In this document: one piece after another, positions 1 through 64,000 of the stretch
Layout: each line of letters begins with the position of its first letter
Numbering within the stretch: the first letter of the stretch is position 1
Source: Psychroserpens jangbogonensis
Lineage (GTDB): Bacteria; Bacteroidota; Bacteroidia; Flavobacteriales; Flavobacteriaceae
DNA: 64,000 nt
NCBI RefSeq assembly: GCF_000797465.1
Contig: NZ_JSWG01000015.1
Coordinates: 124,001 to 188,000, forward strand
Direction of reading: 5' to 3'
Made by a program: the position numbers and the translations under genes
The notes under the pieces: model-generated
Databases searched by the model: none
The model's input: only the letters and a program-made list of their open reading frames with translations
What the model was told of the DNA's origin: nothing

Positions 1-78
1 AGTAAATACGTCTTCGCATTTTGTTTCTTTTACTAAGAATTGACCTCCACGTAGGATATCTTTTTCAGTTGCTTCCAT
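1..78 (-). CDS. Acyl-CoA dehydrogenase, N-terminal 26 codons only
   Basis: The gene starts at the ATG at 78 and runs off the left edge of the window. The visible residues include the stretch LRGGQFLVKET followed by CEDVFT, which I recognise as the usual N-terminus of the large acyl-CoA dehydrogenases in flavobacterial beta-oxidation operons. It lies 25 bp downstream of the thiolase gene on the same strand, so it is probably the last or next-to-last gene of that operon. The enzyme would carry out the first, FAD-dependent oxidation of the acyl-CoA. The catalytic part is outside the window, so the call rests on the N-terminus and context. Confidence 0.7.
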   Translation of the reverse strand, partial: MEATEKDILRGGQFLVKETKCEDVFT

Positions 79-103
79 TGTATTATAATTGTATTAAGTT
101 TTT

Positions 104-1297
104 TTAATTTAAAAATTCGAATATTCCACAGGCACCTTGACCAGTTCCCACACACATGGTTACAGCTCCATATTTACCTTTCATATCACGTTTACGCATT
201 TCATCAAATAACTGCACTGATAGTTTTGCTCCAGTACATCCTAAAGGATGACCAAGTGCAATTGCACCACCATTAACATTAATGATATCTGGATTTAAAT
301 CTAATTCTCTAATAACTGCAAGAGACTGAGATGCGAATGCTTCGTTAAGTTCTATTAATCCTAAATCTGATTGTTGTAATCCCGCTTGTTTCAAAGCTTT
401 TGGAATAGCCTTAACTGGTCCAATTCCCATGATACGAGGTTCAACACCTGCAGCAGCATAGTTTACCATTCTTGCTATTGGTTCAAGATTTAACTCTTTA
501 ACCATCTCTTCACTCATTACCATAACAAATGCAGCACCATCACTCATTTGAGATGAGTTTCCAGCGGTAACACTTCCGCCAGCTGCAAATACAGCTCTTA
601 GTTTTGCTAAAGCCTCTTTGCTAGTTCCAGCACGAGGTCCTTCATCTTTAGTTACTGTATACGATTTTGTTGCTTTTTTTCCGTTGGCATCAATATAAGT
701 TTGTTCTACTTCAATAGGAACAATCTGATCTTGAAATCGATTTTCCGCTTGCGCTTTTAAAGCCTTCATATGAGAATTGTAAGCAAATTCATCTTGATCT
801 TCACGAGACACTTTGAATTGATTTGCAACTGCTTCTGCAGTATTTCCCATTCCCCAATAATAATCTTCATGACCAGCTTTGACAATCGCATCGTAATTCA
901 ATTCTGGTTTAAAACCAGTCATAGGCACACTACTCATACTTTCTGCACCACCTGCGATTATACAATCTGCCATTCCAGCTTGAATTTTTGCTGTTGCCAT
1001 ACCAATAGTTTCTACTCCAGAAGAGCAAAAACGATTCACAGTTACTCCTGGAACATCTATAACTTCTAATCCCATTAAAGAGATTAAACGTGCCATATTT
1101 AATCCTTGAGAACCTTCAGGCATTGCGTTACCAACAATAACATCGTCAATACGTTTTGGGTCTAAACCTGGCAATTCCTTCATCATGTATTTGATGGTTT
1201 CGGCTGCCAATTCATCTGTTCTTTTAAAACGGAACACGCCTTTTGGTGCTTTACCAACTGCAGTTCTATATGCTTTTACTATATATGCTGTTTTCAT
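104..1297 (-). CDS. fadA: Acetyl-CoA C-acyltransferase (thiolase)
   Basis: A 397-residue thiolase, the normal length for the family. It performs the last step of beta-oxidation, thiolytic cleavage of 3-ketoacyl-CoA to acetyl-CoA. The acyl-accepting cysteine is Cys91 in RFCSSG. The catalytic histidine is His350 in GHPLGCTG and the second active cysteine is Cys382 in CVGTGQG. All three are intact. The gene follows the dehydrogenase/hydratase gene by 5 bp and precedes an acyl-CoA dehydrogenase, so degradation rather than synthesis is the likely direction. The N-terminus (MKTAYIVKAYRTAVGK) fits the family well, so this start is secure. Confidence 0.93.
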   Translation of the reverse strand: MKTAYIVKAYRTAVGKAPKGVFRFKRTDELAAETIKYMMKELPGLDPKRIDDVIVGNAMPEGSQGLNMARLISLMGLEVIDVPGVTVNRFCSSGVETIGMATAKIQAGMADCIIAGGAESMSSVPMTGFKPELNYDAIVKAGHEDYYWGMGNTAEAVANQFKVSREDQDEFAYNSHMKALKAQAENRFQDQIVPIEVEQTYIDANGKKATKSYTVTKDEGPRAGTSKEALAKLRAVFAAGGSVTAGNSSQMSDGAAFVMVMSEEMVKELNLEPIARMVNYAAAGVEPRIMGIGPVKAIPKALKQAGLQQSDLGLIELNEAFASQSLAVIRELDLNPDIINVNGGAIALGHPLGCTGAKLSVQLFDEMRKRDMKGKYGAVTMCVGTGQGACGIFEFLN

Positions 1298-1302
1298 TTT
1301 TC

Positions 1303-3711
1303 TTAGTTTCTTAAAGGTTTTCCAGTTTTCAACATATGCTGAATTCTTTCTAAAGTTTTGCGTTCAGTACAAAGTGATAAGAACGCTTCACGCTCTAGAT
1401 CTAATAAGTATTGTTCGCTGACTAAAGTTGGTTCAGATAAATCTCCACCTGCCATAACATAGGCTAACTTATTCGCTATTTTCTTATCATGTTCACTTAT
1501 GTAATGACTCGCATGCATAGAATCTGTTCCTACTAAGAACATACTTAAAGCTTGTTTACCAAGTACTTTAATATCTTTTCGTTTTACAGGTTGTGTATAT
1601 CCAGCATCTGCCATTAATTTTGCATGTGATTTTGCTGTAGCAATTTGTCGGTCTTTATTAACAACTACAATATCCTTTCCTTTCTGAAGGATACCTAAAT
1701 CAAACGCTTCGTAAGCTGAAGTCGCTACTTTAGCCATTCCAATGGTTAAGAAATACTCTTGCAATACATTTAATTCAACATCTCCTTTTTTGAAAATATC
1801 TTGAGCTCTTAAAGCCATTTCTTTAGAACCTCCACCGCCAGGAATCACACCAACACCAAACTCTACAAGTCCGATATAAGTTTCTGCTGCTGCAACAACT
1901 TTGTCGGCATGCATTGATAACTCACATCCACCACCAAGAGCCATTCCGTGAGGAGCAGAAATTGTTGGAATAGAGGAGTAGCGCATGCGCATCATTGTAT
2001 CTTGGAAATATTTGATAGCCATATTAAGCTCATCATATTCTTGTTCGGCAGCCATCATGAAGATCATTCCGATGTTTGCTCCAACTGAGAAATTAGCTGC
2101 TTGATTACCAACAACCAATCCTGCGAAATCTTTTTCAGCTAAATCAATAGCTGTGTTTAATCCAGCAAGAACATCTCCACCAATGGTATTCATTTTAGAC
2201 TGGAATTCTACATTTAAAATGCCGTCTCCTAAATCTTCAACAACAACTCCAGAGTTTTTAAATACTTCATTAGATTTTCTAATATTATCTAATATGATGA
2301 AGCTATCCTGTCCAGGAATTTTTTGTTGTGATTTCTTCGGAATGTCATAGGCATAAGTAGCACCATCTTTTACAGAATAGAATGATGTACTTCCAGAAGC
2401 TAACATATCGTTAACCCAAGCATTAGGTTCTAATCCTTCAGCTTTCATCATTTCGATTCCTTTTTCAACACCAATAGCATCCCAAATTTGGAATGGACCG
2501 TGTTCCCAACCGAATCCAGCTTTCATAGCATCATCAATCTTATATAAGTCGTCTGTGATTTCAGGAATCCTATTTGAAACATAAGCAAATAATGCAGCAA
2601 AACTCTTTCTGTAGAATTCACCAGCCTTATCTTTTCCTTTAACTAGTATTTTGAATCGATCTACAACTTTATCAACTGTTTTAGTTAATTCTAGTGTTGC
2701 AAATTTTGCGCGTTGCTTTCCTCTATATTCTAATGTATTTAAGTCTAAAGACAAAATCTCTTTCTTGCCTTCAGCTGATACTTGTTTTTTGTAGAAGCCT
2801 TGTCCTGTTTTACTTCCTAGCCATTTGTTTTCCATCATTGTATTGATGAATTCTGGAAGCGTAAAAAGTGCGTTGCATTCGTCTTTCGGACAATTATCTT
2901 TAATTCCGTTTGCTACGTGAACTAAGGTATCTAAACCTACAACATCAACTGTTCGGAAGGTTGCCGATTTTGGACGACCAATGACTGGTCCAGATAATTT
3001 ATCTACTTCTTCAATAGTAAGATCTAAATCTTTAACAGCATGAAATAAACTCATGATGCTGAAAATTCCGATTCGATTTCCTATAAATGCAGGAGTGTCT
3101 TTTGCAATTACTGATGTTTTACCTAAAAATTGTTCACCATAACCGTTTAAGAATTCTAAAACAGATGCATCTGTTTTTGGTCCTGGAATAATTTCAAATA
3201 ATTTAAGGTAACGTGCAGGATTAAAGAAGTGAGTTCCGCAGAAATGCTTCTGGAAATCTTCACTACGTCCTTCACTCATAAACTTAATTGGAATTCCTGA
3301 AGTATTTGAAGTGATTAAAGTTCCTGGTGTTCTGTGTTGCTCTAGTTTCTCAAACACTTGTTGTTTGATATCTAAACGTTCAACAACAACTTCCATAATC
3401 CAATCTACATCTTTTACTTTAGCAATATCATCTTCAAGATTACCAGTAGTAATTCTATTTTTAAAGGATGAATGATACAAAGGTGCTGGCTTAGATTTTA
3501 TAGAAGCAGTTAATGCATCGTTTACCATACGGTTTCTAACAACCTTATCCTCTAAGGTTAAACCTTTAGCTTTCTCTTTATCATTAAGTTCTCTAGGTAC
3601 AATGTCCAATAAAAGGACATCAACTCCAATATTGGCAAAATGGCAAGCGATACCACTTCCCATAATTCCTGAACCAATAATGGCTATTTTTTTTATTCTA
3701 CGTTTACTCAT
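1303..3711 (-). CDS. fadB: 3-hydroxyacyl-CoA dehydrogenase / enoyl-CoA hydratase fusion
   Basis: An 802-residue bifunctional enzyme that hydrates enoyl-CoA and oxidises 3-hydroxyacyl-CoA. The N-terminal half is the NAD-binding dehydrogenase, with GSGIMGSG at about residues 13-20 and the family stretch THFFNPARYLKL further on. The C-terminal part is a crotonase-fold hydratase with GMALGGGCELS and a GVGVIPGGGG loop. This order is the reverse of E. coli FadB and is the arrangement usual in Bacteroidota. Its start is 1 bp from the stop of the MarR gene and its stop is 5 bp from the thiolase start, which indicates one transcript. Confidence 0.92.
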   Translation of the reverse strand: MSKRRIKKIAIIGSGIMGSGIACHFANIGVDVLLLDIVPRELNDKEKAKGLTLEDKVVRNRMVNDALTASIKSKPAPLYHSSFKNRITTGNLEDDIAKVKDVDWIMEVVVERLDIKQQVFEKLEQHRTPGTLITSNTSGIPIKFMSEGRSEDFQKHFCGTHFFNPARYLKLFEIIPGPKTDASVLEFLNGYGEQFLGKTSVIAKDTPAFIGNRIGIFSIMSLFHAVKDLDLTIEEVDKLSGPVIGRPKSATFRTVDVVGLDTLVHVANGIKDNCPKDECNALFTLPEFINTMMENKWLGSKTGQGFYKKQVSAEGKKEILSLDLNTLEYRGKQRAKFATLELTKTVDKVVDRFKILVKGKDKAGEFYRKSFAALFAYVSNRIPEITDDLYKIDDAMKAGFGWEHGPFQIWDAIGVEKGIEMMKAEGLEPNAWVNDMLASGSTSFYSVKDGATYAYDIPKKSQQKIPGQDSFIILDNIRKSNEVFKNSGVVVEDLGDGILNVEFQSKMNTIGGDVLAGLNTAIDLAEKDFAGLVVGNQAANFSVGANIGMIFMMAAEQEYDELNMAIKYFQDTMMRMRYSSIPTISAPHGMALGGGCELSMHADKVVAAAETYIGLVEFGVGVIPGGGGSKEMALRAQDIFKKGDVELNVLQEYFLTIGMAKVATSAYEAFDLGILQKGKDIVVVNKDRQIATAKSHAKLMADAGYTQPVKRKDIKVLGKQALSMFLVGTDSMHASHYISEHDKKIANKLAYVMAGGDLSEPTLVSEQYLLDLEREAFLSLCTERKTLERIQHMLKTGKPLRN

Positions 3712-3712
3712 C

Positions 3713-4168
3713 TTATTTTAAAGTATGTTCTTTTTGGTTGTATATCTGTTTATTTGAAATCATGTTATTGATGATTTCTGTGACCTTATAGAAGTTTGTG
3801 AGTTCTTCTTCTGAAACATTATTTTTAACGGTTTCATTAAAAGTGAGAACTTTTTCTTTTGAATAGTCTCTTTTTTCTCTACCGAATTCAGTTAAATGAA
3901 TTAGTACACCTCTACCATCTTCAGGATTAGGTTTACGGGTAATTAAACCTTTCTCTTCCATTGTTTTTAATGTACGAGATAAACTTGTAGCTTCCATTCC
4001 CATTTTTGGCCCCAAAGAAGTTGAAGGAGTGCCGCTTTCAGGATCTATACTAAGCAAGGCAAAGCCTGTTGCCATGGTAGTTCCAAATTGGGACGCTTCT
4101 TCGTTATACATCTTATTAACCGCTAACCAAGTGGTTCTTAAGACGTAGTCAATAGTTTTATCTTTCAT
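3713..4168 (-). CDS. MarR family regulator of the beta-oxidation operon
   Basis: A winged-helix MarR protein. It has the LSRTLKTMEEKGLI recognition region followed by a wing with KPNPEDGRG, and it is the first gene of the fad-type operon. A TTG at 4189 would give seven more residues, but that codon lies inside a TAnnTTTG promoter box (4187-4194). The ATG at 4168, giving MKDKTIDYVLR, is therefore the likelier start. Two inverted repeats overlap and flank the promoter, so autorepression that also controls the downstream genes is the simple model. By analogy with other MarR regulators of fatty acid degradation the ligand could be an acyl-CoA; nothing in the sequence proves this. Confidence 0.88.
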   Translation of the reverse strand: MKDKTIDYVLRTTWLAVNKMYNEEASQFGTTMATGFALLSIDPESGTPSTSLGPKMGMEATSLSRTLKTMEEKGLITRKPNPEDGRGVLIHLTEFGREKRDYSKEKVLTFNETVKNNVSEEELTNFYKVTEIINNMISNKQIYNQKEHTLK

Positions 4169-4186
4169 GCTTTGAAATTTGATTTC

Positions 4187-4194
4187 CAAATATA
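4187..4194 (-). promoter_or_regulatory. -7 box of the MarR/beta-oxidation operon
   Basis: On the minus strand this reads TATATTTG, an exact match to the Bacteroidota -7 consensus TAnnTTTG. Transcription would begin about 5-7 bp downstream, between this box and the ATG at 4168. The -33 region, 17-23 bp upstream, falls inside the first inverted repeat at 4205-4218. Confidence 0.6.
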
Positions 4195-4204
4195 CTAAAA
4201 AATG

Positions 4205-4246
4205 CTATGCATGCATAGTATTTAAGAAAATATTATACATGCATAG
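4205..4246. promoter_or_regulatory. Double MarR-type operator
   Basis: Two related inverted repeats lie upstream of the MarR gene. Site 1, 4205-4218, is a perfect 14-bp palindrome CTATGCATGCATAG. Site 2, 4233-4246, shares CATGCATAG in the same register exactly 28 bp away, but only five of its seven half-site pairs match. Site 1 covers the expected -33 region of the promoter. The position suggests that the MarR protein represses its own operon; this is inference. Confidence 0.6.
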
Positions 4247-4282
4247 CATATTAATAACAAACCATGATATGTAGTAAACAAA

Positions 4283-4312
4283 AAACGTCTCATAATCAAA
4301 TGAAACGTTTTA
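4283..4312 (-). terminator. Hairpin terminator after the small membrane protein gene
   Basis: The arms at 4283-4294 and 4301-4312 form a 12-bp stem with a 6-nt loop. The single imperfect pair is a G-T wobble when read on the minus strand and a C-A mismatch on the plus strand. The stem is followed by a T-rich run on the minus strand. It separates the membrane protein gene from the MarR promoter. Confidence 0.55.
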
Positions 4313-4332
4313 TTTAGTATTTGAAGTTTTTT

Positions 4333-4737
4333 TTATTCTGTATTTCCGTTTAATTTACCATTTATAACACCAACAACTGCACCTACAATTACTGCGATAA
4401 CAATATAAACGAATAAATCTAAGGCAAAACTTTCATAAGTTACGCCCTTAACTAAAGCCATATTAAAAAGGCTAGCATTTAATCCCATAAATAACCCAAT
4501 TATAGCACCAGCCTTGGCACCAGTTTTGGCAGTTGAAATTTTTGCCCATTTATTGTAAATGTAAGAGATAAAGAAACCAAAGGTTAAACAACCTGCTAAA
4601 ATACAGACCATTGTTTTAATAGAATCTTGAGGTTGCGGAAAAAAATCTACCAGTAAAATACCATAAAATAGCCAGCCTACTAGCCAATCTACAATGCCGC
4701 CAACTAGGCCAGCAATTAAAAAAGTTTTTGTGTTCAT
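4333..4737 (-). CDS. Small four-helix membrane protein of unknown function
   Basis: A 134-residue protein with about four hydrophobic segments (roughly residues 5-28, 42-60, 73-95 and 105-128) and a short hydrophilic tail. It has glycine-rich helices such as GLVGGIVDWLVGWLFYG and GAIIGLFMGLN. It resembles the small DUF1761-like membrane proteins common in flavobacteria, but I cannot assign it firmly. It appears monocistronic, with a terminator after it and the acyl-CoA synthetase gene ending on the same strand about 100 bp upstream. No function can be inferred. Confidence 0.75.
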   Translation of the reverse strand: MNTKTFLIAGLVGGIVDWLVGWLFYGILLVDFFPQPQDSIKTMVCILAGCLTFGFFISYIYNKWAKISTAKTGAKAGAIIGLFMGLNASLFNMALVKGVTYESFALDLFVYIVIAVIVGAVVGVINGKLNGNTE

Positions 4738-4838
4738 GTTATAAAATTGTATTAGTTAGTGTTCTAAATATACATATTTTAACATAAAAGATAAAAATAT
4801 CTCAATTTAATAGGTTGAAAAACAAGAATATGACAAGA

Positions 4839-6611
4839 TTAAACTCTGTAGATTTTATCGTATAATTCTTGATAAATACCTTTAATTACTTCACGCTTCA
4901 TTTTCATAGTAGGAGTGAGGTGACCACCATCAATAGTCCAAGCGTCTGGAGTAAGTTCAAATCGCTTTACCTGTTCCCATTTACCAAATCGGACATTGTA
5001 TTTGTCAACTTCCTTTTGAATGCGCTTAATTATTATATCTGAATTAGCAATGTCTTCTTCAGAAGTACCAATAGTATGTCCTTTATGTCCAATCCAATCA
5101 CGAATAAACTCGAAGTTAGGCTGAATAATAGCACCTGGCATTTTTTCGCCTTCACCAACAACCATAATTTGTTCAATAAAAAGAGACTGCTTAAATTCAT
5201 TTTCTAAAAGTGGTGGAATCACATATTTTCCTCCAGAAGTTTTAAACATTTCTTTTTTACGTCCTGTAATTTTAAGAAAGCCATTTTGATCAATTTCACC
5301 CTTGTCACCAGTATGAAAATAATCACCAGTCATAACACTTTCTGTTTTCGTTGGATCTTTGAAATAACCCATCATCACATTTGGGCCTTTTATTAAGATT
5401 TCTCCATCTTCAGCAATTTTAACTTCAACGTTTCTAATAGGTTTTCCAACGGTTCCTACTTTAAAGTGACTGTCTCTATACATTCCAACAGAAACAACAG
5501 GAGAGGTTTCTGTAAGTCCGTAACCTTCCATGATTTGCATTCCTCCAGCAGAAAACACTTTAGAAAGTCTTTGCTGTAATGCAGCACTTCCAGATACCAT
5601 AGTTGACAATTCTCCTCCAAGGGCTTCTCGCCATTTACTAAAGATTAATTTGTTAGCGATTTTCAGTTTAAATTCGTACCAAGCTCCATTTGCTCCATAA
5701 GGTTCCCATTGTTCTCCTAAATCTACTGCCCAATGAAATAGTTTTTGCTTAATTCCAGACAAGTCATCAGCCTTAAGCATGATTTTGTCAAATACTTTTT
5801 CAAGTAAGCGCGGTACAACACTCATTAAGTGAGGTTTTACTTCTTTTGAATTTTCTCCAATTTTATCTAGTGCTTCTGCAAAATAGATACTAGCACCAGC
5901 ATATTGATAGATATAAATAAGGACACGTTCAAAAATATGGCAAATAGGTAAAAAACTTAATACTCTTGTTTCTCCATCTATCAGTGGTAATCTAGGTACA
6001 CTGTCTAAAGCATTGCTTGTAATGTTATTATGAGAAAGCATAACTCCTTTTGGAGTTCCAGTTGTTCCAGACGTATATATTATTGTAGCTAAATCTTCAG
6101 GTTTTACATTGGCTTTTCGTTCTTCAACTTCGCTTTGATTACTTTCATCTTTTCCAAGTTCAAACAATTCTGAATAGTGCTTACAACCTTCAATGTGATT
6201 AAAGGAGTATATTTCTTTAAGGTTTGTTTTTGCTTTAATTTTATTTACTTTCTCAAGTACTTCTTCATCAGAAACAAAGCAGTAAATTGATTCGCTATGG
6301 TTTAAAACGTACTCATAGTCTTCCGCACAGATTGTTGGATAAATAGGAATGTTTTGAGCTCCAACTTGTAGAATTCCAATATCCATGATATTCCATTCAG
6401 TTCTATTAGTTGAAGAAATGACAGCAATTTTATCATTTTTATTAACGCCTAATTTTAAAAGCGCTCTACTAACGGCATTCGCTTTATCAACGTATTCTTG
6501 TGTAGATGTAGGTATCCATTTTCCATTGTGTTTTGTCACTAGTGCAGTGGCATTTGGTTTGTTTTCTAATTGGTAATATGGAAAATCAAAAAGGCGTGTA
6601 ACTTCTGTCAT
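4839..6611 (-). CDS. fadD: Long-chain acyl-CoA synthetase (AMP-forming)
   Basis: A 590-residue member of the ANL superfamily that activates fatty acids to acyl-CoA through an acyl-adenylate. The P-loop-like signature IIYTSGTTGTPKGV lies near residue 180. The GYGLTETSPV adenylation motif and a C-terminal TGRKKEMFKTSGGKY region with the hinge and the catalytic lysine zone are present. The length matches the bacterial/eukaryotic-like long-chain family. It has no close co-directional partner but sits beside the beta-oxidation operon, to which it would supply substrate. No sequence like the MarR palindrome was noticed in front of it. Confidence 0.9.
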   Translation of the reverse strand: MTEVTRLFDFPYYQLENKPNATALVTKHNGKWIPTSTQEYVDKANAVSRALLKLGVNKNDKIAVISSTNRTEWNIMDIGILQVGAQNIPIYPTICAEDYEYVLNHSESIYCFVSDEEVLEKVNKIKAKTNLKEIYSFNHIEGCKHYSELFELGKDESNQSEVEERKANVKPEDLATIIYTSGTTGTPKGVMLSHNNITSNALDSVPRLPLIDGETRVLSFLPICHIFERVLIYIYQYAGASIYFAEALDKIGENSKEVKPHLMSVVPRLLEKVFDKIMLKADDLSGIKQKLFHWAVDLGEQWEPYGANGAWYEFKLKIANKLIFSKWREALGGELSTMVSGSAALQQRLSKVFSAGGMQIMEGYGLTETSPVVSVGMYRDSHFKVGTVGKPIRNVEVKIAEDGEILIKGPNVMMGYFKDPTKTESVMTGDYFHTGDKGEIDQNGFLKITGRKKEMFKTSGGKYVIPPLLENEFKQSLFIEQIMVVGEGEKMPGAIIQPNFEFIRDWIGHKGHTIGTSEEDIANSDIIIKRIQKEVDKYNVRFGKWEQVKRFELTPDAWTIDGGHLTPTMKMKREVIKGIYQELYDKIYRV

Positions 6612-6713
6612 CAGTAATTTTTTATTAGTACTCGCAAAATAGTTAATAAATCAAGATATCACAAATACTATAACGTATCCATAACATTTATCCAACCTGG
6701 AATGTATACACAA

Positions 6714-6744
6714 AAAAGGAGCTATAATGACAATAGCTCCTTTT
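6714..6744. terminator. Hairpin terminator
   Basis: The arms at 6714-6725 (AAAAGGAGCTAT) and 6733-6744 (ATAGCTCCTTTT) pair perfectly over 12 bp with a 7-nt loop. The A and T flanks make it bidirectional. It lies between the acyl-CoA synthetase start and the end of the AraC-type gene and would stop minus-strand transcription from the latter. The remaining parts of the 6612-6886 gap show nothing else I can support. Confidence 0.7.
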
Positions 6745-6886
6745 GTTTAAATTTATCTATCTAAAATTAATACTAACTAAAAACTTAAATATAACCCTAT
6801 AATTAAATTGATTTCAATAATAGCAGACAAACATGCTCTAAAATTAAGAACAATTATTGATGATTTGTTGTAAAAAAACGAAATTA

Positions 6887-7690
6887 TTACTTGTTAAGGT
6901 ATTCGTTTATGAAGGTGTTGTTAGTATTAAAATATGTTTTTGGTGATTGGTGCATAAATAGTTTGAAATCTTTTGTAAAATGAGACCTGTCATAATAATC
7001 ATACCTATGTATTAAATCATTTAAATCTATTTCTTTGCTTTCATATTTACGCATGAGCTTTACAAACCTATAGAGTCGTGTATATTTTCCAGGTGTTAAA
7101 CCTACAATCTTTTTAAAATGATTTTCTAGTGTTTTTTGTGAAATAGAGATTTCATCTACTAAATCTAGAACATTCAACAAGCCATCATTTTCTCTAATTA
7201 AGGAAATAGCGAGGTCAATTTGTTCAGTGTTTTTATCAATATATAGTGAAGCGTTAGTAAAAAATGAATTTAAATTATTAATCAACTCTTTCGTATCTTT
7301 AGAATCTTCAAAAATCGGTAATAGTTTATTGTTAAAGCTGTTATTAATTTGCGTTAAAGGTGCGTGTGTATTTTCTATTTTAGAAACATCAATATTTAAT
7401 AGTTTATAAAGTGCTGTTGGATGCAAATTTGCACCTATTGAAGCTGTAATAGAATTAGTTGAAAAATCATAAGACCTAAAATACTGGCCAGCAACCATGA
7501 GACCTTCTAGTAACATTTCTTTACCATCAACAATAACTTTTTGAGTGCCATTTCCGACATAAAATAAATGGGTTAAACCAATAGGTAAAACTTTTGATTT
7601 AAAGGGAATGTCTTCTTCCTGAAAAGACAGGTGGAAATATTCTTCAATTAAATGAGATACTTTACTAGTATCAAAATAGTCAAGATTCAT
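6887..7690 (-). CDS. AraC family transcriptional regulator
   Basis: A 267-residue protein. The N-terminal half is an unfamiliar sensor-type domain of the kind found in many flavobacterial AraC proteins. The C-terminal half carries the two helix-turn-helix motifs: ISQKTLENHFKKIVGLTPGKY at about 185-205 and DYYDRSHFTKDFKLFMHQSPKTYF near 232-255. The second matches the classical AraC signature of F-x(3)-G/Q-x-SP. It lies next to purL and the acyl-CoA synthetase gene but with gaps that argue against an operon. Its targets and inducer are unknown. Confidence 0.85.
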   Translation of the reverse strand: MNLDYFDTSKVSHLIEEYFHLSFQEEDIPFKSKVLPIGLTHLFYVGNGTQKVIVDGKEMLLEGLMVAGQYFRSYDFSTNSITASIGANLHPTALYKLLNIDVSKIENTHAPLTQINNSFNNKLLPIFEDSKDTKELINNLNSFFTNASLYIDKNTEQIDLAISLIRENDGLLNVLDLVDEISISQKTLENHFKKIVGLTPGKYTRLYRFVKLMRKYESKEIDLNDLIHRYDYYDRSHFTKDFKLFMHQSPKTYFNTNNTFINEYLNK

Positions 7691-7756
7691 TGATTCAAAT
7701 TAGGTGTAGGTAAAGTAATATATTAATTTGAATTATTAGATTTTTTAATCAGAAAC

Positions 7757-10700
7757 CTAGTGATTCTCAATCCATTTTTTAGCGTTCACAAAGGCCTCTA
7801 ACCAAGGAGATACTTCATCTTTTCTTTCTACTGGATAGTTTGCCCAATTCCATTGAAATGTCGAACGTTCAATATGTGGCATAGTTACTAAATGACGACC
7901 AGTTTTGTCACACAACATAGCTGTATTGAAATCTGATCCATTCGGATTTGCTGGATAGGATTCATAACCATATTTAGCAACAATATCATATTGATTTTCT
8001 TTTTGTGGTAAGCTAAATTTACCTTCACCATGAGAAATCCAAACGCCTAAAGTACTTCCAGCTAGAGATGAAAGCATAATTGAATTGTTCTCTTTAATAG
8101 TAACAGATGTAAAACTACTCTCGTGTTTATGAGAATCGTTATGCACCAATTTACCATGAGTTTCATGTTCTGGATTGATGAGATCTAACTCCATCCATAA
8201 CTGACATCCATTACAAATACCAATGGATAATGTGTCTTCTCTTTCAAAGAAGTTTTTGATTGCTTTATTGGCATTTTCATTATACTTGATTGCACCAGCC
8301 CAACCTTTTGCAGAACCTAAAACATCACTATTTGAAAAACCACCTACGGCACCTAGAAATTTAATATCTTCAAGCGTTTCTCGACCAGAAATTAAATCGG
8401 TCATATGTACATCTTTTATATCAAATCCCGCGAGATACATAGCATTTGCCATTTCACGTTCAGAATTGCTTCCTTTCTCACGAAGAATGGCTGCTTTTGG
8501 TTTATTTTTATTTGTTTTTGGAAGTTTTCCAGTAAAATGACTAGGGAACTTATAATTTAATGGTTGATTCTTAAAATTATCATATCTCTCTTTTGCAAGA
8601 CCGTTAGCAGTTTGCTTTTGGTCTAATAAGAAAGAGGTTTTATACCAAACATTTCTCATTTCAGAAACATCAAAAGAGAATGCGTCTTCATTATTTTTGA
8701 TATTTATTTTTCCCGAATTATTTGCAGTACCAATATTAAAAAATTTAATATTATTTTCTGATAAAACAGTTTCAATAGATGCATCTGCCTGAAAAACAAG
8801 CCCTGAGTTTTCAGCAAATAATACTTTTATTGAATCTTCTTCATTTAAAGAAGAGATATTGAAATCTGCTCCCAAACTAACATCAGCAAAGCATAGTTCT
8901 AATAAAGTTGTAATTAATCCACCAGACGCAACATCATGTCCAGCAACGATTTTATCGGCTTTAATTAAATCTTGGATGGTGTTAAAAGCACTTTTTACAA
9001 AAGCAGAATTTTTTATATCAGGAGCTTCATTTCCAATAGCATTTAAAGTTTGGTAAAAAGAACTGCCTCCTAATTTAAAGTCGTCTTGAGATACATTGAT
9101 GTAATAAATGTTTCCTCCATCAATTTGAAGAAGAGGCTCAACAACCTTAGAGATTTCATTACAATTTCCTGCTGCAGAAATAATAACTGTACCTGGAGAG
9201 ATTACTTCACCATCCGGATATTTTTGCTTCATAGAAAGCGAATCTTTTCCTGTTGGAACATTGATACCTAAATCTATAGCAAACTCAGATATTGCTTTTA
9301 CAGCGTTATATAAACGTGCATCTTCTCCTTCATTTTTACAAGGCCACATCCAATTTGCAGATAAAGAAATTGAGGCTAAATTATCTTTTAATGGTGCCCA
9401 AATAATATTTGTTAGTGATTCTGTAATTGAATTTCTACTTCCAGCTCCTGGATGTATTAAACCAGAAATAGGAGAATGCCCAATAGAAGTTGCAATCCCT
9501 TCTTTTCCATTATAATCTAGAGCCATCACACCAACATTATTTAACGGAATTTGTAATGGTCCTACACACTGCTGTTTAGCAACTTTCCCGCCTACACAAC
9601 GATCAACTTTATTTGTTAACCAATCTTTACAGGCAACAGCTTCTAATTGTAAAACTTGCTCTAAGTAGATTTGTAAGTTCTTTGTTTTATAACGTGGATT
9701 CTTATAGATTCTTTCAACAGTTATATCTGTTAAAATAGTTTTAGGCGAAGAGCCAAACATGTCTTCTAATGCTAAATCCATAGGTTTGTCACCTTTAGTT
9801 TTAGATTCAAAAGTAAATCGGTCATTTCCGGTAACTTCACCTACAGTATACATTGGAGAACGCTCGCGTTCTGCTATTTTTTGTAAAGTATCTAAATGTT
9901 TTTCAGCAATAACTAATCCCATACGTTCTTGAGACTCATTACCAATAATTTCTTTTGCGGATAAAGTTGGATCACCAACAGGTAATTTATCTAAATCAAT
10001 TTTACCACCTGTATCTTCTACTAATTCACTTAAACAATTTAAATGACCTCCAGCGCCATGATCATGAATAGAAACAATAAAGTTTTCTTCACTTTCCACC
10101 ATTCCACGAACTGCATTTGCAGCACGTTTTTGCATTTCCGGATTAGAACGTTGTACTGCGTTTAATTCAATTCCAGATGCAAATTCTCCTGTATCTGCGG
10201 AAGAAACTGCAGCTCCACCCATTCCTATTCTGTAGTTTTCTCCACCAAGAATTACAATTTTATCACCTTCTTTTGGAGTATCTTTTAATGCTTGTTCTGC
10301 TTTTCCATAACCAATTCCACCAGCTTGCATAATCACCTTATCGTAACCTAATTTTCTGGCTTTTGATTTACTCGAAGATGAATTTTCTTCATGTTCAAAA
10401 GTTAAAACAGATCCACAAATTAATGGTTGCCCGAATTTGTTTCCGAAGTCTGATGCACCATTTGAAGCTTTAATTAAAATATCAATTGGAGTTTGATATA
10501 ACCACTTACGAGCTTTAAATTTTTGTTCCCAATGTCTATTTTCTTCTAATCGAGAATAGGAAGTCATATAAACGGCAGTTCCTGCTAATGGCAAAGATCC
10601 TTTTCCTCCAGCCAATCTATCACGAATTTCTCCTCCTGAACCAGTTGCTGCCCCATTAAATGGCTCAACAGTTGTTGGGAAATTATGTGTTTCTGCTTTT

Positions 10701-11431
10701 AAAGAAATTACAGATTCAAATTCTTTAGTTGTATAATAATCCGGAACATCAGCGCGTTGAGGAGCAAATTGTTCAACTTTTGGACCTTTAATAAATGCTA
10801 CATTATCTTTATATGCCGAAACAATATCATTAGGGTTTTGCTTAGATGTTTCCTTAATCATTTTGAAAAGCGATGATGGCTTTTCTTTTCCATCAATCAC
10901 AAAGCTTCCGTTGAAAATTTTATGACGACAATGCTCAGAGTTAACTTGAGAAAAACCGAAGACTTCTGAATCGGTTAATGGTCGATCTATTTTTTTTGAA
11001 ACACCTTCTAAATATTCAATCTCTTCATCATTTAAGGCTAAGCCTTCCTGTTGATTATAAGCTGAAATATCATCTATGTTTAGAATAGGTTCTGGTTTGA
11101 CCTCAATTGTAAACGTTTCTTGGTGCAATCCATTAAACTTTTCAGAAATCATAGGATCAAAGTCTTTGAAATCTTCAGAAGTAGATTCAAATTCTTCAAT
11201 TCTTATGATGCCATCAATACCCATATTTTGAGTAATTTCTACAGCATTTGTACTCCATGGAGTTATCATCGCAGCTCTTGGACCAACAAAAAAAGCATCG
11301 AGAGATGCTTGTTCTATTTTTGGTTGATTGCCAAAAAGCCATACCAATTTTGAGATGGCTTCAGTTGATAATTCTTTTGTGACTTGAACAGTGAATACTT
11401 TACTGTTTTGGTTTCCGAAGAAATGAATCAT
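7757..11431 (-). CDS. purL: Phosphoribosylformylglycinamidine synthase, large fused form
   Basis: A fused PurL of about 1,224 residues that makes formylglycinamidine ribonucleotide amidine with glutamine and ATP, step 4 of purine synthesis. The order is an N-terminal PurS-like part, two synthetase halves (HNFPTTVEPFNGAATGSGGEIRD region; GKDSLSMK), and a C-terminal class I glutaminase with the nucleophile in GICNGCQLW and a later WISHGEGKF. The open frame extends up to 11467. However, a TAAATTTG promoter box occupies 11465-11472, so the ATG at 11431, giving MIHFFGNQNSKVF, is the better start and also the usual family N-terminus. It appears monocistronic. Confidence 0.93.
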   Translation of the reverse strand: MIHFFGNQNSKVFTVQVTKELSTEAISKLVWLFGNQPKIEQASLDAFFVGPRAAMITPWSTNAVEITQNMGIDGIIRIEEFESTSEDFKDFDPMISEKFNGLHQETFTIEVKPEPILNIDDISAYNQQEGLALNDEEIEYLEGVSKKIDRPLTDSEVFGFSQVNSEHCRHKIFNGSFVIDGKEKPSSLFKMIKETSKQNPNDIVSAYKDNVAFIKGPKVEQFAPQRADVPDYYTTKEFESVISLKAETHNFPTTVEPFNGAATGSGGEIRDRLAGGKGSLPLAGTAVYMTSYSRLEENRHWEQKFKARKWLYQTPIDILIKASNGASDFGNKFGQPLICGSVLTFEHEENSSSSKSKARKLGYDKVIMQAGGIGYGKAEQALKDTPKEGDKIVILGGENYRIGMGGAAVSSADTGEFASGIELNAVQRSNPEMQKRAANAVRGMVESEENFIVSIHDHGAGGHLNCLSELVEDTGGKIDLDKLPVGDPTLSAKEIIGNESQERMGLVIAEKHLDTLQKIAERERSPMYTVGEVTGNDRFTFESKTKGDKPMDLALEDMFGSSPKTILTDITVERIYKNPRYKTKNLQIYLEQVLQLEAVACKDWLTNKVDRCVGGKVAKQQCVGPLQIPLNNVGVMALDYNGKEGIATSIGHSPISGLIHPGAGSRNSITESLTNIIWAPLKDNLASISLSANWMWPCKNEGEDARLYNAVKAISEFAIDLGINVPTGKDSLSMKQKYPDGEVISPGTVIISAAGNCNEISKVVEPLLQIDGGNIYYINVSQDDFKLGGSSFYQTLNAIGNEAPDIKNSAFVKSAFNTIQDLIKADKIVAGHDVASGGLITTLLELCFADVSLGADFNISSLNEEDSIKVLFAENSGLVFQADASIETVLSENNIKFFNIGTANNSGKINIKNNEDAFSFDVSEMRNVWYKTSFLLDQKQTANGLAKERYDNFKNQPLNYKFPSHFTGKLPKTNKNKPKAAILREKGSNSEREMANAMYLAGFDIKDVHMTDLISGRETLEDIKFLGAVGGFSNSDVLGSAKGWAGAIKYNENANKAIKNFFEREDTLSIGICNGCQLWMELDLINPEHETHGKLVHNDSHKHESSFTSVTIKENNSIMLSSLAGSTLGVWISHGEGKFSLPQKENQYDIVAKYGYESYPANPNGSDFNTAMLCDKTGRHLVTMPHIERSTFQWNWANYPVERKDEVSPWLEAFVNAKKWIENH

Positions 11432-11464
11432 TATGTCTTTGTTTGTGTTGTGTTTTGTAAAAAG

Positions 11465-11472
11465 CAAATTTA
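11465..11472 (-). promoter_or_regulatory. -7 box upstream of purL
   Basis: On the minus strand this reads TAAATTTG, matching TAnnTTTG. It lies 33 bp ahead of the preferred purL start at 11431 and overlaps the longest possible start at 11467, which it therefore argues against. No clear -33 TTG was found at the expected distance. Confidence 0.5.
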
Positions 11473-11541
11473 CTTTTTTTCAATGTATTTAAAGCATTTT
11501 ATTAACTTGAATATTTTGAGTTGTTCACGTTGTTATTAACG

Positions 11542-11582
11542 AAAAAAGACCAATATAAAAATAAATTATATTGGTCTTTTTT
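11542..11582 (-). terminator. Terminator after the long endonuclease gene
   Basis: Arms GACCAATATAA (11548-11558) and TTATATTGGTC (11566-11576) pair perfectly. They are flanked by A and T runs on either side, so the hairpin can work in both directions. It lies 18 bp past the stop of the minus-strand endonuclease gene. Confidence 0.75.
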
Positions 11583-11599
11583 ATTCAAATTCTTAAACT

Positions 11600-13498
11600 T
11601 TAATTCTTAATTAGTTTTTTGCTAATCGTACTACTACCTTGTGTTAAACGTAAAATATACATACCATTAGATAAACGTTCAGTTGGTATCGTTTCTGAAT
11701 TATAAATGGTTTTAGATATAACTAGATTACCTAAAATATTATAAATCTCTACTTGTGTTTTCTTAGCTGAGTTAAGTTTGATGTGTAAAACATTGTTTAC
11801 TGGGTTTGGATACACTTTGAATTCATCCAATGCTACATCATCAATACCTAGTATTTGATTATGACTGCCTAAATCGTCACAATTATCTACAACATTCCAT
11901 TCATTAATGTCAAATGTAGTTGTTGGTCTATCAATTGCAGGTTTTCTAATCAAGGTTGTGTTTTCTGCAAATACTACATTACTTTGAAAGACACCTATAA
12001 TATCTAAAAGAATATCATTTTTGAATAAACCAATCGCATCATTTCCATTAAAAGACGTCATGGCATTATTTAGGTAATCGTATTCGTCTGTACAAACAGT
12101 AGATCCACCATTTGCAACGACATATACATCTTCGTCTACAATAGTTGTATTATTTGGAAATGGTAGTGCTGGTCCCCAAGCACTTGCACCATTAGCATTT
12201 AGTTTAATTGTGTAAGCCGAAAGATTAACATCTGCTCCAGTGAAGTTTGCAATTTCTAATACTTTATCAGTTCCACTACCTTCAATATATTCTGAAAAGA
12301 ACAAATCAATATCACCACCAGAACTTCCGTTATTTGTAGTCATTTCACAAGCTTGGTTGCTAAAGCCAGATTCATTACCAGAATTATCTTTTGATTTTAC
12401 AGTAAAACAATAGTTTGTATCTGCAGTTAAACCTGTAGCTGTGAATGAAGTTGCCGTAGAATTAAACATATTCATACCATCTACATAAACGTCATAAGAA
12501 GCAACCGCAATATTATCGGTTGAAGCAATCCAAGTTAAATCGATACTATTATCTGTTGGGTTAGAGGCTACTAAATTAGTAGGGTCTGTTGGTGCTTCAG
12601 TATCTGGAGTAGTATCCCAAACTAAAGCTACATATTCTGGATGATCAACAAATGGATTTCTGTTGTTTTGGTGGTTGTAATAGATATTATTATTACGATC
12701 TATTTCCTTTTGTGAAACGGGATCCATTTCATGCCAAGTAACTAAGATGTTCAAGAATGGATCTGCTAAAGCTTTATCAGAACTCCCATCAAACATTGCA
12801 TATGATGACCAAGAAGAAACTTGACTTTCATAACGAGTCACGAAGTAAAAATAAATACGAGCAATGTCACCTTTAAACTCATCAATAGGCTCAAAAACGG
12901 TATTAGAATATCCAGCAGAGTAACCACTATCTAAGTTATCACCAAGTTTAGAACCGTTTTGAGTAGGATTAGTAATTCCAGATTGATTAACCAATTCGTT
13001 ATCATCAACTAGACCAAAAGGAAAATTACCTCTAAATCCATTAACACGACCGTCAGTAGGAATTAAATGATGTGCATCACTATACATAGGTGCTTGCGAA
13101 CTAAAAACCGATTGTGGAATTACATGTTCCTTATTATAACAATCTCCTTCACCATTATAGTTTCCACATTCATCAGAACCAGGCGAGTATGTATATGGGT
13201 CAGAACCAGAAGGGTTTTCAGAATACATATCTAAAATAGTATTGCTACCATTAGTTTCGTAGTAATAATCTCTTTCATAAGAAGAATTAAAACCATCTAA
13301 CGCATTATAACTTTGTGGGTTATGTTCTTCTTCAATAGCATTACTTATCTCTGGGTCATCTGAGCTGTTAATTATTCTCTCGAGTTGCGATTTTAATGTA
13401 TAACCTGTTCCAGTTGCATGGTCATAATAACCTGCAGGAATTTGTGCCGAAGCAGTAATGGTAATAAGTGTAATTAATAAAGTGTAAAAATGCTTCAT
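11600..13498 (-). CDS. Secreted endonuclease I with fibronectin and lamin-tail-type domains, T9SS cargo
   Basis: A 632-residue exported nuclease. Residues 1-18 are a signal peptide ending in SAQ. Residues of about 20-290 are an endonuclease I (EndA-type) domain: they contain the YNKEHVIPQS active-site region, DAHHLIPTDGRVN, NFPFG and KGDIARIYFYFVTRYE. A fibronectin type III domain follows (about 305-392), then a lamin-tail-like domain (about 398-540). A T9SS type A sorting domain forms the end (FKVYPNPVNNVL to KKLIKN). It would degrade extracellular DNA. It is a tandem paralogue of the 375-residue gene next door, which lacks the two middle domains. Confidence 0.85.
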   Translation of the reverse strand: MKHFYTLLITLITITASAQIPAGYYDHATGTGYTLKSQLERIINSSDDPEISNAIEEEHNPQSYNALDGFNSSYERDYYYETNGSNTILDMYSENPSGSDPYTYSPGSDECGNYNGEGDCYNKEHVIPQSVFSSQAPMYSDAHHLIPTDGRVNGFRGNFPFGLVDDNELVNQSGITNPTQNGSKLGDNLDSGYSAGYSNTVFEPIDEFKGDIARIYFYFVTRYESQVSSWSSYAMFDGSSDKALADPFLNILVTWHEMDPVSQKEIDRNNNIYYNHQNNRNPFVDHPEYVALVWDTTPDTEAPTDPTNLVASNPTDNSIDLTWIASTDNIAVASYDVYVDGMNMFNSTATSFTATGLTADTNYCFTVKSKDNSGNESGFSNQACEMTTNNGSSGGDIDLFFSEYIEGSGTDKVLEIANFTGADVNLSAYTIKLNANGASAWGPALPFPNNTTIVDEDVYVVANGGSTVCTDEYDYLNNAMTSFNGNDAIGLFKNDILLDIIGVFQSNVVFAENTTLIRKPAIDRPTTTFDINEWNVVDNCDDLGSHNQILGIDDVALDEFKVYPNPVNNVLHIKLNSAKKTQVEIYNILGNLVISKTIYNSETIPTERLSNGMYILRLTQGSSTISKKLIKN

Positions 13499-13511
13499 TG
13501 TATTTGTGTTA

Positions 13512-13737
13512 TTTTTTCTTTTCTAGCTATGCCATGTGAAATCCATCAAATCTAGATTAGTAGGCAAAATTGTTGTTTCGTTTACAAAGATAAATTCTTT
13601 TCCAACTTCTAATGTTAAAAAAATGTCAACTTGTTTTCTGTTTTCAGACGGTAATACAGAGCACGCAGCATAAACTAGTTTTTCACTAGATTTATTAATG
13701 AGAGAGTATTGATGTACATCTCTAGTTGTGTTTTGTA
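13512..13737 (-). pseudogene. Decayed duplicate of the 3' end of the rRNA methyltransferase gene
   Basis: Read on the minus strand, this stretch encodes pieces that line up with the last 75 or so codons of the intact methyltransferase gene at 14889-16103. One frame gives KLVYAACSVLPSENRKQVD where the intact gene has KLVYATCSVLPSENRRQVD. Another gives FDGFHMA followed by a stop and LEKKK, against FDGFYMALLEKKK. Frameshifts and in-frame stops break it. It stands in the same position relative to the downstream endonuclease start as the real gene does to the other copy, so it marks a tandem duplication junction. Confidence 0.85.
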
Positions 13738-13754
13738 AACTAAATATTTAAAAA

Positions 13755-14882
13755 TTAATTCTTAATTAATTTTTTGCTTATTGTAGTATTATCTTGTGTT
13801 AAACGTAATATGTACATGCCATCAGATAAACTTTCAGTTTGTATTGTTTCTGAATTGTTTATGGTTTTAGAAATAACAAGTTTTCCTAAAACATTATAAA
13901 TCTCTACCTGTGTTTGCTTTGCATATTGAAGTTCGATGTGTAGCACATTGTTTACTGGATTTGGATACACTTTAAAAGCTTCTGCAGTTTGAAATTCTTC
14001 AACAGAAAGCGCATTTTGCCAGATATCAAAAACAAAGTTAGGATTGTCAATAAATGGATTTCTGTTTCTTTGTCTGGTAGTTGCCCCAATACCATCAATA
14101 TTATTGTTCCTGTCAATTTCACGTTGTGAAACAGGATCATTTGTATGCCAAGTATATAAAATATTTAAAAAAGTATCGTCAAAACATTTGTCGCTAGAGC
14201 CATCAAACATATCGTATTGATCAAAACTAGTCATGCTGTCTTCGTATCTCGTAACAAAATAGAAATACATTCTAGCTATATCTCCTTTAAACTCATCTAT
14301 TGGTTCAAAAACAGTATTAGTATATCCAGCTGAATAGCCAGAGTTTAAATTATTTCCTTTTTTTGATCCATTTGAAGTAGTTAAAGTAGCATTTTCAACA
14401 ACTCCAAAAGGAAAGTTGTCTCTTTGTGCATTTACGTACTTATCAGATGGTACTACAAAATGAGCATCATTTCTCATAGGAGTATCGCTATCAAAAACGG
14501 CTTGAGGAATTATATGTTCTCTATTGAAACGTTGTCCTTCAGCAGTTCCCATTGTTCCATCATCTTGTTGAGAAGATCCATAAGTGTATTCATAAGAATC
14601 TGAACCTGCAGGGTTTTCAGAATAGATATCTAATAGCGTTCCATTATTTTCAAAATAGACATCAACATCTGACAACTCATAAGTTTGATACAAAGCACTA
14701 TAACTAAGATTTATAGATAAGTATTCAGGACTTAGTCCATCATTTACATTATCAATTATTCTTTTTAATTCCGTTTTTAATGCGTAGCCAGACCCTGTTG
14801 CAGAATCATAGTAACCTGTTGGAATTTGCGCTGAAGCAGTTGTGACTACTAATAGTCCTATTATAAAGTAAAGATGTTTCAT
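13755..14882 (-). CDS. Secreted endonuclease I, T9SS cargo
   Basis: A 375-residue nuclease with a signal peptide (cleavage after ASAQ, about residue 19). It has one endonuclease I domain to about residue 290 with FNREHIIPQAVF, DAHFVVPSDKYVN, FPFG and KGDIARMYFYFVTRYE. The C-terminal T9SS sorting domain runs from FKVYPNPVNNVL to KKLIKN. The sorting domain is very similar to that of the 632-residue neighbour, and the two catalytic domains are clearly paralogous. Its start is 6 bp from the end of the methyltransferase gene, so the two may be co-transcribed. It probably scavenges phosphate or nucleotides from extracellular DNA. Confidence 0.87.
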   Translation of the reverse strand: MKHLYFIIGLLVVTTASAQIPTGYYDSATGSGYALKTELKRIIDNVNDGLSPEYLSINLSYSALYQTYELSDVDVYFENNGTLLDIYSENPAGSDSYEYTYGSSQQDDGTMGTAEGQRFNREHIIPQAVFDSDTPMRNDAHFVVPSDKYVNAQRDNFPFGVVENATLTTSNGSKKGNNLNSGYSAGYTNTVFEPIDEFKGDIARMYFYFVTRYEDSMTSFDQYDMFDGSSDKCFDDTFLNILYTWHTNDPVSQREIDRNNNIDGIGATTRQRNRNPFIDNPNFVFDIWQNALSVEEFQTAEAFKVYPNPVNNVLHIELQYAKQTQVEIYNVLGKLVISKTINNSETIQTESLSDGMYILRLTQDNTTISKKLIKN

Positions 14883-14888
14883 AGATGA

Positions 14889-16103
14889 TTATTTTTTCTT
14901 TTCTAGCAATGCCATATAGAATCCGTCAAATCCAGATTTGTGAGCAAAAACGTTTTTTTCTTTTATAAAGGTAAAGTCTTTTCCTTGTTCTGATGTTAAA
15001 AAAGTGTCAACTTGTCTTCTGTTTTCAGAAGGTAATACAGAACAAGTGGCATAAACTAATTTACCGCCCGCTTTAACTATGCGAGAATATTGTTGTAAAA
15101 TCTCTTGTTGTGTTTTTATTATATTTTCAATGAATTCAGGTTGTAATTTCCATTTAGCACCAGGATTTCTTCTCAAAACACCTAGTCCTGAACAAGGCGC
15201 ATCAATTAAAACGCGATCTGCTTTGTCATAAAGTTTTTTGACAACCTTAGTAGATTCAATAGCTCGTGTTTCTACATTAAAGGCTCCATTACGTTTAGCT
15301 CTTCGTTTTAATTCATTAAGCTTATTACCATAAATATCTAATGCAATAACCTGACCTTTGTTTTCCATAAGAGCAGCTAAGTGTAAAGCTTTTCCACCAG
15401 CACCTGCACAAGTATCAACAACTCTCATTCCAGGTTTAACATCTAAAAATTCTGCAACTAGTTGAGATGAAGCATCTTGAACTTCAAAGTAACCCTTTTT
15501 AAATGCCTCTGTCTGAAAGACATTAGCACGTTCTTTTAATCTTAAGGCGCTAGGATGATCTTTAATAAATTCAGTATCGAAGCCAAGATCAAAGAGTTCG
15601 GATTGTAATTTTTCTTTAGTTGTATTTAAGGTGTTTACTCTTAAAATAACATCTGCTTGAACATTTAAAGCAGCAATTTCTTTTGACCAAACAGATTCTC
15701 CAAGTTCTTTAACTCCAAGTTCATCCATCCAATCTGCTATAGATTCTTTAAATACTCTAGTTTTAGATAATTCGTCAAAACGCCCTTTGATTTTCCGAGT
15801 AGGTGTAGATTCAAAATATTTCCAATCTGGTAATTTGATACCGCGTAATGTTGCCCAGACTGCAAAAATTCGCCATAGATTTTCTCTGTCATAAGGCGCT
15901 TTTACTTCAGCAATTTCTGAGTACAAACGTTTCCATCTAACGATGTCATAGGTCGTTTCTGCAACAAATCCGCGATCGCGACTTCCCCAACGTTTATCAC
16001 GTTTAAGAAGTTGTTGAATGACTTTATCTGCATATTTTCCTTCATTGAAGATTAAAGTTAATCCATCAATAACGGCAAAGCATAAATTTCTGTGTAAACG
16101 CAT
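14889..16103 (-). CDS. RsmB/NOP-type RNA cytosine-C5 methyltransferase
   Basis: A 404-residue SAM-dependent methyltransferase of the RsmB/NSUN family. The SAM motif is VDTCAGAGGKALHLAALM. The two catalytic cysteines lie in DAPCSGLG and ATCSVLPSEN. The N-terminal part is all-helical and is probably an RNA-binding or NusB-like region that differs from E. coli RsmB, so the exact target, 16S rRNA or tRNA, is not certain. A broken copy of its 3' end lies at about 13512-13737 after the adjacent nuclease gene. The start MRLHRNLCFAVIDGL is supported by conservation of the type. Confidence 0.88.
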   Translation of the reverse strand: MRLHRNLCFAVIDGLTLIFNEGKYADKVIQQLLKRDKRWGSRDRGFVAETTYDIVRWKRLYSEIAEVKAPYDRENLWRIFAVWATLRGIKLPDWKYFESTPTRKIKGRFDELSKTRVFKESIADWMDELGVKELGESVWSKEIAALNVQADVILRVNTLNTTKEKLQSELFDLGFDTEFIKDHPSALRLKERANVFQTEAFKKGYFEVQDASSQLVAEFLDVKPGMRVVDTCAGAGGKALHLAALMENKGQVIALDIYGNKLNELKRRAKRNGAFNVETRAIESTKVVKKLYDKADRVLIDAPCSGLGVLRRNPGAKWKLQPEFIENIIKTQQEILQQYSRIVKAGGKLVYATCSVLPSENRRQVDTFLTSEQGKDFTFIKEKNVFAHKSGFDGFYMALLEKKK

Positions 16104-16197
16104 TATAAAAAATTAGGCATGCAAAGGTACATTAAAAGTTGAGATATTGAAGTGTTTATGGGAAAGTGTTATCTTTTGAAAATAAATAATTAGGAAC

Positions 16198-16225
16198 GCA
16201 AGTTTTTATTTAAAAACACATCTAA
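16198..16225 (+). promoter_or_regulatory. ECF-type promoter site 1, before the first sigma gene
   Basis: GCAAGTT at 16198-16204, a 16-bp spacer, then TCTAA at 16221-16225. This matches the general layout of ECF sigma promoters (AAC-like -35, TCTAA-like -10, spacer of about 16). It lies 28 bp before the TTG start of the sigma gene, so autoregulation is likely. The same pattern with the same spacing occurs at 16834, 17754 and 20094. Confidence 0.65.
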
Positions 16226-16253
16226 ATTTAACGTAGTAAAATTTAGCTATTAT

Positions 16254-16832
16254 TTGACAGAAAGTGAATTTATAGAGGAATTAAAGAGCAAGAGCAGAAC
16301 TTCTTATAGTAGGCTGCTTGATGATTTTCAGCATAAAGTATTTGCGACTTGCTTATCTTTTGTGCCAAATAAAGAAGATGCAGAAGATATAGCTCAAGAG
16401 GTTTTTGTTGAAGTATTTAATTCGATTTCTAAATTTAAAGGGCAATCGAAACTTTCGACCTGGATTTATCGAATAACCACCAACAAATGTTTAGAATTTA
16501 TAAGAAAGCGCAACACCAAAAAGCGTTTTGCCTTTTTACAGTCGCTTTCGGGAGAAGGTTTTGAAATTGATAGATCCAACTATTTTACCGAAATGAACCA
16601 TCCAGGAATCATTCTTGAGAACAAAGAAAAAAGTGAAATTCTTTTTTTAGCAATCAATGAATTACCTGAAGCGCAAAGACTGGTATTTACAATGCATAAA
16701 GTTGATGGCAAAAGTTATCAAGAAGTAAGTGATATTACAGAAAAAAGTTTGTCATCTGTAGAATCCTTAATGTTTAGAGCAAAGAAAAATCTGCAAAAGA
16801 CATTAGAGAATTTTTATAAAAATGATAAATAA
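16254..16832 (+). CDS. ECF RNA polymerase sigma factor (module 1)
   Basis: A 192-residue sigma-70 family ECF factor. Region 2 includes the FVPNKEDAEDIAQEVFVEVF stretch and STWIYRITTNKCLEFIRK. Region 4 lies near the end, with LPEAQRLVFTMHKVDGKSYQEVSDI and SLSSVESLMFRAKKNLQ. There is no ATG upstream in frame; the start is a TTG at 16254. It is followed by a one-TM protein and a CnrX/Spy-like protein. This order resembles the CnrH-CnrY-CnrX type of metal-responsive system, although the gene order differs. It probably drives the four (G/A)CAAGTT-N16-TCTAA sites nearby. Confidence 0.9.
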   Translation: MTESEFIEELKSKSRTSYSRLLDDFQHKVFATCLSFVPNKEDAEDIAQEVFVEVFNSISKFKGQSKLSTWIYRITTNKCLEFIRKRNTKKRFAFLQSLSGEGFEIDRSNYFTEMNHPGIILENKEKSEILFLAINELPEAQRLVFTMHKVDGKSYQEVSDITEKSLSSVESLMFRAKKNLQKTLENFYKNDK

Positions 16833-16833
16833 C

Positions 16834-16861
16834 GCAAGTTTTATAAAAAAATAACATCTAA
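16834..16861 (+). promoter_or_regulatory. ECF-type promoter site 2, before the candidate anti-sigma gene
   Basis: GCAAGTT at 16834-16840, 16-bp spacer, TCTAA at 16857-16861. The whole site fills the short gap between the sigma gene and the next gene. The -10 is so close to the ATG at 16866 that a transcript begun here would be nearly leaderless and would favour the second ATG at 16872. Confidence 0.6.
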
Positions 16862-16871
16862 AGAGATGAAT

Positions 16872-17186
16872 ATGAAAACAAATAATAACATACAAAACGA
16901 GATAGACACTATTTTTGATAGTGTTAACCATATCAAAGCTGTACAGGCATCTCCTTTTTTTAAGGACAAAACCTTACAGCGTATGTTTTCTGAAAAGCTA
17001 GAAGAGCAACAAAGAGTTTTTACATGGTTTTCACCTAAATTACAATTAGCGACTTTAGCTAGTGTGGTTGTCTTAAATGTATTTGCCATTACGAAATTAC
17101 AAGAATCAACTTATAATGAAAATGTAAGTCAGTTTGCTGAGTCTTATGGATTGTCGACTAGTACAGAAACCTCTTTATTAAATTAA
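16872..17186 (+). CDS. One-TM protein, candidate anti-sigma factor (module 1)
   Basis: About 104 residues. The N-terminal 55 or so are hydrophilic and helical and would be cytoplasmic. One transmembrane helix follows (QLATLASVVVLNVFAIT), then about 30 residues outside. This topology, and the position between an ECF sigma gene and a CnrX/Spy-like gene, suggests an anti-sigma factor; there is no motif that proves it. An ATG two codons upstream (16866) is possible but lies at or before the expected transcription start of the site-2 promoter. The next gene begins 3 bp after its stop. Confidence 0.72.
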   Translation: MKTNNNIQNEIDTIFDSVNHIKAVQASPFFKDKTLQRMFSEKLEEQQRVFTWFSPKLQLATLASVVVLNVFAITKLQESTYNENVSQFAESYGLSTSTETSLLN

Positions 17187-17189
17187 GTC

Positions 17190-17687
17190 ATGAAGAAAAA
17201 TACAATATTATACATATTACTTTTAGTGTTAATTATAATGAATGGTTTTTTCTTATTCAATTATTTAGGGAGACCAGATCATAAAGGACCAAAAGAATCT
17301 GGGAGTTTTATTGTAAAAGAATTGAATTTTAATGAAAATCAATTGCAACAATTTAATAACCTTGAAGCTAAACATCATCATAATATGGAAGCTATTGGTG
17401 AGGATATAAAATTACTTAAAGATGATTTGTTTGAAAAAATTACAGCACCAATAGTGAATCAATCAACAATTGACAGCTTAATACTTTCAATTTCTGAAAA
17501 GGAAATATTAAAAGAGAAGGAGTTGTTTCATAGATTACGAAGTATTTATGAGTTATGTAATGAAAAACAAAAAGCAAAGTACGAACGCATTGTAAAAGAT
17601 GCTCGTCATAGAAGAGGGCCTAATAATATGAATTCATTGCCTCGAGATGAAAGAAGAAAAGGTGATCGACCACCTCCAAGACATTAA
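17190..17687 (+). CDS. Membrane-anchored periplasmic sensor, CnrX/Spy-like (module 1)
   Basis: A 165-residue protein with an N-terminal hydrophobic anchor (about 5-26). A helical periplasmic domain follows with an LTxxQ-like start (LNFNENQLQQFNNLEAKHHHN), long charged helices and a basic, proline-rich end (RHRRGPNN to PPPRH). It fits the heavy-metal-resistance/CpxP/Spy superfamily. In CnrYXH-type systems the CnrX member sits with an anti-sigma and an ECF sigma and senses periplasmic metal. The His-rich stretches are compatible with metal binding, but no site can be deduced. It ends at a clear terminator. Confidence 0.78.
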   Translation: MKKNTILYILLLVLIIMNGFFLFNYLGRPDHKGPKESGSFIVKELNFNENQLQQFNNLEAKHHHNMEAIGEDIKLLKDDLFEKITAPIVNQSTIDSLILSISEKEILKEKELFHRLRSIYELCNEKQKAKYERIVKDARHRRGPNNMNSLPRDERRKGDRPPPRH

Positions 17688-17696
17688 TTAAATTTT

Positions 17697-17729
17697 AAAA
17701 GGCTCTTAATTTTCAAGAGCTTTTTTTTT
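17697..17729 (+). terminator. Terminator of sigma module 1
   Basis: Stem GCTCTT (17702-17707) / AAGAGC (17715-17720), extended by A-T pairs and followed by nine T. It follows the stop of the CnrX/Spy-like gene by 9 bp. Confidence 0.8.
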
Positions 17730-17753
17730 GTGCTTTTTTTAACAAAAGCAAGG

Positions 17754-17781
17754 ACAAGTTTTTCTAGCCAATAGTATCTAA
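17754..17781 (+). promoter_or_regulatory. ECF-type promoter site 3, before the EF-hand gene
   Basis: ACAAGTT at 17754-17760, 16-bp spacer, TCTAA at 17777-17781, 28 bp before the ATG. It differs from the other sites only at the first base of the -35 element. Confidence 0.6.
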
Positions 17782-17809
17782 AAATATATAACAAAGAAAT
17801 AATTTAAAA

Positions 17810-18103
17810 ATGAAAAATAACATGATTAAAGCAGTATTAGTTTTTGGGATGACATTATTTATGTCATTCAATTCATTTGGACAACCTGGAAATAGAGGAG
17901 ATCGAAAAAAGCCGCCAACTTTTAAACAATTATTAAAAGATATGGATGCCAATGAAGATGGCAAACTCTCTAAAGAGGAAGTAAAAGGACCATTAAAAGA
18001 AGTTTTCGCAAAAGTTGATACAGATGAGGATGGGTTTATTACTGAAAAGGAATTTGAAAAAGCTCCTAAACCCAAAAAAGGAGAACGAAAAGAAAAGGGA
18101 TAA
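17810..18103 (+). CDS. Exported EF-hand protein
   Basis: A 97-residue protein with a signal peptide (cleavage near SFG, residue 24). It has a pair of canonical calcium-binding loops, residues 46-57 (D, N, D at positions 1, 3, 5, glycine at 6 and Glu at 12) and residues 70-81 (D, D, D, G, E). The tail is lysine-rich. It is monocistronic, preceded by an ECF-type site and followed by a strong terminator. It probably acts in the periplasm as a calcium- or metal-binding protein of the regulon; its partner is unknown. Confidence 0.85.
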   Translation: MKNNMIKAVLVFGMTLFMSFNSFGQPGNRGDRKKPPTFKQLLKDMDANEDGKLSKEEVKGPLKEVFAKVDTDEDGFITEKEFEKAPKPKKGERKEKG

Positions 18104-18136
18104 AATGAAATTTTGATTTGATTAGTTAGTTACTGT

Positions 18137-18168
18137 AAAAAGCTTCGTGAGAGATTACGAAGCTTTTT
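18137..18168 (+). terminator. Terminator after the EF-hand gene
   Basis: A perfect 12-bp stem, AAAAAGCTTCGT (18137-18148) with ACGAAGCTTTTT (18157-18168), and an 8-nt loop. It separates the EF-hand gene from the first YHYH gene. Confidence 0.8.
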
Positions 18169-18261
18169 CTTTTATATTAGTATATATTCTATTAGGTATT
18201 CTTATTTTAGTAGTATTTTTTAAGATGAAAACAAGGAAAATTAGTAATTAAAAACACACAT

Positions 18262-19260
18262 ATGAAAACAAATAAAGCAATATTAAAGATCCCAAATGCA
18301 TTTGGTTTCATAATGTTTTTATTTATGCTGTCACTAATGGCATGCAATAGTAATGATGATAGCAACACAAACGACGATAACGATGATCTAAGTGAAACGT
18401 TAATACAAGAATCCTTTTTTAATTCAACATCATTAATTTCTTATGAAAAAGTAGATTGTACGCTCGAAGATGGCTCAACAGGAGATTGTTATCAATTAGT
18501 TTTTTCCAGTAATCCAATTGATAATGGGCCTTTTTGTCCGGTAACAATTAATGATATTGGTGGTGTAGGGATTTATGATGGCGCAACTAATCCAGGGTTT
18601 CAGGTTATGAAAGCAAGCTTATTTAACGCCATGGAAGCAGATGGTTATGATATAGTAAACAATAGTGGTATCATAAATATTGACGATTTTACTGGTCCTC
18701 CAAATCCAGGTGGTTATTCTTATTGTCTAGAAGCAGCACCAGATAATAATTTACTATTAACTTTTTTAATACCTGCAGAACCAGTGTTAGCAACAAACAA
18801 TAATATTATAGATTCTGTGGAGCTAATTGGTGTTTCAATAGACGGTGTGCCTATTAATGGTGATCCACCTTCTGTGGTTAATGGTCCAATGCTAGGAGTA
18901 GGTAATATACCTGCAATAGATCCTTGTGGTGGTCATCATGATCCTGCAGGATATTATCATTGGCATTTTGTTGCGGAAACCATGAATCAAGTTTTAGAAT
19001 CTAATGGAATAACTGATGTGACGTGTACATTAGTTACCCAAGTTTCTAGTAGTAAATTAATTGGTTTCGCAAAAGATGGTTTTCCAATTTATGCCTATGA
19101 AGTTGAACCTTCTGGCTTAGATGAATGTGGAGGAATCACGGCTAATACTTCAGAATTTCCAGATGGAGTTTATCACTATGTTGCTAGTAACACTGAAGCA
19201 CCAAACGTACCAAAATGCTTAAAGGGTGTTGCAGCAATCAATAGTTTTACATTTCAATAA
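18262..19260 (+). CDS. YHYH-domain lipoprotein (first copy)
   Basis: A 332-residue lipoprotein. The lipobox cysteine lies in LSLMAC (about residue 28), followed by an acidic Asp/Asn-rich linker that may act as a surface-export signal. The C-terminal half has the features of the YHYH family: GGHHDPAGYYHWHF at about 222-236, an IGFAKDGFPIYAY segment and a final GVYHYV near residue 302. Several cysteines (CGG, ECGG, PKC) may form disulfides. The function of the YHYH family is not known. It is followed after 2 bp by a DUF6702-like gene. No (G/A)CAAGTT-N16-TCTAA site was found in front of it. Confidence 0.83.
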   Translation: MKTNKAILKIPNAFGFIMFLFMLSLMACNSNDDSNTNDDNDDLSETLIQESFFNSTSLISYEKVDCTLEDGSTGDCYQLVFSSNPIDNGPFCPVTINDIGGVGIYDGATNPGFQVMKASLFNAMEADGYDIVNNSGIINIDDFTGPPNPGGYSYCLEAAPDNNLLLTFLIPAEPVLATNNNIIDSVELIGVSIDGVPINGDPPSVVNGPMLGVGNIPAIDPCGGHHDPAGYYHWHFVAETMNQVLESNGITDVTCTLVTQVSSSKLIGFAKDGFPIYAYEVEPSGLDECGGITANTSEFPDGVYHYVASNTEAPNVPKCLKGVAAINSFTFQ

Positions 19261-19262
19261 AG

Positions 19263-19862
19263 ATGAAAAGGGTAATTATTTTCTTATTGATTGTAATAGT
19301 TTCAATTCAAACTATACAAGCTCATAATCCCTTGTCAGCCATGTACTATCTTGAAGTTAAGGAAAATATCAATATTCTAAACATAAATTTAAGTCAGAAT
19401 GGTTTGAATGAAGCTTTAAAAAAGCAGTATTCAAAAATAGATTTCAAAGAATTATCTACTACTGAATACAAACAATTGGCAGTAAATTATCTCAAGGAAA
19501 ATTTTCATTTAGATATTAATGGACAAGCGATAAAGTTATTAGAAGGCGGATTGAAACTTGGAAAGCATCAAACGGATGCAAAATTTATTGTCTCAGGATT
19601 ACCAAAAACATTTGAAAATCTATTTGTCAAAATAGAAGCTTTTATTGAAAATGAACATCATCAAACTGTTTTTTCATTGTTATTAAAAGGAAACACTAGT
19701 AAGGTGATATTAAATAAAAACAACAATTATTCAGCTTCAGTGCGATTTAAAGATCATTTGATGGTAGTTAATTCGGCTACATTTAATAAAAATTATTTGT
19801 GGTGTTTTGCTTTAATACCAATTTTTCTAATTGGCAAAAAGCTAATTGCAAAACGAAATTAA
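19263..19862 (+). CDS. Exported DUF6702-like protein with C-terminal membrane anchor
   Basis: A 199-residue protein with a signal peptide (ends near IQAH, residue 21). It has a beta-rich middle and one C-terminal hydrophobic segment (LWCFALIPIFLIG) followed by lysines, which would anchor it in the inner membrane. It resembles the flavobacterial DUF6702 family, which I recall as often standing next to peptidase genes; here it is coupled to a YHYH gene. Function unknown. Confidence 0.7.
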   Translation: MKRVIIFLLIVIVSIQTIQAHNPLSAMYYLEVKENINILNINLSQNGLNEALKKQYSKIDFKELSTTEYKQLAVNYLKENFHLDINGQAIKLLEGGLKLGKHQTDAKFIVSGLPKTFENLFVKIEAFIENEHHQTVFSLLLKGNTSKVILNKNNNYSASVRFKDHLMVVNSATFNKNYLWCFALIPIFLIGKKLIAKRN

Positions 19863-19864
19863 AA

Positions 19865-20078
19865 CTTGCACTTACCATTTCTTATAGCTTTTTGCTCAAT
19901 ACCGCTAAATATTCACGAGAAAAATCAATCATAGGTTAAATGCTTTCCACGGCAAGCCTAACGCTTCCCAATTACTTTCTAATATACATTTTAACGATGT
20001 TGGTTATTTGATAGATGAAGAAATAAAAAGCACCAATACTTGCTGTTAAAAGATCTAATGTAATGCTTCCTTTAAAAA
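19865..20078 (-). pseudogene. Possible decayed membrane-protein gene
   Basis: The 293-bp gap between the two YHYH operons has protein-like segments in three successive minus-strand frames. The first, about 36 residues, ends at 19972 and looks like a membrane helix (LTASIGAFYFFIYQITNIV). The next reads SNWEALGLPWKAFNL. A third starts MIDFSREYLAVLSKKL. Together they look like the C-terminal part of a gene broken by two frameshifts. I do not recognise the family, and the composition of this AT-rich DNA could produce such segments by chance. Confidence 0.3.
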
Positions 20079-20093
20079 AAACAACTTGCTACA

Positions 20094-20121
20094 GCAAGTT
20101 TTTCTTTAAAAGCACATCTAA
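20094..20121 (+). promoter_or_regulatory. ECF-type promoter site 4, before the second YHYH operon
   Basis: GCAAGTT at 20094-20100, 16-bp spacer, TCTAA at 20117-20121, 34 bp before the ATG. The -35 element is also the right arm of a small hairpin (AACTTG at 20083-20088 with CAAGTT at 20095-20100) followed by T residues, which could be a terminator for upstream transcription or an added binding site. Confidence 0.6.
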
Positions 20122-20155
20122 TAGTATAACATTAACTAATTAAGACATAAATTGA

Positions 20156-21268
20156 ATGAAAAATTATTTAAAAATTCTAGCTTTAATAGTTTCAGTGACT
20201 ACCGCATTTTATGCGTGTAGTGGTGGTGATGATTCAGGAAGTGATGATGGAGATGGTGGAACAACAAACCAGGCACCATCAAGCTTTACTGCAAGTGTAG
20301 ACTTAATCACAGAAACAACGGCTGCTTTAAATTGGACAGATGCTACAGATCCAGATGGAGATACTGTAACTTATACAATTACTTTGCAAGGCTCTGAAAT
20401 AGCTATTGGATTAACCGTATTAACTTTAGATTTAACAGGGTTAACGTCTTCTTCTAGTTACTCAGGAACAGTTGTAGCCAATGATGGTAATGAAGGAAGT
20501 TCTTCAGCATCTTTTAGTTTTTCAACAGAAGGAACAGCACCTGCTTTACATTTAGCTTTTGCAGAATTTGATACAGACAATACAGACATCATTCTGAGTG
20601 GTTCTAATGTAATTATTGAAACTAACGGAATGGCAAATCATACATCACCTTATTGGTCAAATACTACCGAAAGATGTGCAACACCTCCAATGGGAGGAGA
20701 AATATGTACAAATACTGACACAACGGTTAATCATCCATTGTTTGTGGAGCCAACAGCAACTTCTTATCAATTTATGGCACCAGGAAATATTGATGATTTT
20801 AATGGTTCATATTCGTTAACGGTATTAGCAGCACCAGATTTAGCAGCCAATTCTTCAGCAACCGGATTAGGAGCCATAGGAATTGCTATTTCTGGAGCTA
20901 ATATTTATAATGATCAAGAAGGACCAAATATGCCTTTAGATAATAATACTATTGGATCATTTGATTATACTGCTGCTCATACAGGTCCACAAAGTTATCA
21001 CTATCATTTAGAACCAAAAGCTTGGTCTAATGATGATGATGCATTAATTGGAATTATTGCTGACGGATTTTTTATTTATGGAAGAAAATGTAACTCAACA
21101 AACGACTATCCAACAGATTTAGACGCATCTGGAGGTCATACAAGTGCGACGCAACATAGTGAAGGTGCTTCAGAGTATCACTATCACATTCAAAACGAAT
21201 TATATTTAAATCAATATTATATTTTATTCCCAGGCAATTATCAAGGAACTCCAAGCAATATTCAGTAA
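20156..21268 (+). CDS. YHYH-domain lipoprotein with fibronectin-like domain (second copy)
   Basis: A 370-residue lipoprotein (lipobox cysteine 21 in FYAC) with a Gly/Asp/Ser-rich acidic linker. A fibronectin type III-like domain follows (about 40-125), then a YHYH domain that carries two exact YHYH motifs, at residues 281-284 and 341-344. An LIGIIADGFFIYGRK segment lies between them. The acidic linker suggests exposure on the cell surface. It is the first gene of a run with the MORN lipoprotein and SCO1 genes and has an ECF-type site in front, so it is the best candidate for a regulated output of sigma module 1. Confidence 0.85.
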   Translation: MKNYLKILALIVSVTTAFYACSGGDDSGSDDGDGGTTNQAPSSFTASVDLITETTAALNWTDATDPDGDTVTYTITLQGSEIAIGLTVLTLDLTGLTSSSSYSGTVVANDGNEGSSSASFSFSTEGTAPALHLAFAEFDTDNTDIILSGSNVIIETNGMANHTSPYWSNTTERCATPPMGGEICTNTDTTVNHPLFVEPTATSYQFMAPGNIDDFNGSYSLTVLAAPDLAANSSATGLGAIGIAISGANIYNDQEGPNMPLDNNTIGSFDYTAAHTGPQSYHYHLEPKAWSNDDDALIGIIADGFFIYGRKCNSTNDYPTDLDASGGHTSATQHSEGASEYHYHIQNELYLNQYYILFPGNYQGTPSNIQ

Positions 21269-21860
21269 AACAGTCTTTTTAATAGGTCTGTTGTTTATTT
21301 CTTCTTGTCAAAAAGAAGAACAGAAAACTATGGCTTATGCTGAAGTGACTAAAAGTTCTATAAACAATATAATAATCAACAAGAATGAGTTAGAGTTGAA
21401 ATCCAATTTAGGGTTGATGTATTATCAAAATCAACCCTTTAATGGAACTTCTGTTAGATTTTATAGAGATGCTTTAAAATCAGAATCTATTCAATATGCA
21501 AATGGAAAACGCCATGGAGTATACCAAAAATGGTTTCCAAATGGAGCTTTGAGTTTCGAGGCTCATTATGAAAACGGACTTCAAGTTAGTAATTCAAGGT
21601 CGTGGTGGAAAAACGGAAATTTACGTACTGAAGCCAACTATAAGGATGGGATTGTTAACGGAATTCAAAAGCAATGGTATAAATCTGGAATAAAATTCAA
21701 AGAAATGACCATTATAAACGGACAAGAAGAAGGTTTACAAAGAGCTTGGCGAGAAAACGGAAAAATTTATAATAACTACGAGGCAAAAAACGGACGAATT
21801 TTTGGATTAAAACGTGCGAGTTTATGTTATCAATTAGAAGATGAGAATGTACAATATTAA
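21258..21860 (+). CDS. MORN-repeat lipoprotein (YwqK-like), start codon uncertain
   Basis: The body consists of MORN-type repeats such as NGKRHGVYQKWFPNG, WWKNGNLRTEANYKDG and WYKSGIKFKE, as in YwqK-family proteins, often called antitoxin-like without proof. The only usual start in frame near the front is a TTG at 21291, which would leave just five residues before the lipobox cysteine. Reading further upstream in frame gives a good lipoprotein signal (KTVFLIGLLFISSC). This implies a start at ATA 21258 or another rare codon, overlapping the end of the YHYH gene. Its 3' end overlaps the SCO1 gene by 20 bp, so translation is coupled. Confidence 0.68.
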   Translation: MFSKTVFLIGLLFISSCQKEEQKTMAYAEVTKSSINNIIINKNELELKSNLGLMYYQNQPFNGTSVRFYRDALKSESIQYANGKRHGVYQKWFPNGALSFEAHYENGLQVSNSRSWWKNGNLRTEANYKDGIVNGIQKQWYKSGIKFKEMTIINGQEEGLQRAWRENGKIYNNYEAKNGRIFGLKRASLCYQLEDENVQY

Positions 21861-22512
21861 ACAGATACTAGTTATTGGATTAGTCTTGTTTTTCGTGAGT
21901 TGCATTGAGAACTCAACAATAAAGAAAACGAGTAGAGTAGCAGAATTACCTTTTTATAAGGAAGCTACTTTTATGCCTCATTGGTTAGATGCAAATAGTG
22001 AAGAAGCTGATATAATTCATAGAATACCAAAGTTTAACTTGGTCAATCAATTAGGGGAAGAAGTCACAGAAGAAACGTTTAAAGATAAAATCTATATTGC
22101 TGATTTTTTCTTTACTACATGTCCTGGTATTTGTCCTAAAATGACTGCAAATATGAAGGTTTTGCAAGAAGCATTTCTTGAAGACAATGATGTCTTACTC
22201 TTATCACATTCGGTTACTCCTGAAACCGATTCTATACCGATTTTAAAACGTTATGCCGAAAATAAAGGTGTTATAGATAGTAAATGGCATTTGGTAACAG
22301 GTGATAGAAAGCAAATTTACGATTTAGGAAGACAAGCTTATTTTGCTGAAGAAGACTTGGGTGTTTATAAAACAGAAGATGACTTTTTACATACTGAAAA
22401 CTTTGTTCTCATTGATAACAATAGACATATACGCGGAATTTATAACGGACTAAATAAAATGTCTGTACAACAACTAATTGCAGATGTGAAAACATTGCAA
22501 TTAGAAGATTGA
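21841..22512 (+). CDS. SCO1/SenC family lipoprotein (first copy)
   Basis: A 223-residue thioredoxin-fold protein with a lipobox (cysteine 21 in FFVSC) and the copper-binding CxxxC pair, Cys94 and Cys98 in TTCPGICPK. The distal ligand His184 is in DFLHTENF. All three copper ligands of the SCO family are present. SCO proteins deliver copper to or reduce the CuA site of cytochrome oxidase, though some serve redox signalling. An alternative start is the ATG at 21847. The gene sits at the end of the YHYH operon, away from oxidase genes, which suggests a different client here. A second SCO gene is at 54632. Confidence 0.9.
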   Translation: MRMYNIKQILVIGLVLFFVSCIENSTIKKTSRVAELPFYKEATFMPHWLDANSEEADIIHRIPKFNLVNQLGEEVTEETFKDKIYIADFFFTTCPGICPKMTANMKVLQEAFLEDNDVLLLSHSVTPETDSIPILKRYAENKGVIDSKWHLVTGDRKQIYDLGRQAYFAEEDLGVYKTEDDFLHTENFVLIDNNRHIRGIYNGLNKMSVQQLIADVKTLQLED

Positions 22513-22550
22513 TTGGTTTTTTGTTAAATTGAAATCAAATTCTTATTAAA

Positions 22551-23000
22551 TTAATTTCGATTTCCTTTTTTCTCTCTATATTCTTTAAGACGTTCTAAAA
22601 GCTTTCTGTTAAATGAGTCTTCAGCTGCCTTAAGTTTTATAATTTTAATGGAAGGAATGACTTCTTTTAAATCATTTACCAATTTAATTTTTGCTACGTG
22701 CATATCGCTTTCAGCTTTTGTGAATTTATCTAAAAGAGCATCTGCTTCTGCAGCTGACATGTCTGGATTTGTGCGCATTTGTCTTTTAATATCTCTACCT
22801 TGATTTCTTACTTTTTCTGTAGCTGCTTCAAATTCATTGTAAACTGGCCAAAATTTTTCAGCTTCATCTGTAGAAAGATTTAATTTTTCAGTGATGAAAG
22901 CTATTTTTTGTGCCTTGATGCGCTCTTTCATTTTTCCATCTGGCTGTGCAAATGCTGAAATGCTTATAAGTAGTATTAATATTGGTAGTACTTGTTTCAT
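22551..23000 (-). CDS. Secreted Spy/LTxxQ-type protein (module 2)
   Basis: A 149-residue periplasmic protein with a signal peptide (ends near AFAQ, residue 19) and a long-helix domain. LNLSTDEAEKFWPVYNEFE takes the place of the LTxxQ motif. Many flavobacterial homologues stand behind an ECF sigma gene and are described as sensors for it. It is third in the operon of sigma 2, after a one-TM protein, 14 bp downstream. It is soluble, unlike its anchored counterpart in module 1. Confidence 0.8.
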   Translation of the reverse strand: MKQVLPILILLISISAFAQPDGKMKERIKAQKIAFITEKLNLSTDEAEKFWPVYNEFEAATEKVRNQGRDIKRQMRTNPDMSAAEADALLDKFTKAESDMHVAKIKLVNDLKEVIPSIKIIKLKAAEDSFNRKLLERLKEYREKKGNRN

Positions 23001-23014
23001 ATCAAATGTGTGTT

Positions 23015-23503
23015 TTATTGTAATAGTTGTTCTATATCTGAGTTGTCAAGAAGATACGCTTCTAAATTTTCTTCGTTGTATTCCGTTTCGGTAATTACAA
23101 AATCATCTTCTAATAATTCGGCATCAGATAATAACTGAGCCAATTCATAGCTGTCTAAATCACTATCTTGGAAATAATTCTCAACCATTTCTGCAGAAAT
23201 TTCTTCAGTAGTTTCTTGATTAATATAAATGGCAAATAATAAAAGTAACGATGCTGCAATTCCTGCAATGTAATAAAAGCTTTGTCTTGGCTTTAAAGCG
23301 ATAACTGGTTTGTCATCTTCTAACTGACTTAATATCTTATCGTCTAACGTGTCAAAGTAATCTTCAGGAATTTCAAAACCAGATTGATCAGCCTTGTTTA
23401 TCAAGTTCACTTCATTAAGAATTTGCTCTTCCACTTGAGAAAAGTAATCTTTAGGAGTTTTAAATCCTGAAGTTTTGATAGTATCTAATTTTTTCTGTTT
23501 CAT
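23015..23503 (-). CDS. One-TM protein, candidate anti-sigma factor (module 2)
   Basis: A 162-residue protein. The N-terminal cytoplasmic part holds two copies of a short repeat, SGFKTPKDYF at about 12-21 and SGFEIPEDYF at about 41-50. A transmembrane helix follows (about 78-95) and then a very acidic outer tail rich in Glu and Asp. Position between sigma 2 and the Spy-like gene suggests an anti-sigma factor. It shows no evident similarity to the module 1 counterpart beyond topology. Confidence 0.72.
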   Translation of the reverse strand: MKQKKLDTIKTSGFKTPKDYFSQVEEQILNEVNLINKADQSGFEIPEDYFDTLDDKILSQLEDDKPVIALKPRQSFYYIAGIAASLLLLFAIYINQETTEEISAEMVENYFQDSDLDSYELAQLLSDAELLEDDFVITETEYNEENLEAYLLDNSDIEQLLQ

Positions 23504-23533
23504 AACTTTAAGACTCTTAAGTCTTTAATTGGT

Positions 23534-24076
23534 TTAATCTTGAGTTAAAAATGCTTCTATTTTCTTTACAGCAATATGATAAGAAGCTTTTAATGCACCT
23601 TCACTTGTATCCAAAATTTCAGACATATCTTTATATTTGATATCTTCAAAATACTTCATATTAAATACCAATTGTTGTTTGTCTGGTAATGTTGCTATAG
23701 CTTTTTGTAATTTTATTTTTATATCATCACTTTCAAAATAAACATCAGCTTTTAAATTATTAATCGCTAGATTTTGATGTTCTTCCGAAGATAACTGCAT
23801 TCGCTTCGAATTCTTATTAATATGTGTAATGGACTCATTCGTTGCAATACGATACATCCAAGAATACAATTTGCTATCGCCTTTAAAGTTATGGATACTT
23901 TTATAAACTTTAATAAATGTATTCTGAAGTACGTCATCTGCATCATCGTGAGACTTTACGATATGACGAATATGCCAATACAATCGCTCCTTATAAAGCT
24001 GTAATAACTCTTTAAAGGCAGCTTCTTTGGTTTCTTTGGAGATTAAACGCTGGATAAAGTCTTGTTCTTCTTTCAA
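23534..24076 (-). CDS. ECF RNA polymerase sigma factor (module 2)
   Basis: A 180-residue ECF sigma factor. Region 2 includes HDDADDVLQNTFIKVYKSI and SWMYRIATNESITH. Region 4 includes ATLPDKQQLVFNMKYFEDIKYKDMSEI and the helix-turn-helix EGALKASYHIAVKKIE. The start is a TTG at 24076; the only ATG nearby (24081) is out of frame and hits a stop. An AAACTT-N16-TCTAA site lies just upstream. It is followed on the minus strand by the one-TM and Spy-like genes, so module 2 has the same order as module 1 but points the opposite way. Confidence 0.9.
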   Translation of the reverse strand: MKEEQDFIQRLISKETKEAAFKELLQLYKERLYWHIRHIVKSHDDADDVLQNTFIKVYKSIHNFKGDSKLYSWMYRIATNESITHINKNSKRMQLSSEEHQNLAINNLKADVYFESDDIKIKLQKAIATLPDKQQLVFNMKYFEDIKYKDMSEILDTSEGALKASYHIAVKKIEAFLTQD

Positions 24077-24091
24077 AAACTCATTTTTTCT

Positions 24092-24118
24092 TTAGACTCA
24101 TGAAAATAGTGAAAGTTT
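24092..24118 (-). promoter_or_regulatory. ECF-type promoter before sigma 2
   Basis: On the minus strand this reads AAACTT, a 16-bp spacer, then TCTAA (plus-strand 24092-24096). The -10 and spacer equal those of the four module 1 sites, but the -35 has AACTT where they have AAGTT, which is closer to the classical ECF -35. It would give a very short leader before the TTG at 24076. Confidence 0.5.
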
Positions 24119-24241
24119 AATGAAAAATAATTTTTTTGTTAAAACTCTCGCAATCAATTAGTTGAATGTATTATCATCGATAAAGTGTTTATAAAATACG
24201 ATGAAATGCATATTTTTCTTGTTTGTACCACTTATTTATTA

Positions 24242-24338
24242 TATGTTTGCTTCAGCTTAACCTACTTATTACATATTACCGGTGTCCCCAAATCTGGTAA
24301 TAGAACTGAAAAGGACGAAACTTATGTTTCGTCCTTTT
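24242..24338 (+). ncRNA. Candidate small RNA with its own promoter and terminator
   Basis: A TATGTTTG box at 24242-24249 matches TAnnTTTG, with a TTG 20 bp upstream (24219-24221), within the known -33 spacing. A transcript from about 24254 would run to the hairpin terminator ending at 24338, about 85 nt. It has an inner hairpin (ATTACC 24275-24280 with GGTAAT 24296-24301) and a weak outer pairing (TTCAG 24251-24255 with CTGAA 24306-24310). No open frame of useful length lies on it. The terminator also serves the exporter gene on the other strand, so it is not independent evidence. I do not recognise a known RNA family. Confidence 0.4.
24309..24338. terminator. Bidirectional terminator
   Basis: A perfect 13-bp stem, AAAAGGACGAAAC (24309-24321) with GTTTCGTCCTTTT (24326-24338), and a 4-nt loop. 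It lies 26 bp beyond the stop of the minus-strand exporter gene and would also end a plus-strand RNA from 24254. Confidence 0.85.
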
Positions 24339-24363
24339 CTTATTTAATAAGATATTAGATTGT

Positions 24364-26190
24364 TTATTCGAAGCTTTGCATGTCTACCAATTTCTTGTAA
24401 ACACCATTTTTAGCTATAAGTTCATTATGAGTTCCTTGTTCTGCAATTTCTCCTTTTTGCATGACAACTATCTCATCTGCATTTTGAATGGTTGAGAGTC
24501 TGTGCGCTATGACAATAGACGTTCTATTTTTCATCATATTCTCAAGAGCGACTTGAACTATTCGTTCACTTTCAGTGTCTAAAGCCGAAGTTGCTTCATC
24601 CAATATCATGATAGGAGGGTTTTTCAATACTGCTCTGGCAATACTTAATCGTTGCTTTTGTCCACCAGAAAGTTTGCCGCCAGAATCTCCTATATTAGAA
24701 TCTAATCCGTCTTTTAAATCTTTTACAAATTCCCAGGCATTTGCAATTTTTAAAGCGACTATAATGTCTTCATCAGAAGCATCTTGTTTACCAATGAGTA
24801 TATTATTTCTAATCGAATCATTAAATAATATAGAATCTTGAGTTACTAATCCCATTAATCCTCGTACAGAATGTTTTGTCATTTCTCTAATGTCAACACC
24901 ATCTATTGAGATATTCCCTTTATTTACATCATAGAAACGTGTTACGAGATTGGCAATTGTAGATTTACCACTACCAGATTGTCCAACCAATGCTACCGTC
25001 TTTCCTTTAGGAACTTTAATACTGAAGTTTTTCAATACTAAATCGTCTTCATATTTGAAGGATACATCATTTATTTCTATTGCTGAATTAAAATCTATTT
25101 TTTCAATTGCACCTTCTTTATCTTTTAAAGGACTATTAGTTTCTAAAATTTCTAAAATACGATCAGCTGCAGCATTTCCTGCTTTAACTTTATAACTTGC
25201 TTTACTAATCGCTTTTGCAGGTGTCAAAATTTGATAAGCTAAAGCCATATATCCAATAAATGCACCTCCAGATAAGGTTTGTTCAACCATAACCATGTTT
25301 CCACCATACCATAAAAGACAAGCAATTGTGGCAATTCCTAAAACTTCACTGATTGGTGATGCTAAATTCTGACGATGAGTCAATGTGTTTGAAAACCTAA
25401 AAAACCGACCCGTAGACTCTTGAAACTTTCCATTGAAACGTTCTTCAGAATTAAAACCTTTAATCACTTTTAAGCCTCCAAGAGTTTCTTCTAGAGTAGA
25501 TAAAAACACACCTTGTTCTCGTTGTACGCGTTCTGATTTTCGCTTTAAACTTTTTCCAATTCTTGAAATAATAAATCCAGCTATAGGAATAAAAATAAAA
25601 ACAAAAATGGTTAGTTTAGTTGATAGTAGAAACATCGTTATTATTGAAAAAAGTATCGTTAAAGGCTCTTTTACAATCAATTCTAAAACAGATAACATGG
25701 AACTTTTTACCTCGCTAACATCACCCGAAATACGAGCAATAATATCACCTTTACGCTTTTCAGAATAATATGAAATAGGGAGTGTAATTACTTTATCGTA
25801 AACCTCGTTTCTAATATCTTTGAGTATCCCATTTCTTAAAAAGGTAATGAAGAAAAGTGCCAGATAATTAAAAATATTCTTTAATAAGAACATGCCAATA
25901 ATTAAAACAATCATGTATAGTAATGCACGTTGCGGACCATGAAGTTCTGTGGTGCTTGTTACTAGATAATTTAGATATGTTTCTGCATAGTCTTTTGCAC
26001 TTCCAATTTCTTCGTAAGACGGTTTAATGTGTACTTTTTTGCTTTCTCCAAATAATACATTAATCATTGGCATAAGCGATAACATTGCTAAAGTGCTAAA
26101 CAAAGCATAAAAAACATTGCATATGATGTTTAGAATAGCATATCGCTTATACGGAAGTAAAAATCGAGAAAGTTTCTTTATATAATTCAT
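24364..26190 (-). CDS. ABC exporter, permease fused to ATPase (MsbA-like)
   Basis: A 608-residue half-transporter. The N-terminal 330 residues hold six transmembrane helices with long cytoplasmic loops. The ATPase domain has Walker A GQSGSGKST, signature LSGGQKQR, Walker B IMILDEATSALD and the H-loop IVIAHRLST. It resembles the MsbA/lipid A exporter group and would work as a homodimer in the inner membrane. Substrate cannot be told; a lipid, drug or peptide are possible. The ATG shares one base with the stop of the phosphosugar mutase gene, so the two are translated together. Confidence 0.9.
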   Translation of the reverse strand: MNYIKKLSRFLLPYKRYAILNIICNVFYALFSTLAMLSLMPMINVLFGESKKVHIKPSYEEIGSAKDYAETYLNYLVTSTTELHGPQRALLYMIVLIIGMFLLKNIFNYLALFFITFLRNGILKDIRNEVYDKVITLPISYYSEKRKGDIIARISGDVSEVKSSMLSVLELIVKEPLTILFSIITMFLLSTKLTIFVFIFIPIAGFIISRIGKSLKRKSERVQREQGVFLSTLEETLGGLKVIKGFNSEERFNGKFQESTGRFFRFSNTLTHRQNLASPISEVLGIATIACLLWYGGNMVMVEQTLSGGAFIGYMALAYQILTPAKAISKASYKVKAGNAAADRILEILETNSPLKDKEGAIEKIDFNSAIEINDVSFKYEDDLVLKNFSIKVPKGKTVALVGQSGSGKSTIANLVTRFYDVNKGNISIDGVDIREMTKHSVRGLMGLVTQDSILFNDSIRNNILIGKQDASDEDIIVALKIANAWEFVKDLKDGLDSNIGDSGGKLSGGQKQRLSIARAVLKNPPIMILDEATSALDTESERIVQVALENMMKNRTSIVIAHRLSTIQNADEIVVMQKGEIAEQGTHNELIAKNGVYKKLVDMQSFE

Positions 26191-27920
26191 TAATTTAATT
26201 TCATATCCCTAAGGATAGCGTCAATTCTAGCTTCCAATTTTTGTTCCGTAACATTAAATGCTGACACATTGTCTAATGTTGTATTTACACTGATGTAGAA
26301 CTTAATTTTAGGTTCTGTACCACTTGGACGTAAAGCAATTTTACTTCCGTCTTCGGTATAGTAAATTAAAACATTAGATTTAGGTATATCGATTGTTGTT
26401 TCTTTTCCAGTACTAAAATCTTTTACAATTGATAGTTGATAATCTTCAATTCGAATCACCTTAGAGCCATTTACTTCTTGTAACGGATTTTCACGAGCAT
26501 CAACCATCATTTGTTTGATTTCCTGTGCACCTTCAATTCCTTTTTTAGTTATAGCAACTAAACGTTCTTTGTAAAAACCATGTTCTAGGTAGAGCTCTAT
26601 TAATTCTTTGTATACTGAAATGCCTTTGTCTTTAGCTTGCGCTGCAATCTCACAAGCAAGAAGAGTAGAAGTGACAGCATCTTTATCTCTAACAAAATCA
26701 CCAACCATAAAGCCAAAACTTTCTTCTCCACCACCAATAAAATCCATAGTAGAGAAATCTTCAATCATCTTAGCAATCCATTTAAAACCAGTTAAACCAA
26801 TTTTACAATCTACATTGTAAGAATTTGCAAGAACAGACATCATAGGTGTTGATACAATTGTAGAACCAACAAATTGATTGCCATTAATTTTATTATTGTT
26901 TTTCCATTGTTTTAATAGAAAATTGGTCATTAGCAACATGGTTTGATTACCATTAAGTATTACTAGTTCACCTTCAAGATTTCTAACCACAACACCTAAT
27001 CGATCGCAATCTGGATCAGTACCAATTACAATATCGCCATCAACCTTTGTAGCTAGTTCAACAGCCATTTTTAGTGCTTCAGGCTCTTCTGGGTTTGGTG
27101 ATTTAACTGTTGGGAAATCTCCGTTAGGTTCGCGTTGTTCTTCAACAATGTTTACATTAGTGTAACCAGCGCGTTTTAGTGTTTCTGGAATGGACGTAAT
27201 AGACGTTCCGTGTAAAGAAGTGAAAACGATATTTAAATTTTCTTTAGCTTCAGTAGATGTGTTAAAGCTTCCGTTTTTTATAGATTCATTAATAAAAATA
27301 TCATCTACATCTTTTCCTATATATTCAATTAGATTCTCATTAGCTTCAAACTTGATTTCAGAATAGTCCAAACGATTAATCTCTGCAATAATCTCAGCAT
27401 CTTGAGGTGGTACTAATTGCCCACCATCTTGCCAGTATACTTTATAACCGTTGTATTCTGGTGGATTATGAGATGCAGTTAAAACAATTCCACTATGACA
27501 ATTTAAATGTTTTAATGTGAATGATAATTCTGGAGTAGGACGTAAGTCTTCAAAAAGAAACACTTTAATTCCGTTAGCAGAAAACACATCAGCAACAACT
27601 TTAGCTAATGATTTACTGTTATGTCTGCAATCAAATGCTATGGCTACTTTTAGATCTTCGCCAGGAAAAGATTGCTTTAAATAATTACTTAAACCTTGGG
27701 TGTTTTTACCAAGGGTAAATTTATTAATACGATTAGTCCCAATTCCCATTACACCTCGCATTCCACCAGTTCCAAATTCAAGATTTTTGTAAAAACTCTC
27801 CGTAAGTTCTTTGGTGTCGTTTGCAATTAAATTTTTTATATAATCTTTGGTTTCTTTGTCGAAAGCAGGTGTTAGCCAAGTGTTTACGCGTTCTAAAAGT
27901 TGAGATTCAATATATTTCAT
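26190..27920 (-). CDS. Phosphoglucomutase/phosphomannomutase family enzyme
   Basis: A 576-residue alpha-D-phosphohexomutase. The phosphoserine loop is [13 protein letters not shown], the metal loop [10 protein letters not shown], the sugar-binding loop GGEESFGF and the phosphate-binding loop [12 protein letters not shown]. All are intact. The length fits the PgcA/phosphopentomutase-like subgroup rather than the 450-residue GlmM group. It interconverts 1- and 6-phosphosugars and may feed envelope sugar synthesis, which fits the nearby exporter and glycosyltransferase. Confidence 0.92.
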
Positions 27921-27998
27921 GATTTAAAAAGTATGCTGTAAAAGTAAGTATTTCACAATGTGTTATTTGTAAACTTGATGTTTATTTTGAACTCAAGT

Positions 27999-28946
27999 TT
28001 ATAGGTTTAATTCTTGTTTTATGAGGTAGCGTTGTTTGTTTTCTTTGGTTCTTAAAATTATTTCTCCTAAAAATCCAGCAACAAAAAATTGTGTGCCAAT
28101 TATCATAGTTGACATGGCAATATAAAACTGAGGTCGTTGTGTAATTAATCTTCCAGAAGGATTTAAGAAAAGCTTATCAATACCAAGATAAATTGAAAAA
28201 GCTAAACCAATACCAAACATTAAAACTCCTAAAGCACCAAAGAGATGCATAGGACGTTTTCCAAAACGTGAAATAAACCATATGGTTATTAAATCTAAAA
28301 AGCCATTTATAAAACGGTCCATTCCAAATTTTGTTTCTCCATATTTTCTTGCCTGATGCTTCACTACTTTTTCTCCAATATTCGTAAAACCAGCATTTTT
28401 TGCAAGGACAGGAATATAACGATGCATTTCACCACTTACTTCTATGTTCTTAACTACTTTATTATCGTAAGCTTTTAAACCACAATTAAAGTCATTTAGT
28501 TTGACGCCTGAAGTTCTTCTGGCTGCCCAATTAAATAATTTTGAAGGTATATTTTTAGATATTATAGAATCATATCGTTTTTTCTTCCATCCAGAAACCA
28601 AATCGTATTTCTCAACAATAATCATATTGTAAAGCTCAGGGATTTCATCAGGATTGTCTTGCAAGTCGGCATCCATAGTTATTACAACATCACCTTGTGC
28701 TTTAGAGAAACCTGCATGTAAGGCTTGTGATTTTCCGAAATTCTTAAGAAATCGAATGCCTTTAACATTCTCATCCATTTGAGAAAGTTGCATAATAGTT
28801 AACCAAGAATCATCAGTGCTGCCATCATCTATAAAAATGATTTCATACGAAAAACGATTGGACTGCATGACTTTTGCAATCCAATCGTATAGTTCTTTTA
28901 AAGAGTCTTGTTCGTTAAGTAGTGGTATGACTACTGATATATTCAT
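27999..28946 (-). CDS. Membrane-bound family 2 glycosyltransferase
   Basis: A 315-residue enzyme. The GT-A domain has SVVIPLLNEQDSL at the start, IFIDDGSTDDSW and the metal motif in DADLQDNPDE. Two C-terminal transmembrane helices follow (about 233-255 and 272-295). It belongs to the DPM1/ArnC-like group that transfers sugars to polyprenyl phosphate at the inner membrane. The sugar cannot be told. It is the gene before the phosphosugar mutase, 78 bp away on the same strand. Confidence 0.9.
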   Translation of the reverse strand: MNISVVIPLLNEQDSLKELYDWIAKVMQSNRFSYEIIFIDDGSTDDSWLTIMQLSQMDENVKGIRFLKNFGKSQALHAGFSKAQGDVVITMDADLQDNPDEIPELYNMIIVEKYDLVSGWKKKRYDSIISKNIPSKLFNWAARRTSGVKLNDFNCGLKAYDNKVVKNIEVSGEMHRYIPVLAKNAGFTNIGEKVVKHQARKYGETKFGMDRFINGFLDLITIWFISRFGKRPMHLFGALGVLMFGIGLAFSIYLGIDKLFLNPSGRLITQRPQFYIAMSTMIIGTQFFVAGFLGEIILRTKENKQRYLIKQELNL

Positions 28947-29001
28947 TCAACAATTTTAAATAGTTTAATATTCAAAAGTACTGATTTTTTTTAAGCTCTA
29001 G

Positions 29002-29520
29002 TTACGAGTTACTTTTCATTACTAATCCACCAATTAATGACCAGATCAAACCAAATATTGCGCTCATAGCTATCCAGAATGCAGATCCAATGAATGGATT
29101 AAACATCGCTTCCATGAATTTCATACTTTGATCAATTTGTGCTTGTGGCATATCAGGATTCCCTTCTATCATTTTTTCAGCTGTAACTTCCATTAGTTGT
29201 GGAAGGAATTCTGGATCAATAACAAAATTAAAAAGAAGTCCATAAAGGATATAAATTATTGCACTTATTACACCAATAACAACACCTAGTTTAATTGCGC
29301 TTCCAACTGTTAATACATTAGCGTTATATTTTTTGTACTTGCTTATTGCATACATGATCACTATTGGGAAAAGAATATAATATGTTACAGAAGGCCATTG
29401 AGCACCTTCCATAGCCTGTCCTGTGACATAACTTATTACATTTAATACAATCATTACAACACCTAAAATGATACCGTAATTCATTGCAAATTTTCCTGTT
29501 GAAATCTTTTCTGTTTCCAT
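29002..29520 (-). CDS. DUF4199 family membrane protein
   Basis: A 172-residue protein with four transmembrane helices (about 14-32, 42-58, 72-98 and 140-165) and a short soluble loop containing VDPEFLPQLMEV and a methionine-rich amphipathic stretch. This matches DUF4199 proteins, which are frequent next to polyprenyl-sugar glycosyltransferase genes in Flavobacteriia. It lies 55 bp upstream of such a gene here. No biochemical role is known. Confidence 0.82.
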   Translation of the reverse strand: METEKISTGKFAMNYGIILGVVMIVLNVISYVTGQAMEGAQWPSVTYYILFPIVIMYAISKYKKYNANVLTVGSAIKLGVVIGVISAIIYILYGLLFNFVIDPEFLPQLMEVTAEKMIEGNPDMPQAQIDQSMKFMEAMFNPFIGSAFWIAMSAIFGLIWSLIGGLVMKSNS

Positions 29521-29613
29521 AATTGAGTTAATTAATTAGTTAATATGTTTAGTTAGTATATTCTTGTTTAAATTTGTTACAAATGTTTGATAAATAAAAA
29601 AAGAAATAATTTA

Positions 29614-29643
29614 TTGGTAATTTACAAAAATTACTTAAATTTG
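29614..29643 (+). promoter_or_regulatory. Housekeeping promoter of the L31 gene
   Basis: TTG at 29614-29616, 19-bp spacer, TAAATTTG at 29636-29643. Both elements match the Bacteroidota -33/-7 consensus and lie 37 bp before the ATG. The same 19-bp spacing recurs at the L34 promoter. Confidence 0.7.
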
Positions 29644-29680
29644 CACCTCCAAAATAGTAAGGATTTTAAAGAATAAAGAG

Positions 29681-29932
29681 ATGAAAAAAGGAATACATCC
29701 AGAGAATTATAGACTTGTAGCGTTTAAAGATATGTCAAATGAAGACGTGTTTTTAACAAAGTCAACAGCAGATACTAGTGAAACTCTTGAAGTTGATGGT
29801 ACTGAATACCCATTGGTAAAATTAGAAATTTCAAGAACATCTCATCCATTTTACACTGGTAAATCTAAATTAGTAGATACAGCTGGTCGAATTGATAAGT
29901 TCAAAAACAAATACGCTAAATTTAAGAAATAA
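29681..29932 (+). CDS. rpmE2: 50S ribosomal protein L31, type B
   Basis: An 83-residue L31 with the usual N-terminus [13 protein letters not shown] and the [11 protein letters not shown] signature. It has no cysteine, so it is the zinc-independent form. It is monocistronic with a clear promoter and terminator. It is part of the large ribosomal subunit at the central protuberance. Confidence 0.96.
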
Positions 29933-29954
29933 GCGTTTTACAATTTTATATATG

Positions 29955-29986
29955 AAGCCTTCAGGATTTATCCCGAAGGCTTTTTT
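29955..29986 (+). terminator. Terminator of the L31 gene
   Basis: GCCTTC (29957-29962) pairs with GAAGGC (29975-29980), with an inner GGA/TCC extension and a run of six T. It begins 23 bp after the stop codon. Confidence 0.85.
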
Positions 29987-30038
29987 GTTACCTACAATTG
30001 CTTTACATTTGAAATAACCAATAATTTCAAACATAGTC

Positions 30039-31220
30039 ATGAACTACATTCTTTTTGATGGTCCTTCACGTAATAATTTATTGCCTTTTACATTCACTAG
30101 ACCAGTAGCAGAAATAAGAGTTGGTATTTTAACCATTAGAGAAAAGTGGGAAAAGCATTTAGGATTTACCACAACTACTTTAACGGAAGAGTATCTTTCT
30201 GAAAAATTTCCAATGGTTGAAATGGATTCTAATGTAATGATTAATGCGTCATATTTACCTAGCAAAGAATTGGTGATTATGGTAAAAAATCTTGGAGAAA
30301 ATCAAGCCATCTTCAAGGATGAAGATGTGATTGCCTTCTTTTCTAAAGATACGCAGGATGAAGTTGATTTTGATTCATATGAAGCTATCGAATATGATGC
30401 AGATCTAATTAAAATTGAACATACTTGGGATATTTTTTCAAAAAATGGTGACGCTATTCAAGAAGATTTTGAATTATTAACGCATGATCGTAAATCACAA
30501 CCTATTCCAGATTCTAACAATTGTATTAATGCTCAAAATATTTTTATTGAAGAAGGTGCTAAACTTGAGTTTGCGACATTAAATGCAAGTTCTGGGCCAA
30601 TTTATATTGGTAAAGATGCCGAAGTTATGGAAGGAAGCTTAGTTAGAGGTCCTTTTGCACTTTGCGAACATGCAACACTTAAGTTAGGAGCTAAAATTTA
30701 TGGACCAACGACTGTTGGACCACATAGTAAAGTTGGAGGAGAGGTGAACAATTCTGTATTATTTGGGTACTCTAATAAAGGTCATGATGGCTTTTTAGGG
30801 AATTCAGTGATAGGAGAATGGTGTAATCTTGGCGCAGACACTAATAATTCTAACTTGAAAAATAATTATGCTGAAGTTCGTCTTTGGAATTATGAGACGC
30901 AGGGATTTGCTAGAACTGGATTGCAGTTTTGTGGACTAATGATAGGAGATCACAGTAAATGTGGTATCAATACAATGTTTAATACTGGTACAGTTGTTGG
31001 AGTAAGTGCTAATATATTTGGAAGTGGTTTTCCAAGAAATTTTGTGCCTAGTTTTAGTTGGGGAGGAAATTCTGGATTCACTACTTATCTCACTAAAAAA
31101 GCGTTTGAAGTTGCCGAAGTGGTTATGAAGCGAAGAGATATTCAATTTTCAGATATAGAAAAAGCGATTCTTGAACATGTTTTTGAGGAGACCAAACAGT
31201 GGCGAAAAAAAGACGAATAA
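30039..31220 (+). CDS. GlmU-like sugar nucleotidyltransferase with hexapeptide repeats
   Basis: A 393-residue two-part protein. The N-terminal region begins MNYILFDGPSRNNLLPFTFTRP, typical of the Bacteroidota-specific GlmU-like proteins with an atypical nucleotidyltransferase fold. From about residue 165 the sequence is a left-handed beta-helix of hexapeptide repeats (IYIGKDAEVMEGS, LGAKIYGPTTVGPHSKVGG). It is thought to act on an aminosugar-phosphate, by similarity to GlmU, but the usual GlmU motif LAAGxGTRM is not present, so the reaction is uncertain. It is followed by an exported protein gene. Confidence 0.85.
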   Translation: MNYILFDGPSRNNLLPFTFTRPVAEIRVGILTIREKWEKHLGFTTTTLTEEYLSEKFPMVEMDSNVMINASYLPSKELVIMVKNLGENQAIFKDEDVIAFFSKDTQDEVDFDSYEAIEYDADLIKIEHTWDIFSKNGDAIQEDFELLTHDRKSQPIPDSNNCINAQNIFIEEGAKLEFATLNASSGPIYIGKDAEVMEGSLVRGPFALCEHATLKLGAKIYGPTTVGPHSKVGGEVNNSVLFGYSNKGHDGFLGNSVIGEWCNLGADTNNSNLKNNYAEVRLWNYETQGFARTGLQFCGLMIGDHSKCGINTMFNTGTVVGVSANIFGSGFPRNFVPSFSWGGNSGFTTYLTKKAFEVAEVVMKRRDIQFSDIEKAILEHVFEETKQWRKKDE

Positions 31221-31231
31221 ACTTAAATATA

Positions 31232-32137
31232 ATGAAAACTCACCTACTTATACTAGCTTTAGTAATTACAACTTCCGCTAGTTCCCAAAACGAAACATAT
31301 ACCTTAAAAAACATTTCCCTTAATGATGAGCTAAGCCAATATGGTGTGGTGAATGTTAAAGATAATGTTGTGTATTATTCACGTTATAAGGTCAGTAGTT
31401 TTGGTACTGTTGAACGAAATAGTGGTAATCAACAAATTTTCACATTATATCATGGTGAAATGACTGAAAATGGTGACATCATTAACACTAAAGAATTTAA
31501 GTCTTCAGATCGTTTTGTATTTAATAGTTCTACTGCTGGTTTTAGTAAAGATGGTAAGTATATGTACGTTACCACTAATGAAAAAAAGAGAGGAGATGTC
31601 TACAAATACGATGATAAAACTAGAAATCTTAGAATAGAAAGAGGAGAGTATGTTGAAGGAAAAGGATATATAAAATTTAAACCACTCCATTTTTGTGACC
31701 AACGCTATTCTTATGGTCATCCATCTGTAAGTCCTGATGGACAATATTTATATTTCACATCAAATATTCCAAGTGCTAAAGGACCAACTGATATTTTTAG
31801 AGTAAAAATTCTTGGAAACAACAAATATGGGAAACCTGAAAACCTTGGCGTAAAATTAAACTCTCCAAGAAAAGAAATGTTTCCATACTTAAGCTCAGAT
31901 AACACACTTTACTTTTCTTCAGATCGTGCAAAGGGTATTGGAGGTTTAGATTTGTACAAAGCAGAAATAGGACCTGATGGCAATTATGGTGTGCCAGAAT
32001 TAATGCCTGCACCATTTAATAGTGAAGCTGATGATATGTGTTTTGAACTTTTAGCAGATGGGAAATCAGGATATTTTACTTCCAATCGAGAAGGTGGTAA
32101 AGGAGAAGATGATATTTATTATTTTACTTTGGATTAG
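31232..32137 (+). CDS. Exported WD40-like (PD40) beta-propeller protein
   Basis: About 301 residues. The open frame extends to 31199 inside the previous gene, but the ATG at 31232 begins a clean signal peptide (MKTHLLILALVITTSASSQ) and is preferred. The mature part has PD40-type repeats such as GHPSVSPDGQYLYFTSN, PYLSSDNTLYFSSDR and FELLADGKSGYFTSNR. It resembles the propeller part of OmpA-associated TolB-like proteins but has no OmpA domain. It is probably periplasmic or outer-membrane associated. Confidence 0.82.
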   Translation: MKTHLLILALVITTSASSQNETYTLKNISLNDELSQYGVVNVKDNVVYYSRYKVSSFGTVERNSGNQQIFTLYHGEMTENGDIINTKEFKSSDRFVFNSSTAGFSKDGKYMYVTTNEKKRGDVYKYDDKTRNLRIERGEYVEGKGYIKFKPLHFCDQRYSYGHPSVSPDGQYLYFTSNIPSAKGPTDIFRVKILGNNKYGKPENLGVKLNSPRKEMFPYLSSDNTLYFSSDRAKGIGGLDLYKAEIGPDGNYGVPELMPAPFNSEADDMCFELLADGKSGYFTSNREGGKGEDDIYYFTLD

Positions 32138-32199
32138 ATTTGTTGTCTAGCTTTTAATTGCGCATAAATCCATTAACTAATCATTAAAATAAAATCATT

Positions 32200-32547
32200 A
32201 TGTTAGGAATTATTCTAATTGTATTAATAGGAAAGCAATTTTACAAGTTGGCCGAACAGCATAATCAAAATAAATGGCTGTTTGGAATTCTTGGAGCCTT
32301 AAGTTACTACTTAGGTGCGTTTATTGGCGGAATCATTTTAGCTGTTACTGACGAGTTTGTTAGTTTAGGAATCGATTGGGATAATAATTTACTAATGACT
32401 TTTGTTGCCATTCCTTTTAGTTTAGGAACTGTTTATATATTCTATTATCTTTTAAAGAAAAATTGGAAAAACACAGTGGTTCCATTAGATAGTAATGAAA
32501 TTCAAGATATTGGTAAAAACACTGAAGAATTAGAAGAGGAGAACTAG
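32200..32547 (+). CDS. Small membrane protein of unknown function
   Basis: A 115-residue protein with three hydrophobic segments (about 1-12, 27-49 and 63-83) and an acidic tail. It has no recognised motif. It ends 4 bp inside the convergent binding-protein gene. Similar small proteins are common in flavobacteria, with no known role. Confidence 0.7.
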   Translation: MLGIILIVLIGKQFYKLAEQHNQNKWLFGILGALSYYLGAFIGGIILAVTDEFVSLGIDWDNNLLMTFVAIPFSLGTVYIFYYLLKKNWKNTVVPLDSNEIQDIGKNTEELEEEN

Positions 32548-34178
32548 TTTTTCTTTACTCTTTTTAAATCTAATAAGTTGATTGGATTGATACCTAATCC
32601 AGAGACACTCTTTCTCGTGAAGCGAACGACTTCATCATAAAACAAAGGAACAACAGGTGTTTTAGCCATAACTAAACTGTCCATTTTAGTGTACAGTAAT
32701 TCACGTTCTTTTGTATCTGTAATAGTAAATGCGTCTTCATACCATTGGTCAAATAATTCGCTTTTAAAATGGGTGTAATTTGGACCGTTAGGCGCGAAAT
32801 TCTTACTATAATACAAAGACAAATAATTTTCTGCATCAGGATAATCTGCGACCCAACTCGCTCTAAACATATCTAATTTGCCATTGGCCTTAGCGTCTTT
32901 TAACGTTGCTGGAGGAATGACATCTATATTTACCACAATACCAATTTTCTGTAGTTCTCTTTGAATATACTCGCAAAAGCTTAAATAGTTACTGGTTGTA
33001 GTTATTGTAATTTCAGGACTTGCAATACCAGTTTCAGTTTTAAATTGCTGGACCAATTGTTTTGCTTTTTCAGGTTGAAAACTAAAACCTATAGAGTCGT
33101 CATAACCAGGTAAACCTTTTGGAATAAAGCCTCCATTAGCAGGAATACCAATACCATTTCGTAAATAGGTCATCATTTTTTGACGATCAAATCCATAATT
33201 AATTGCTTTTCTAAGAATATCAGATTGCAATTCTGGTAAATCAGATTCCATAAAAAATGCAAGATATTCTGTGTTTAGATATGGGCCACGAATCATATTG
33301 ACATCGTTTTCATATAAAGGCCTTAGATTCCCACTTGCAGTTAATATTTCATCCTTGTATGATGCATCTAAACCAGAAACGAAATCAATATTGCCTTGAG
33401 CAAATTGTAAAAATTCACTTTGCTTGTCTGGCAAAAAGGTAATGGCTACAGCTTCTAAATATGGTAATTGCTCTCCCTTAGAATCCGTCTCAAAGTAGAA
33501 ATTATTCTTTCTGAATACTAGTTTAAGATTTTCTTCCCAACGTTTTAGTTTAAAAGGGCCTGTTCCTATGGGATGCGATCTAAAATCAGTACTGTAATGC
33601 TCAACAATTTCCTTTGGAACTACTGAGCAATATTTCATAGTTAAGAGTCCGAGAAATGCCGGAAATGCTTGCTTTAAGCGAATTTGAAATAAGGTATCAT
33701 TTACAGCTTTGAAATCTTCTACTTTATTCAGTGTCCAACTTCCTGGCGATGCTATTTTCTTATCAAGTAAACGATTAAAACTATAAACAAAATCACTGGC
33801 TTTAACGATTCTGGTAGAATCTGTACCAAATAACTCATGGTTATGAAACTGTACATCATTCCGAAGTGTAAAAGAGTAGGTAAGTGCATCTTCAGAAATA
33901 GTCCAATCCGTTGCAATACATGGTTGTACATTTAAATTTTCATCCATTTGAACTAACCCGTTAAACAACTGATTGATTGCCCAAATATCTGCATTGTCTT
34001 TTGCGAATGCTGGATCTAGTGATCCAATGTTTTTATGTTCATTATATTTAAAAACAAGGTGTTTTTTATCAGAATTGGACTCATTTACACACGAAACGAG
34101 CAATAAAACAGCAAAAACACTTAAAATCATCATTGAAAATGAATATTTGCTTGACTCAGGTTTTAGGATATTGTTCAT
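32544..34178 (-). CDS. Oligopeptide-type ABC transporter substrate-binding lipoprotein
   Basis: A 544-residue family 5 extracellular solute-binding protein (OppA/DppA type). The lipobox is in VLLLVSC (about residue 30). Family stretches include SLDPAFAKDNADIWAINQLFNGLVQ, YSFTLRNDVQFHN, HPIGTGPFKLKRW and RKAINYGFDRQKMM. It has no permease or ATPase gene beside it, so it is either an orphan that works with a distant transporter or has another role in cell-wall peptide capture. It overlaps the convergent small gene by 4 bp. Confidence 0.88.
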   Translation of the reverse strand: MNNILKPESSKYSFSMMILSVFAVLLLVSCVNESNSDKKHLVFKYNEHKNIGSLDPAFAKDNADIWAINQLFNGLVQMDENLNVQPCIATDWTISEDALTYSFTLRNDVQFHNHELFGTDSTRIVKASDFVYSFNRLLDKKIASPGSWTLNKVEDFKAVNDTLFQIRLKQAFPAFLGLLTMKYCSVVPKEIVEHYSTDFRSHPIGTGPFKLKRWEENLKLVFRKNNFYFETDSKGEQLPYLEAVAITFLPDKQSEFLQFAQGNIDFVSGLDASYKDEILTASGNLRPLYENDVNMIRGPYLNTEYLAFFMESDLPELQSDILRKAINYGFDRQKMMTYLRNGIGIPANGGFIPKGLPGYDDSIGFSFQPEKAKQLVQQFKTETGIASPEITITTTSNYLSFCEYIQRELQKIGIVVNIDVIPPATLKDAKANGKLDMFRASWVADYPDAENYLSLYYSKNFAPNGPNYTHFKSELFDQWYEDAFTITDTKERELLYTKMDSLVMAKTPVVPLFYDEVVRFTRKSVSGLGINPINLLDLKRVKKN

Positions 34179-34184
34179 TAATTG

Positions 34185-34192
34185 TAAATTTG
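34185..34192 (+). promoter_or_regulatory. -7 box before mtaB
   Basis: TAAATTTG matches TAnnTTTG and lies 67 bp before the mtaB start, between it and the divergent binding-protein gene. No TTG at a standard spacing was seen. Confidence 0.4.
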
Positions 34193-34259
34193 CCCACTCT
34201 AAAATAGGAACGAGTAAATATAAATAGATTTCTGTGCTAACGGAAATACTAACTGAGAT

Positions 34260-35585
34260 ATGAATAAAAAAGTCGCATTTTATACTTTAGGTTGTAAACT
34301 CAACTTTTCTGAAACCTCTACAATTGCACGAAATTTTTCTTCGGAAGGATTTGAACGCGTAGATTTTAAGGAGATAGCAGATATTTATGTAATCAACACA
34401 TGTTCTGTAACAGAAAACGCAGACAAGCGCTTTAAAACAATAGTGAAGCAAGCGCAAAAAGTCAATCCGGATGCCTTTGTTGCAGCTGTTGGATGTTATG
34501 CGCAATTAAAACCTCAAGAGTTGGCAGATGTTGATGGTGTGGATTTAGTCTTAGGAGCAACGGAAAAGTTTAATATCACTAGCTACCTTAATGATCTTAC
34601 AAAAAATGACATGGGAGAAGTGCATAGTTGTGAAATTCAAGATGCCGATTTTTATGTTGGTAGTTATTCTTTTGGAGATCGCACAAGAGCCTTTTTAAAA
34701 GTTCAGGATGGATGCGATTATAAATGTACGTATTGTACAATTCCATTAGCTAGAGGGATTTCAAGAAGTGATACTTTAGAAAATGTGCTTCAAAATGCTA
34801 AAGAGATTTCTGCAAAAAACATAAAGGAAATTGTATTAACGGGAGTTAATATTGGAGATTATGGTAAAGGTGAATTTGGTAATAAAAAACATGAGCATAC
34901 TTTTTATGAATTGGTTGTGGCTCTTGATGATGTAGAAGGTATTGAGCGATTACGAATTTCATCAATAGAACCTAATCTTCTTAAAAATGAAACGATAGAG
35001 TTTGTGTCAAAGAGTAAGTCATTTGTACCTCATTTTCATATTCCTTTGCAAAGCGGAAGTAATGTTATTCTTAAATTGATGCGTCGTCGTTATATGAAAG
35101 AATTGTATGTTGATCGCATCACTAAAATCAGACAAACAATGCCTCATGCGTGTATTGGAGTTGATGTTATTGTTGGCTTCCCTGGAGAAACAGATGAATT
35201 ATTTTTAGAAACATATAACTTTCTAAACGAATTAGACATTTCGTATTTGCATGTATTTACTTATTCTGAACGTGATAATACAGTAGCAGCTTCCCTAGAT
35301 GGAGTTATTCCTAAAAAGGTACGTGCAAAACGCAGTAAAATGTTACGAGGATTATCGGCTAAAAAGCGAAGAGCTTTTTACGAACAGCAATTAGGGAGTA
35401 AACGTACTGTGCTCTTTGAAGGTGAAAATAAAGAAGGGTATATTCATGGGTTTACTGAAAACTATGTAAAGGTAAAAGCACCTTGGAATCCTGAATTAGT
35501 CAACACTCTTCAAGACATTGAGCTTAAGCAGATTGATGATGATGGATTGGTGCGATTTGAGTTTGTAAATAAAGTTGTACAATAA
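34260..35585 (+). CDS. mtaB: tRNA t6A37 methylthiotransferase
   Basis: A 441-residue radical-SAM methylthiotransferase that converts t6A to ms2t6A at position 37 of tRNAs that read ANN codons. The N-terminal cluster cysteines are in GCKLNF, NTCSVTE and GCYAQ. The radical-SAM cysteines are at 152, 156 and 159 (CDYKCTYC). The C-terminal TRAM-like part contains EGYIHGFTENYVKVK. The short N-terminal spacing and length fit MtaB better than MiaB or RimO. Confidence 0.92.
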   Translation: MNKKVAFYTLGCKLNFSETSTIARNFSSEGFERVDFKEIADIYVINTCSVTENADKRFKTIVKQAQKVNPDAFVAAVGCYAQLKPQELADVDGVDLVLGATEKFNITSYLNDLTKNDMGEVHSCEIQDADFYVGSYSFGDRTRAFLKVQDGCDYKCTYCTIPLARGISRSDTLENVLQNAKEISAKNIKEIVLTGVNIGDYGKGEFGNKKHEHTFYELVVALDDVEGIERLRISSIEPNLLKNETIEFVSKSKSFVPHFHIPLQSGSNVILKLMRRRYMKELYVDRITKIRQTMPHACIGVDVIVGFPGETDELFLETYNFLNELDISYLHVFTYSERDNTVAASLDGVIPKKVRAKRSKMLRGLSAKKRRAFYEQQLGSKRTVLFEGENKEGYIHGFTENYVKVKAPWNPELVNTLQDIELKQIDDDGLVRFEFVNKVVQ

Positions 35586-35654
35586 TAATTGTTCCATAAT
35601 TGCGTAGTAATTTTCTTATGTTATATTTGCCGAATAACAAAATAATAATTAGAC

Positions 35655-36143
35655 ATGAAAAAATTTTTTTTAAGCGTATTCGTTGTAGCGGTATCAGTAA
35701 TGACACTTTCTTGTGGTAGTGATGATGATGGTGGAGACGATGGAGACGATGGTATGAATATCCAAACATTATCTGTAACGATAGATGGTCAATTAGTAGC
35801 TTTTAATTCTATAATTGTAGATACGTATACATTTACTGATGATGGAGGAGGAACAGAACTTGATGTTACAGCAACAATTGGAGGAAGTACTCAACGTATT
35901 ATTACATTTTATACTTTTGTAGGTACTACAGGAGCAAACAATGTTTTTGATTTTACTTATCAGAAAGACGGTATTAACTATTCAGCTTGGCAGACTGGTA
36001 CAAATTTCACTTCGGTAACTACTGTAAACAATGGTTCTCGATTAGAAGTGAATTTCTCAGGAACGTTTGCTGGATATGATGAACAAGCTCAAGAAGAAGT
36101 ATTTATTACTATGGATTCTGGATCTCTTGTTGTAGATTACTAG
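35655..36143 (+). CDS. Small lipoprotein with acidic linker
   Basis: A 162-residue lipoprotein. The lipobox is TLSC (cysteine about 20), followed by SDDDGGDDGDDG, a likely surface-export signal. The rest is a beta-rich domain with many Thr, Gly and Val, and no motif I recognise. It is monocistronic and ends at a strong bidirectional terminator. Similar short lipoproteins in flavobacteria have no known function. Confidence 0.75.
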   Translation: MKKFFLSVFVVAVSVMTLSCGSDDDGGDDGDDGMNIQTLSVTIDGQLVAFNSIIVDTYTFTDDGGGTELDVTATIGGSTQRIITFYTFVGTTGANNVFDFTYQKDGINYSAWQTGTNFTSVTTVNNGSRLEVNFSGTFAGYDEQAQEEVFITMDSGSLVVDY

Positions 36144-36163
36144 TATTTAAATTATATAATAAA

Positions 36164-36193
36164 AAAAACCGAAGCATTTGCTTCGGTTTTTTT
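36164..36193. terminator. Bidirectional terminator between convergent genes
   Basis: AAAAACCGAAGC (36164-36175) pairs perfectly with GCTTCGGTTTTT (36180-36191) around a 4-nt loop, with A and T tails. It serves the lipoprotein gene and the convergent 98-residue gene. Confidence 0.88.
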
Positions 36194-36213
36194 ATGAATT
36201 TTTATCATAGAAA

Positions 36214-36510
36214 TTAGATTCTAATTCCAACAGGTAACATCTTTTTGTATTTTCGATGTCTCCTTATAAATTTTGCAATTTCTGGACTTGTTGGCACTAC
36301 ACTAATATTACGTTCTGCAATATTTTCAAATACTAAAGTCAAAAACTCTTCTTCAAAATCTTCAGATTGAATTGAATCTGGAATAATAAGTTTTGTTAAG
36401 AAAATTTTCCGATCTTGGAGAGCGTATTCAATTTTGGCAAGTTTATCCTCTACCTTAAGTTCAAATTGACGTAAAAAGTCGTTGTCAGTCAGTTCTGCTG
36501 CATCAATCAT
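36214..36510 (-). CDS. GNAT-like small protein lacking the acetyl-CoA loop
   Basis: A 98-residue protein whose layout follows the small YjdJ-type acetyltransferases (an FE...A.IEY start, an LTKLIIPDSI strand, a helix, then ISVVPTSPEIAKFIRRHRKY, which parallels their VVPxCPFVxxYIxRHPEY). The RxxGxG pyrophosphate-binding loop is missing: QSEDFEEEF stands in its place, and the cysteine of the CPF motif is Ser. It is probably inactive as an acetyltransferase, or has another role. A TAAATTTG box at 36576-36583 on the minus strand lies in front. Confidence 0.7.
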   Translation of the reverse strand: MIDAAELTDNDFLRQFELKVEDKLAKIEYALQDRKIFLTKLIIPDSIQSEDFEEEFLTLVFENIAERNISVVPTSPEIAKFIRRHRKYKKMLPVGIRI

Positions 36511-36575
36511 AGTAATTTGTATTTAATTCAATGGTTGGTAGGGTAGAAACTATAGATTTATATAGTTTTGTAATG

Positions 36576-36583
36576 CAAATTTA
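36576..36583 (-). promoter_or_regulatory. -7 box before the GNAT-like gene
   Basis: The minus strand reads TAAATTTG, an exact TAnnTTTG match, 66 bp ahead of the start at 36510. It lies in the divergent gap with the hydrolase gene. Confidence 0.45.
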
Positions 36584-36628
36584 CGAAAAATATCACAGAA
36601 ACTAAAAATAACTGATTTTTAAATACTT

Positions 36629-37297
36629 ATGCATCAAGAGATCATACATGTTTACCTTATGCCAGGAATGGCAGCAAACCCTACAATTTTTGAGCATATC
36701 AAATTTCCTGAGGACCAATTTGAAATACATTGGCTAGAATGGATGATACCTAATAAAAAGGAATCTCTTGAATCTTATGCTAAACGAATGATTGCTAACA
36801 TAGAACATGATAATATCGTTTTATTAGGTGTTTCTTTTGGAGGGATACTCGTTCAGGAAATGAGTAAGTTCATGAAGCTTAGAAAACTTTTTGTAGTGTC
36901 TAGTGTAAAGTCAAAACATGAACTACCAAAACGAATGAAACTCATGAAGTTAACTAAGGCCTATAAAATATTGCCAACGCAATTAGTAAGTAATATGGAT
37001 TTTCTGGCTAAATATGCATTTGGAGAAACAGTTACTAAACGAGTAGAATTATACAAAAAATACCTTTCTGTGAGTGATAAACAGTATTTAGATTGGGCAA
37101 TTGAAAATGTTATTGAATGGGATGAAGACTTACCCAATTCACAAGCTGTTTATATTCATGGAGATAAAGATGCTATTTTCCCGCACTCTTGCGTAGGCAA
37201 TTGCATTGTTATTAAAGGTGGAACGCATATCATGATCATGAATAAGTATAAATGGTTTAACGAAAATTTGCCAAAACTAATCTTGGATGAGGCTTAA
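36629..37297 (+). CDS. Alpha/beta hydrolase
   Basis: A 222-residue cytoplasmic hydrolase. The nucleophile elbow is GVSFGG with Ser69. The acid is in HGDKDAIFP and the histidine in GGTHIMIMN. The oxyanion region is in LMPGMAANP. The cap domain is small and helical. Substrate is unknown; an esterase is the most likely activity. It is followed after 39 bp by a lytic transglycosylase gene, with which it may share a transcript. Confidence 0.87.
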   Translation: MHQEIIHVYLMPGMAANPTIFEHIKFPEDQFEIHWLEWMIPNKKESLESYAKRMIANIEHDNIVLLGVSFGGILVQEMSKFMKLRKLFVVSSVKSKHELPKRMKLMKLTKAYKILPTQLVSNMDFLAKYAFGETVTKRVELYKKYLSVSDKQYLDWAIENVIEWDEDLPNSQAVYIHGDKDAIFPHSCVGNCIVIKGGTHIMIMNKYKWFNENLPKLILDEA

Positions 37298-37336
37298 AGC
37301 CACTATAATATTTTATACATTTATAAAAAAAGTAAT

Positions 37337-38281
37337 ATGAAGACGATTAAAAATTTATTATCGACCATAGGCTTAATTGTTGTGTCTGGATTGTTCATTT
37401 TCGCAATGCAGAAAGCGCCATCTGAAACACAAGTCTCAGATAAATTTAGTACCATCAAGGATTCTAAATCTGTTAATAGTTATAATGTGTATGCATTGTC
37501 TGTTCCAGAATCTTTAGATTTTTCGGGAGAAGCTTTGCCATTAAATAATCCAGATATTTTAGAGCGAATGGACAGGGAATTATTGGTAAATACCTACTGG
37601 CAATCTAATGGGTTATTAATGTTCAAACGTGCAGCAAAATATTTCCCAATCATAGAACCTATTTTAAAAAAGAATGGTATTCCAGACGATTTTAAATATT
37701 TAGCGGTTATTGAAAGCGGACTAACAAATGCTGTGTCACCTGCTGGAGCAAGGGGTGTTTGGCAAATCATGAAAACAACAGGTAAAGAAAACGGATTAGA
37801 AATTAATAGTAATGTTGATGAACGTTACCACTTAGAAATGTCAACTGAAGTAGCATGTCAATATTTACTTAAGGCAAAAAAGAAATTGGGTTCTTGGACT
37901 TTGGCTGCAGCAGCATATAATGCTGGTAATGCTGGAGTGTCTAGACGTTTAAAAGAACAAAATGTAACGGGTTACTACGATTTATTATTAGGAGAAGAAA
38001 CTGGACGGTATTTATTCAGAATTGTAGCTTTAAAAGAAATATTAAATCACCCTAATAAGTATGGTTTCAACTTTAGTGAAGGCGATTTATATACTTCGGT
38101 GCCCACGTATAAGGTTGAAGTGGATACTGCAGTAACCAACTTTTCTAAGTTTGCAAAAGGTTTTGGTATAAACTATAAAATACTAAAACTCCATAACCCT
38201 TGGTTGAGAGAACCTCACCTTAATAACAAATCGGGAAAAAAGTATAGCTTAGAAATCCCTAAAGATGGCTACTATAATTAA
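37337..38281 (+). CDS. Lytic transglycosylase (Slt/MltD type)
   Basis: A 314-residue exported murein transglycosylase. An N-terminal hydrophobic segment (about 7-24) directs it to the periplasm. The SLT domain has the catalytic Glu126 in VIESGLTNAVSP, followed by GARGVWQIM and AAAAYNAGNAGVSRRL. There is no clear LysM repeat at the end, though the last 60 residues may be a cut-down LysM-like region (YKILKLHNPWLRE). It cleaves peptidoglycan strands to form 1,6-anhydro ends. Confidence 0.9.
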   Translation: MKTIKNLLSTIGLIVVSGLFIFAMQKAPSETQVSDKFSTIKDSKSVNSYNVYALSVPESLDFSGEALPLNNPDILERMDRELLVNTYWQSNGLLMFKRAAKYFPIIEPILKKNGIPDDFKYLAVIESGLTNAVSPAGARGVWQIMKTTGKENGLEINSNVDERYHLEMSTEVACQYLLKAKKKLGSWTLAAAAYNAGNAGVSRRLKEQNVTGYYDLLLGEETGRYLFRIVALKEILNHPNKYGFNFSEGDLYTSVPTYKVEVDTAVTNFSKFAKGFGINYKILKLHNPWLREPHLNNKSGKKYSLEIPKDGYYN

Positions 38282-38294
38282 TTAAATAATAGTA

Positions 38295-38873
38295 CTAACG
38301 TCTACTTTTTTTATTTTGTCTAGACGACGTTGGTTGACCATAATGCTGTTTTGGGATAGCAGTCTTTTTCATTTGCTGCTTAAACATCTTTATTTGATCT
38401 GCCAGCATATCACGTTTGTCAAGTTTTTGAGCTTCAGCCAATAATTTCTGTGCTTCTTGAGGACGACGCTTACTAAATGCAATTCCAGCTAAATTCAATT
38501 TTGCCATGGCAACATCATGATCCATAGATAACCCAAGATCAATAGCTTTCTTGAAATATTTTTCAGCAGAATTCATATCCGTTTGAGCTACCATAACACC
38601 ATGAAGATAATTATAATAACCTTCTTGCTTCTTTACCAAAGCACCTGAAGGGTTTTTAATCTTGTTCAACCAGCTTTTTGCACCTTCGAAATCTTGTTTT
38701 CTTAATTTTAAAAATGCCAAAAGAATAAATTCGTTTTTAAAGTATAGAAATATAAAAACGAGTGATAAAAATATATACATGATACCATTACCAATATAAC
38801 CTTCTGTGAACTGATATATAGCGAAGGCTATAATTAAAAAAGCAATTACTAGTTTTATGTTTTTGTTGAACAT
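38295..38873 (-). CDS. Membrane protein with TPR repeats
   Basis: A 192-residue protein. Two transmembrane helices (about 6-22 and 26-46) precede a cytoplasmic region of tetratricopeptide-like helices (GAKSWLNKIKNP, NSAEKYFKKAIDLG, LNLAGIAFSKRRPQEAQKLLAEAQKL). The tail is basic. It probably serves as a scaffold. Its start MFNKNIK is near the L34 promoter of the opposite strand. Confidence 0.8.
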   Translation of the reverse strand: MFNKNIKLVIAFLIIAFAIYQFTEGYIGNGIMYIFLSLVFIFLYFKNEFILLAFLKLRKQDFEGAKSWLNKIKNPSGALVKKQEGYYNYLHGVMVAQTDMNSAEKYFKKAIDLGLSMDHDVAMAKLNLAGIAFSKRRPQEAQKLLAEAQKLDKRDMLADQIKMFKQQMKKTAIPKQHYGQPTSSRQNKKSRR

Positions 38874-38939
38874 TTTTAGAATTTAAAATTTAGGCAGCAA
38901 AGTTAATAAAAACAATTGTAAATATTTTTAATATTACAT

Positions 38940-38969
38940 TTGGCAAACTAAAAACTCTTTGTATATTTG
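38940..38969 (+). promoter_or_regulatory. Housekeeping promoter of the L34 gene
   Basis: TTG at 38940-38942, 19-bp spacer, TATATTTG at 38962-38969. Both elements match consensus, and the spacing equals that of the L31 promoter. The leader to the ATG at 39034 is about 60 nt. Confidence 0.72.
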
Positions 38970-39033
38970 CACGCAGTTTTAAGGACAGCTTAAGACATCA
39001 AATAAAGATATAAGTTTTTAAAAAGATAAGACA

Positions 39034-39195
39034 ATGCCAAAAAGAACGTTTCAACCGTCAAAAAGAAAGAGAAGAAATAAACACGGTTTTAGAGAAAGAA
39101 TGGCTTCTGTAAACGGAAGAAAAGTTTTAGCACGTAGAAGAGCTAAAGGAAGAAAGAAATTGTCTGTGTCATCTGAAACTAGACATAAGAAATAA
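39034..39195 (+). CDS. rpmH: 50S ribosomal protein L34
   Basis: A 53-residue protein beginning [20 protein letters not shown], with [19 protein letters not shown] further on; this is the unmistakable L34 sequence. It is highly basic and binds 23S rRNA. It has a strong promoter upstream and a strong terminator 23 bp after its stop. In many bacteria rpmH is next to rnpA and dnaA; here it is next to carB instead, as often seen in flavobacteria. Confidence 0.97.
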
Positions 39196-39218
39196 TGATT
39201 AACAATTGTTAATATTTT

Positions 39219-39250
39219 AAAGGTGTTACTTAGGTGTAACACCTTTTTTT
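39219..39250 (+). terminator. Terminator of the L34 gene
   Basis: AAAGGTGTTAC (39219-39229) pairs with GTAACACCTTT (39236-39246), with a 6-nt loop and a run of T. Confidence 0.88.
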
Positions 39251-39266
39251 GTACCTATATGTTACC

Positions 39267-39274
39267 TATTTTTG
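39267..39274 (+). promoter_or_regulatory. -7 box before carB
   Basis: TATTTTTG matches TAnnTTTG, 19 bp before the carB ATG. The nearest TTG (39249-39251) is only 15 bp upstream and overlaps the L34 terminator, so the -33 contact is weak. Confidence 0.4.
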
Positions 39275-39293
39275 CAAATAATAAAAAGCCATC

Positions 39294-42146
39294 ATGCCAA
39301 AAAACGAAAAATTAAAATCTATCCTTATTATAGGCTCAGGTCCTATAGTCATTGGGCAAGCCTGCGAGTTTGATTATTCTGGAACACAAGCTTTACGTTC
39401 ACTTCGTGAAGATGGAATTGAAACAATTCTTATCAATTCTAATCCAGCAACAATTATGACAGATCCTACAATGGCTGATCATGTTTATCTGTTGCCATTA
39501 ACATCTAAGTCTATCATTCAAATATTAAAAGAGCATCCACAAATTGATGCTGTTTTACCTACAATGGGCGGACAAACTGCTCTAAATCTTTGTATTGAAG
39601 TAGATGAAAAAGGAATTTGGGAAGATTTTAATGTTGATATTATTGGAGTAGATATTGATGCTATTAATATTACTGAAGATAGAGAACAATTTAGAGAGCT
39701 TATGCTTAAAATTGGTATTGGTATGGCACCACAAGCAACAGCTAATTCCTATTTAAAAGGAAAAGAAATTGCTCAGGAATTTGGCTTTCCACTAGTAATT
39801 AGAGCAAGTTATACCTTAGGAGGAGCTGGAGCTTCGTTTGTTTATAAAGAAGAAGATTTTGATGAATTATTAACACGTGGCCTGGAAGTGTCTCCAATCC
39901 ATGAAGTGATGATTGATAAAGCTTTGATTGGTTGGAAAGAATATGAGTTAGAATTATTACGTGATTCAAATGATAACGTCGTTATTATTTGTGCAATTGA
40001 AAATATGGATCCTATGGGAATTCATACTGGAGATTCGATTACCGTTGCACCAGCAATGACACTTTCTGATAAAACCTACCAAAAAATGCGTGATATGGCT
40101 ATTCATATGATGCGAAGTATTGGTGATTTTGCAGGTGGTTGTAATGTGCAATTTGCTGTAAGTCCTGATGAAAATGAAGATATTATTGCTATTGAAATTA
40201 ATCCACGTGTATCTCGTTCTTCAGCATTAGCAAGTAAAGCAACGGGTTATCCAATTGCAAAAGTAGCTGCTAAGTTAGCTACAGGTTATACCTTAGATGA
40301 GTTAAACAACCAAATTACAGGATCTACTTCAGCGTTATTTGAACCAACTTTAGATTATGTTGTTGTGAAAATTCCACGTTGGAATTTTGATAAATTCGAA
40401 GGATCAGATAGACAATTAGGTCTTCAAATGAAATCAGTAGGAGAGGTAATGGCTATTGGTCGTTCTTTCCAAGAAGCACTTCATAAAGCAACACAATCTC
40501 TTGAGATTAAACGAAACGGATTAGGAGCAGACGGAAAAGGTTATAAAGATTACCAACAAATTATTGATAAGTTAACGTATGCAAGTTGGGATCGTGTATT
40601 TGCAATTTATGATGCAATTCAAATGGGAATTCCTTTAAGTAGAATTCACGAAATCACTAAAATCGATATGTGGTTCTTAAGACAATATGAAGAACTACAT
40701 GAATTAGAAAAAGAAATTTCGAAGTTTACTATAGATACTATTGACCGCGAATTGTTATTAGAAGCTAAGCAAAAAGGGTATGGTGACCGACAAATTGCTC
40801 ACATGTTAAAATGTTTAGAAAGTCAAGTCTATAACAAGCGTGATGAGTTTAAAATTAATCGTGTTTATAAATTAGTTGATACGTGTGCTGCTGAATTTAA
40901 AGCGCATACACCATATTACTATTCTACGTTTGAAAATGAAGTTGAAACTGCAGATGGACAAAAGTATTCTGCTAATGAAAGCGTAGTAACTGATAAGAAG
41001 AAAATCATTGTTTTAGGATCTGGACCAAACCGAATCGGACAAGGAATTGAGTTTGATTACTGTTGTGTTCACGGTGTTTTAGCTGCAGCGGAGTGTGGTT
41101 ATGAAACCATAATGATCAACTGTAACCCTGAAACCGTATCTACAGATTTTGACATTTCAGATAAACTTTATTTCGAACCTGTTTTCTGGGAACATATCTA
41201 CGATATTATTCGTCATGAAAAGCCAGAAGGTGTTATTGTTCAATTAGGTGGTCAGACGGCCTTAAAGTTAGCTGAGAAATTAGATCGCTACGGAATAAAA
41301 ATTATAGGAACTACATACCAATCGTTAGATTTAGCTGAGGATAGAGGCTTATTTTCTAACCTTTTAAAAGAAAACAATATCCCTTATCCTGAGTTTGATA
41401 TTGCTACTACAGCAGATGAAGCTTCGGCAATTGCAGATGTATTAGATTTTCCAATCTTAGTTAGACCTTCTTATGTACTTGGAGGTCAAGGGATGAAAAT
41501 TGTGATTAACAAACAAGAACTTGAAGAGCACGTTGTAGATTTACTTCGAAGAATGCCTGGAAATCAGTTGCTTTTAGATCATTACCTTGATGGAGCTATT
41601 GAAGCAGAAGCAGATGCTATTTGTGATGGAGAAAATGTATACATTATTGGTATAATGGAACATATTGAGCCTTGTGGAATTCATTCTGGAGATAGTAATG
41701 CAACATTGCCACCTTTCAATATTGGTGAGTATGTGATGCAGCAAATAAAGGATCACACTAAAAAGATTGCGTTAGCACTAAATACTGTTGGATTAATCAA
41801 TATCCAATTTGCTATTAAAGATGATATGGTATATATCATTGAAGCTAATCCAAGAGCCTCGAGAACAGTACCATTTATTGCTAAAGCCTATGGTGAACCT
41901 TACGTGAATTATGCAACTAAAGTGATGTTAGGTGAGAAAAAAGTAACAGATTTCGACTTTAAACCACATTTGGAAGGTTATGCTATAAAGCAACCCGTAT
42001 TTTCATTTAATAAATTCCCTAATGTAAACAAGCAATTAGGCCCAGAAATGAAGAGTACAGGAGAAAGCATCTTGTTTATTGATAGTTTAAAAGACGACGA
42101 ATTTTACAATTTATACTCAAGACGTAAGATGTATTTGAGCAAATAG
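39294..42146 (+). CDS. carB: Carbamoyl-phosphate synthase large subunit
   Basis: A 950-residue synthase subunit that makes carbamoyl phosphate from bicarbonate, ammonia and ATP for pyrimidine and arginine synthesis. Two homologous ATP-grasp halves are present: IGSGPIVIGQACEFDYSG at the start and LGSGPNRIGQGIEFDYCC near residue 580. Both have the LVIRASYTLGGAG / LVRPSYVLGGQG strand. It is about 100 residues shorter than E. coli CarB because the C-terminal allosteric (MGS-like) domain is nearly absent; the protein ends after the second ATP-grasp domain. This suggests loss of UMP/ornithine control. carA is not in the window. Confidence 0.93.
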   Translation: MPKNEKLKSILIIGSGPIVIGQACEFDYSGTQALRSLREDGIETILINSNPATIMTDPTMADHVYLLPLTSKSIIQILKEHPQIDAVLPTMGGQTALNLCIEVDEKGIWEDFNVDIIGVDIDAINITEDREQFRELMLKIGIGMAPQATANSYLKGKEIAQEFGFPLVIRASYTLGGAGASFVYKEEDFDELLTRGLEVSPIHEVMIDKALIGWKEYELELLRDSNDNVVIICAIENMDPMGIHTGDSITVAPAMTLSDKTYQKMRDMAIHMMRSIGDFAGGCNVQFAVSPDENEDIIAIEINPRVSRSSALASKATGYPIAKVAAKLATGYTLDELNNQITGSTSALFEPTLDYVVVKIPRWNFDKFEGSDRQLGLQMKSVGEVMAIGRSFQEALHKATQSLEIKRNGLGADGKGYKDYQQIIDKLTYASWDRVFAIYDAIQMGIPLSRIHEITKIDMWFLRQYEELHELEKEISKFTIDTIDRELLLEAKQKGYGDRQIAHMLKCLESQVYNKRDEFKINRVYKLVDTCAAEFKAHTPYYYSTFENEVETADGQKYSANESVVTDKKKIIVLGSGPNRIGQGIEFDYCCVHGVLAAAECGYETIMINCNPETVSTDFDISDKLYFEPVFWEHIYDIIRHEKPEGVIVQLGGQTALKLAEKLDRYGIKIIGTTYQSLDLAEDRGLFSNLLKENNIPYPEFDIATTADEASAIADVLDFPILVRPSYVLGGQGMKIVINKQELEEHVVDLLRRMPGNQLLLDHYLDGAIEAEADAICDGENVYIIGIMEHIEPCGIHSGDSNATLPPFNIGEYVMQQIKDHTKKIALALNTVGLINIQFAIKDDMVYIIEANPRASRTVPFIAKAYGEPYVNYATKVMLGEKKVTDFDFKPHLEGYAIKQPVFSFNKFPNVNKQLGPEMKSTGESILFIDSLKDDEFYNLYSRRKMYLSK

Positions 42147-42221
42147 TCTTAATATTCGATAAACGGTAAGGCGTATATGACCTAAAATTAGTACTTTAGC
42201 CTATTATTACTCAAATCTATT

Positions 42222-42749
42222 ATGTTTAATCTGAAAAAAGTTAGTTTATACTTTTTCCTTATGGTGTCTTTTTTATGCTATAGTCAAAATAACATTTTTG
42301 ATGTGGCACGTTCAGGTACAATAGAGGATGTTAAGAAATTAATGTCAATTAATCCTGACACAATCAACGTTGTAGATACTAACGGATACTTACCATTAAC
42401 TCTAGCTTGTTATAGAGGAAACAATGATGTTGCTATTTTTTTAGCATCTCATGTTAAGGATATTGATGGTACTAGTGATTATGGAACTCCCTTAATGGCT
42501 GCTGTTTATAAAAACAGACCTGAAATAGTTAAACATTTACTTAAGTTAAAGGCTGATGCTAATTTTGCGGATGCTAATGGAACAACACCATTGCATTATG
42601 CAATTATCTTAAGAAGTGAGCAAATAATTGAATTATTAATGGAAGCAAATGCAGACGCTACTTTTAAGGACAATAGAGGTAATGATGCACAAGATTATGC
42701 TTCTATGACTAAAAACGAAACGATAATAAAACTTGTCAATAAAAAATAA
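42222..42749 (+). CDS. Exported ankyrin-repeat protein
   Basis: A 175-residue protein with a signal peptide (ends near CYSQ, residue 22). It has four ankyrin repeats: DTNGYLPLTLACYRGNNDV, SDYGTPLMAAVYKNRPEIV, DANGTTPLHYAIILRSEQII and DNRGNDAQDYASMTKNETII. In other bacteria exported ankyrin proteins stand next to catalase genes; here the neighbour is a DOMON T9SS protein 5 bp downstream. It probably mediates protein binding in the periplasm. Confidence 0.88.
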   Translation: MFNLKKVSLYFFLMVSFLCYSQNNIFDVARSGTIEDVKKLMSINPDTINVVDTNGYLPLTLACYRGNNDVAIFLASHVKDIDGTSDYGTPLMAAVYKNRPEIVKHLLKLKADANFADANGTTPLHYAIILRSEQIIELLMEANADATFKDNRGNDAQDYASMTKNETIIKLVNKK

Positions 42750-42754
42750 TTATT

Positions 42755-43561
42755 ATGAAAAAAATTACTTTGGCCTTAATTGGTTTAATTTATTTTAATA
42801 CTGCTTTCAGTCAGACCTATACTACAGGTTTAATGGAGCTTTCTAATACGTCTGGATTGGCATATTCTATTCAGATTGATGTGAATCCTACAACAGTTAC
42901 TTTAACCATGATTGGACCAGAAAATAGATGGTTAGGTTTAGGTTTTGGAGTTCAAAGTATGACTTCAGGAGGAGATGCTGTTATTTTTGATGGTACAACA
43001 CTTACTGATAGATCTTTTGGCTTTGAAGGCCAAGAACCAGGACAAGATGCAACTGGTATTACTCCTTTAGAGGACGCTGAAGGTGAACGTGATTGGACAG
43101 TAACTTCAAATGTTGTGAATTCAGGTGCAGGTGTAAGAACACTTATTGCAACGAGAGCCACTAACACTGGTAATGCGAAGGATTATGTGTTTTCTGCTGC
43201 AGCAACATCCATTGAATTAGTATGGGCTAGAGCTCGTTTTGAAGGTTTTTCTTTAGAATGGCATGGACCAGATAATAGAGGAATTACAATGCAATCATTA
43301 ACACTTAGTCAAGATGATTTTCAAATAAATGATTTTGAGATTTCTCCAAATCCAGCAAGTAATAATTTCACGATTAGTTTGCCTAATTTCTCTGAAAATG
43401 TTACTGTTAATGTATATGATGTGTTAGGTAAAGAAGTATACAACGGTAAACTTAATTCTATGTCTTCTACAATTAATGTTTCTCAATGGAATAGTGGTAT
43501 ATATTTGGTTAGAGTTTCAACAGAAGAAGCTACACATACAAAAAGACTTGTTAAACAATAG
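42755..43561 (+). CDS. DOMON-domain secreted protein, T9SS cargo
   Basis: A 268-residue secreted protein with a signal peptide (ends near AFSQ, residue 20). A DOMON-type heme- or sugar-binding domain (about 22-185) has the family stretch NRWLGLGFGVQSM and WARARFEGFSLEWHG. A T9SS type A sorting domain closes it (ISPNPASNNF to KRLVKQ). DOMON domains bind heme or carbohydrate; which applies here is not visible. The sorting domain is closely related to that of the next gene. Confidence 0.82.
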   Translation: MKKITLALIGLIYFNTAFSQTYTTGLMELSNTSGLAYSIQIDVNPTTVTLTMIGPENRWLGLGFGVQSMTSGGDAVIFDGTTLTDRSFGFEGQEPGQDATGITPLEDAEGERDWTVTSNVVNSGAGVRTLIATRATNTGNAKDYVFSAAATSIELVWARARFEGFSLEWHGPDNRGITMQSLTLSQDDFQINDFEISPNPASNNFTISLPNFSENVTVNVYDVLGKEVYNGKLNSMSSTINVSQWNSGIYLVRVSTEEATHTKRLVKQ

Positions 43562-43583
43562 TACTTTATAAAATTTAGATTGT

Positions 43584-43614
43584 AAAAGCCGTTCAAATCA
43601 ATTGAACGGCTTTT
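43584..43614 (+). terminator. Terminator after the DOMON gene
   Basis: A perfect 13-bp stem, AAAAGCCGTTCAA (43584-43596) with TTGAACGGCTTTT (43602-43614), and a 5-nt loop. Confidence 0.88.
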
Positions 43615-43649
43615 CATTTAATAGCTTTAAAATTTGTGAAAAAATGTAT

Positions 43650-43657
43650 TATATTTG
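43650..43657 (+). promoter_or_regulatory. -7 box before the T9SS cargo gene
   Basis: TATATTTG, an exact TAnnTTTG match, 23 bp before the ATG at 43681. It lies inside the longer open frame that starts at 43636 and so supports the shorter start. Confidence 0.5.
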
Positions 43658-43680
43658 ATATAGTTTATAAAATTGATGCA

Positions 43681-44544
43681 ATGAAAACAAAACTACTTAT
43701 ACTTTCTTTACTATTAATATCCGCAGTAAGCTTTGCTCAAGTATCTGCTAATCAGGTAGATGATTTTGAGGATGGAACATCTCAAAATTGGGAGATTGGT
43801 GGTGCTGCTGCTCCTGAAGATTTTCCAATGAATGTTGTAACAGATGGTCCAAATGGAGTTGATGATAATTACCTTACATATTCTTCCTTAGGAGGAGGTG
43901 GCCCTGTTAGTAAAATGATAATTTTTAATGCTGGACCTACTTCACAGTGGTCTTCAAATTTTACTTCAGAAAGTATTGTTGCTATCAAAATGAATGTAAG
44001 AGTACTTACTACCGATTTAAATTTAAGAGTCGCATTTCAAGGAAATGGAACAAGAATTTGTAGTACAAATGGTATTGCAGTTGCTGCAGGCATAGGATGG
44101 ACTGAAATTATTATTCCTATTTCTGCTTCTGATTTCACTTTAATATCAGGCGGATCTACAATAGCTTCGGCATTAGAAAATGTTTCAGCAATGCGTATAC
44201 TAAGTAGCAGCTCTCCAACTTGGACAGGAGCAGACGCAGTAATAGCAACGATGCATTTGGATAATATTACGGCTTCGACAACTTTAAGTACAAATGATGT
44301 TATAAAAACTAGTGAATTTTCGATCTCACCAAATCCTGCAACATCAAGATTAAATGTCTATTTACCTGAAAACTCAAACAATGCAACAATTTCTGTATAC
44401 GACGTTTTAGGTAAGCGAGTTTTTACAAATCAAATAGATGCTTTAACGACATCAATAGATGTTTCACAATGGAATAGTGGTGTATATCTCGTTAGAATTT
44501 CTACTGATCATACAGCACAAACGAAACGTTTTGTGAAACATTAG
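43681..44544 (+). CDS. Secreted protein with T9SS sorting domain, function unknown
   Basis: A 287-residue protein. A GTG at 43636 would add 15 residues, but the ATG at 43681 begins a standard signal peptide (MKTKLLILSLLLISAVSFAQ) and lies just after a promoter box. The mature domain (about 20-205) is beta-rich and looks like a carbohydrate-binding jelly-roll (VDDFEDGTSQNWEIGG; WTEIIIPISASDF; ATMHLDNITAS). The end is a T9SS type A sorting domain (ISPNPATSRLN to KRFVKH). It carries no visible catalytic domain. Confidence 0.8.
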   Translation: MKTKLLILSLLLISAVSFAQVSANQVDDFEDGTSQNWEIGGAAAPEDFPMNVVTDGPNGVDDNYLTYSSLGGGGPVSKMIIFNAGPTSQWSSNFTSESIVAIKMNVRVLTTDLNLRVAFQGNGTRICSTNGIAVAAGIGWTEIIIPISASDFTLISGGSTIASALENVSAMRILSSSSPTWTGADAVIATMHLDNITASTTLSTNDVIKTSEFSISPNPATSRLNVYLPENSNNATISVYDVLGKRVFTNQIDALTTSIDVSQWNSGVYLVRISTDHTAQTKRFVKH

Positions 44545-44566
44545 ATATATAAAACATAGATTATTT

Positions 44567-44594
44567 AAAACCATCAGTTAGTACTGGTGGTTTT
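44567..44594. terminator. Bidirectional terminator between convergent genes
   Basis: AAAACCATCAGT (44567-44578) pairs with ACTGGTGGTTTT (44583-44594) with one T-G wobble and a 4-nt loop. It separates the T9SS gene from the YceI gene. Confidence 0.75.
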
Positions 44595-45130
44595 TATTTT
44601 TCTAGTAGTTCAAATTGAAAGGAGATGTTTATGTCTTCAGTAATTTTATTACTCACGATTTTTGGTATTTCAATATCAAAGTCAGATGCCTTTGCAGAAA
44701 ATTCACCTTGTAAAGTAATCTTACTTCCGATTACAGAAACTTTGATACTAATATTATTAATTGCCTTTGTTTTACCATGAAATGATAACTCACCATTGAG
44801 TATGTAGGTTGTTTCGGTTCCTTTCAAATCAAAGTTTTCAATTTTCCCTTTAAATGTAGCTTTAGGGTATTTATCAGATTCGGCATAGTTCTCATTAAAA
44901 TGTTCTTCCATTAAAGCATTCTTGAAGCGAAAACCCTTTACTAATGCTAATGCCGCAATCTCTCCATTCTCTGTGTTAATTATGGCAGTTACCGAATTGT
45001 TTTTAGCCGCTACTTCTTCAAATGAAGGGACAGAAGCCTCAAAATGGATCAGACCAACTTTGGTAAGAAATTTGTTTTGTGCTGAAGTACTAAAAGAAAC
45101 AAGTACTAATAAGATTAATATGTTTTTCAT
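44594..45130 (-). CDS. YceI family periplasmic protein
   Basis: A 178-residue protein with a signal peptide (ends near SAQ, residue 18). It has a lipocalin-like YceI barrel: KVGLIHFEASVP, NGEIAALALVKGF, FKNALMEEHFNENYAESDKYPKA and GELSFHGKTKAI. YceI proteins bind polyprenyl lipids such as quinone-like molecules. It is last in a run of five minus-strand genes with a cytochrome c and an outer membrane beta-barrel, which points to a periplasmic electron-transfer or lipid-linked role. Confidence 0.88.
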   Translation of the reverse strand: MKNILILLVLVSFSTSAQNKFLTKVGLIHFEASVPSFEEVAAKNNSVTAIINTENGEIAALALVKGFRFKNALMEEHFNENYAESDKYPKATFKGKIENFDLKGTETTYILNGELSFHGKTKAINNISIKVSVIGSKITLQGEFSAKASDFDIEIPKIVSNKITEDINISFQFELLEK

Positions 45131-45154
45131 TTCTAAGTTTTTTAGTTAATAAAA

Positions 45155-45517
45155 TTAGTTTTCTAATAATCCATCTTGTTCCCATTTTACTACAATGTCT
45201 ATTAAATTTTGTGGAAGGCGAGGGCCTCCAAAAGGCATTGAAAATGCTAGGTCAGTGGAAGATATGCGACCAATTAAACCATTGTTTTCAATGGCGTTTT
45301 TAACATCGTTAAATGTTGTTAATGATATAGGTGCTCCATTTATTGGAGGATTGTTATGACAAGCGATACAGTTATTGTCAATAATGGACTTTACATTGGC
45401 TTGGTAAGTAACTACTTCAGGAAGTGGAGTAGCGTCAATTAAATCTTCTTCACTTACATAAGAACAGCTGTAACTAAGTGCTAATAATATTAAATAGAGT
45501 GCATACTTGTTTTTCAT
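45155..45517 (-). CDS. Small c-type cytochrome lipoprotein
   Basis: A 120-residue protein with a lipobox (cysteine 18 in LSYSC) and one heme c site, Cys50-Ile-Ala-Cys53-His54. A methionine in FSMPFGG is the likely second axial ligand. It would sit in the periplasm or outer membrane and carry electrons. It is 24 bp upstream of the YceI gene and 12 bp downstream of the beta-barrel gene, within one operon. Confidence 0.86.
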   Translation of the reverse strand: MKNKYALYLILLALSYSCSYVSEEDLIDATPLPEVVTYQANVKSIIDNNCIACHNNPPINGAPISLTTFNDVKNAIENNGLIGRISSTDLAFSMPFGGPRLPQNLIDIVVKWEQDGLLEN

Positions 45518-45529
45518 AATCTTACTATT

Positions 45530-46378
45530 TTAAAATACACGACTTAAGTTAAATCCGAAATAGATGTTTCCATCACTCCAATCTCCTGTAGCTTGTCCTA
45601 AAAACCCATTAGTATTCATAGCTTGAGAATTTGAGAAGTGCATTTGAAACACATGACCACCAGTTTCTAAATCCATTCCAATTGATAGTGGGTTTCTAAA
45701 AGGTGAATTATCTGCTCTATTTAAGTGCCAACCATAATCGGCATTAAAAGACCAGCGTTTGGTTAGTTTGTAACGCATACCTGCGCCTAAAGCAAATTGT
45801 GAATTATCTTGATTATTTAGCTGTACATAATTATCATGGAAAAATGTTGGAGCTAATTCTAATGAAAGATTAGTATTTACTTTTCTAGATATTAAAACCT
45901 GAGCTGTATAACCAAGTCGGTCTTTAAATTCTAATTTGGGTAAATTAACTTCTTCTAAAGCCGTATTTACTAGGATTGAATTGAAGCCAACAACCGTAAA
46001 GGGAAACCCATTTTCCTGTTGTCTTAAAAGTCTATATTTCGCAGAGGCTTCATAGATTTTTTGAAATGAGCTCCTTGATATTCCAAAGTTAATAGCATCA
46101 GAATAGCCATAAATAAAGTTTAGACGTGTCACAGCATCATCAAGTCCAAAAAAACTTTCAAAACCGTTTTCTATACTCCCAAATCTATGAGAAACAATAA
46201 ATGTAAATTCTTTTTTTGCAACGAGCTTTGTAGATTCAAAATTAACAATTTTCAAACCTTTAAATGCTGCAGAAGCATACTGATTATCAATAGTATCTGT
46301 GTCGATTTCTCCTAATAAATCATCTTGAGCAATTGCTAACAATGGCGCACAGAGAAACATGAAAAGTAATTTTTTCAT
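45530..46378 (-). CDS. DUF5777-type outer membrane beta-barrel protein
   Basis: About 282 residues. The open frame reaches 46399, but the ATG at 46378 gives a standard signal peptide (MKKLLFMFLCAPLLAIAQ). The mature part has alternating beta strands with typical barrel pairs such as FTFIVSHRFGSIENGFESFFGL, NFGISRSSFQKIYE and LSLELAPTFFHDNYV, and it ends in IYFGFNLSRVF, with a C-terminal aromatic. In Bacteroidota such proteins are encoded with YceI and cytochrome c genes, as here. Its ligand is unknown. Confidence 0.8.
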   Translation of the reverse strand: MKKLLFMFLCAPLLAIAQDDLLGEIDTDTIDNQYASAAFKGLKIVNFESTKLVAKKEFTFIVSHRFGSIENGFESFFGLDDAVTRLNFIYGYSDAINFGISRSSFQKIYEASAKYRLLRQQENGFPFTVVGFNSILVNTALEEVNLPKLEFKDRLGYTAQVLISRKVNTNLSLELAPTFFHDNYVQLNNQDNSQFALGAGMRYKLTKRWSFNADYGWHLNRADNSPFRNPLSIGMDLETGGHVFQMHFSNSQAMNTNGFLGQATGDWSDGNIYFGFNLSRVF

Positions 46379-46436
46379 AGGTTTAGGATTATAAGCCAAA
46401 TACTAATTTGCTTAGCATTTGGCTTTATTAAAATGT

Positions 46437-47192
46437 TTAGTTTTTGATGAAACGTCTTGTTTCGTTTTTGTCTCCTGTAGATACTTTGATTATATATAAT
46501 CCATGTTCTAAATTAGAAACATCAATTTGTGATAATTCATCAGAGCTAACATTACCGTTTATAACTTGTTTTCCAAGAACATCAAATACTTGAAATGTAA
46601 GTTTGTCTCCACTGTTTATTAATTCAATTTTTAATATTGAATTTGTTGGATTAGGGTAGAGTTTTAAACCAAGAGCTTGTTCGAAATCATTAAGACCTAA
46701 AGCTGTATCCCAAAACTGAAAACCATTTTGACTTCCATTACCTGTGTATTCATAAGGAGGTGCAGCACTAACAAAAGTTCCAGCTGTCCAGATGCCTTTA
46801 TTTACAGCAACATTTTCTCTTCCGTTTCCGCCGCTTCCCCATTGTGTGAAATCTTGCATCGATGTACTAGAAGCAAAAGAACTTGTTTGATATAAACCTA
46901 AATCTGAAAAAGAGGCATTAAAATTTGAAGACGATTCTAAAACGACTTCAGCTCCTGGAGCTAAATTAAGAGAACCACTTTGCACTGTTCCTGAACCTAA
47001 GGTTGAATAGGTGAATAAATGGCAAAACCAGTATGATGTAACATCGACTGTTGTTGATCCATAATTATGAATTTTCACCACATTTGTAGTTGGATTTACT
47101 TCAACGATTCTTACTTGGGCGTAGGCCTGTTGAAAGGTAAAGGCGATTAAGCCTAAAAATAAAATTGTTTTAATTGTGTAACTTTTTTTCAT
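46437..47192 (-). CDS. Secreted lamin-tail-like protein, T9SS cargo
   Basis: A 251-residue protein with a signal peptide (ends near AYAQ, residue 25) and a domain resembling the lamin-tail fold (VRIVEVNPTTNVVKIHNYGSTTVDVTSYWFCH; LAPGAEVVLESS). A T9SS type A sorting domain follows (LKLYPNPTNSIL to RRFIKN). It heads the YceI/cytochrome/DUF5777 group with the OB-fold gene. Its role there is unknown. Confidence 0.8.
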   Translation of the reverse strand: MKKSYTIKTILFLGLIAFTFQQAYAQVRIVEVNPTTNVVKIHNYGSTTVDVTSYWFCHLFTYSTLGSGTVQSGSLNLAPGAEVVLESSSNFNASFSDLGLYQTSSFASSTSMQDFTQWGSGGNGRENVAVNKGIWTAGTFVSAAPPYEYTGNGSQNGFQFWDTALGLNDFEQALGLKLYPNPTNSILKIELINSGDKLTFQVFDVLGKQVINGNVSSDELSQIDVSNLEHGLYIIKVSTGDKNETRRFIKN

Positions 47193-47219
47193 AAGAATTT
47201 TTATTTAATTGATTAATAT

Positions 47220-47603
47220 TTAATTTTTGCTAATTGTGCTTTGGTCTAATTTTACTTGTTCTAATAAGTCATCATATCCAATAACACGCCCTTTTATTTT
47301 TATTTGTGAATTTTTTTCTAATTTGCTTTCTATTGAATCTGTGAACTGACAAAAGACTTTTTCATCTAATGTTATTGAGTTTGTATTTACTTCTGTAATG
47401 ATTCCAGTAACTTCAATTGTTGTGTTTAGATATTTTGTTTCAGCCTGAATTGTATTGTTTGTAAAACTGGAAGCTAAATCTGTTGTTTTGATTTCAAATT
47501 CGGCAACTTCATTTTCGATATCTCTGTGACTTTGATTTATATAACTATAGCCGATGATTAAGACAATAATGAAAATAACAAGAATAACAATTCGTTTTCG
47601 CAT
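47220..47603 (-). CDS. Membrane-anchored OB-fold (tRNA_anti-like) protein
   Basis: About 127 residues. The open frame reaches 47672, but the ATG at 47603 gives a compact start with a transmembrane anchor (MRKRIVILVIFIIVLIIGYSY). The soluble part is an OB-fold resembling the tRNA_anti-like family (YLNTTIEVTGIITEVNTNSITLDEKVFCQF and QIKIKGRVIGYDDLLEQVKLDQS). It probably faces the periplasm. It is the first gene of the operon that runs down to the YceI gene. Confidence 0.78.
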   Translation of the reverse strand: MRKRIVILVIFIIVLIIGYSYINQSHRDIENEVAEFEIKTTDLASSFTNNTIQAETKYLNTTIEVTGIITEVNTNSITLDEKVFCQFTDSIESKLEKNSQIKIKGRVIGYDDLLEQVKLDQSTISKN

Positions 47604-47730
47604 AACAATAAATTTTAATTTGGGTTTAAACTGCTCTAATTTTTTAAGACTAAAGCAGTTTAATTTTAACAATTTTTAATCCCTAATTATTAATGACTAA
47701 CCCAATTTCTCTTTTTCATATTATGGTTTA

Positions 47731-48807
47731 TTATTCACATATATTTCTATAGCGTAATCTGTCATCTAAATCAAGTATCAAATCAACTTTTGTTAACCCA
47801 GTACTAGTATTAATTTCTTGTAATTCCCAGTTATTATTGCACAAAGTCAATGCTGGAATATCTATTATTACTATTATGTTGTTTGCTGTTCCCATTGTAG
47901 ACCAATTGCCATATACAGTTGTTGAATTCCAATAAGCAGATACAGTTCCGTCTATAAAAAAGTTGAAGTCATATCCATCATAAATAGAGTTGTAATCAGC
48001 ATTTTCTCTTTTTAATTTATCTACATACCAATCTTGACAACCGGTTAGAAATTCAGCAACTAACTCTTGTGTACAATGATTACAATCATCATCATCGTAA
48101 TCAAAATCGTCATCTTCGTCGCAATCGTTTTGATGATTTTCAATGCTTGTTTGTAGTTCAGCCATTGAATTAATTTGTTGTTGAGAGTTGTCAGCAAATT
48201 CTACCGAAATAGGGAAATTAATGGTCACTATCTCTTCAGAAGAAATAGCTTCAATAAAACCATAGAGTTCAAGGTCTTTAGTAAATATTTCTGTAGATAA
48301 TAACTCATTATTAGTATTAAACACTGAAGCAGAAATTGGATACATAAAATCAATGCATTCAATATCAGAATCAGTAATGTTTTCGCCATTGCAACTAGCG
48401 GCAAAACTGTCAAGCTCATTATTATTGTTTACTATAGTTTCAGAATAATCATTATGTACTATAACAATTGGAAATGATATATCAAGTGCATTTATATCAT
48501 CATACTCTTCATCAAAAATAAACTCTACTTTATCGTAATCACTTTCAGTACTAATTATGACTTCAGTCGAGTTTGCTATAACAGTAATAGGTAGCTTAAT
48601 ATTGAAACAATTAGCAAAGTCTATAATGTTATCATTAGAACCATCATTTGTGGCTGTACGCAGCATTAAACTTGCAATCGAAGAGTTTGGTTCTAAAACA
48701 TCTTCAGGTGGTGTTTCTATAAATTCTGTTTCTTCTTTTCTGCATGACGTAAGCATAAGTAAAAAAGAGAATAATAAGACTAAAACGATATTAAATGATA
48801 TTTTCAT
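47731..48807 (-). CDS. Large acidic lipoprotein of unknown function
   Basis: A 358-residue lipoprotein (lipobox cysteine 22 in LMLTSC, followed by RKEE). It is very rich in Asp, Glu and Asn, with a stretch of Asp-rich residues and cysteines in the middle (ENHQNDCDEDDDFDYDDDDCNHC) and about ten cysteines in all. The C-terminal part may be a lipocalin-like fold (GTVSAYWNSTTVYGNWS; NNIIVIIDIPALTLCNNNWELQEI). It is divergent from the FecI-like sigma gene, so it may be controlled together with it. No known domain is recognised. Confidence 0.75.
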   Translation of the reverse strand: MKISFNIVLVLLFSFLLMLTSCRKEETEFIETPPEDVLEPNSSIASLMLRTATNDGSNDNIIDFANCFNIKLPITVIANSTEVIISTESDYDKVEFIFDEEYDDINALDISFPIVIVHNDYSETIVNNNNELDSFAASCNGENITDSDIECIDFMYPISASVFNTNNELLSTEIFTKDLELYGFIEAISSEEIVTINFPISVEFADNSQQQINSMAELQTSIENHQNDCDEDDDFDYDDDDCNHCTQELVAEFLTGCQDWYVDKLKRENADYNSIYDGYDFNFFIDGTVSAYWNSTTVYGNWSTMGTANNIIVIIDIPALTLCNNNWELQEINTSTGLTKVDLILDLDDRLRYRNICE

Positions 48808-48921
48808 GATGTTGCATTTAACTATATAGTAATGCTTTTAATATATAACAACTCAAGTTTAAAAACTCCTGAAAATAATAATAAAATATTTATATACCTT
48901 TAAAAAAATAAAACCTGAACC

Positions 48922-49446
48922 TTGCCAAAAGACCTTAAAGAGAATATATGTGAAGCCAAAGTATTTGAACATGTATATGATACATATTCAAAAGATGTAC
49001 ACAATTTTTTGTACTATAAATATGGAGCACAGTTTAATCCTAAAGATAAAACTCAAGATGCATTTGTTAAACTATGGAACAATTGTAAGGATGTAACCTT
49101 GAGTAAAGCGAAATCCTTTTTGTTCACTGTTGCAAATAATATGGTATTGAATGATATTAAACATCAAAAAGTAGTTCTCAATCATCAAAAAATAAAGCCT
49201 AAATCTCATACCAATGAGACACCAGAATTTATTTTAGAGCAAGAACAATTTCATGAACGTTATAAAAATGTACTTGCTAGTTTAAGTGAAGAACAGCGTG
49301 TTGCATTTTTATTAAATAAAGTAGAAGGGAAGAAACACAGTGAGATTGCAGAGTTTTTAGGCGTTACTAAAAAGGTAGTTGAATATAGAATTTATAGTGC
49401 TTTTAGTATTCTGAAAAAAGAATTAGAAGGTTTTAAAATAAAATAA
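48922..49446 (+). CDS. FecI-like ECF sigma factor
   Basis: A 174-residue ECF sigma factor. Region 2 has YKYGAQFNPKDKTQDAFVKLWNN and SFLFTVANNMVLNDIK. Region 4 has SEEQRVAFLLNKVEGKKHSEIAEFLGVTKKVVEYRI. The start is a TTG at 48922; no ATG is available in frame nearby. It is followed by FecR and a TonB receptor, so it belongs to the FecI group that controls surface receptors. This is the third ECF sigma gene of the window and the third to start with TTG. Confidence 0.9.
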   Translation: MPKDLKENICEAKVFEHVYDTYSKDVHNFLYYKYGAQFNPKDKTQDAFVKLWNNCKDVTLSKAKSFLFTVANNMVLNDIKHQKVVLNHQKIKPKSHTNETPEFILEQEQFHERYKNVLASLSEEQRVAFLLNKVEGKKHSEIAEFLGVTKKVVEYRIYSAFSILKKELEGFKIK

Positions 49447-49493
49447 TCAGGATAAATACAATTGAAGTTGTTATATAAATAGTAAACCGATTT

Positions 49494-50405
49494 ATGGATA
49501 AAGAAGATCTAATCAAAAAGTGGTTAAATGATGAGTTAACTCCTGCCGAAAAACAAACATTCGAGCAAGGAGAAGATTTTGATTTGCATCAAGCTATTAT
49601 TAATAGTGCGAAGCAATTTAAAGCCTCTAATTTCTCAAAACCAGGAACTTTTAATGATTTAAAATCTTCATATCAATCTGAAAATTCTAAAGTAAAACAA
49701 TTAGATTGGTTTAAACCATTGTTGAGAATAGCGAGTGTAGTGGTTATTACATTAGGAATTTATTTTACGTTTTTCAACACAAATTTAACGGTTATAGAAA
49801 CCATCGCTAGTCAGCAAACCATTATTGAACTTCCAGACCATTCTAAGGTGACTTTAAATGCAGGGTCAGAAATTAAATATAGCGAAGCAGATTGGAGTGA
49901 TAAAAGGCTTTTAAATCTTAAAGGTGAAGCTTATTTTAAAGTAGCAAAAGGGAAGACCTTTAATGTGGTTACCTCACAAGGAGTTGTGACTGTAGTTGGT
50001 ACAGAGTTTAATGTGAAACAACGTAAGAATTACTTTGAAGTACAGTGTTTTGAAGGTGTCGTGAAAGTTACATCTAGAGATATCTCTAAAACACTTGTGG
50101 CTGGAGATACATACAGACTATTGAATAAGGAGTTTAGTCAAGAAAAAACAACAGAATTATATCCACAATGGACGCAAAACAAAAGCACATTTAAAGCCAT
50201 TCCTTTTAATGCTGTGATTGCTGAAATGGAACGACAATATGATATTAAGATTATAGTAGAAAATATAGATTCAAAACGGTTGTTTACAGGTGGATTTATG
50301 CATAATAATATTGAGAAAGCTTTGTTTTCTATAACACAACCAATGGATTTAAGTTATAAAACTAATGCATCAAATGAGGTTATAATATATGGCAATAAAA
50401 AATAA
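49494..50405 (+). CDS. FecR-like anti-sigma regulator
   Basis: A 303-residue protein. The N-terminal cytoplasmic part has KKWLNDELTPAEKQTFEQG. A transmembrane helix is at about 77-95 (LLRIASVVVITLGIYFTFF). The periplasmic FecR domain has IELPDHSKVTLNAGSEIKY, GEAYFKVAKGKTFNVVT and VGTEFNVKQR. The end is a short secretin/TonB-like region (FKAIPFNAVIAEMERQYDIKI). It holds the sigma factor inactive until the receptor signals. Its last 17 bases overlap the receptor gene. Confidence 0.92.
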   Translation: MDKEDLIKKWLNDELTPAEKQTFEQGEDFDLHQAIINSAKQFKASNFSKPGTFNDLKSSYQSENSKVKQLDWFKPLLRIASVVVITLGIYFTFFNTNLTVIETIASQQTIIELPDHSKVTLNAGSEIKYSEADWSDKRLLNLKGEAYFKVAKGKTFNVVTSQGVVTVVGTEFNVKQRKNYFEVQCFEGVVKVTSRDISKTLVAGDTYRLLNKEFSQEKTTELYPQWTQNKSTFKAIPFNAVIAEMERQYDIKIIVENIDSKRLFTGGFMHNNIEKALFSITQPMDLSYKTNASNEVIIYGNKK

Positions 50406-52680
50406 ACTATATTTTTTATGTTTTCTTATTTTACAGTTTTCTTTTGAAATTAATGCTCAAGAGACGTCAACTAAACTGCCATTAACAGATGTGTTTTTAA
50501 TACTTCAAAAACAATATAATATTCAATTTAATTTTGCTGAGGATACTCTTGAAGGAATAACAATTGTTCCACCTTCTGAAAGTTTAACATTAGATGAAAC
50601 TCTATTGTATTTAGAAGTAAACTCCATCTTTTCATTTGATAATTTAGATGGCACTTTTATATTAGTTCGTACTAAAGATAAAACCTTTGAACTGCAACAA
50701 TTATCTGAAGTCATCTTATCCAAGTACATTGTTAAAGGTATTAATAAGCTAAACAATGGGTCTTATGAGATAGATTTTGAACAATTTGATATTCTACCAG
50801 GATTAATTGATACTGACGTTTTACAAGCAGTACAAGCTCTTCCTGGAATTCAAAGTATTAATGAAACTGTGTCTAATATTAATATTAGAGCAGGAACACA
50901 TGATCAGAATCTTATTCTTTGGGACGGAATTAAAATGTATCAGTCTGGTCATTTTTTCGGTTTGATATCTATGTTTAATCCTCAAATCACCCAACAAGTA
51001 AATGTCATTAAAAACGGAACTCAAGTAGCACTTACTGATGGTGTTTCTGGGACAATTTCTATGGAAACTAGTTCTGAGATAAACGATACATTTAAAGGTA
51101 GTTTAGGGGTGAATTTTATAGATGCTAACGGTTTTATTGATGTTCCTGTAAGTGAAAAATCCTCACTACAAGTTGCTGCTCGAAAATCGATAAGTGATTT
51201 TGCTGAAACACCTACGTATTCAAACTTTTTTGACCGAATTTCACAAGACACGGAAGTTGAAAGTAATACCAATAATGCTATAAATTCTGATCAAGAATTT
51301 GATTTTTATGATACGTCATTGCGTTGGATTTATAATATTTCGGATAAAGACCAACTTCAACTTAATTTTTTGAACACTTATAATGAACTTAGATTTAATG
51401 AAAACTCAATTGTTAATGGGATGGAAGCTTCTCGTCGAAGTAGTTTGAGTCAACATAGTATTGCAGGCGGAATCCAGTACAGCCGAATTTGGAATGATAA
51501 ATGGCAATCAGCTATTGAGATCTATGAAACCGATTATAAACTTGAAGCTAATAATGCTAATGTACTAGATAATCAGCGTTTTCAACAAGAGAATGTTGTC
51601 TCTGAAACAAGTTTGAAATTCAGTACAAATTATAAAGTAAATGATAAGATTCAGCTTCTAAATGGCTATCATTTTGTGGAAACGGAAATTACAAATCTGG
51701 ATGATGTCGATAATCCACGCTTTAAATCATTAGTGTCAGAAGTTTTAACTACACATGGTTTGTTTTCTCAATTGAATTATAAAACATTAAACAGAAAAAC
51801 CAGTTTAAACTTTGGTTTGAGATATAACTACATTGGTAAATTTGATAAGCATATTCTTGAGCCTAGAGTAGCTTTTACACATCAGTTTTTAGATAATTTT
51901 TCGTTGGAAGTTTTAGGTGAATTCAAACATCAGAACACCTCACAAGTTATTAATTTCCAGAATGATTTTTTAGGTATTGAAAAAAGGCGTTGGCAATTGT
52001 CTAATAATGAAGACATTCCTATAATTAGAAGTAAACAAGTATCCTTGGGAGTGAGTTATAGCAAGAATGGATGGCTTTTAAATGTTGATGGTTACTATAA
52101 ATATGTTAAAGACATTACAACTCAAAGTCAAGGGTTTCAAAATCAATATGAGTTTGTGAAAACTACTGGGAATTATGATGCCTATGGTTTAGACTTTATT
52201 TTGCGGAAACAAATTCAAAATTTTAATACGTGGTTGAGTTATTCCTATATGAAAAGTAATTACGAGTTTATGTCATTGCCTGAAGAAACATTTCCTAGTA
52301 ATTTTGACATTACTCATTCCATAACCTTTGGTGCAGCGTATACTTTAGAGCATTTGAAATTTTCAGCAGGACTGAATTGGCATTCAGGAAGACCAACAAC
52401 ACAGCCAACCGCTGGAAACGAGATTGTTAATGATGATATTAATTTTGAAGCAAGTAATTCTAGTGAACTAGAAGATTATTTAAGGGTTGATGTTTCAGCA
52501 CTTTATGATTTTAAACTTGGAAATAAAACGAGTGCTGATCTTGGGATTTCTATTTGGAATGTATTAGATAAAACCAATGAGATTAATAACTTTTACCGAG
52601 TAAACAATGGAATGATTAACGAGACATTGCAAAACTCTTTAGGCATTACTCCAAATGCTGTTTTACGAATTCACTTCTAA
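50389..52680 (+). CDS. TonB-dependent outer membrane receptor with signalling N-terminus
   Basis: A 763-residue receptor with a signal peptide (ends near INAQ, residue 24). An STN-like signalling domain follows (about 30-95). The usual carboxypeptidase-regulatory domain is lacking. The plug (about 130-230) has QALPGIQSINETVSNINIRAG and LILWDGIKMYQSGHFFGLISMFNP. A beta-barrel extends to the terminal phenylalanine of LRIHF. It takes up a substrate that cannot be deduced, and it signals to the FecR and FecI-like proteins encoded just upstream. SusD is absent, so a siderophore, vitamin or peptide are more likely than a glycan. Confidence 0.9.
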   Translation: MAIKNKLYFLCFLILQFSFEINAQETSTKLPLTDVFLILQKQYNIQFNFAEDTLEGITIVPPSESLTLDETLLYLEVNSIFSFDNLDGTFILVRTKDKTFELQQLSEVILSKYIVKGINKLNNGSYEIDFEQFDILPGLIDTDVLQAVQALPGIQSINETVSNINIRAGTHDQNLILWDGIKMYQSGHFFGLISMFNPQITQQVNVIKNGTQVALTDGVSGTISMETSSEINDTFKGSLGVNFIDANGFIDVPVSEKSSLQVAARKSISDFAETPTYSNFFDRISQDTEVESNTNNAINSDQEFDFYDTSLRWIYNISDKDQLQLNFLNTYNELRFNENSIVNGMEASRRSSLSQHSIAGGIQYSRIWNDKWQSAIEIYETDYKLEANNANVLDNQRFQQENVVSETSLKFSTNYKVNDKIQLLNGYHFVETEITNLDDVDNPRFKSLVSEVLTTHGLFSQLNYKTLNRKTSLNFGLRYNYIGKFDKHILEPRVAFTHQFLDNFSLEVLGEFKHQNTSQVINFQNDFLGIEKRRWQLSNNEDIPIIRSKQVSLGVSYSKNGWLLNVDGYYKYVKDITTQSQGFQNQYEFVKTTGNYDAYGLDFILRKQIQNFNTWLSYSYMKSNYEFMSLPEETFPSNFDITHSITFGAAYTLEHLKFSAGLNWHSGRPTTQPTAGNEIVNDDINFEASNSSELEDYLRVDVSALYDFKLGNKTSADLGISIWNVLDKTNEINNFYRVNNGMINETLQNSLGITPNAVLRIHF

Positions 52681-53228
52681 TAATTCTCAGGAAGATCAAT
52701 TTTAACTTTATACGATTTTAGGTCTTCTAAGTAATCAGTATGCGAAAAGTCTTCACTATTAAATTCAGATTGTCTTGATTGCTTAGTTTCTTTACGTTTT
52801 AGTGCTTTTAAAAATCGTTTAACTTCAGTTTTATCATTAATAATCAAACCTGGAACGTCTACAGATTTACCAAGATCATTCTTAGCAACCATAGTGAAAT
52901 AAGACGAATTACAATGCTTAATTTCTCCAGTTCTAATGTTTTCAGATTCTACGCGTATACCAACAACCATGGATGTATGTCCAATATGATTAATAGACGC
53001 TTTCATCGTTACTAAATCTCCAATTTCAATCGGATTCAAAAAATCTACAGTGTCTACAGATGCTGTTACACAATAGGTTTCTGAATGCTTTGAGGCGCAG
53101 GCAAATGCAATCTGATCCATTAAGTTTAAAATGTAACCACCATGAATTTTACCACTAAAATTTGAATGCGATGGTTGCATTAATTGGGACATGCTTATTC
53201 TTGAAGAATCTATAGTTTTATAGCTCAT
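52677..53228 (-). CDS. Acyl-CoA thioesterase (hot-dog fold)
   Basis: About 183 residues. The ATG at 53228 (MSYKTIDSSRISMSQLMQPSHSN) is preferred over one two codons upstream. The single hot-dog domain has GKIHGGYILNLMDQIAFACASKH, with the catalytic Asp in the NLMD motif, and TASVDTVDFLNPIEIGDLVTMKA. It belongs to the YciA/BACH group that hydrolyses acyl-CoA. The C-terminal 40 residues are charged. It is convergent with the TonB receptor and shares 4 bp with it. It is 8 bp downstream of rmuC. Confidence 0.9.
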   Translation of the reverse strand: MSYKTIDSSRISMSQLMQPSHSNFSGKIHGGYILNLMDQIAFACASKHSETYCVTASVDTVDFLNPIEIGDLVTMKASINHIGHTSMVVGIRVESENIRTGEIKHCNSSYFTMVAKNDLGKSVDVPGLIINDKTEVKRFLKALKRKETKQSRQSEFNSEDFSHTDYLEDLKSYKVKIDLPENY

Positions 53229-53236
53229 AATCAATA

Positions 53237-54559
53237 TTATTCGTCATCACCTTGAGCACGTTTGATAACGGCTTCAGGTAAAGATTTCTTAGCTTTAGCT
53301 CCTAATTTTTTAATTTTCTCAACGCTCGTTATAAGATTTCCTTTCCCTTCAACTAATTTATTCATTGCAGAAGAATAATCTTTTTTGGCATCATCAATCT
53401 TTTTACCAACACCTGTTAAATCTTTTACTAAGCCTTCAAACTTGTCGTATAATGCTCCAGCTTGTCTAGCAATTTCTATGGCATTTCGTTGCTGTTTTTC
53501 ATTATTCCACATGGTATCAATAGTACGAAGCGTTGCCAATAGAGTAGAAGGTGTTACAATCACTATATTTTGTTCAAACGCTTTATTGTATATTGAATTA
53601 TCTTCATTAATGGCTACTGCAAATGCAGGCTCAATGGGAATAAACAGTAACACAAAATCGGGAGACTCAATATCATACAAGTCTTGATAGTTCTTTTCAG
53701 ATAGTTGATCAACGTGCTTTCTGATAGAATTGATATGTGCTTTTAAATACATATTTCGGTCTTCATCTTCAGCATTCACATAGCGTTCGTAATCGGTTAG
53801 AGATACTTTACTATCAATAATCATCTTCTTGCTATCAGGAAGATGTAAAACCACATCTGGAAGTACTCGAGAACCATCAGCCAACGTAAAACTTTGCTGA
53901 ACGTAATATTCTCTATCTTTTTCTAATCCAGATTTTTCAAGGACACGTTCTAATACCAATTCGCCCCAATTACCTTGCATTTTACTATCGCCTTTCAACG
54001 CTTTTGTCAAATTGGTAGCTTCCTTAGTCATTTGTTGATTGAGGTCTTTTAAACCTAGTAGTTGCTCTTTTAAAGCAGAATGCATACTGATACTTTCCTT
54101 TTGAGTATCGTCAACTTTCTTTTCAAATGTTTGAATTTTCTCCTGTAACGGATTTAATATATTCTTAATATTTTCTTTATTCTGAAGCGTGAATTTCTCA
54201 GATTTTTCATCTAGTATTTTAGTGGCAAGAAGCTCGAAGTCTTTTCTTAATTGCTCTTGACGTTCTTCTACCTCTTCATCACGTTTTAAGTTTAACTGCT
54301 GAAGGTTTTCGTATTCTGTATTTTTTCTAGTCAATTCTGTATTCAGAAACTCTTTCTCGCGTCTAATGTCTTCACGTTCTGTTTCTAGTTTTGATATATT
54401 TTGTTTTAAATCCTCAATGGTAGCAGACATTTGATTTTGACGTTCTTCAAGAATACTCTGCTGACTTTTACTTTTTAGTTTAATAAAAAGCGTGCCTAAA
54501 TAGGCACCAATAGCTGCAGAAATTAAAATGGCTAAAATGAGAATAATACTGTCGTTCAT
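53237..54559 (-). CDS. rmuC: DNA recombination protein RmuC
   Basis: A 440-residue protein. An N-terminal membrane anchor (about 4-22) is followed by a long coiled coil to about residue 190. The RmuC nuclease-like domain begins with GNWGELVLERVLEKSGL and continues with DSKVSLTDYERY and VLLFIPIEPAFAVAI. RmuC limits sequence inversions; the domain is related to PD-(D/E)XK nucleases. The family is well conserved and the length is normal. Confidence 0.93.
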   Translation of the reverse strand: MNDSIILILAILISAAIGAYLGTLFIKLKSKSQQSILEERQNQMSATIEDLKQNISKLETEREDIRREKEFLNTELTRKNTEYENLQQLNLKRDEEVEERQEQLRKDFELLATKILDEKSEKFTLQNKENIKNILNPLQEKIQTFEKKVDDTQKESISMHSALKEQLLGLKDLNQQMTKEATNLTKALKGDSKMQGNWGELVLERVLEKSGLEKDREYYVQQSFTLADGSRVLPDVVLHLPDSKKMIIDSKVSLTDYERYVNAEDEDRNMYLKAHINSIRKHVDQLSEKNYQDLYDIESPDFVLLFIPIEPAFAVAINEDNSIYNKAFEQNIVIVTPSTLLATLRTIDTMWNNEKQQRNAIEIARQAGALYDKFEGLVKDLTGVGKKIDDAKKDYSSAMNKLVEGKGNLITSVEKIKKLGAKAKKSLPEAVIKRAQGDDE

Positions 54560-54631
54560 AAAGAGAATAGAAATTTACTCAAAGATAAATGATTTGCCGA
54601 AAGAATCAGGTCTGTAATTAAAAGATATGTA

Positions 54632-55276
54632 CTAGTTTTTTAAATTATTTATATCTTCAATAATGCGTTTGATGTCTTCATCATTTGTGCCATCATAAAT
54701 ACCACGAATTTGTTTCTGTTTGTCTATTAAAATAAAATTAGGTGTATGAATAAAATCTTGCAGATCTCCATCCCCTTTTTCAACAACGGCAAAATAACTT
54801 TTACGAGCGAGATTGTAAATATGCTTTTTATTGCCAGTGGTGACATTCCATTTGGCATCAATCACACCTTTCCGTGATGCATATTCCTTAAGGACAGAAA
54901 CATTATCTATTTCTGGTGTTACAGAAAGTGATAAGAACATAATATCATCATCATTTAGAAACGCTTCTTGAATTTTAACCATATTATCAGTCATTATTGG
55001 ACAAATAGTAGCACAGGTTGTGAAAAAGAAATCGGTAACATAAATTTTGTCCTTGTAATTATCTTGTGTGATAACCTTGCCATTTTGGTTGATAAGTGAA
55101 AAGTCTGAAACCGTATGGTAGATGGTTTTCTCTCTGAGAGTTTTATCCACGAGTTCTGGTTTGAAATCGGCTGGATTATAAATAGGCAATACCTTTTTTT
55201 CTTTAGTATTACAAGATGACAGTACTAAAAAAACAAAACAAAGTAAAGCACTTAAATATGATGTTTTAATTTTCAT
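54632..55276 (-). CDS. SCO1/SenC family lipoprotein (second copy)
   Basis: A 214-residue lipoprotein (cysteine 22 in VLSSC) with the copper ligands Cys88, Cys92 (TTCATICP) and His177 (DFIHTPNF). It is a clear paralogue of the SCO protein at 21841; VSDFSLINQNGK and the TDFFFTTC core align closely. It follows a TPR lipoprotein gene by 11 bp. That context, unlike that of the first copy, has no YHYH genes or sigma factor. Copper insertion into cytochrome oxidase or thiol redox work are both possible. Confidence 0.9.
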   Translation of the reverse strand: MKIKTSYLSALLCFVFLVLSSCNTKEKKVLPIYNPADFKPELVDKTLREKTIYHTVSDFSLINQNGKVITQDNYKDKIYVTDFFFTTCATICPIMTDNMVKIQEAFLNDDDIMFLSLSVTPEIDNVSVLKEYASRKGVIDAKWNVTTGNKKHIYNLARKSYFAVVEKGDGDLQDFIHTPNFILIDKQKQIRGIYDGTNDEDIKRIIEDINNLKN

Positions 55277-55287
55277 ATTTATACTAA

Positions 55288-56964
55288 CTATATAGCAGTT
55301 TCATTAATAAAATAGATGGCTTCTTCGAGTTCCGGTCGATCACTATTTGAATCTTTAGTAAGTTCAATAAGCTGTTTAAAATAAGAGGTTGCTTTTTCCG
55401 TATTTCCTATCTGTTTTGCAGCTATTGCAGCACCATAAATTCCATTAAATCTATTTGGATGTCCTTTTAAATTTGCTTCATAAGCTTCTAATGCTTCTGC
55501 AGGTTTATTTAAAGCCAACAGCATGTCTCCAAGTAGTTCATCTGCTGGTAAAACTTCTCCTGGAGTAACAGGGTGTTTAGATGTTTGACTTTCTAATAGC
55601 GCTGCTTTTTTCATGAGAGCAAGTGCTTTGTCTTGATTCCCTTTTGCAAGTTCAATCCAAGCTTCACTAGCATGAACTTGAATGTTTACTTGACCAGCTT
55701 TATACGATTCGTTATTTTTCAACAAAGCTTCATGTGATGTTCTTAGTGATTGTAATTCCTGTTTTGCAGAAACGATATTATTAGTGTGAGCATATCCTAA
55801 AGCTTTTCCAAAGTGAAACAATGCTGTTTCCCAATGTAATGTTTCCCATGTAAAATCTATTGAAGGTAGCTTTAGGTTAGATGCATCTTCCCATTGTTTG
55901 TTTTCTAAAGCCATTCTAACTGGCATAGCTGTTAAAGCATAAGAAATTGCAAAGTGTTGCTTAGGAAAGACAGTTGAAATATCCTTCGTTTCGTTCAAAT
56001 ATTCTTGAGCTTTTTGATTATTCCCCATTTGTAAATAAGCATAAACCAGATAATCTACAGCATGAATTTCTTGAGCCCAACGAGCATCAGGATTTACACT
56101 TTCTGCATAACAAACAGCTGAGGATGCTGAGTTTATATTTGTTTCAATAGATTCTTGCCAAAGCCCTAAACGTGTGAAAATATGAGAAGGCATGTGTTGT
56201 GCATGAGCAGAGGCTGGTGCTATTTCTGCATAGCGTCTAGCTGTTTTTAAAGCTGATTCGGCAATTTCTGGATAATCGTAAGTATGAATCACATAATGCG
56301 CAACTCCTGGATGATTAGGGTTTTCTTTAAAAAGCTTTCGTAAAATAGCGCCTGCTTTTTTCTGATTAGAATATGTTTTGTCATTTGGGTCTGCGGCTGA
56401 GGTTATAGCTAAGGCATAAAATATAGCCGCTTCAATATCATCACTTTGACTCTTATAAATTTGCTCCATTTTCTTTTCATAAAGCAATTCTCGTGTTTTG
56501 TGATCGATGGTTTCCCAATCTTTATAGAATATATTTAAAGCATCTAGGTAAAGTCCTGAACGTTCTGATTTAGGTAAAGATTCTGCTATTCCTAGGAGTA
56601 CTGACCCCTTTTTTAATTGTTCTGGTCCAGGTGGTGCCCAAAGTTCATGGTAAATACTCATTGCAACTCCCCAATATGCCATTGCGCATTCTGGATCAGC
56701 ATCAATAACTTTTACAAATGCTTTCTCTGCTTCATTGTATTCAAAAGAGTGCAGTAGTGAGATGGCTAAATCGAAAGTTTCACGGACATCATACTTACAG
56801 TCTAAGGCAAAACTTACATCGCCAAATTCAGGGTTTCCACAAAGTAAAATATCACCTCGTAGTAAATCTATTGTAGCTAATGCAGGGTTTGGTTTTGGCG
56901 TTTTGTCTTGACAAGAAAAAATAAGTAATACTAAGACAATACAAGGCACTTTAAATAATTTCAT
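55288..56964 (-). CDS. TPR lipoprotein
   Basis: A 558-residue lipoprotein (cysteine about 18 in LIFSC) built of tetratricopeptide-like repeats, such as NEAEKAFVKVIDADPECAMAYWG near the start and AEALEAYEANLKGHPNRFNGIYGAAIAAKQ near the end. The middle has a conserved stretch HPGVAHYVIHTYDYPEIAESAL and PSHIFTRLGLW. I recall the same combination in uncharacterised TPR proteins encoded with SCO genes in several phyla. It probably binds a partner in the periplasm. Confidence 0.82.
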   Translation of the reverse strand: MKLFKVPCIVLVLLIFSCQDKTPKPNPALATIDLLRGDILLCGNPEFGDVSFALDCKYDVRETFDLAISLLHSFEYNEAEKAFVKVIDADPECAMAYWGVAMSIYHELWAPPGPEQLKKGSVLLGIAESLPKSERSGLYLDALNIFYKDWETIDHKTRELLYEKKMEQIYKSQSDDIEAAIFYALAITSAADPNDKTYSNQKKAGAILRKLFKENPNHPGVAHYVIHTYDYPEIAESALKTARRYAEIAPASAHAQHMPSHIFTRLGLWQESIETNINSASSAVCYAESVNPDARWAQEIHAVDYLVYAYLQMGNNQKAQEYLNETKDISTVFPKQHFAISYALTAMPVRMALENKQWEDASNLKLPSIDFTWETLHWETALFHFGKALGYAHTNNIVSAKQELQSLRTSHEALLKNNESYKAGQVNIQVHASEAWIELAKGNQDKALALMKKAALLESQTSKHPVTPGEVLPADELLGDMLLALNKPAEALEAYEANLKGHPNRFNGIYGAAIAAKQIGNTEKATSYFKQLIELTKDSNSDRPELEEAIYFINETAI

Positions 56965-57106
56965 CTTTTTAGTGTTTTGAAGAATTCGTTAAGATGAAAA
57001 ACGGTTTATAAAAAAGTGGGGATTGAAATTTTTTAAAAATCTGATTTTCAATCTCCTAAATTTAAACTAAAATAATTAGATGAGGAAGTGAATTTCCGTT
57101 ATTAAT

Positions 57107-57137
57107 AAAAAAAGCACTCAAATTGAGTGCTTTTTTT
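57107..57137 (-). terminator. Terminator downstream of the exported protein cluster
   Basis: AAAAAAAGCACTC (57107-57119) pairs perfectly with GAGTGCTTTTTTT (57125-57137) around a 5-nt loop. It lies 20 bp past the minus-strand gene end at 57158. Confidence 0.85.
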
Positions 57138-57157
57138 ATTACTTAATTTCTATAGAA

Positions 57158-58090
57158 TTAATACCAGCCTCTAACATTATACATTACAGTACTTGGTTGG
57201 TTTTTAGCTCTAGCCATACTCACTTCAAAAGCTGAATCGTAATACGACTTAGTTGCATCTAAAACCTTAAGTTTATAATTCCAGTCTCTATCTTGTAAGT
57301 CTTTAACTCTCGCTTCAATTTTACTAAACAACGATTTCACAGAACTAAAACAGTTTGCTTCGGGATGAATTGAAGATAAAATTCTAGCTGTTTCATTGGC
57401 TGCTTCAATATCTTGATTGGCACTCCAAATAGCTTGAGCTTCATTAAGTCTTAATTTACAATCTTGATTGATTGCTTTAATAAAAAGAGCTTTAAGCTTA
57501 GTTTTTGACTTATCATAACATGTACTAGAAGAAGGTATGCTTAACATTACTCCTAATGCATCTTCTAGTTGTCCTGAATTTTCTAGAGATTGAGCCTCTT
57601 TTTGTATTTGTGAACAATTTGAGTTGTAATAGTCAAGAATCTTGTCTTTTCCTCTAGAAATAAATCCTTGCATTGCTTCGTTTTTAGGTTTAAGACGTTT
57701 TATGGCTTGCATGTAGGCTTTTGTTTCTGTAGTTCCTACACCTTTTACATTAAATGTTTCACTAGCATAAAGAGTACCTGAAATACCATCTCCTATGTAT
57801 AGTGTAATATCTAAATTCAGGACCACCTTTACTGGAGCGGTTGGCATTATCTCTTTTGCTGCTACTACAATATTTGGTGTAATAATAAACCTTGCATTGT
57901 ATTGATTATTACTTATGCCATTTGCTGTGACAAGTTGGCCAAGTTTATTAATTAACATCTTTTTTGCTGATGCTGGTACATTTTCAATTTGATCAGGAAC
58001 ATAAGCACCTAAGTTAATTGCATAGTCTTTGTTTTGCCCAATTGCTACAATTGAAGCTAAACAAAATAGTATTGCTAAAGCTTTTTTCAT
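57158..58090 (-). CDS. Exported protein of unknown function
   Basis: A 310-residue protein with a signal peptide (ends near AIGQ, residue 19). The N-terminal half is alpha/beta (PDQIENVPASAKKMLINKLGQLV; RFIITPNIVVAAKEI; VVLNLDITLYIGDG) and resembles proteins that share a fold with TolB N-terminal or CsgG-like domains. The C-terminal half is helical with several cysteines (SNCSQIQKE, SSTCYDK, NQDCKLR, ANCFSS). It is last of four exported genes in one run. Confidence 0.75.
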   Translation of the reverse strand: MKKALAILFCLASIVAIGQNKDYAINLGAYVPDQIENVPASAKKMLINKLGQLVTANGISNNQYNARFIITPNIVVAAKEIMPTAPVKVVLNLDITLYIGDGISGTLYASETFNVKGVGTTETKAYMQAIKRLKPKNEAMQGFISRGKDKILDYYNSNCSQIQKEAQSLENSGQLEDALGVMLSIPSSSTCYDKSKTKLKALFIKAINQDCKLRLNEAQAIWSANQDIEAANETARILSSIHPEANCFSSVKSLFSKIEARVKDLQDRDWNYKLKVLDATKSYYDSAFEVSMARAKNQPSTVMYNVRGWY

Positions 58091-58104
58091 TTTGTTGTTT
58101 TTTA

Positions 58105-59061
58105 TTATTTACTTCCTAGTATTATTGTTGCTCTTCCAAGTCCTTTCATTACCAATTTATTTGGAATAGAAAATGGAGCAGCTTTTAAATACTTACTTAA
58201 CTCTCTTACAAATCGTCTTGCATCTATAGCTCTTCCTTTATCATTGTAAAGCGGAATTCTTACTTGCTCGAAAAGTGCCATAGTTTCTGTCATGTCAGTC
58301 GTGCTAAACCTACCTTTTACAGTATTGTCTGCTAACCAATCTTCAATAACGAAGCCTAATTCATCTTCACCACCAAATTCAGTTTCTAAATCACCATCCC
58401 AATCATCCCATGTTTGAATTCTCACGATTATTTCGCGACCATTTTCAAACATATCATCAAAATGTTCTTGTAGTGATAAAGTGAAATTATCCATATGTGC
58501 AATTACAGCTTCAGAAAGAAGTACTGGTGTTTCTGCTGAAAATGAAGGTGCTCCAGTTCCAGACGCAGTAGCTACTTGTTTATCTGTATACGCGTCTAAT
58601 CCTTGTAAATTAAAATTTATAGATTTTTTAGGTCCTGTTTTGTTAACTGTCCAAGTCAATTGAATAATTATATCTGCTTTAGCAGCTTTCTTAATGGCAT
58701 CAATTGGACTTTCATTTATAGATGCTCCAGAGTCTTTAGAACTTCTTAGATTGTCCTCTACAGCGTTAGATTCCAAAGTTTTTATAGCAGACTCCATGTT
58801 TTTAAGAGGAAAACCTCTTTCAGCCATCATTCCATTAATTTGACTAATTACTTGTAATACTTCTGGGTTTTCTTGAAATGCTCTTTTGTAATCAGGGATT
58901 TTAATAGTAGATCCTTGATTATCAAATTCTAACATATAGCCATTTTGGTTACACCATACATCACTAGGTACAACCATGAGTGTTGGTTTCTTTGCTTGTC
59001 CAAAACTTATTAAGCAGAATAATGTAAAAATTATGAGGGTAAATGATTTATGTAATTTCAT
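58105..59061 (-). CDS. Exported DUF6175-like protein
   Basis: A 318-residue protein with a signal peptide (ends near SFGQ, residue 22). It starts the mature part with KPTLMVVPSDVWCNQNGYML and continues with a CsgG-like alpha/beta layout (VISQINGMMAERGFPLKNMESAIKTLE; KADIIIQLTWTVNKTG). It fits the DUF6175 family that I associate with Bacteroidota. It probably acts in the periplasm with its neighbours, to which it is joined by gaps of 14 and 18 bp. Confidence 0.75.
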   Translation of the reverse strand: MKLHKSFTLIIFTLFCLISFGQAKKPTLMVVPSDVWCNQNGYMLEFDNQGSTIKIPDYKRAFQENPEVLQVISQINGMMAERGFPLKNMESAIKTLESNAVEDNLRSSKDSGASINESPIDAIKKAAKADIIIQLTWTVNKTGPKKSINFNLQGLDAYTDKQVATASGTGAPSFSAETPVLLSEAVIAHMDNFTLSLQEHFDDMFENGREIIVRIQTWDDWDGDLETEFGGEDELGFVIEDWLADNTVKGRFSTTDMTETMALFEQVRIPLYNDKGRAIDARRFVRELSKYLKAAPFSIPNKLVMKGLGRATIILGSK

Positions 59062-59079
59062 TATATATTTTTTTTAATA

Positions 59080-59601
59080 TTAAAAACCAGAGTTTAATCC
59101 TTTAACGATACCTTTTGATTCAAGTAGTTTTCTTAATTGATCAGTAAGTACATTAACAACAATACCAATTTTGTATTCGCGTTTGCTTATTTTTAATCGA
59201 TCACCAGCAGCAATACTGCCATCTGTAGCAGAACTGACATATCTTAAATAATCTCCACCATCTGCAAAGAAACTATCAAAAAACGCTTTATGTTTTTCTT
59301 CCATAGCAGGATCACTTACTAAGGCTCTAAATTGAGTACATCCTTGTTTGCCTCCAGCAAAACCTTTGAAAATAATTCCGTGAACAGCGTTTTTCATTCC
59401 ACTAGAAACAGCGTGTTTTGGATTTTTAGAATATGACCATACTTTAACAAGTTTTGATCCTTGTTTAGCAATGCCTTCACATTCTAAATCATATCTCCAA
59501 ATTTTTGTGTCCTCGTTGGCTTTGTTCTTTTTCCATTGTGCATTTACACTTGTGCAAAAACCAATAAATAGTACTGATAATATTAAATGTTTTAATTTCA
59601 T
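59080..59601 (-). CDS. Exported LPP20-like protein of unknown function
   Basis: A 173-residue protein with a signal peptide (ends near VNAQ, residue 22). The compact alpha/beta sequence includes WRYDLECEGIAKQGSKLVKVWSY and NAVHGIIFKGFAGGKQGC. Two or three cysteines may pair. The fold looks like the small periplasmic SHS2/LPP20-like domains, but I cannot assign it firmly. It lies between the 410-residue gene and the DUF6175-like gene. Confidence 0.72.
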   Translation of the reverse strand: MKLKHLILSVLFIGFCTSVNAQWKKNKANEDTKIWRYDLECEGIAKQGSKLVKVWSYSKNPKHAVSSGMKNAVHGIIFKGFAGGKQGCTQFRALVSDPAMEEKHKAFFDSFFADGGDYLRYVSSATDGSIAAGDRLKISKREYKIGIVVNVLTDQLRKLLESKGIVKGLNSGF

Positions 59602-59612
59602 GATTATATGTT

Positions 59613-60845
59613 TTAATTAATTTGACGAATTAGCATTCCTGAGTAGTATTTTTTCCTTTTACCAGTAAAAACAGTGTACTCGAGAGTTTGATCTGTGTTT
59701 TCTTCATCGGCATTAAATCTGTTATCCCAAATTTGATCTTTATCAACTTTAATAACGCCAATTCTCTGATATTCAGTTTTACCTTCTTTATTTAAGACTT
59801 GTTCCAGAACTTCATATTTGTCACCTTTTTCAAGACCTTCTTTTAATCCAATTTTTGCAGATAATGGTTCAGTACTCATCAAAGGTGTTTTTGTTCTAAA
59901 TACTTCATATTCTCTCTGCAGTTTTGCAGTTACTGCGTCTGACGCTTTTACTGTAGCAATAGTAATTAATTCTTCATCTGTCTTTTTCGTAAATGATGTA
60001 CTTTGCAAGTTTGCATAAGCCATTTGTGTTCCAATGTACTCTAACTCGAAAACGTTAGACTCGTTAAATGCCTTAACTCTTTCTTCGTCGATCTGACCAT
60101 CTTCAGTCCAATAATCATTATAAAAAATATTAGCAACTTCCTCATTCCATTTAAGTCTATATAAATGAGCATCGGTTTTTATAACATATCCTTTTCCTAA
60201 TATACCTACACCTTCGCCTACAGTTTCACTAGCTATAGCTACATCTCCAGCTCCAGCGAGCGAAGCAACACTAGATATAGAGGATAACAAACCTTTCGCT
60301 TTTTCTGCCACCTCTTCCTTATTCGTGTATTTGAAATTATTTACAATAACAAACGTGTTTTTAATAAGTTCCTCACCAGCATCAGCTAACATTGCTGTTC
60401 CTCTTTCGCTATTTCTAGCAATTTTAACATCTAAATCTGAAGCACTATAAAAACCTCTTTCAGATATTAAATTCATATTGAATCCACCTTGCTCGCTTCT
60501 ATTGAACCATTTTGAGATCATTGATTTTGCGATGTCGTGGGTAGATAGATAATCAGTTATGGCAACTTTTTGAGCCGCTATTAAGTTTTCTTTAGACAGC
60601 GTATCGTTATATAACTTGGGAATACTTCTTTCACTAGTTATATGATTATTAAATTTTTCTGGAATTTTTGAGTTGGTAAATGTCTCTTGGATAATTTGAC
60701 TGAAATTCCTAGTCGAATCCACGACCATTAGCGTATACAAAGAACTTCTTCTGTATTCTGCAGTATTAATATCGTTTTGAGAATATCCCGTGAGTATAAA
60801 GCACACACAGAACATAAAGATGAGAGGGTTGGTTGGTCTTATCAT
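59613..60845 (-). CDS. Exported protein of unknown function
   Basis: A 410-residue protein with a signal peptide (ends near GYSQ, residue 23). It has a helical first half with AEYRRSSLYTLMVVDSTRNF and a repeated alpha/beta region with conserved-looking NTFVIVNNFKYTNKEEVAEKAKG. The C-terminal 60 residues (EYQRIGVIKVDKDQIWDNRF; FTGKRKKYYSGMLIRQIN) look like a small beta barrel. No known domain is recognised. It is the first gene of a four-gene run of exported proteins. Confidence 0.72.
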   Translation of the reverse strand: MIRPTNPLIFMFCVCFILTGYSQNDINTAEYRRSSLYTLMVVDSTRNFSQIIQETFTNSKIPEKFNNHITSERSIPKLYNDTLSKENLIAAQKVAITDYLSTHDIAKSMISKWFNRSEQGGFNMNLISERGFYSASDLDVKIARNSERGTAMLADAGEELIKNTFVIVNNFKYTNKEEVAEKAKGLLSSISSVASLAGAGDVAIASETVGEGVGILGKGYVIKTDAHLYRLKWNEEVANIFYNDYWTEDGQIDEERVKAFNESNVFELEYIGTQMAYANLQSTSFTKKTDEELITIATVKASDAVTAKLQREYEVFRTKTPLMSTEPLSAKIGLKEGLEKGDKYEVLEQVLNKEGKTEYQRIGVIKVDKDQIWDNRFNADEENTDQTLEYTVFTGKRKKYYSGMLIRQIN

Positions 60846-60973
60846 TTTTAGGTCGGTTTGTATACTGCAAATTATAACTTTTAATTTGTTTTTAAACCTT
60901 ATTATTTGCGGTATATCGAATTTGGTCGATGTAAGAATATTTTTTTATTAGCGCTAAACTAATTGAAAATGAG

Positions 60974-61765
60974 TTACTTTACCCTGAAGCTTCCTGTTTT
61001 TTTATCAAAACTAATTAGGTCCTTTGGGAACAAGCTTTCAAAGACACTTTTTTCAATTAAATTACAAGGAGAATCCGATATGACTTGGCTATTAGTCATT
61101 ACAACCATAGTGTCACATAATTGTATTGCTAAATCAATTTCATGAGAAGAAAATAAGATGGTTTTATTCGTTTCTTTAGCAAGCTTTTGAAGTAATTTCA
61201 ATATGTATGCTTTATGATACATATCTAAATGTGTTGTAGGTTCATCTAATATAATAAGATTCGTATCCTGAGCTAATGCACGTGCTATCATAACTTTTTG
61301 AAGCTGACCATCACTTAATTCTAAACATTTACGATGTTTTAAGTTAGAGAGGTTAGTTTGCTCAATTGCTTTGTTAATGATTGAAATATCATTATCAGAA
61401 AGATTACCTACCCAATTGGTATATGGTTGACGACCAAGTGCTATGAGTTCAAAAACAGATAGGTTTTTTGACATGAGTTGTTCGGTTAATACAAGACTCA
61501 TGGTTTTCGCTAATTCAATTGCAGAGTAATTTTCTAGAGCTTTTTCATTTAAATGAATGTTACCATCTAAAGGTTCCTGTATTGAGGTTAAAGTTCTCAA
61601 TAAAGTAGATTTCCCAATGCCGTTTGCACCTACAAGTCCTATGAGTTCACCTTGATTGAGCTCAATATTAATATTGTCAGCTATTACTGAAGTGTCTTTC
61701 TTTGATTTATAACCAATAGATAGATTCTCAGTTTTTAGAATGATATGTTTATTCTTTTCTTTCAA
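60974..61765 (-). CDS. Iron/heme/cobalamin ABC transporter ATPase (FecE/BtuD type)
   Basis: A 263-residue ATPase. Walker A is GANGIGKST, the signature is ELSDGQLQKVMIARAL and Walker B is LIILDEPTTHLD, with the H-loop serine and histidine in FSSHEIDLA. The family stretch VFELIALGRQPYTNW is typical for importers of the FecCD class. It lies 8 bp downstream of the permease gene. Confidence 0.92.
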   Translation of the reverse strand: MKEKNKHIILKTENLSIGYKSKKDTSVIADNINIELNQGELIGLVGANGIGKSTLLRTLTSIQEPLDGNIHLNEKALENYSAIELAKTMSLVLTEQLMSKNLSVFELIALGRQPYTNWVGNLSDNDISIINKAIEQTNLSNLKHRKCLELSDGQLQKVMIARALAQDTNLIILDEPTTHLDMYHKAYILKLLQKLAKETNKTILFSSHEIDLAIQLCDTMVVMTNSQVISDSPCNLIEKSVFESLFPKDLISFDKKTGSFRVK

Positions 61766-61773
61766 TATTAACT

Positions 61774-62784
61774 TTAAAATGTCATTTTACGTTTTCTAAC
61801 TAATAACCAAATTACTACAGGTGCACCAATTAGCGACGTTATAGCGTTAATAGGTAATGTATAATCACTTGTAGGTATTTGTGCAATACTATCGCAAATA
61901 AGCATCACTATTGCTCCAAACAGGAATACTGCTGGCAACAATATTTTGTGATTTGATGTGTTGAATAATTGCCTTGTCATATGCGGAATTGCCAATCCAA
62001 TAAACGCTATTGGTCCAGCAAATGCAGTAATAGTACCTGCAAGTAAGCTAGTAGCCAATATGATGATTAATCGACTTTGCTTGATGTTTAATCCCAAGCT
62101 TTTGGCATAATTTTCTCCTAATAAAAACGTATTTAATGCTTTTATCGATACTATGGTTAATACTATTCCGAAAACATAAATACAGAAAAAGATAAATAGT
62201 TCATTCCATGAAAGGTTTCCTAAGCTGCCAAATCCCCAAAAAATGTATTGTTGTAATTGTTCTGCAGAACTAAAATAGGAGAGGACACTCACGACAGCTG
62301 CTGTGATACTTCCAAACATTAAACCAATAATCAATATAGCCATAGTATCTCTAACTTTTGAAGACACTAATAACACAGCCAATAAAACAAGGAAACTACC
62401 TAAACTAGCAGCAATCACAATACTCCATTTTGAAATCAAAAGAGTTGCAAATACACCTCCAAATAAACCAGAACCTAAAATAACTAAAGCTACACCAAGA
62501 CTTGCACCAGAACTAATTCCTAAAACAAATGGTCCAGCCAATGGATTCCTAAAAAGTGTTTGCATCAGAAGTCCTGAAATACCTAATCCAGAACCTACCA
62601 AAATTGCTGTTATTGCTTTTGGTAATCTGTAATTTTGTATAATGTAGTTATCAGAAATTCCAAGAAGACTGCTAAAAACTTCTTTAGTTGGTACACTTAC
62701 AGAACCTAAACTGATGTTCGCTAAAAAGCACAATAATAGTAATATTGATAAAAAAATAAACGTATATGTATATTTCGTATTCAA
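61774..62784 (-). CDS. FecCD-type ABC transporter permease
   Basis: A 336-residue permease with about ten transmembrane helices, typical of BtuC/FecCD/HmuU. Family stretches include RLPKAITAILVGSGLGISGLLMQTLFRNPLAGPFVLGISSGAS and FAGPIAFIGLAIPHMTRQLF. It imports a metal-chelate across the inner membrane together with the adjoining ATPase and binding protein. It abuts the binding protein gene without a gap (62784/62785). Confidence 0.92.
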   Translation of the reverse strand: MNTKYTYTFIFLSILLLLCFLANISLGSVSVPTKEVFSSLLGISDNYIIQNYRLPKAITAILVGSGLGISGLLMQTLFRNPLAGPFVLGISSGASLGVALVILGSGLFGGVFATLLISKWSIVIAASLGSFLVLLAVLLVSSKVRDTMAILIIGLMFGSITAAVVSVLSYFSSAEQLQQYIFWGFGSLGNLSWNELFIFFCIYVFGIVLTIVSIKALNTFLLGENYAKSLGLNIKQSRLIIILATSLLAGTITAFAGPIAFIGLAIPHMTRQLFNTSNHKILLPAVFLFGAIVMLICDSIAQIPTSDYTLPINAITSLIGAPVVIWLLVRKRKMTF

Positions 62785-63939
62785 CTAGTTAAGAGGTTTG
62801 AAAAACGTTGGTTTGTAGTCAGCTAATAATTCTGGATGACATATTTTAATCATATCCTTCAATACTAAATCTGGTCTTGAAGTACCAAGTTCATAGTATA
62901 AAACACCTCCAGTTTCACCTGTTGTATTAGAAAAGGTGTAAATTGTTTTATTCTGAAAGGCATCAAATTCTTTATAATGACTACTTGATTTTTCCAAAGC
63001 TTCATAGCTAGAGTAATATGACGGACTTAACCATAACTCCGCATTTTTTCCTTTTTCAAAAACAGCCTCAAAACTCAATGCAATACTTCCGGATTCTTTT
63101 GTTTCACTCCATAAATAATTGGTATTAGCATCCTTTAAAAATTGTGCTTCAGGACTTGTTCCATTTGGTAAATACCAGATGTCTTTGTGCATCGCTCCAC
63201 ACAATATTGTAGGTTTTGTTTTAGCTTCGGAAGCTATTTTTTTAGCGTCATTATAATCCGTTTCAATTTGGGTGAAGATAGCTTCGGCTTCTTTCTCTTT
63301 GTTGTATAGTGCACCAAAAAACTTAATCCATTCGGCTTTTGCTAAAGGTGATTTTTCTACCCAATCGCCATTATAGATTACAGGAATACCTGCTTTTTCT
63401 ATAACTTTCATGCTTTTATTTGTGCCATCAATTCCAAAAGCTACAACTACATCTGGATGTAATTCTAATAAAACTTCTGTGTTAATCCCTTCGTTTTTAC
63501 CAAGTTCTCTAATTTGTCCATTGTCAATTCGTACTCTAGTTTTTTCCGAAGAAATATAATCAGTTCCAGGAAAACCAACTAAAGTTTGCTCAACACCTAA
63601 AAGTTCAAGTGCAGGAATGTGAGTTGTTGATGTGACCACTATATTTTGAACTGGAGTAGTTATTAATCCATCAAACTCATCTTTATTTAAAGTTAATTTA
63701 GGAACATTTGCCTTTGGTATTAATGCATAATTGTAACTCTTTTCAGCTTTAGGCCAAGGATTAGAGATGTTTAAAATGGTATGAGTCTTATGTTTTGCAA
63801 TTTTAAACCCTTCAGCATAGCTGTTGTTTTGCTCTTCTAGAGTAGAAGTACTAGTTTGGTTAACACTTTTTTCCTCCTTGCAACCTATTAAAACAAATAG
63901 GCTAAGAAAAATAATCAATAGAATCTTTTTATGTAACAT
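62785..63939 (-). CDS. ABC transporter substrate-binding lipoprotein (BtuF/FepB type)
   Basis: A 384-residue lipoprotein (cysteine 20 in VLIGC). The periplasmic binding protein type III fold shows in QNIVVTSTTHIPALELLGVEQTLVGFPG, ELHPDVVVAFGIDG, AGIPVIYNGDWVEKSPL and AEWIKFFGALYNKE. It delivers an iron-siderophore, heme or cobalamin to the FecCD-type permease; the sequence does not tell which. Only 61 bp upstream lie in the window, so its control region cannot be judged. Confidence 0.88.
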   Translation of the reverse strand: MLHKKILLIIFLSLFVLIGCKEEKSVNQTSTSTLEEQNNSYAEGFKIAKHKTHTILNISNPWPKAEKSYNYALIPKANVPKLTLNKDEFDGLITTPVQNIVVTSTTHIPALELLGVEQTLVGFPGTDYISSEKTRVRIDNGQIRELGKNEGINTEVLLELHPDVVVAFGIDGTNKSMKVIEKAGIPVIYNGDWVEKSPLAKAEWIKFFGALYNKEKEAEAIFTQIETDYNDAKKIASEAKTKPTILCGAMHKDIWYLPNGTSPEAQFLKDANTNYLWSETKESGSIALSFEAVFEKGKNAELWLSPSYYSSYEALEKSSSHYKEFDAFQNKTIYTFSNTTGETGGVLYYELGTSRPDLVLKDMIKICHPELLADYKPTFFKPLN

Positions 63940-64000
63940 TTGTAACTGTTAGAATGAGATACAATCTCTAAATTTGATTAAAATTACTGTTATGCACGAT

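Follow-up and report, generated by a model that had tools for sequence, protein, structure and literature searches.

Four promoter-like sites in a 64 kb window, the whole stretch of DNA analysed here, are very probably, on sequence grounds, the promoters of the ECF sigma factor encoded beside them at 16254. All coordinates are positions in this window. The search pattern RCAAGTT-N16-TCTAA (the strict boxes) matches four times on the plus strand, at 16198, 16834, 17754, and 20094, which is where a sequence-only reading of this DNA had placed four sites with a 16 bp spacer. That reading had also called four chance matches very improbable, and this holds: 0.08 matches are expected in the window, and none of 100 shuffles reached at least four. 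It had further noted CA before TCTAA at three of the sites, the exception being site 3 (TATCTAA). The locus reads as follows.

16197–16226, plus strand: promoter site 1, (C)GCAAGTT-N16-TCTAA(A), upstream of the sigma gene; 36.9 bits
16254–16829 (stop codon 16830–16832), plus strand: ECF sigma factor of 192 aa starting at TTG, with Sigma70_r2 and r4_2
16833–16862, plus strand: promoter site 2, at the sigma/anti-sigma junction; 35.9 bits
16872–17186, plus strand: putative anti-sigma factor of 104 aa with a single membrane pass; its hydrophobic segment starts at residue 59
17190–17687, plus strand: membrane-anchored periplasmic protein of the CnrX/CpxP/Spy fold (fold model and profile), candidate signal sensor
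17697–17725, plus strand: terminator-like hairpin closing the anti-sigma/sensor unit
17753–17782, plus strand: promoter site 3, upstream of the EF-hand gene; lowest-scoring of the four at 16.1 bits
17810–18103, plus strand: small EF-hand protein, probably secreted, hydrophobic N terminus
18137–18168, plus strand: terminator-like hairpin past the EF-hand gene
18262–19260, plus strand: YHYH lipoprotein-like gene
19263–19862, plus strand: DUF6702-like gene (match below cut-off)
20093–20122, plus strand: promoter site 4, with its -35 inside an inverted repeat (20083–20100); 21.5 bits
20156–22512, plus strand: run behind site 4, comprising a YHYH+fn3 lipoprotein-like gene (20156–21268), MORN_2 (21291–21860, start uncertain), and SCO1 (21841–22512)

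Results

Promoter-like sites in the window and the genome

The sites had been said to front the sigma, anti-sigma, and EF-hand genes and the YHYH, MORN, and SCO1 run. This stands for the first three and for the YHYH gene, but MORN and SCO1 have no site of their own and both follow site 4. A matrix built from the relatives alone picks out the four window sites and, down to 6 bits, no others. The genome-wide scan that the sequence-only reading had proposed as a check (3.63 Mb) gave eight strict matches, compared with two for a reversed control pattern. The four outside the locus lie in ORFs or across an ORF end: L005 and L008 are each antisense within an ORF, L006 sits close to the end of the ORF that contains it, and L007 runs antisense over the final bases of one. 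None of these four precedes a gene in its reading direction or adjoins any of 23 sigma-70 region-2 genes.

The product of the gene at 16254 has the makeup of an ECF sigma factor, with only regions 2 and 4 (Sigma70_r2 at residues 23–87, r4_2 at 129–180) in fewer than about 200 aa, and it matches TIGR02937 over the cut-off.

Conservation across related loci

Conservation was assessed in 80 loci picked by sigma similarity alone, not by the motif, with sigma relatives 71–89% identical; these loci come from related flavobacteria and hence are not independent. They contain 278 N16 matches on sigma's strand and one on the opposite strand. Every other spacing from 8 to 24 gave 0–5 matches each, and 288 scrambled-box controls gave at most four. 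All but two of the matches (276/278) fall outside ORFs of at least 120 aa, though such ORFs cover 83% of the DNA. These are the features of ECF-dependent promoters: two boxes at fixed spacing, in one direction, upstream of genes.

Columns beyond the search pattern are also conserved, extending the boxes to CRCAAGTTTT and RCATCTAAA. A C stands ahead of the -35 box in 260 of the 278 matches and ahead of ATCTAA in 274, and an A directly follows TCTAA in 266; spacer columns are mostly low in information. Seven bases after TCTAA an A recurs in 214/278. At the window sites the presumed start-point bases are C, G, A, and A, with the common A at only two of the four. The genes preceded by sites encode anti-sigma, sigma, EF-hand, YHYH, CotH, Cthe_2159, and VTC proteins, while sensor, MORN, SCO1, and flanking genes almost never have a site before them.

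Sites and sigma factor occur together

Within the genus (23 genomes, own genome included), the exact extended site is found in 11/11 genomes with the sigma factor versus 1/12 without it. The lone sigma-less genome with a site is 88% complete, and its site precedes a YHYH gene. In the family set of 199 genomes, at least four strict matches occur in 16/26 genomes with sigma and 5/173 without. The ten sigma-bearing genomes with fewer than four include G086 and G188 (none), which retain near-matching sites, and G076 (one), whose sigma relative is 52% identical and has no site found at it. The motif fades once sigma identity drops below about 60%. Among the five sigma-less genomes with at least four matches, the tighter pattern is absent from G021 and G068; in G087, G110, and G119 the matches are scattered, among the matches listed.

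Spacing and strand specificity, conservation of unsearched columns, placement, co-occurrence, and decay with identity thus support the sequence-only reading in taking the sites for ECF promoters and assigning them to the sigma factor at 16254.

Alternative readers of the sites

The window encodes a second ECF sigma factor, and one rival is that the sites are shared with, or belong to, another such protein.

23534–24076, minus strand: second ECF sigma factor, own site upstream
24092–24119, minus strand: promoter-like TAAACTT-N16-TCTAA before the second sigma gene, not among the four sites noted earlier

Overlapping ECF specificities are known from other bacteria, the genome has 22 other sigma-70 region-2 matches, and the site of the second sigma factor has the same TCTAA core and N16 spacing. 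Its -35 box differs, however, reading AAACTT before 32 of 42 relatives of the second sigma gene. Across the genus, moreover, the presence of the sites follows that of the sigma factor at 16254, and the site fades below the same 60% or so of identity to that sigma factor. In genomes lacking it, the sigma search still returned 20–37 candidates at first look, so these genomes probably keep other sigma genes. We consider another ECF reader very unlikely.

It is very unlikely that the boxes form an operator for a different DNA-binding regulator of the same genes, for instance a dimer that binds two half-sites at a set distance. A protein binding at points two turns apart would also leave two conserved blocks with constant spacing, and at some sites the spacer is palindromic or an inverted repeat covers the -35, but neither block repeats the other. 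The strand bias of 278 to 1 is promoter-like, the start-codon distance and the conserved A seven bases on fit a start point, and the regulators kept beside the sites are the sigma factor and its partners. Least credible, and to be regarded as extremely improbable, is the idea that repeated or mobile DNA, or else a hairpin of the terminator or UTR kind, has spread before these genes. One site does overlap a hairpin (20083–20100), but most spacer columns are low in information, with just the boxes, their flanks, and the spacing fixed, and the only other copies in the genome are the four that lie within ORFs or cross an ORF end.

The site before the anti-sigma gene is more conserved than sigma's own

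The promoter equivalent to site 2 is found before the anti-sigma gene in 80/80 relatives by matrix and in 75/80 by strict boxes; the matrix counts (80/80 and 77/77) are partly circular, the matrix having been trained on the same loci. Site 1 had suggested simple autoregulation. The sigma gene does have its own promoter of this type in the window, but only 49/80 relatives share it, and in the other 31 the motif leaves sigma transcription unaccounted for. Because the anti-sigma site is kept in 80/80 loci and sigma's own in 49/80, negative feedback appears to be the conserved core.

In 15 of the 31 site-less loci, the divergent gene has its opposite-strand box 40–52 bases from the sigma start, whereas in loci with sigma's site it is mostly about 115–150 bases away; because the box sits closer, an intergenic stretch seems to be missing there. 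The remaining site-less loci have this box at 109–145 (10/31) or not at all (6/31). A housekeeping -7 box (TAnnTTTG) was considered as a replacement for the missing site and rejected, as it occurs within 250 bases in 5/31 such loci versus 18/49 with the site.

Predicted start points are at about 16231–16233 for site 1 and 16867–16869 for site 2. The anti-sigma start had been put at 16866, and 16872 is the better placement: 16866 falls slightly ahead of the predicted transcription start, and relatives most often have their first ATG 9–10 bases after TCTAA (36/75 rows; 16872 is at 10). The anti-sigma mRNA would often be nearly leaderless.

Putative anti-sigma factor and candidate sensor

The anti-sigma proteins cluster together in 77/81 loci, window included, and the window protein matches no Pfam or NCBIfam family. 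Its predicted helices (H6–19, H28–46, and H55–91) correspond to two cytoplasmic helices and one transmembrane helix, at low confidence (pLDDT 66.6); this may be the CnrY arrangement, in which a pair of helices wraps the sigma factor ahead of the membrane helix. It does not belong with the class I (ASDI, zinc) anti-sigma factors: there is no ASDI domain match in Pfam or NCBIfam, and the window protein contains no cysteine and hence no HxxxCxxC signature.

The adjoining sensor candidate has a Metal_resist match below the cut-off and matches Spy by profile search (E 9e-4). Its model (pLDDT 86.5) retrieves CpxP at rank 1 in Foldseek, with CnrX reaching a TM(target) of up to 0.82 and a best E of 0.02; the sequence alone, searched against solved structures, gave nothing useful. 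The CnrX fold and an N-terminal membrane anchor are as in CnrYXH-like sensors, although the same fold covers CpxP and Spy. H62 is nearly invariant.

Probable target units

The first YHYH gene and its neighbour (18262–19862) have no site in the window, and their membership of the regulon is unproven. A site precedes 8 of 17 YHYH/DUF6702-like pairs, the window pair being among the nine without one. The order of promoter, YHYH, MORN, and SCO1 recurs in relatives. Only the SCO1 and EF-hand domains hint at copper or calcium as a signal.

Discussion

The locus resembles CnrH-CnrY-CnrX, the cobalt/nickel regulon of Cupriavidus metallidurans, in joining, side by side in one locus, an ECF sigma factor, a small putative single-pass anti-sigma factor, and a CnrX-fold anchored periplasmic protein. 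The cnr genes are ordered cnrYXH, whereas the window has sigma, anti-sigma, sensor. Unlike that system, the window anti-sigma has no CnrY sequence match among solved chains, and the FxHF histidine common in relatives is missing from the window sensor. A scan of nine window proteins and ten cluster representatives turned up no metal efflux family. The cnr sensor is thought to relay through the anti-sigma factor (PMC4598750).

The promoters themselves, with two short boxes, a 16 bp spacer, a TCTAA-like -10, and AT-rich DNA upstream, recall the RpoE type. In E. coli that promoter is GGAACTT-N16-TCNAA. Here the -35 is instead CRCAAGTTTT, a C directly precedes ATCTAA, and the regulon is a local one of envelope proteins. 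The same bacterial family has another ECF promoter motif, SM6 of Flavobacterium psychrophilum, whose genes include an anti-sigma/sigma pair; as described there (PMC9723704), the -10 box of SM6 is CGT and several of the genes it serves belong to type IX secretion, rather than TCTAA with YHYH, EF-hand, and CotH genes as here. In a literature search with subscription sources mostly outside it, we found nothing joining YHYH with flavobacteria (a weak negative) and nothing combining YHYH with any two of SCO1, EF-hand, and sigma factor; TCTAA was paired with a sigma factor and promoter in Neisseria and Borrelia, and never with CAAGTT.

We are highly confident in the overall explanation, in which the sigma factor at 16254–16829 reads the four promoters and is governed by a membrane anti-sigma factor, a periplasmic sensor, and feedback. 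What the sequences themselves establish is the sites, with their rigid geometry, conservation, placement, and co-occurrence with the sigma factor; from these we infer sigma binding, the start points, the roles of anti-sigma and sensor, and the kind of signal. The sigma factor would recognize CRCAAGTTTT as its -35 and RCATCTAAA as its -10, with 16 bp between CAAGTT and TCTAA, and would start transcription about seven bases past TCTAA. At rest, the small membrane anti-sigma (16872–17186) would hold the sigma factor. A periplasmic signal, sensed by or through the CnrX/CpxP/Spy-fold protein (17190–17687), would free it to transcribe four units: sigma; anti-sigma with sensor; the EF-hand protein; and YHYH-MORN-SCO1. 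The second unit, with its nearly leaderless anti-sigma mRNA, would act as negative feedback and restore the resting state.

We also lean, with some reservation, towards a broader view in which the core of the system is not self-activation but the dedicated junction promoter, from which sigma would have its inhibitor and sensor transcribed, often as a nearly leaderless mRNA. Positive autoregulation would be optional: the Flavobacteriaceae would have gained or lost it several times at the least. The modules under control (EF-hand, YHYH, CotH, VTC, and Cthe_2159) would shuffle around the core, many units with their own promoter copy.

ECF regulons of Bacteroidetes seem little charted; one survey put class I anti-sigma factors beside only 6% of their ECFs (PMC7406223). 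The present regulon is legible from sequence alone across many genera. A neighbouring sigma factor that differs in its -35 box, together with the natural presence or absence of sigma's own promoter, makes specificity and feedback design testable. The regulon also ties several poorly known families of surface proteins (YHYH, secreted EF-hand, CotH, and VTC-DUF4956) to one regulator.

Four candidate promoter sites recur across sigma loci

The sequence-only reading placed four copies of RCAAGTT-N16-TCTAA, candidate promoters of the ECF sigma factor, on the plus strand at 16198, 16834, 17754 and 20094 (sites 1-4). A pattern search found all four and no further match in the window, with 0.08 expected. 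A weight matrix trained on related loci L039-L118, window excluded, returned sites 1-4 and no others in the 64 kb at >=6 bits. At site 4 the -35 box falls inside an inverted repeat (20083-20100) whose 7-bp arms match perfectly around a 4-base loop, and palindromic spacers were seen at several relatives' sites between the sigma and anti-sigma genes (the junction site; site 2 here).

Features of the window around the sites
16254, ECF sigma factor (Sigma70_r2 and r4_2)
16872, candidate anti-sigma: 104 aa protein with one hydrophobic segment, no family assigned
17190, putative sensor: membrane-anchored, probably periplasmic protein, weak Metal_resist match
17697-17725, terminator-like hairpin closing the anti-sigma/sensor unit
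17810, EF-hand gene
18137-18168, terminator-like hairpin closing the EF-hand unit
18262, YHYH gene
19263, DUF6702-like gene, match below cut-off
20156, YHYH gene with fn3
21291, MORN_2 gene
21841, SCO1 gene

The motif is not equally frequent elsewhere in the genome (3.63 Mb in 62 contigs; eight strict matches vs two for the reversed pattern), since only four matches lie outside the window, all within ORFs or across their ends. Two are antisense within ORFs, a third is within an ORF close to its end, and the fourth is antisense, crossing an ORF's final bases.

A sigma protein search of named genomes confirmed 390 relatives. The best 80 of these, 71-89% identical and selected blind to the motif, gave 1.62 Mb of surrounding DNA. 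The N16 pattern occurs 278 times on the sigma's strand and once on the opposite strand. Every other spacing in the range 8-24 gave 0-5 matches on either strand, and 288 controls with scrambled boxes of unchanged composition gave at most 4. All but two of the 278 sites (276) fall outside ORFs >=120 aa, which make up 83% of the DNA. Columns that were not part of the search are also conserved: C preceding the -35 box (260/278), C at the -10 flank (274/278), A directly 3' of TCTAA (266/278) and A at the expected start point, 7 bases past TCTAA (214/278). The last is not strict, because sites 1-4 have C, G, A and A there. The DNA 12-19 bases 5' of the -35 box is A/T-rich.

Sites stand at the head of target units

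We counted sites at matrix score >=12, with families assigned by domain annotation and the matrix trained on the same loci as those counted. Sites precede 77 of 77 clustered anti-sigma genes, 49/80 sigma genes, 68/98 EF-hand, 76/131 YHYH, 17/48 CotH, 5/7 Cthe_2159, 3/5 VTC and 1/4 Lcl_C genes. Counts are low for sensor (1/81) and BNR (2/52) genes. At this threshold no site precedes MORN (0/62), SCO1 (0/62), DUF6702-like (0/17), sulfatase (0/13) or divergent rRNA methyltransferase (0/75) genes. Species differ in gene order, and the sites keep to the head of units. YHYH and DUF6702-like pairs have a site in front in 8/17 cases; the window's pair (18262-19862) has none and lies downstream of a terminator-like hairpin.

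Distal site copies in relatives precede other genes. At L255 this is a sulfatase (by Pfam), and at L256 a protein that resembles it, judged from translation alone. The copies at L259, L261, L254 and L263 stand before a CotH protein that ends in a type IX secretion tail, a di-haem cytochrome c peroxidase, a PAP2 protein and a further YHYH protein. Two adjacent endonuclease I proteins in the window (11600-14882, minus strand) carry type IX secretion tails. VTC (polyphosphate polymerase-like), DUF4956 and DUF2490 genes adjoin CotH in a few relatives (L048 12185-13540; L099 13945-14664); in Gram-positives, PMC7112168 reports a CotH/polyphosphate polymerase/DUF4956 group beside Pel loci. A 249 aa protein within target units (L060 17387-18136) has family members in 24 loci, and this representative has no Pfam or NCBIfam match.

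The junction site is the constant element

By matrix, the junction site is present in 80/80 relatives, and by strict boxes in 75/80, the remaining five having single-base differences. The sigma's own upstream site is found in 49/80. Of the 31 relatives without it, one shows a degenerate site and in two the spacer is a base too short. A quick tree of the sigma, which omits L081 (sequence too short), requires a minimum of 8 changes of the own-site label, 3 of them forced by well-supported branches. Together these observations argue that the constant part of the circuit is the predicted control by the sigma of its anti-sigma and sensor.

In 55 of 75 placeable rows the anti-sigma gene has its first ATG 4-13 bases past TCTAA, and in 36 of those at 9-10, giving an implied leader of 3-4 bases from the predicted transcription start point. 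Twelve rows have it at 4-6, no later than that point; the early-ATG rows inspected (window, L042, L043) have a second ATG at 10. Predicted leaders of the remaining units are ~17-28. For F. psychrophilum, PMC9723704 gives 5.5% leaderless mRNAs and a median leader of 24.

Sigma and sites co-occur

Among the genus's 23 genomes, own included, the sigma (called at >=76% identity) is present in 11. Each of these has 2-6 exact matches to CAAGTTT-N13-CATCTAA, and 11 of the 12 without it have none. The exception, G214 (88% complete, no sigma found), has a site in front of a YHYH gene, followed by MORN-like and SCO1-like ORFs (from translations alone). In the family, the sigma is present at E 1e-40 in 26/199 genomes. 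These 26 average 4.35 strict matches vs 1.14 in the other 173, and reversed-pattern controls 2.12 vs 1.61; at least four matches occur in 16/26 vs 5/173. In a 296-genome sample of the order, 6 match at the same E cut-off, two of them non-family. The sigma and its putative sites thus travel together.

Sites around homologues 69-79% identical are exact or near-exact, and at 60-63% still recognisable. In four loci at 41-52%, L265 (42%) has a related junction site of 10 bits, L266 (48%) has, on inspection by eye, GCAAG and TCTAA with unchanged spacing (score <2 bits), L267 has only a -10-like TCTAA, and no site was seen in L227.

Sensor, anti-sigma and a second ECF sigma

The predicted sensor model (pLDDT 86.5) has CpxP, CnrX and Spy as its best PDB matches in Foldseek, with TM (target) up to 0.82 against CnrX and E-values of 0.02 or worse, and a profile search matches Spy at 9e-4. 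A CnrX/CpxP/Spy fold is therefore well supported for the modelled protein. Metal binding is not well supported; H62 is nearly invariant, and the window protein lacks a second His that many relatives have. The anti-sigma model, though poor (66.6), contains a membrane helix besides two other helices, an arrangement that PMC4598750 and PMC7406223 describe for CnrY.

A second ECF sigma (24076-23534, minus strand) is preceded by TAAACTT-N16-TCTAA at 24119-24092, conserved in 32/42 loci. It shares the -10 core and spacer of sites 1-4 and differs in the -35 box, which suggests that the -35 box insulates the two systems from each other. The unit (24119-22551, minus strand) also holds anti-sigma-like and small periplasmic-like genes, and is convergent to the first sigma's regulon in many relatives.

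From sequence, the locus is predicted to belong to a known class of system in which an ECF sigma controls a local regulon, here mostly of envelope proteins. This putative regulon is unusually legible, and its predicted anti-sigma promoter is conserved more than the sigma's own.
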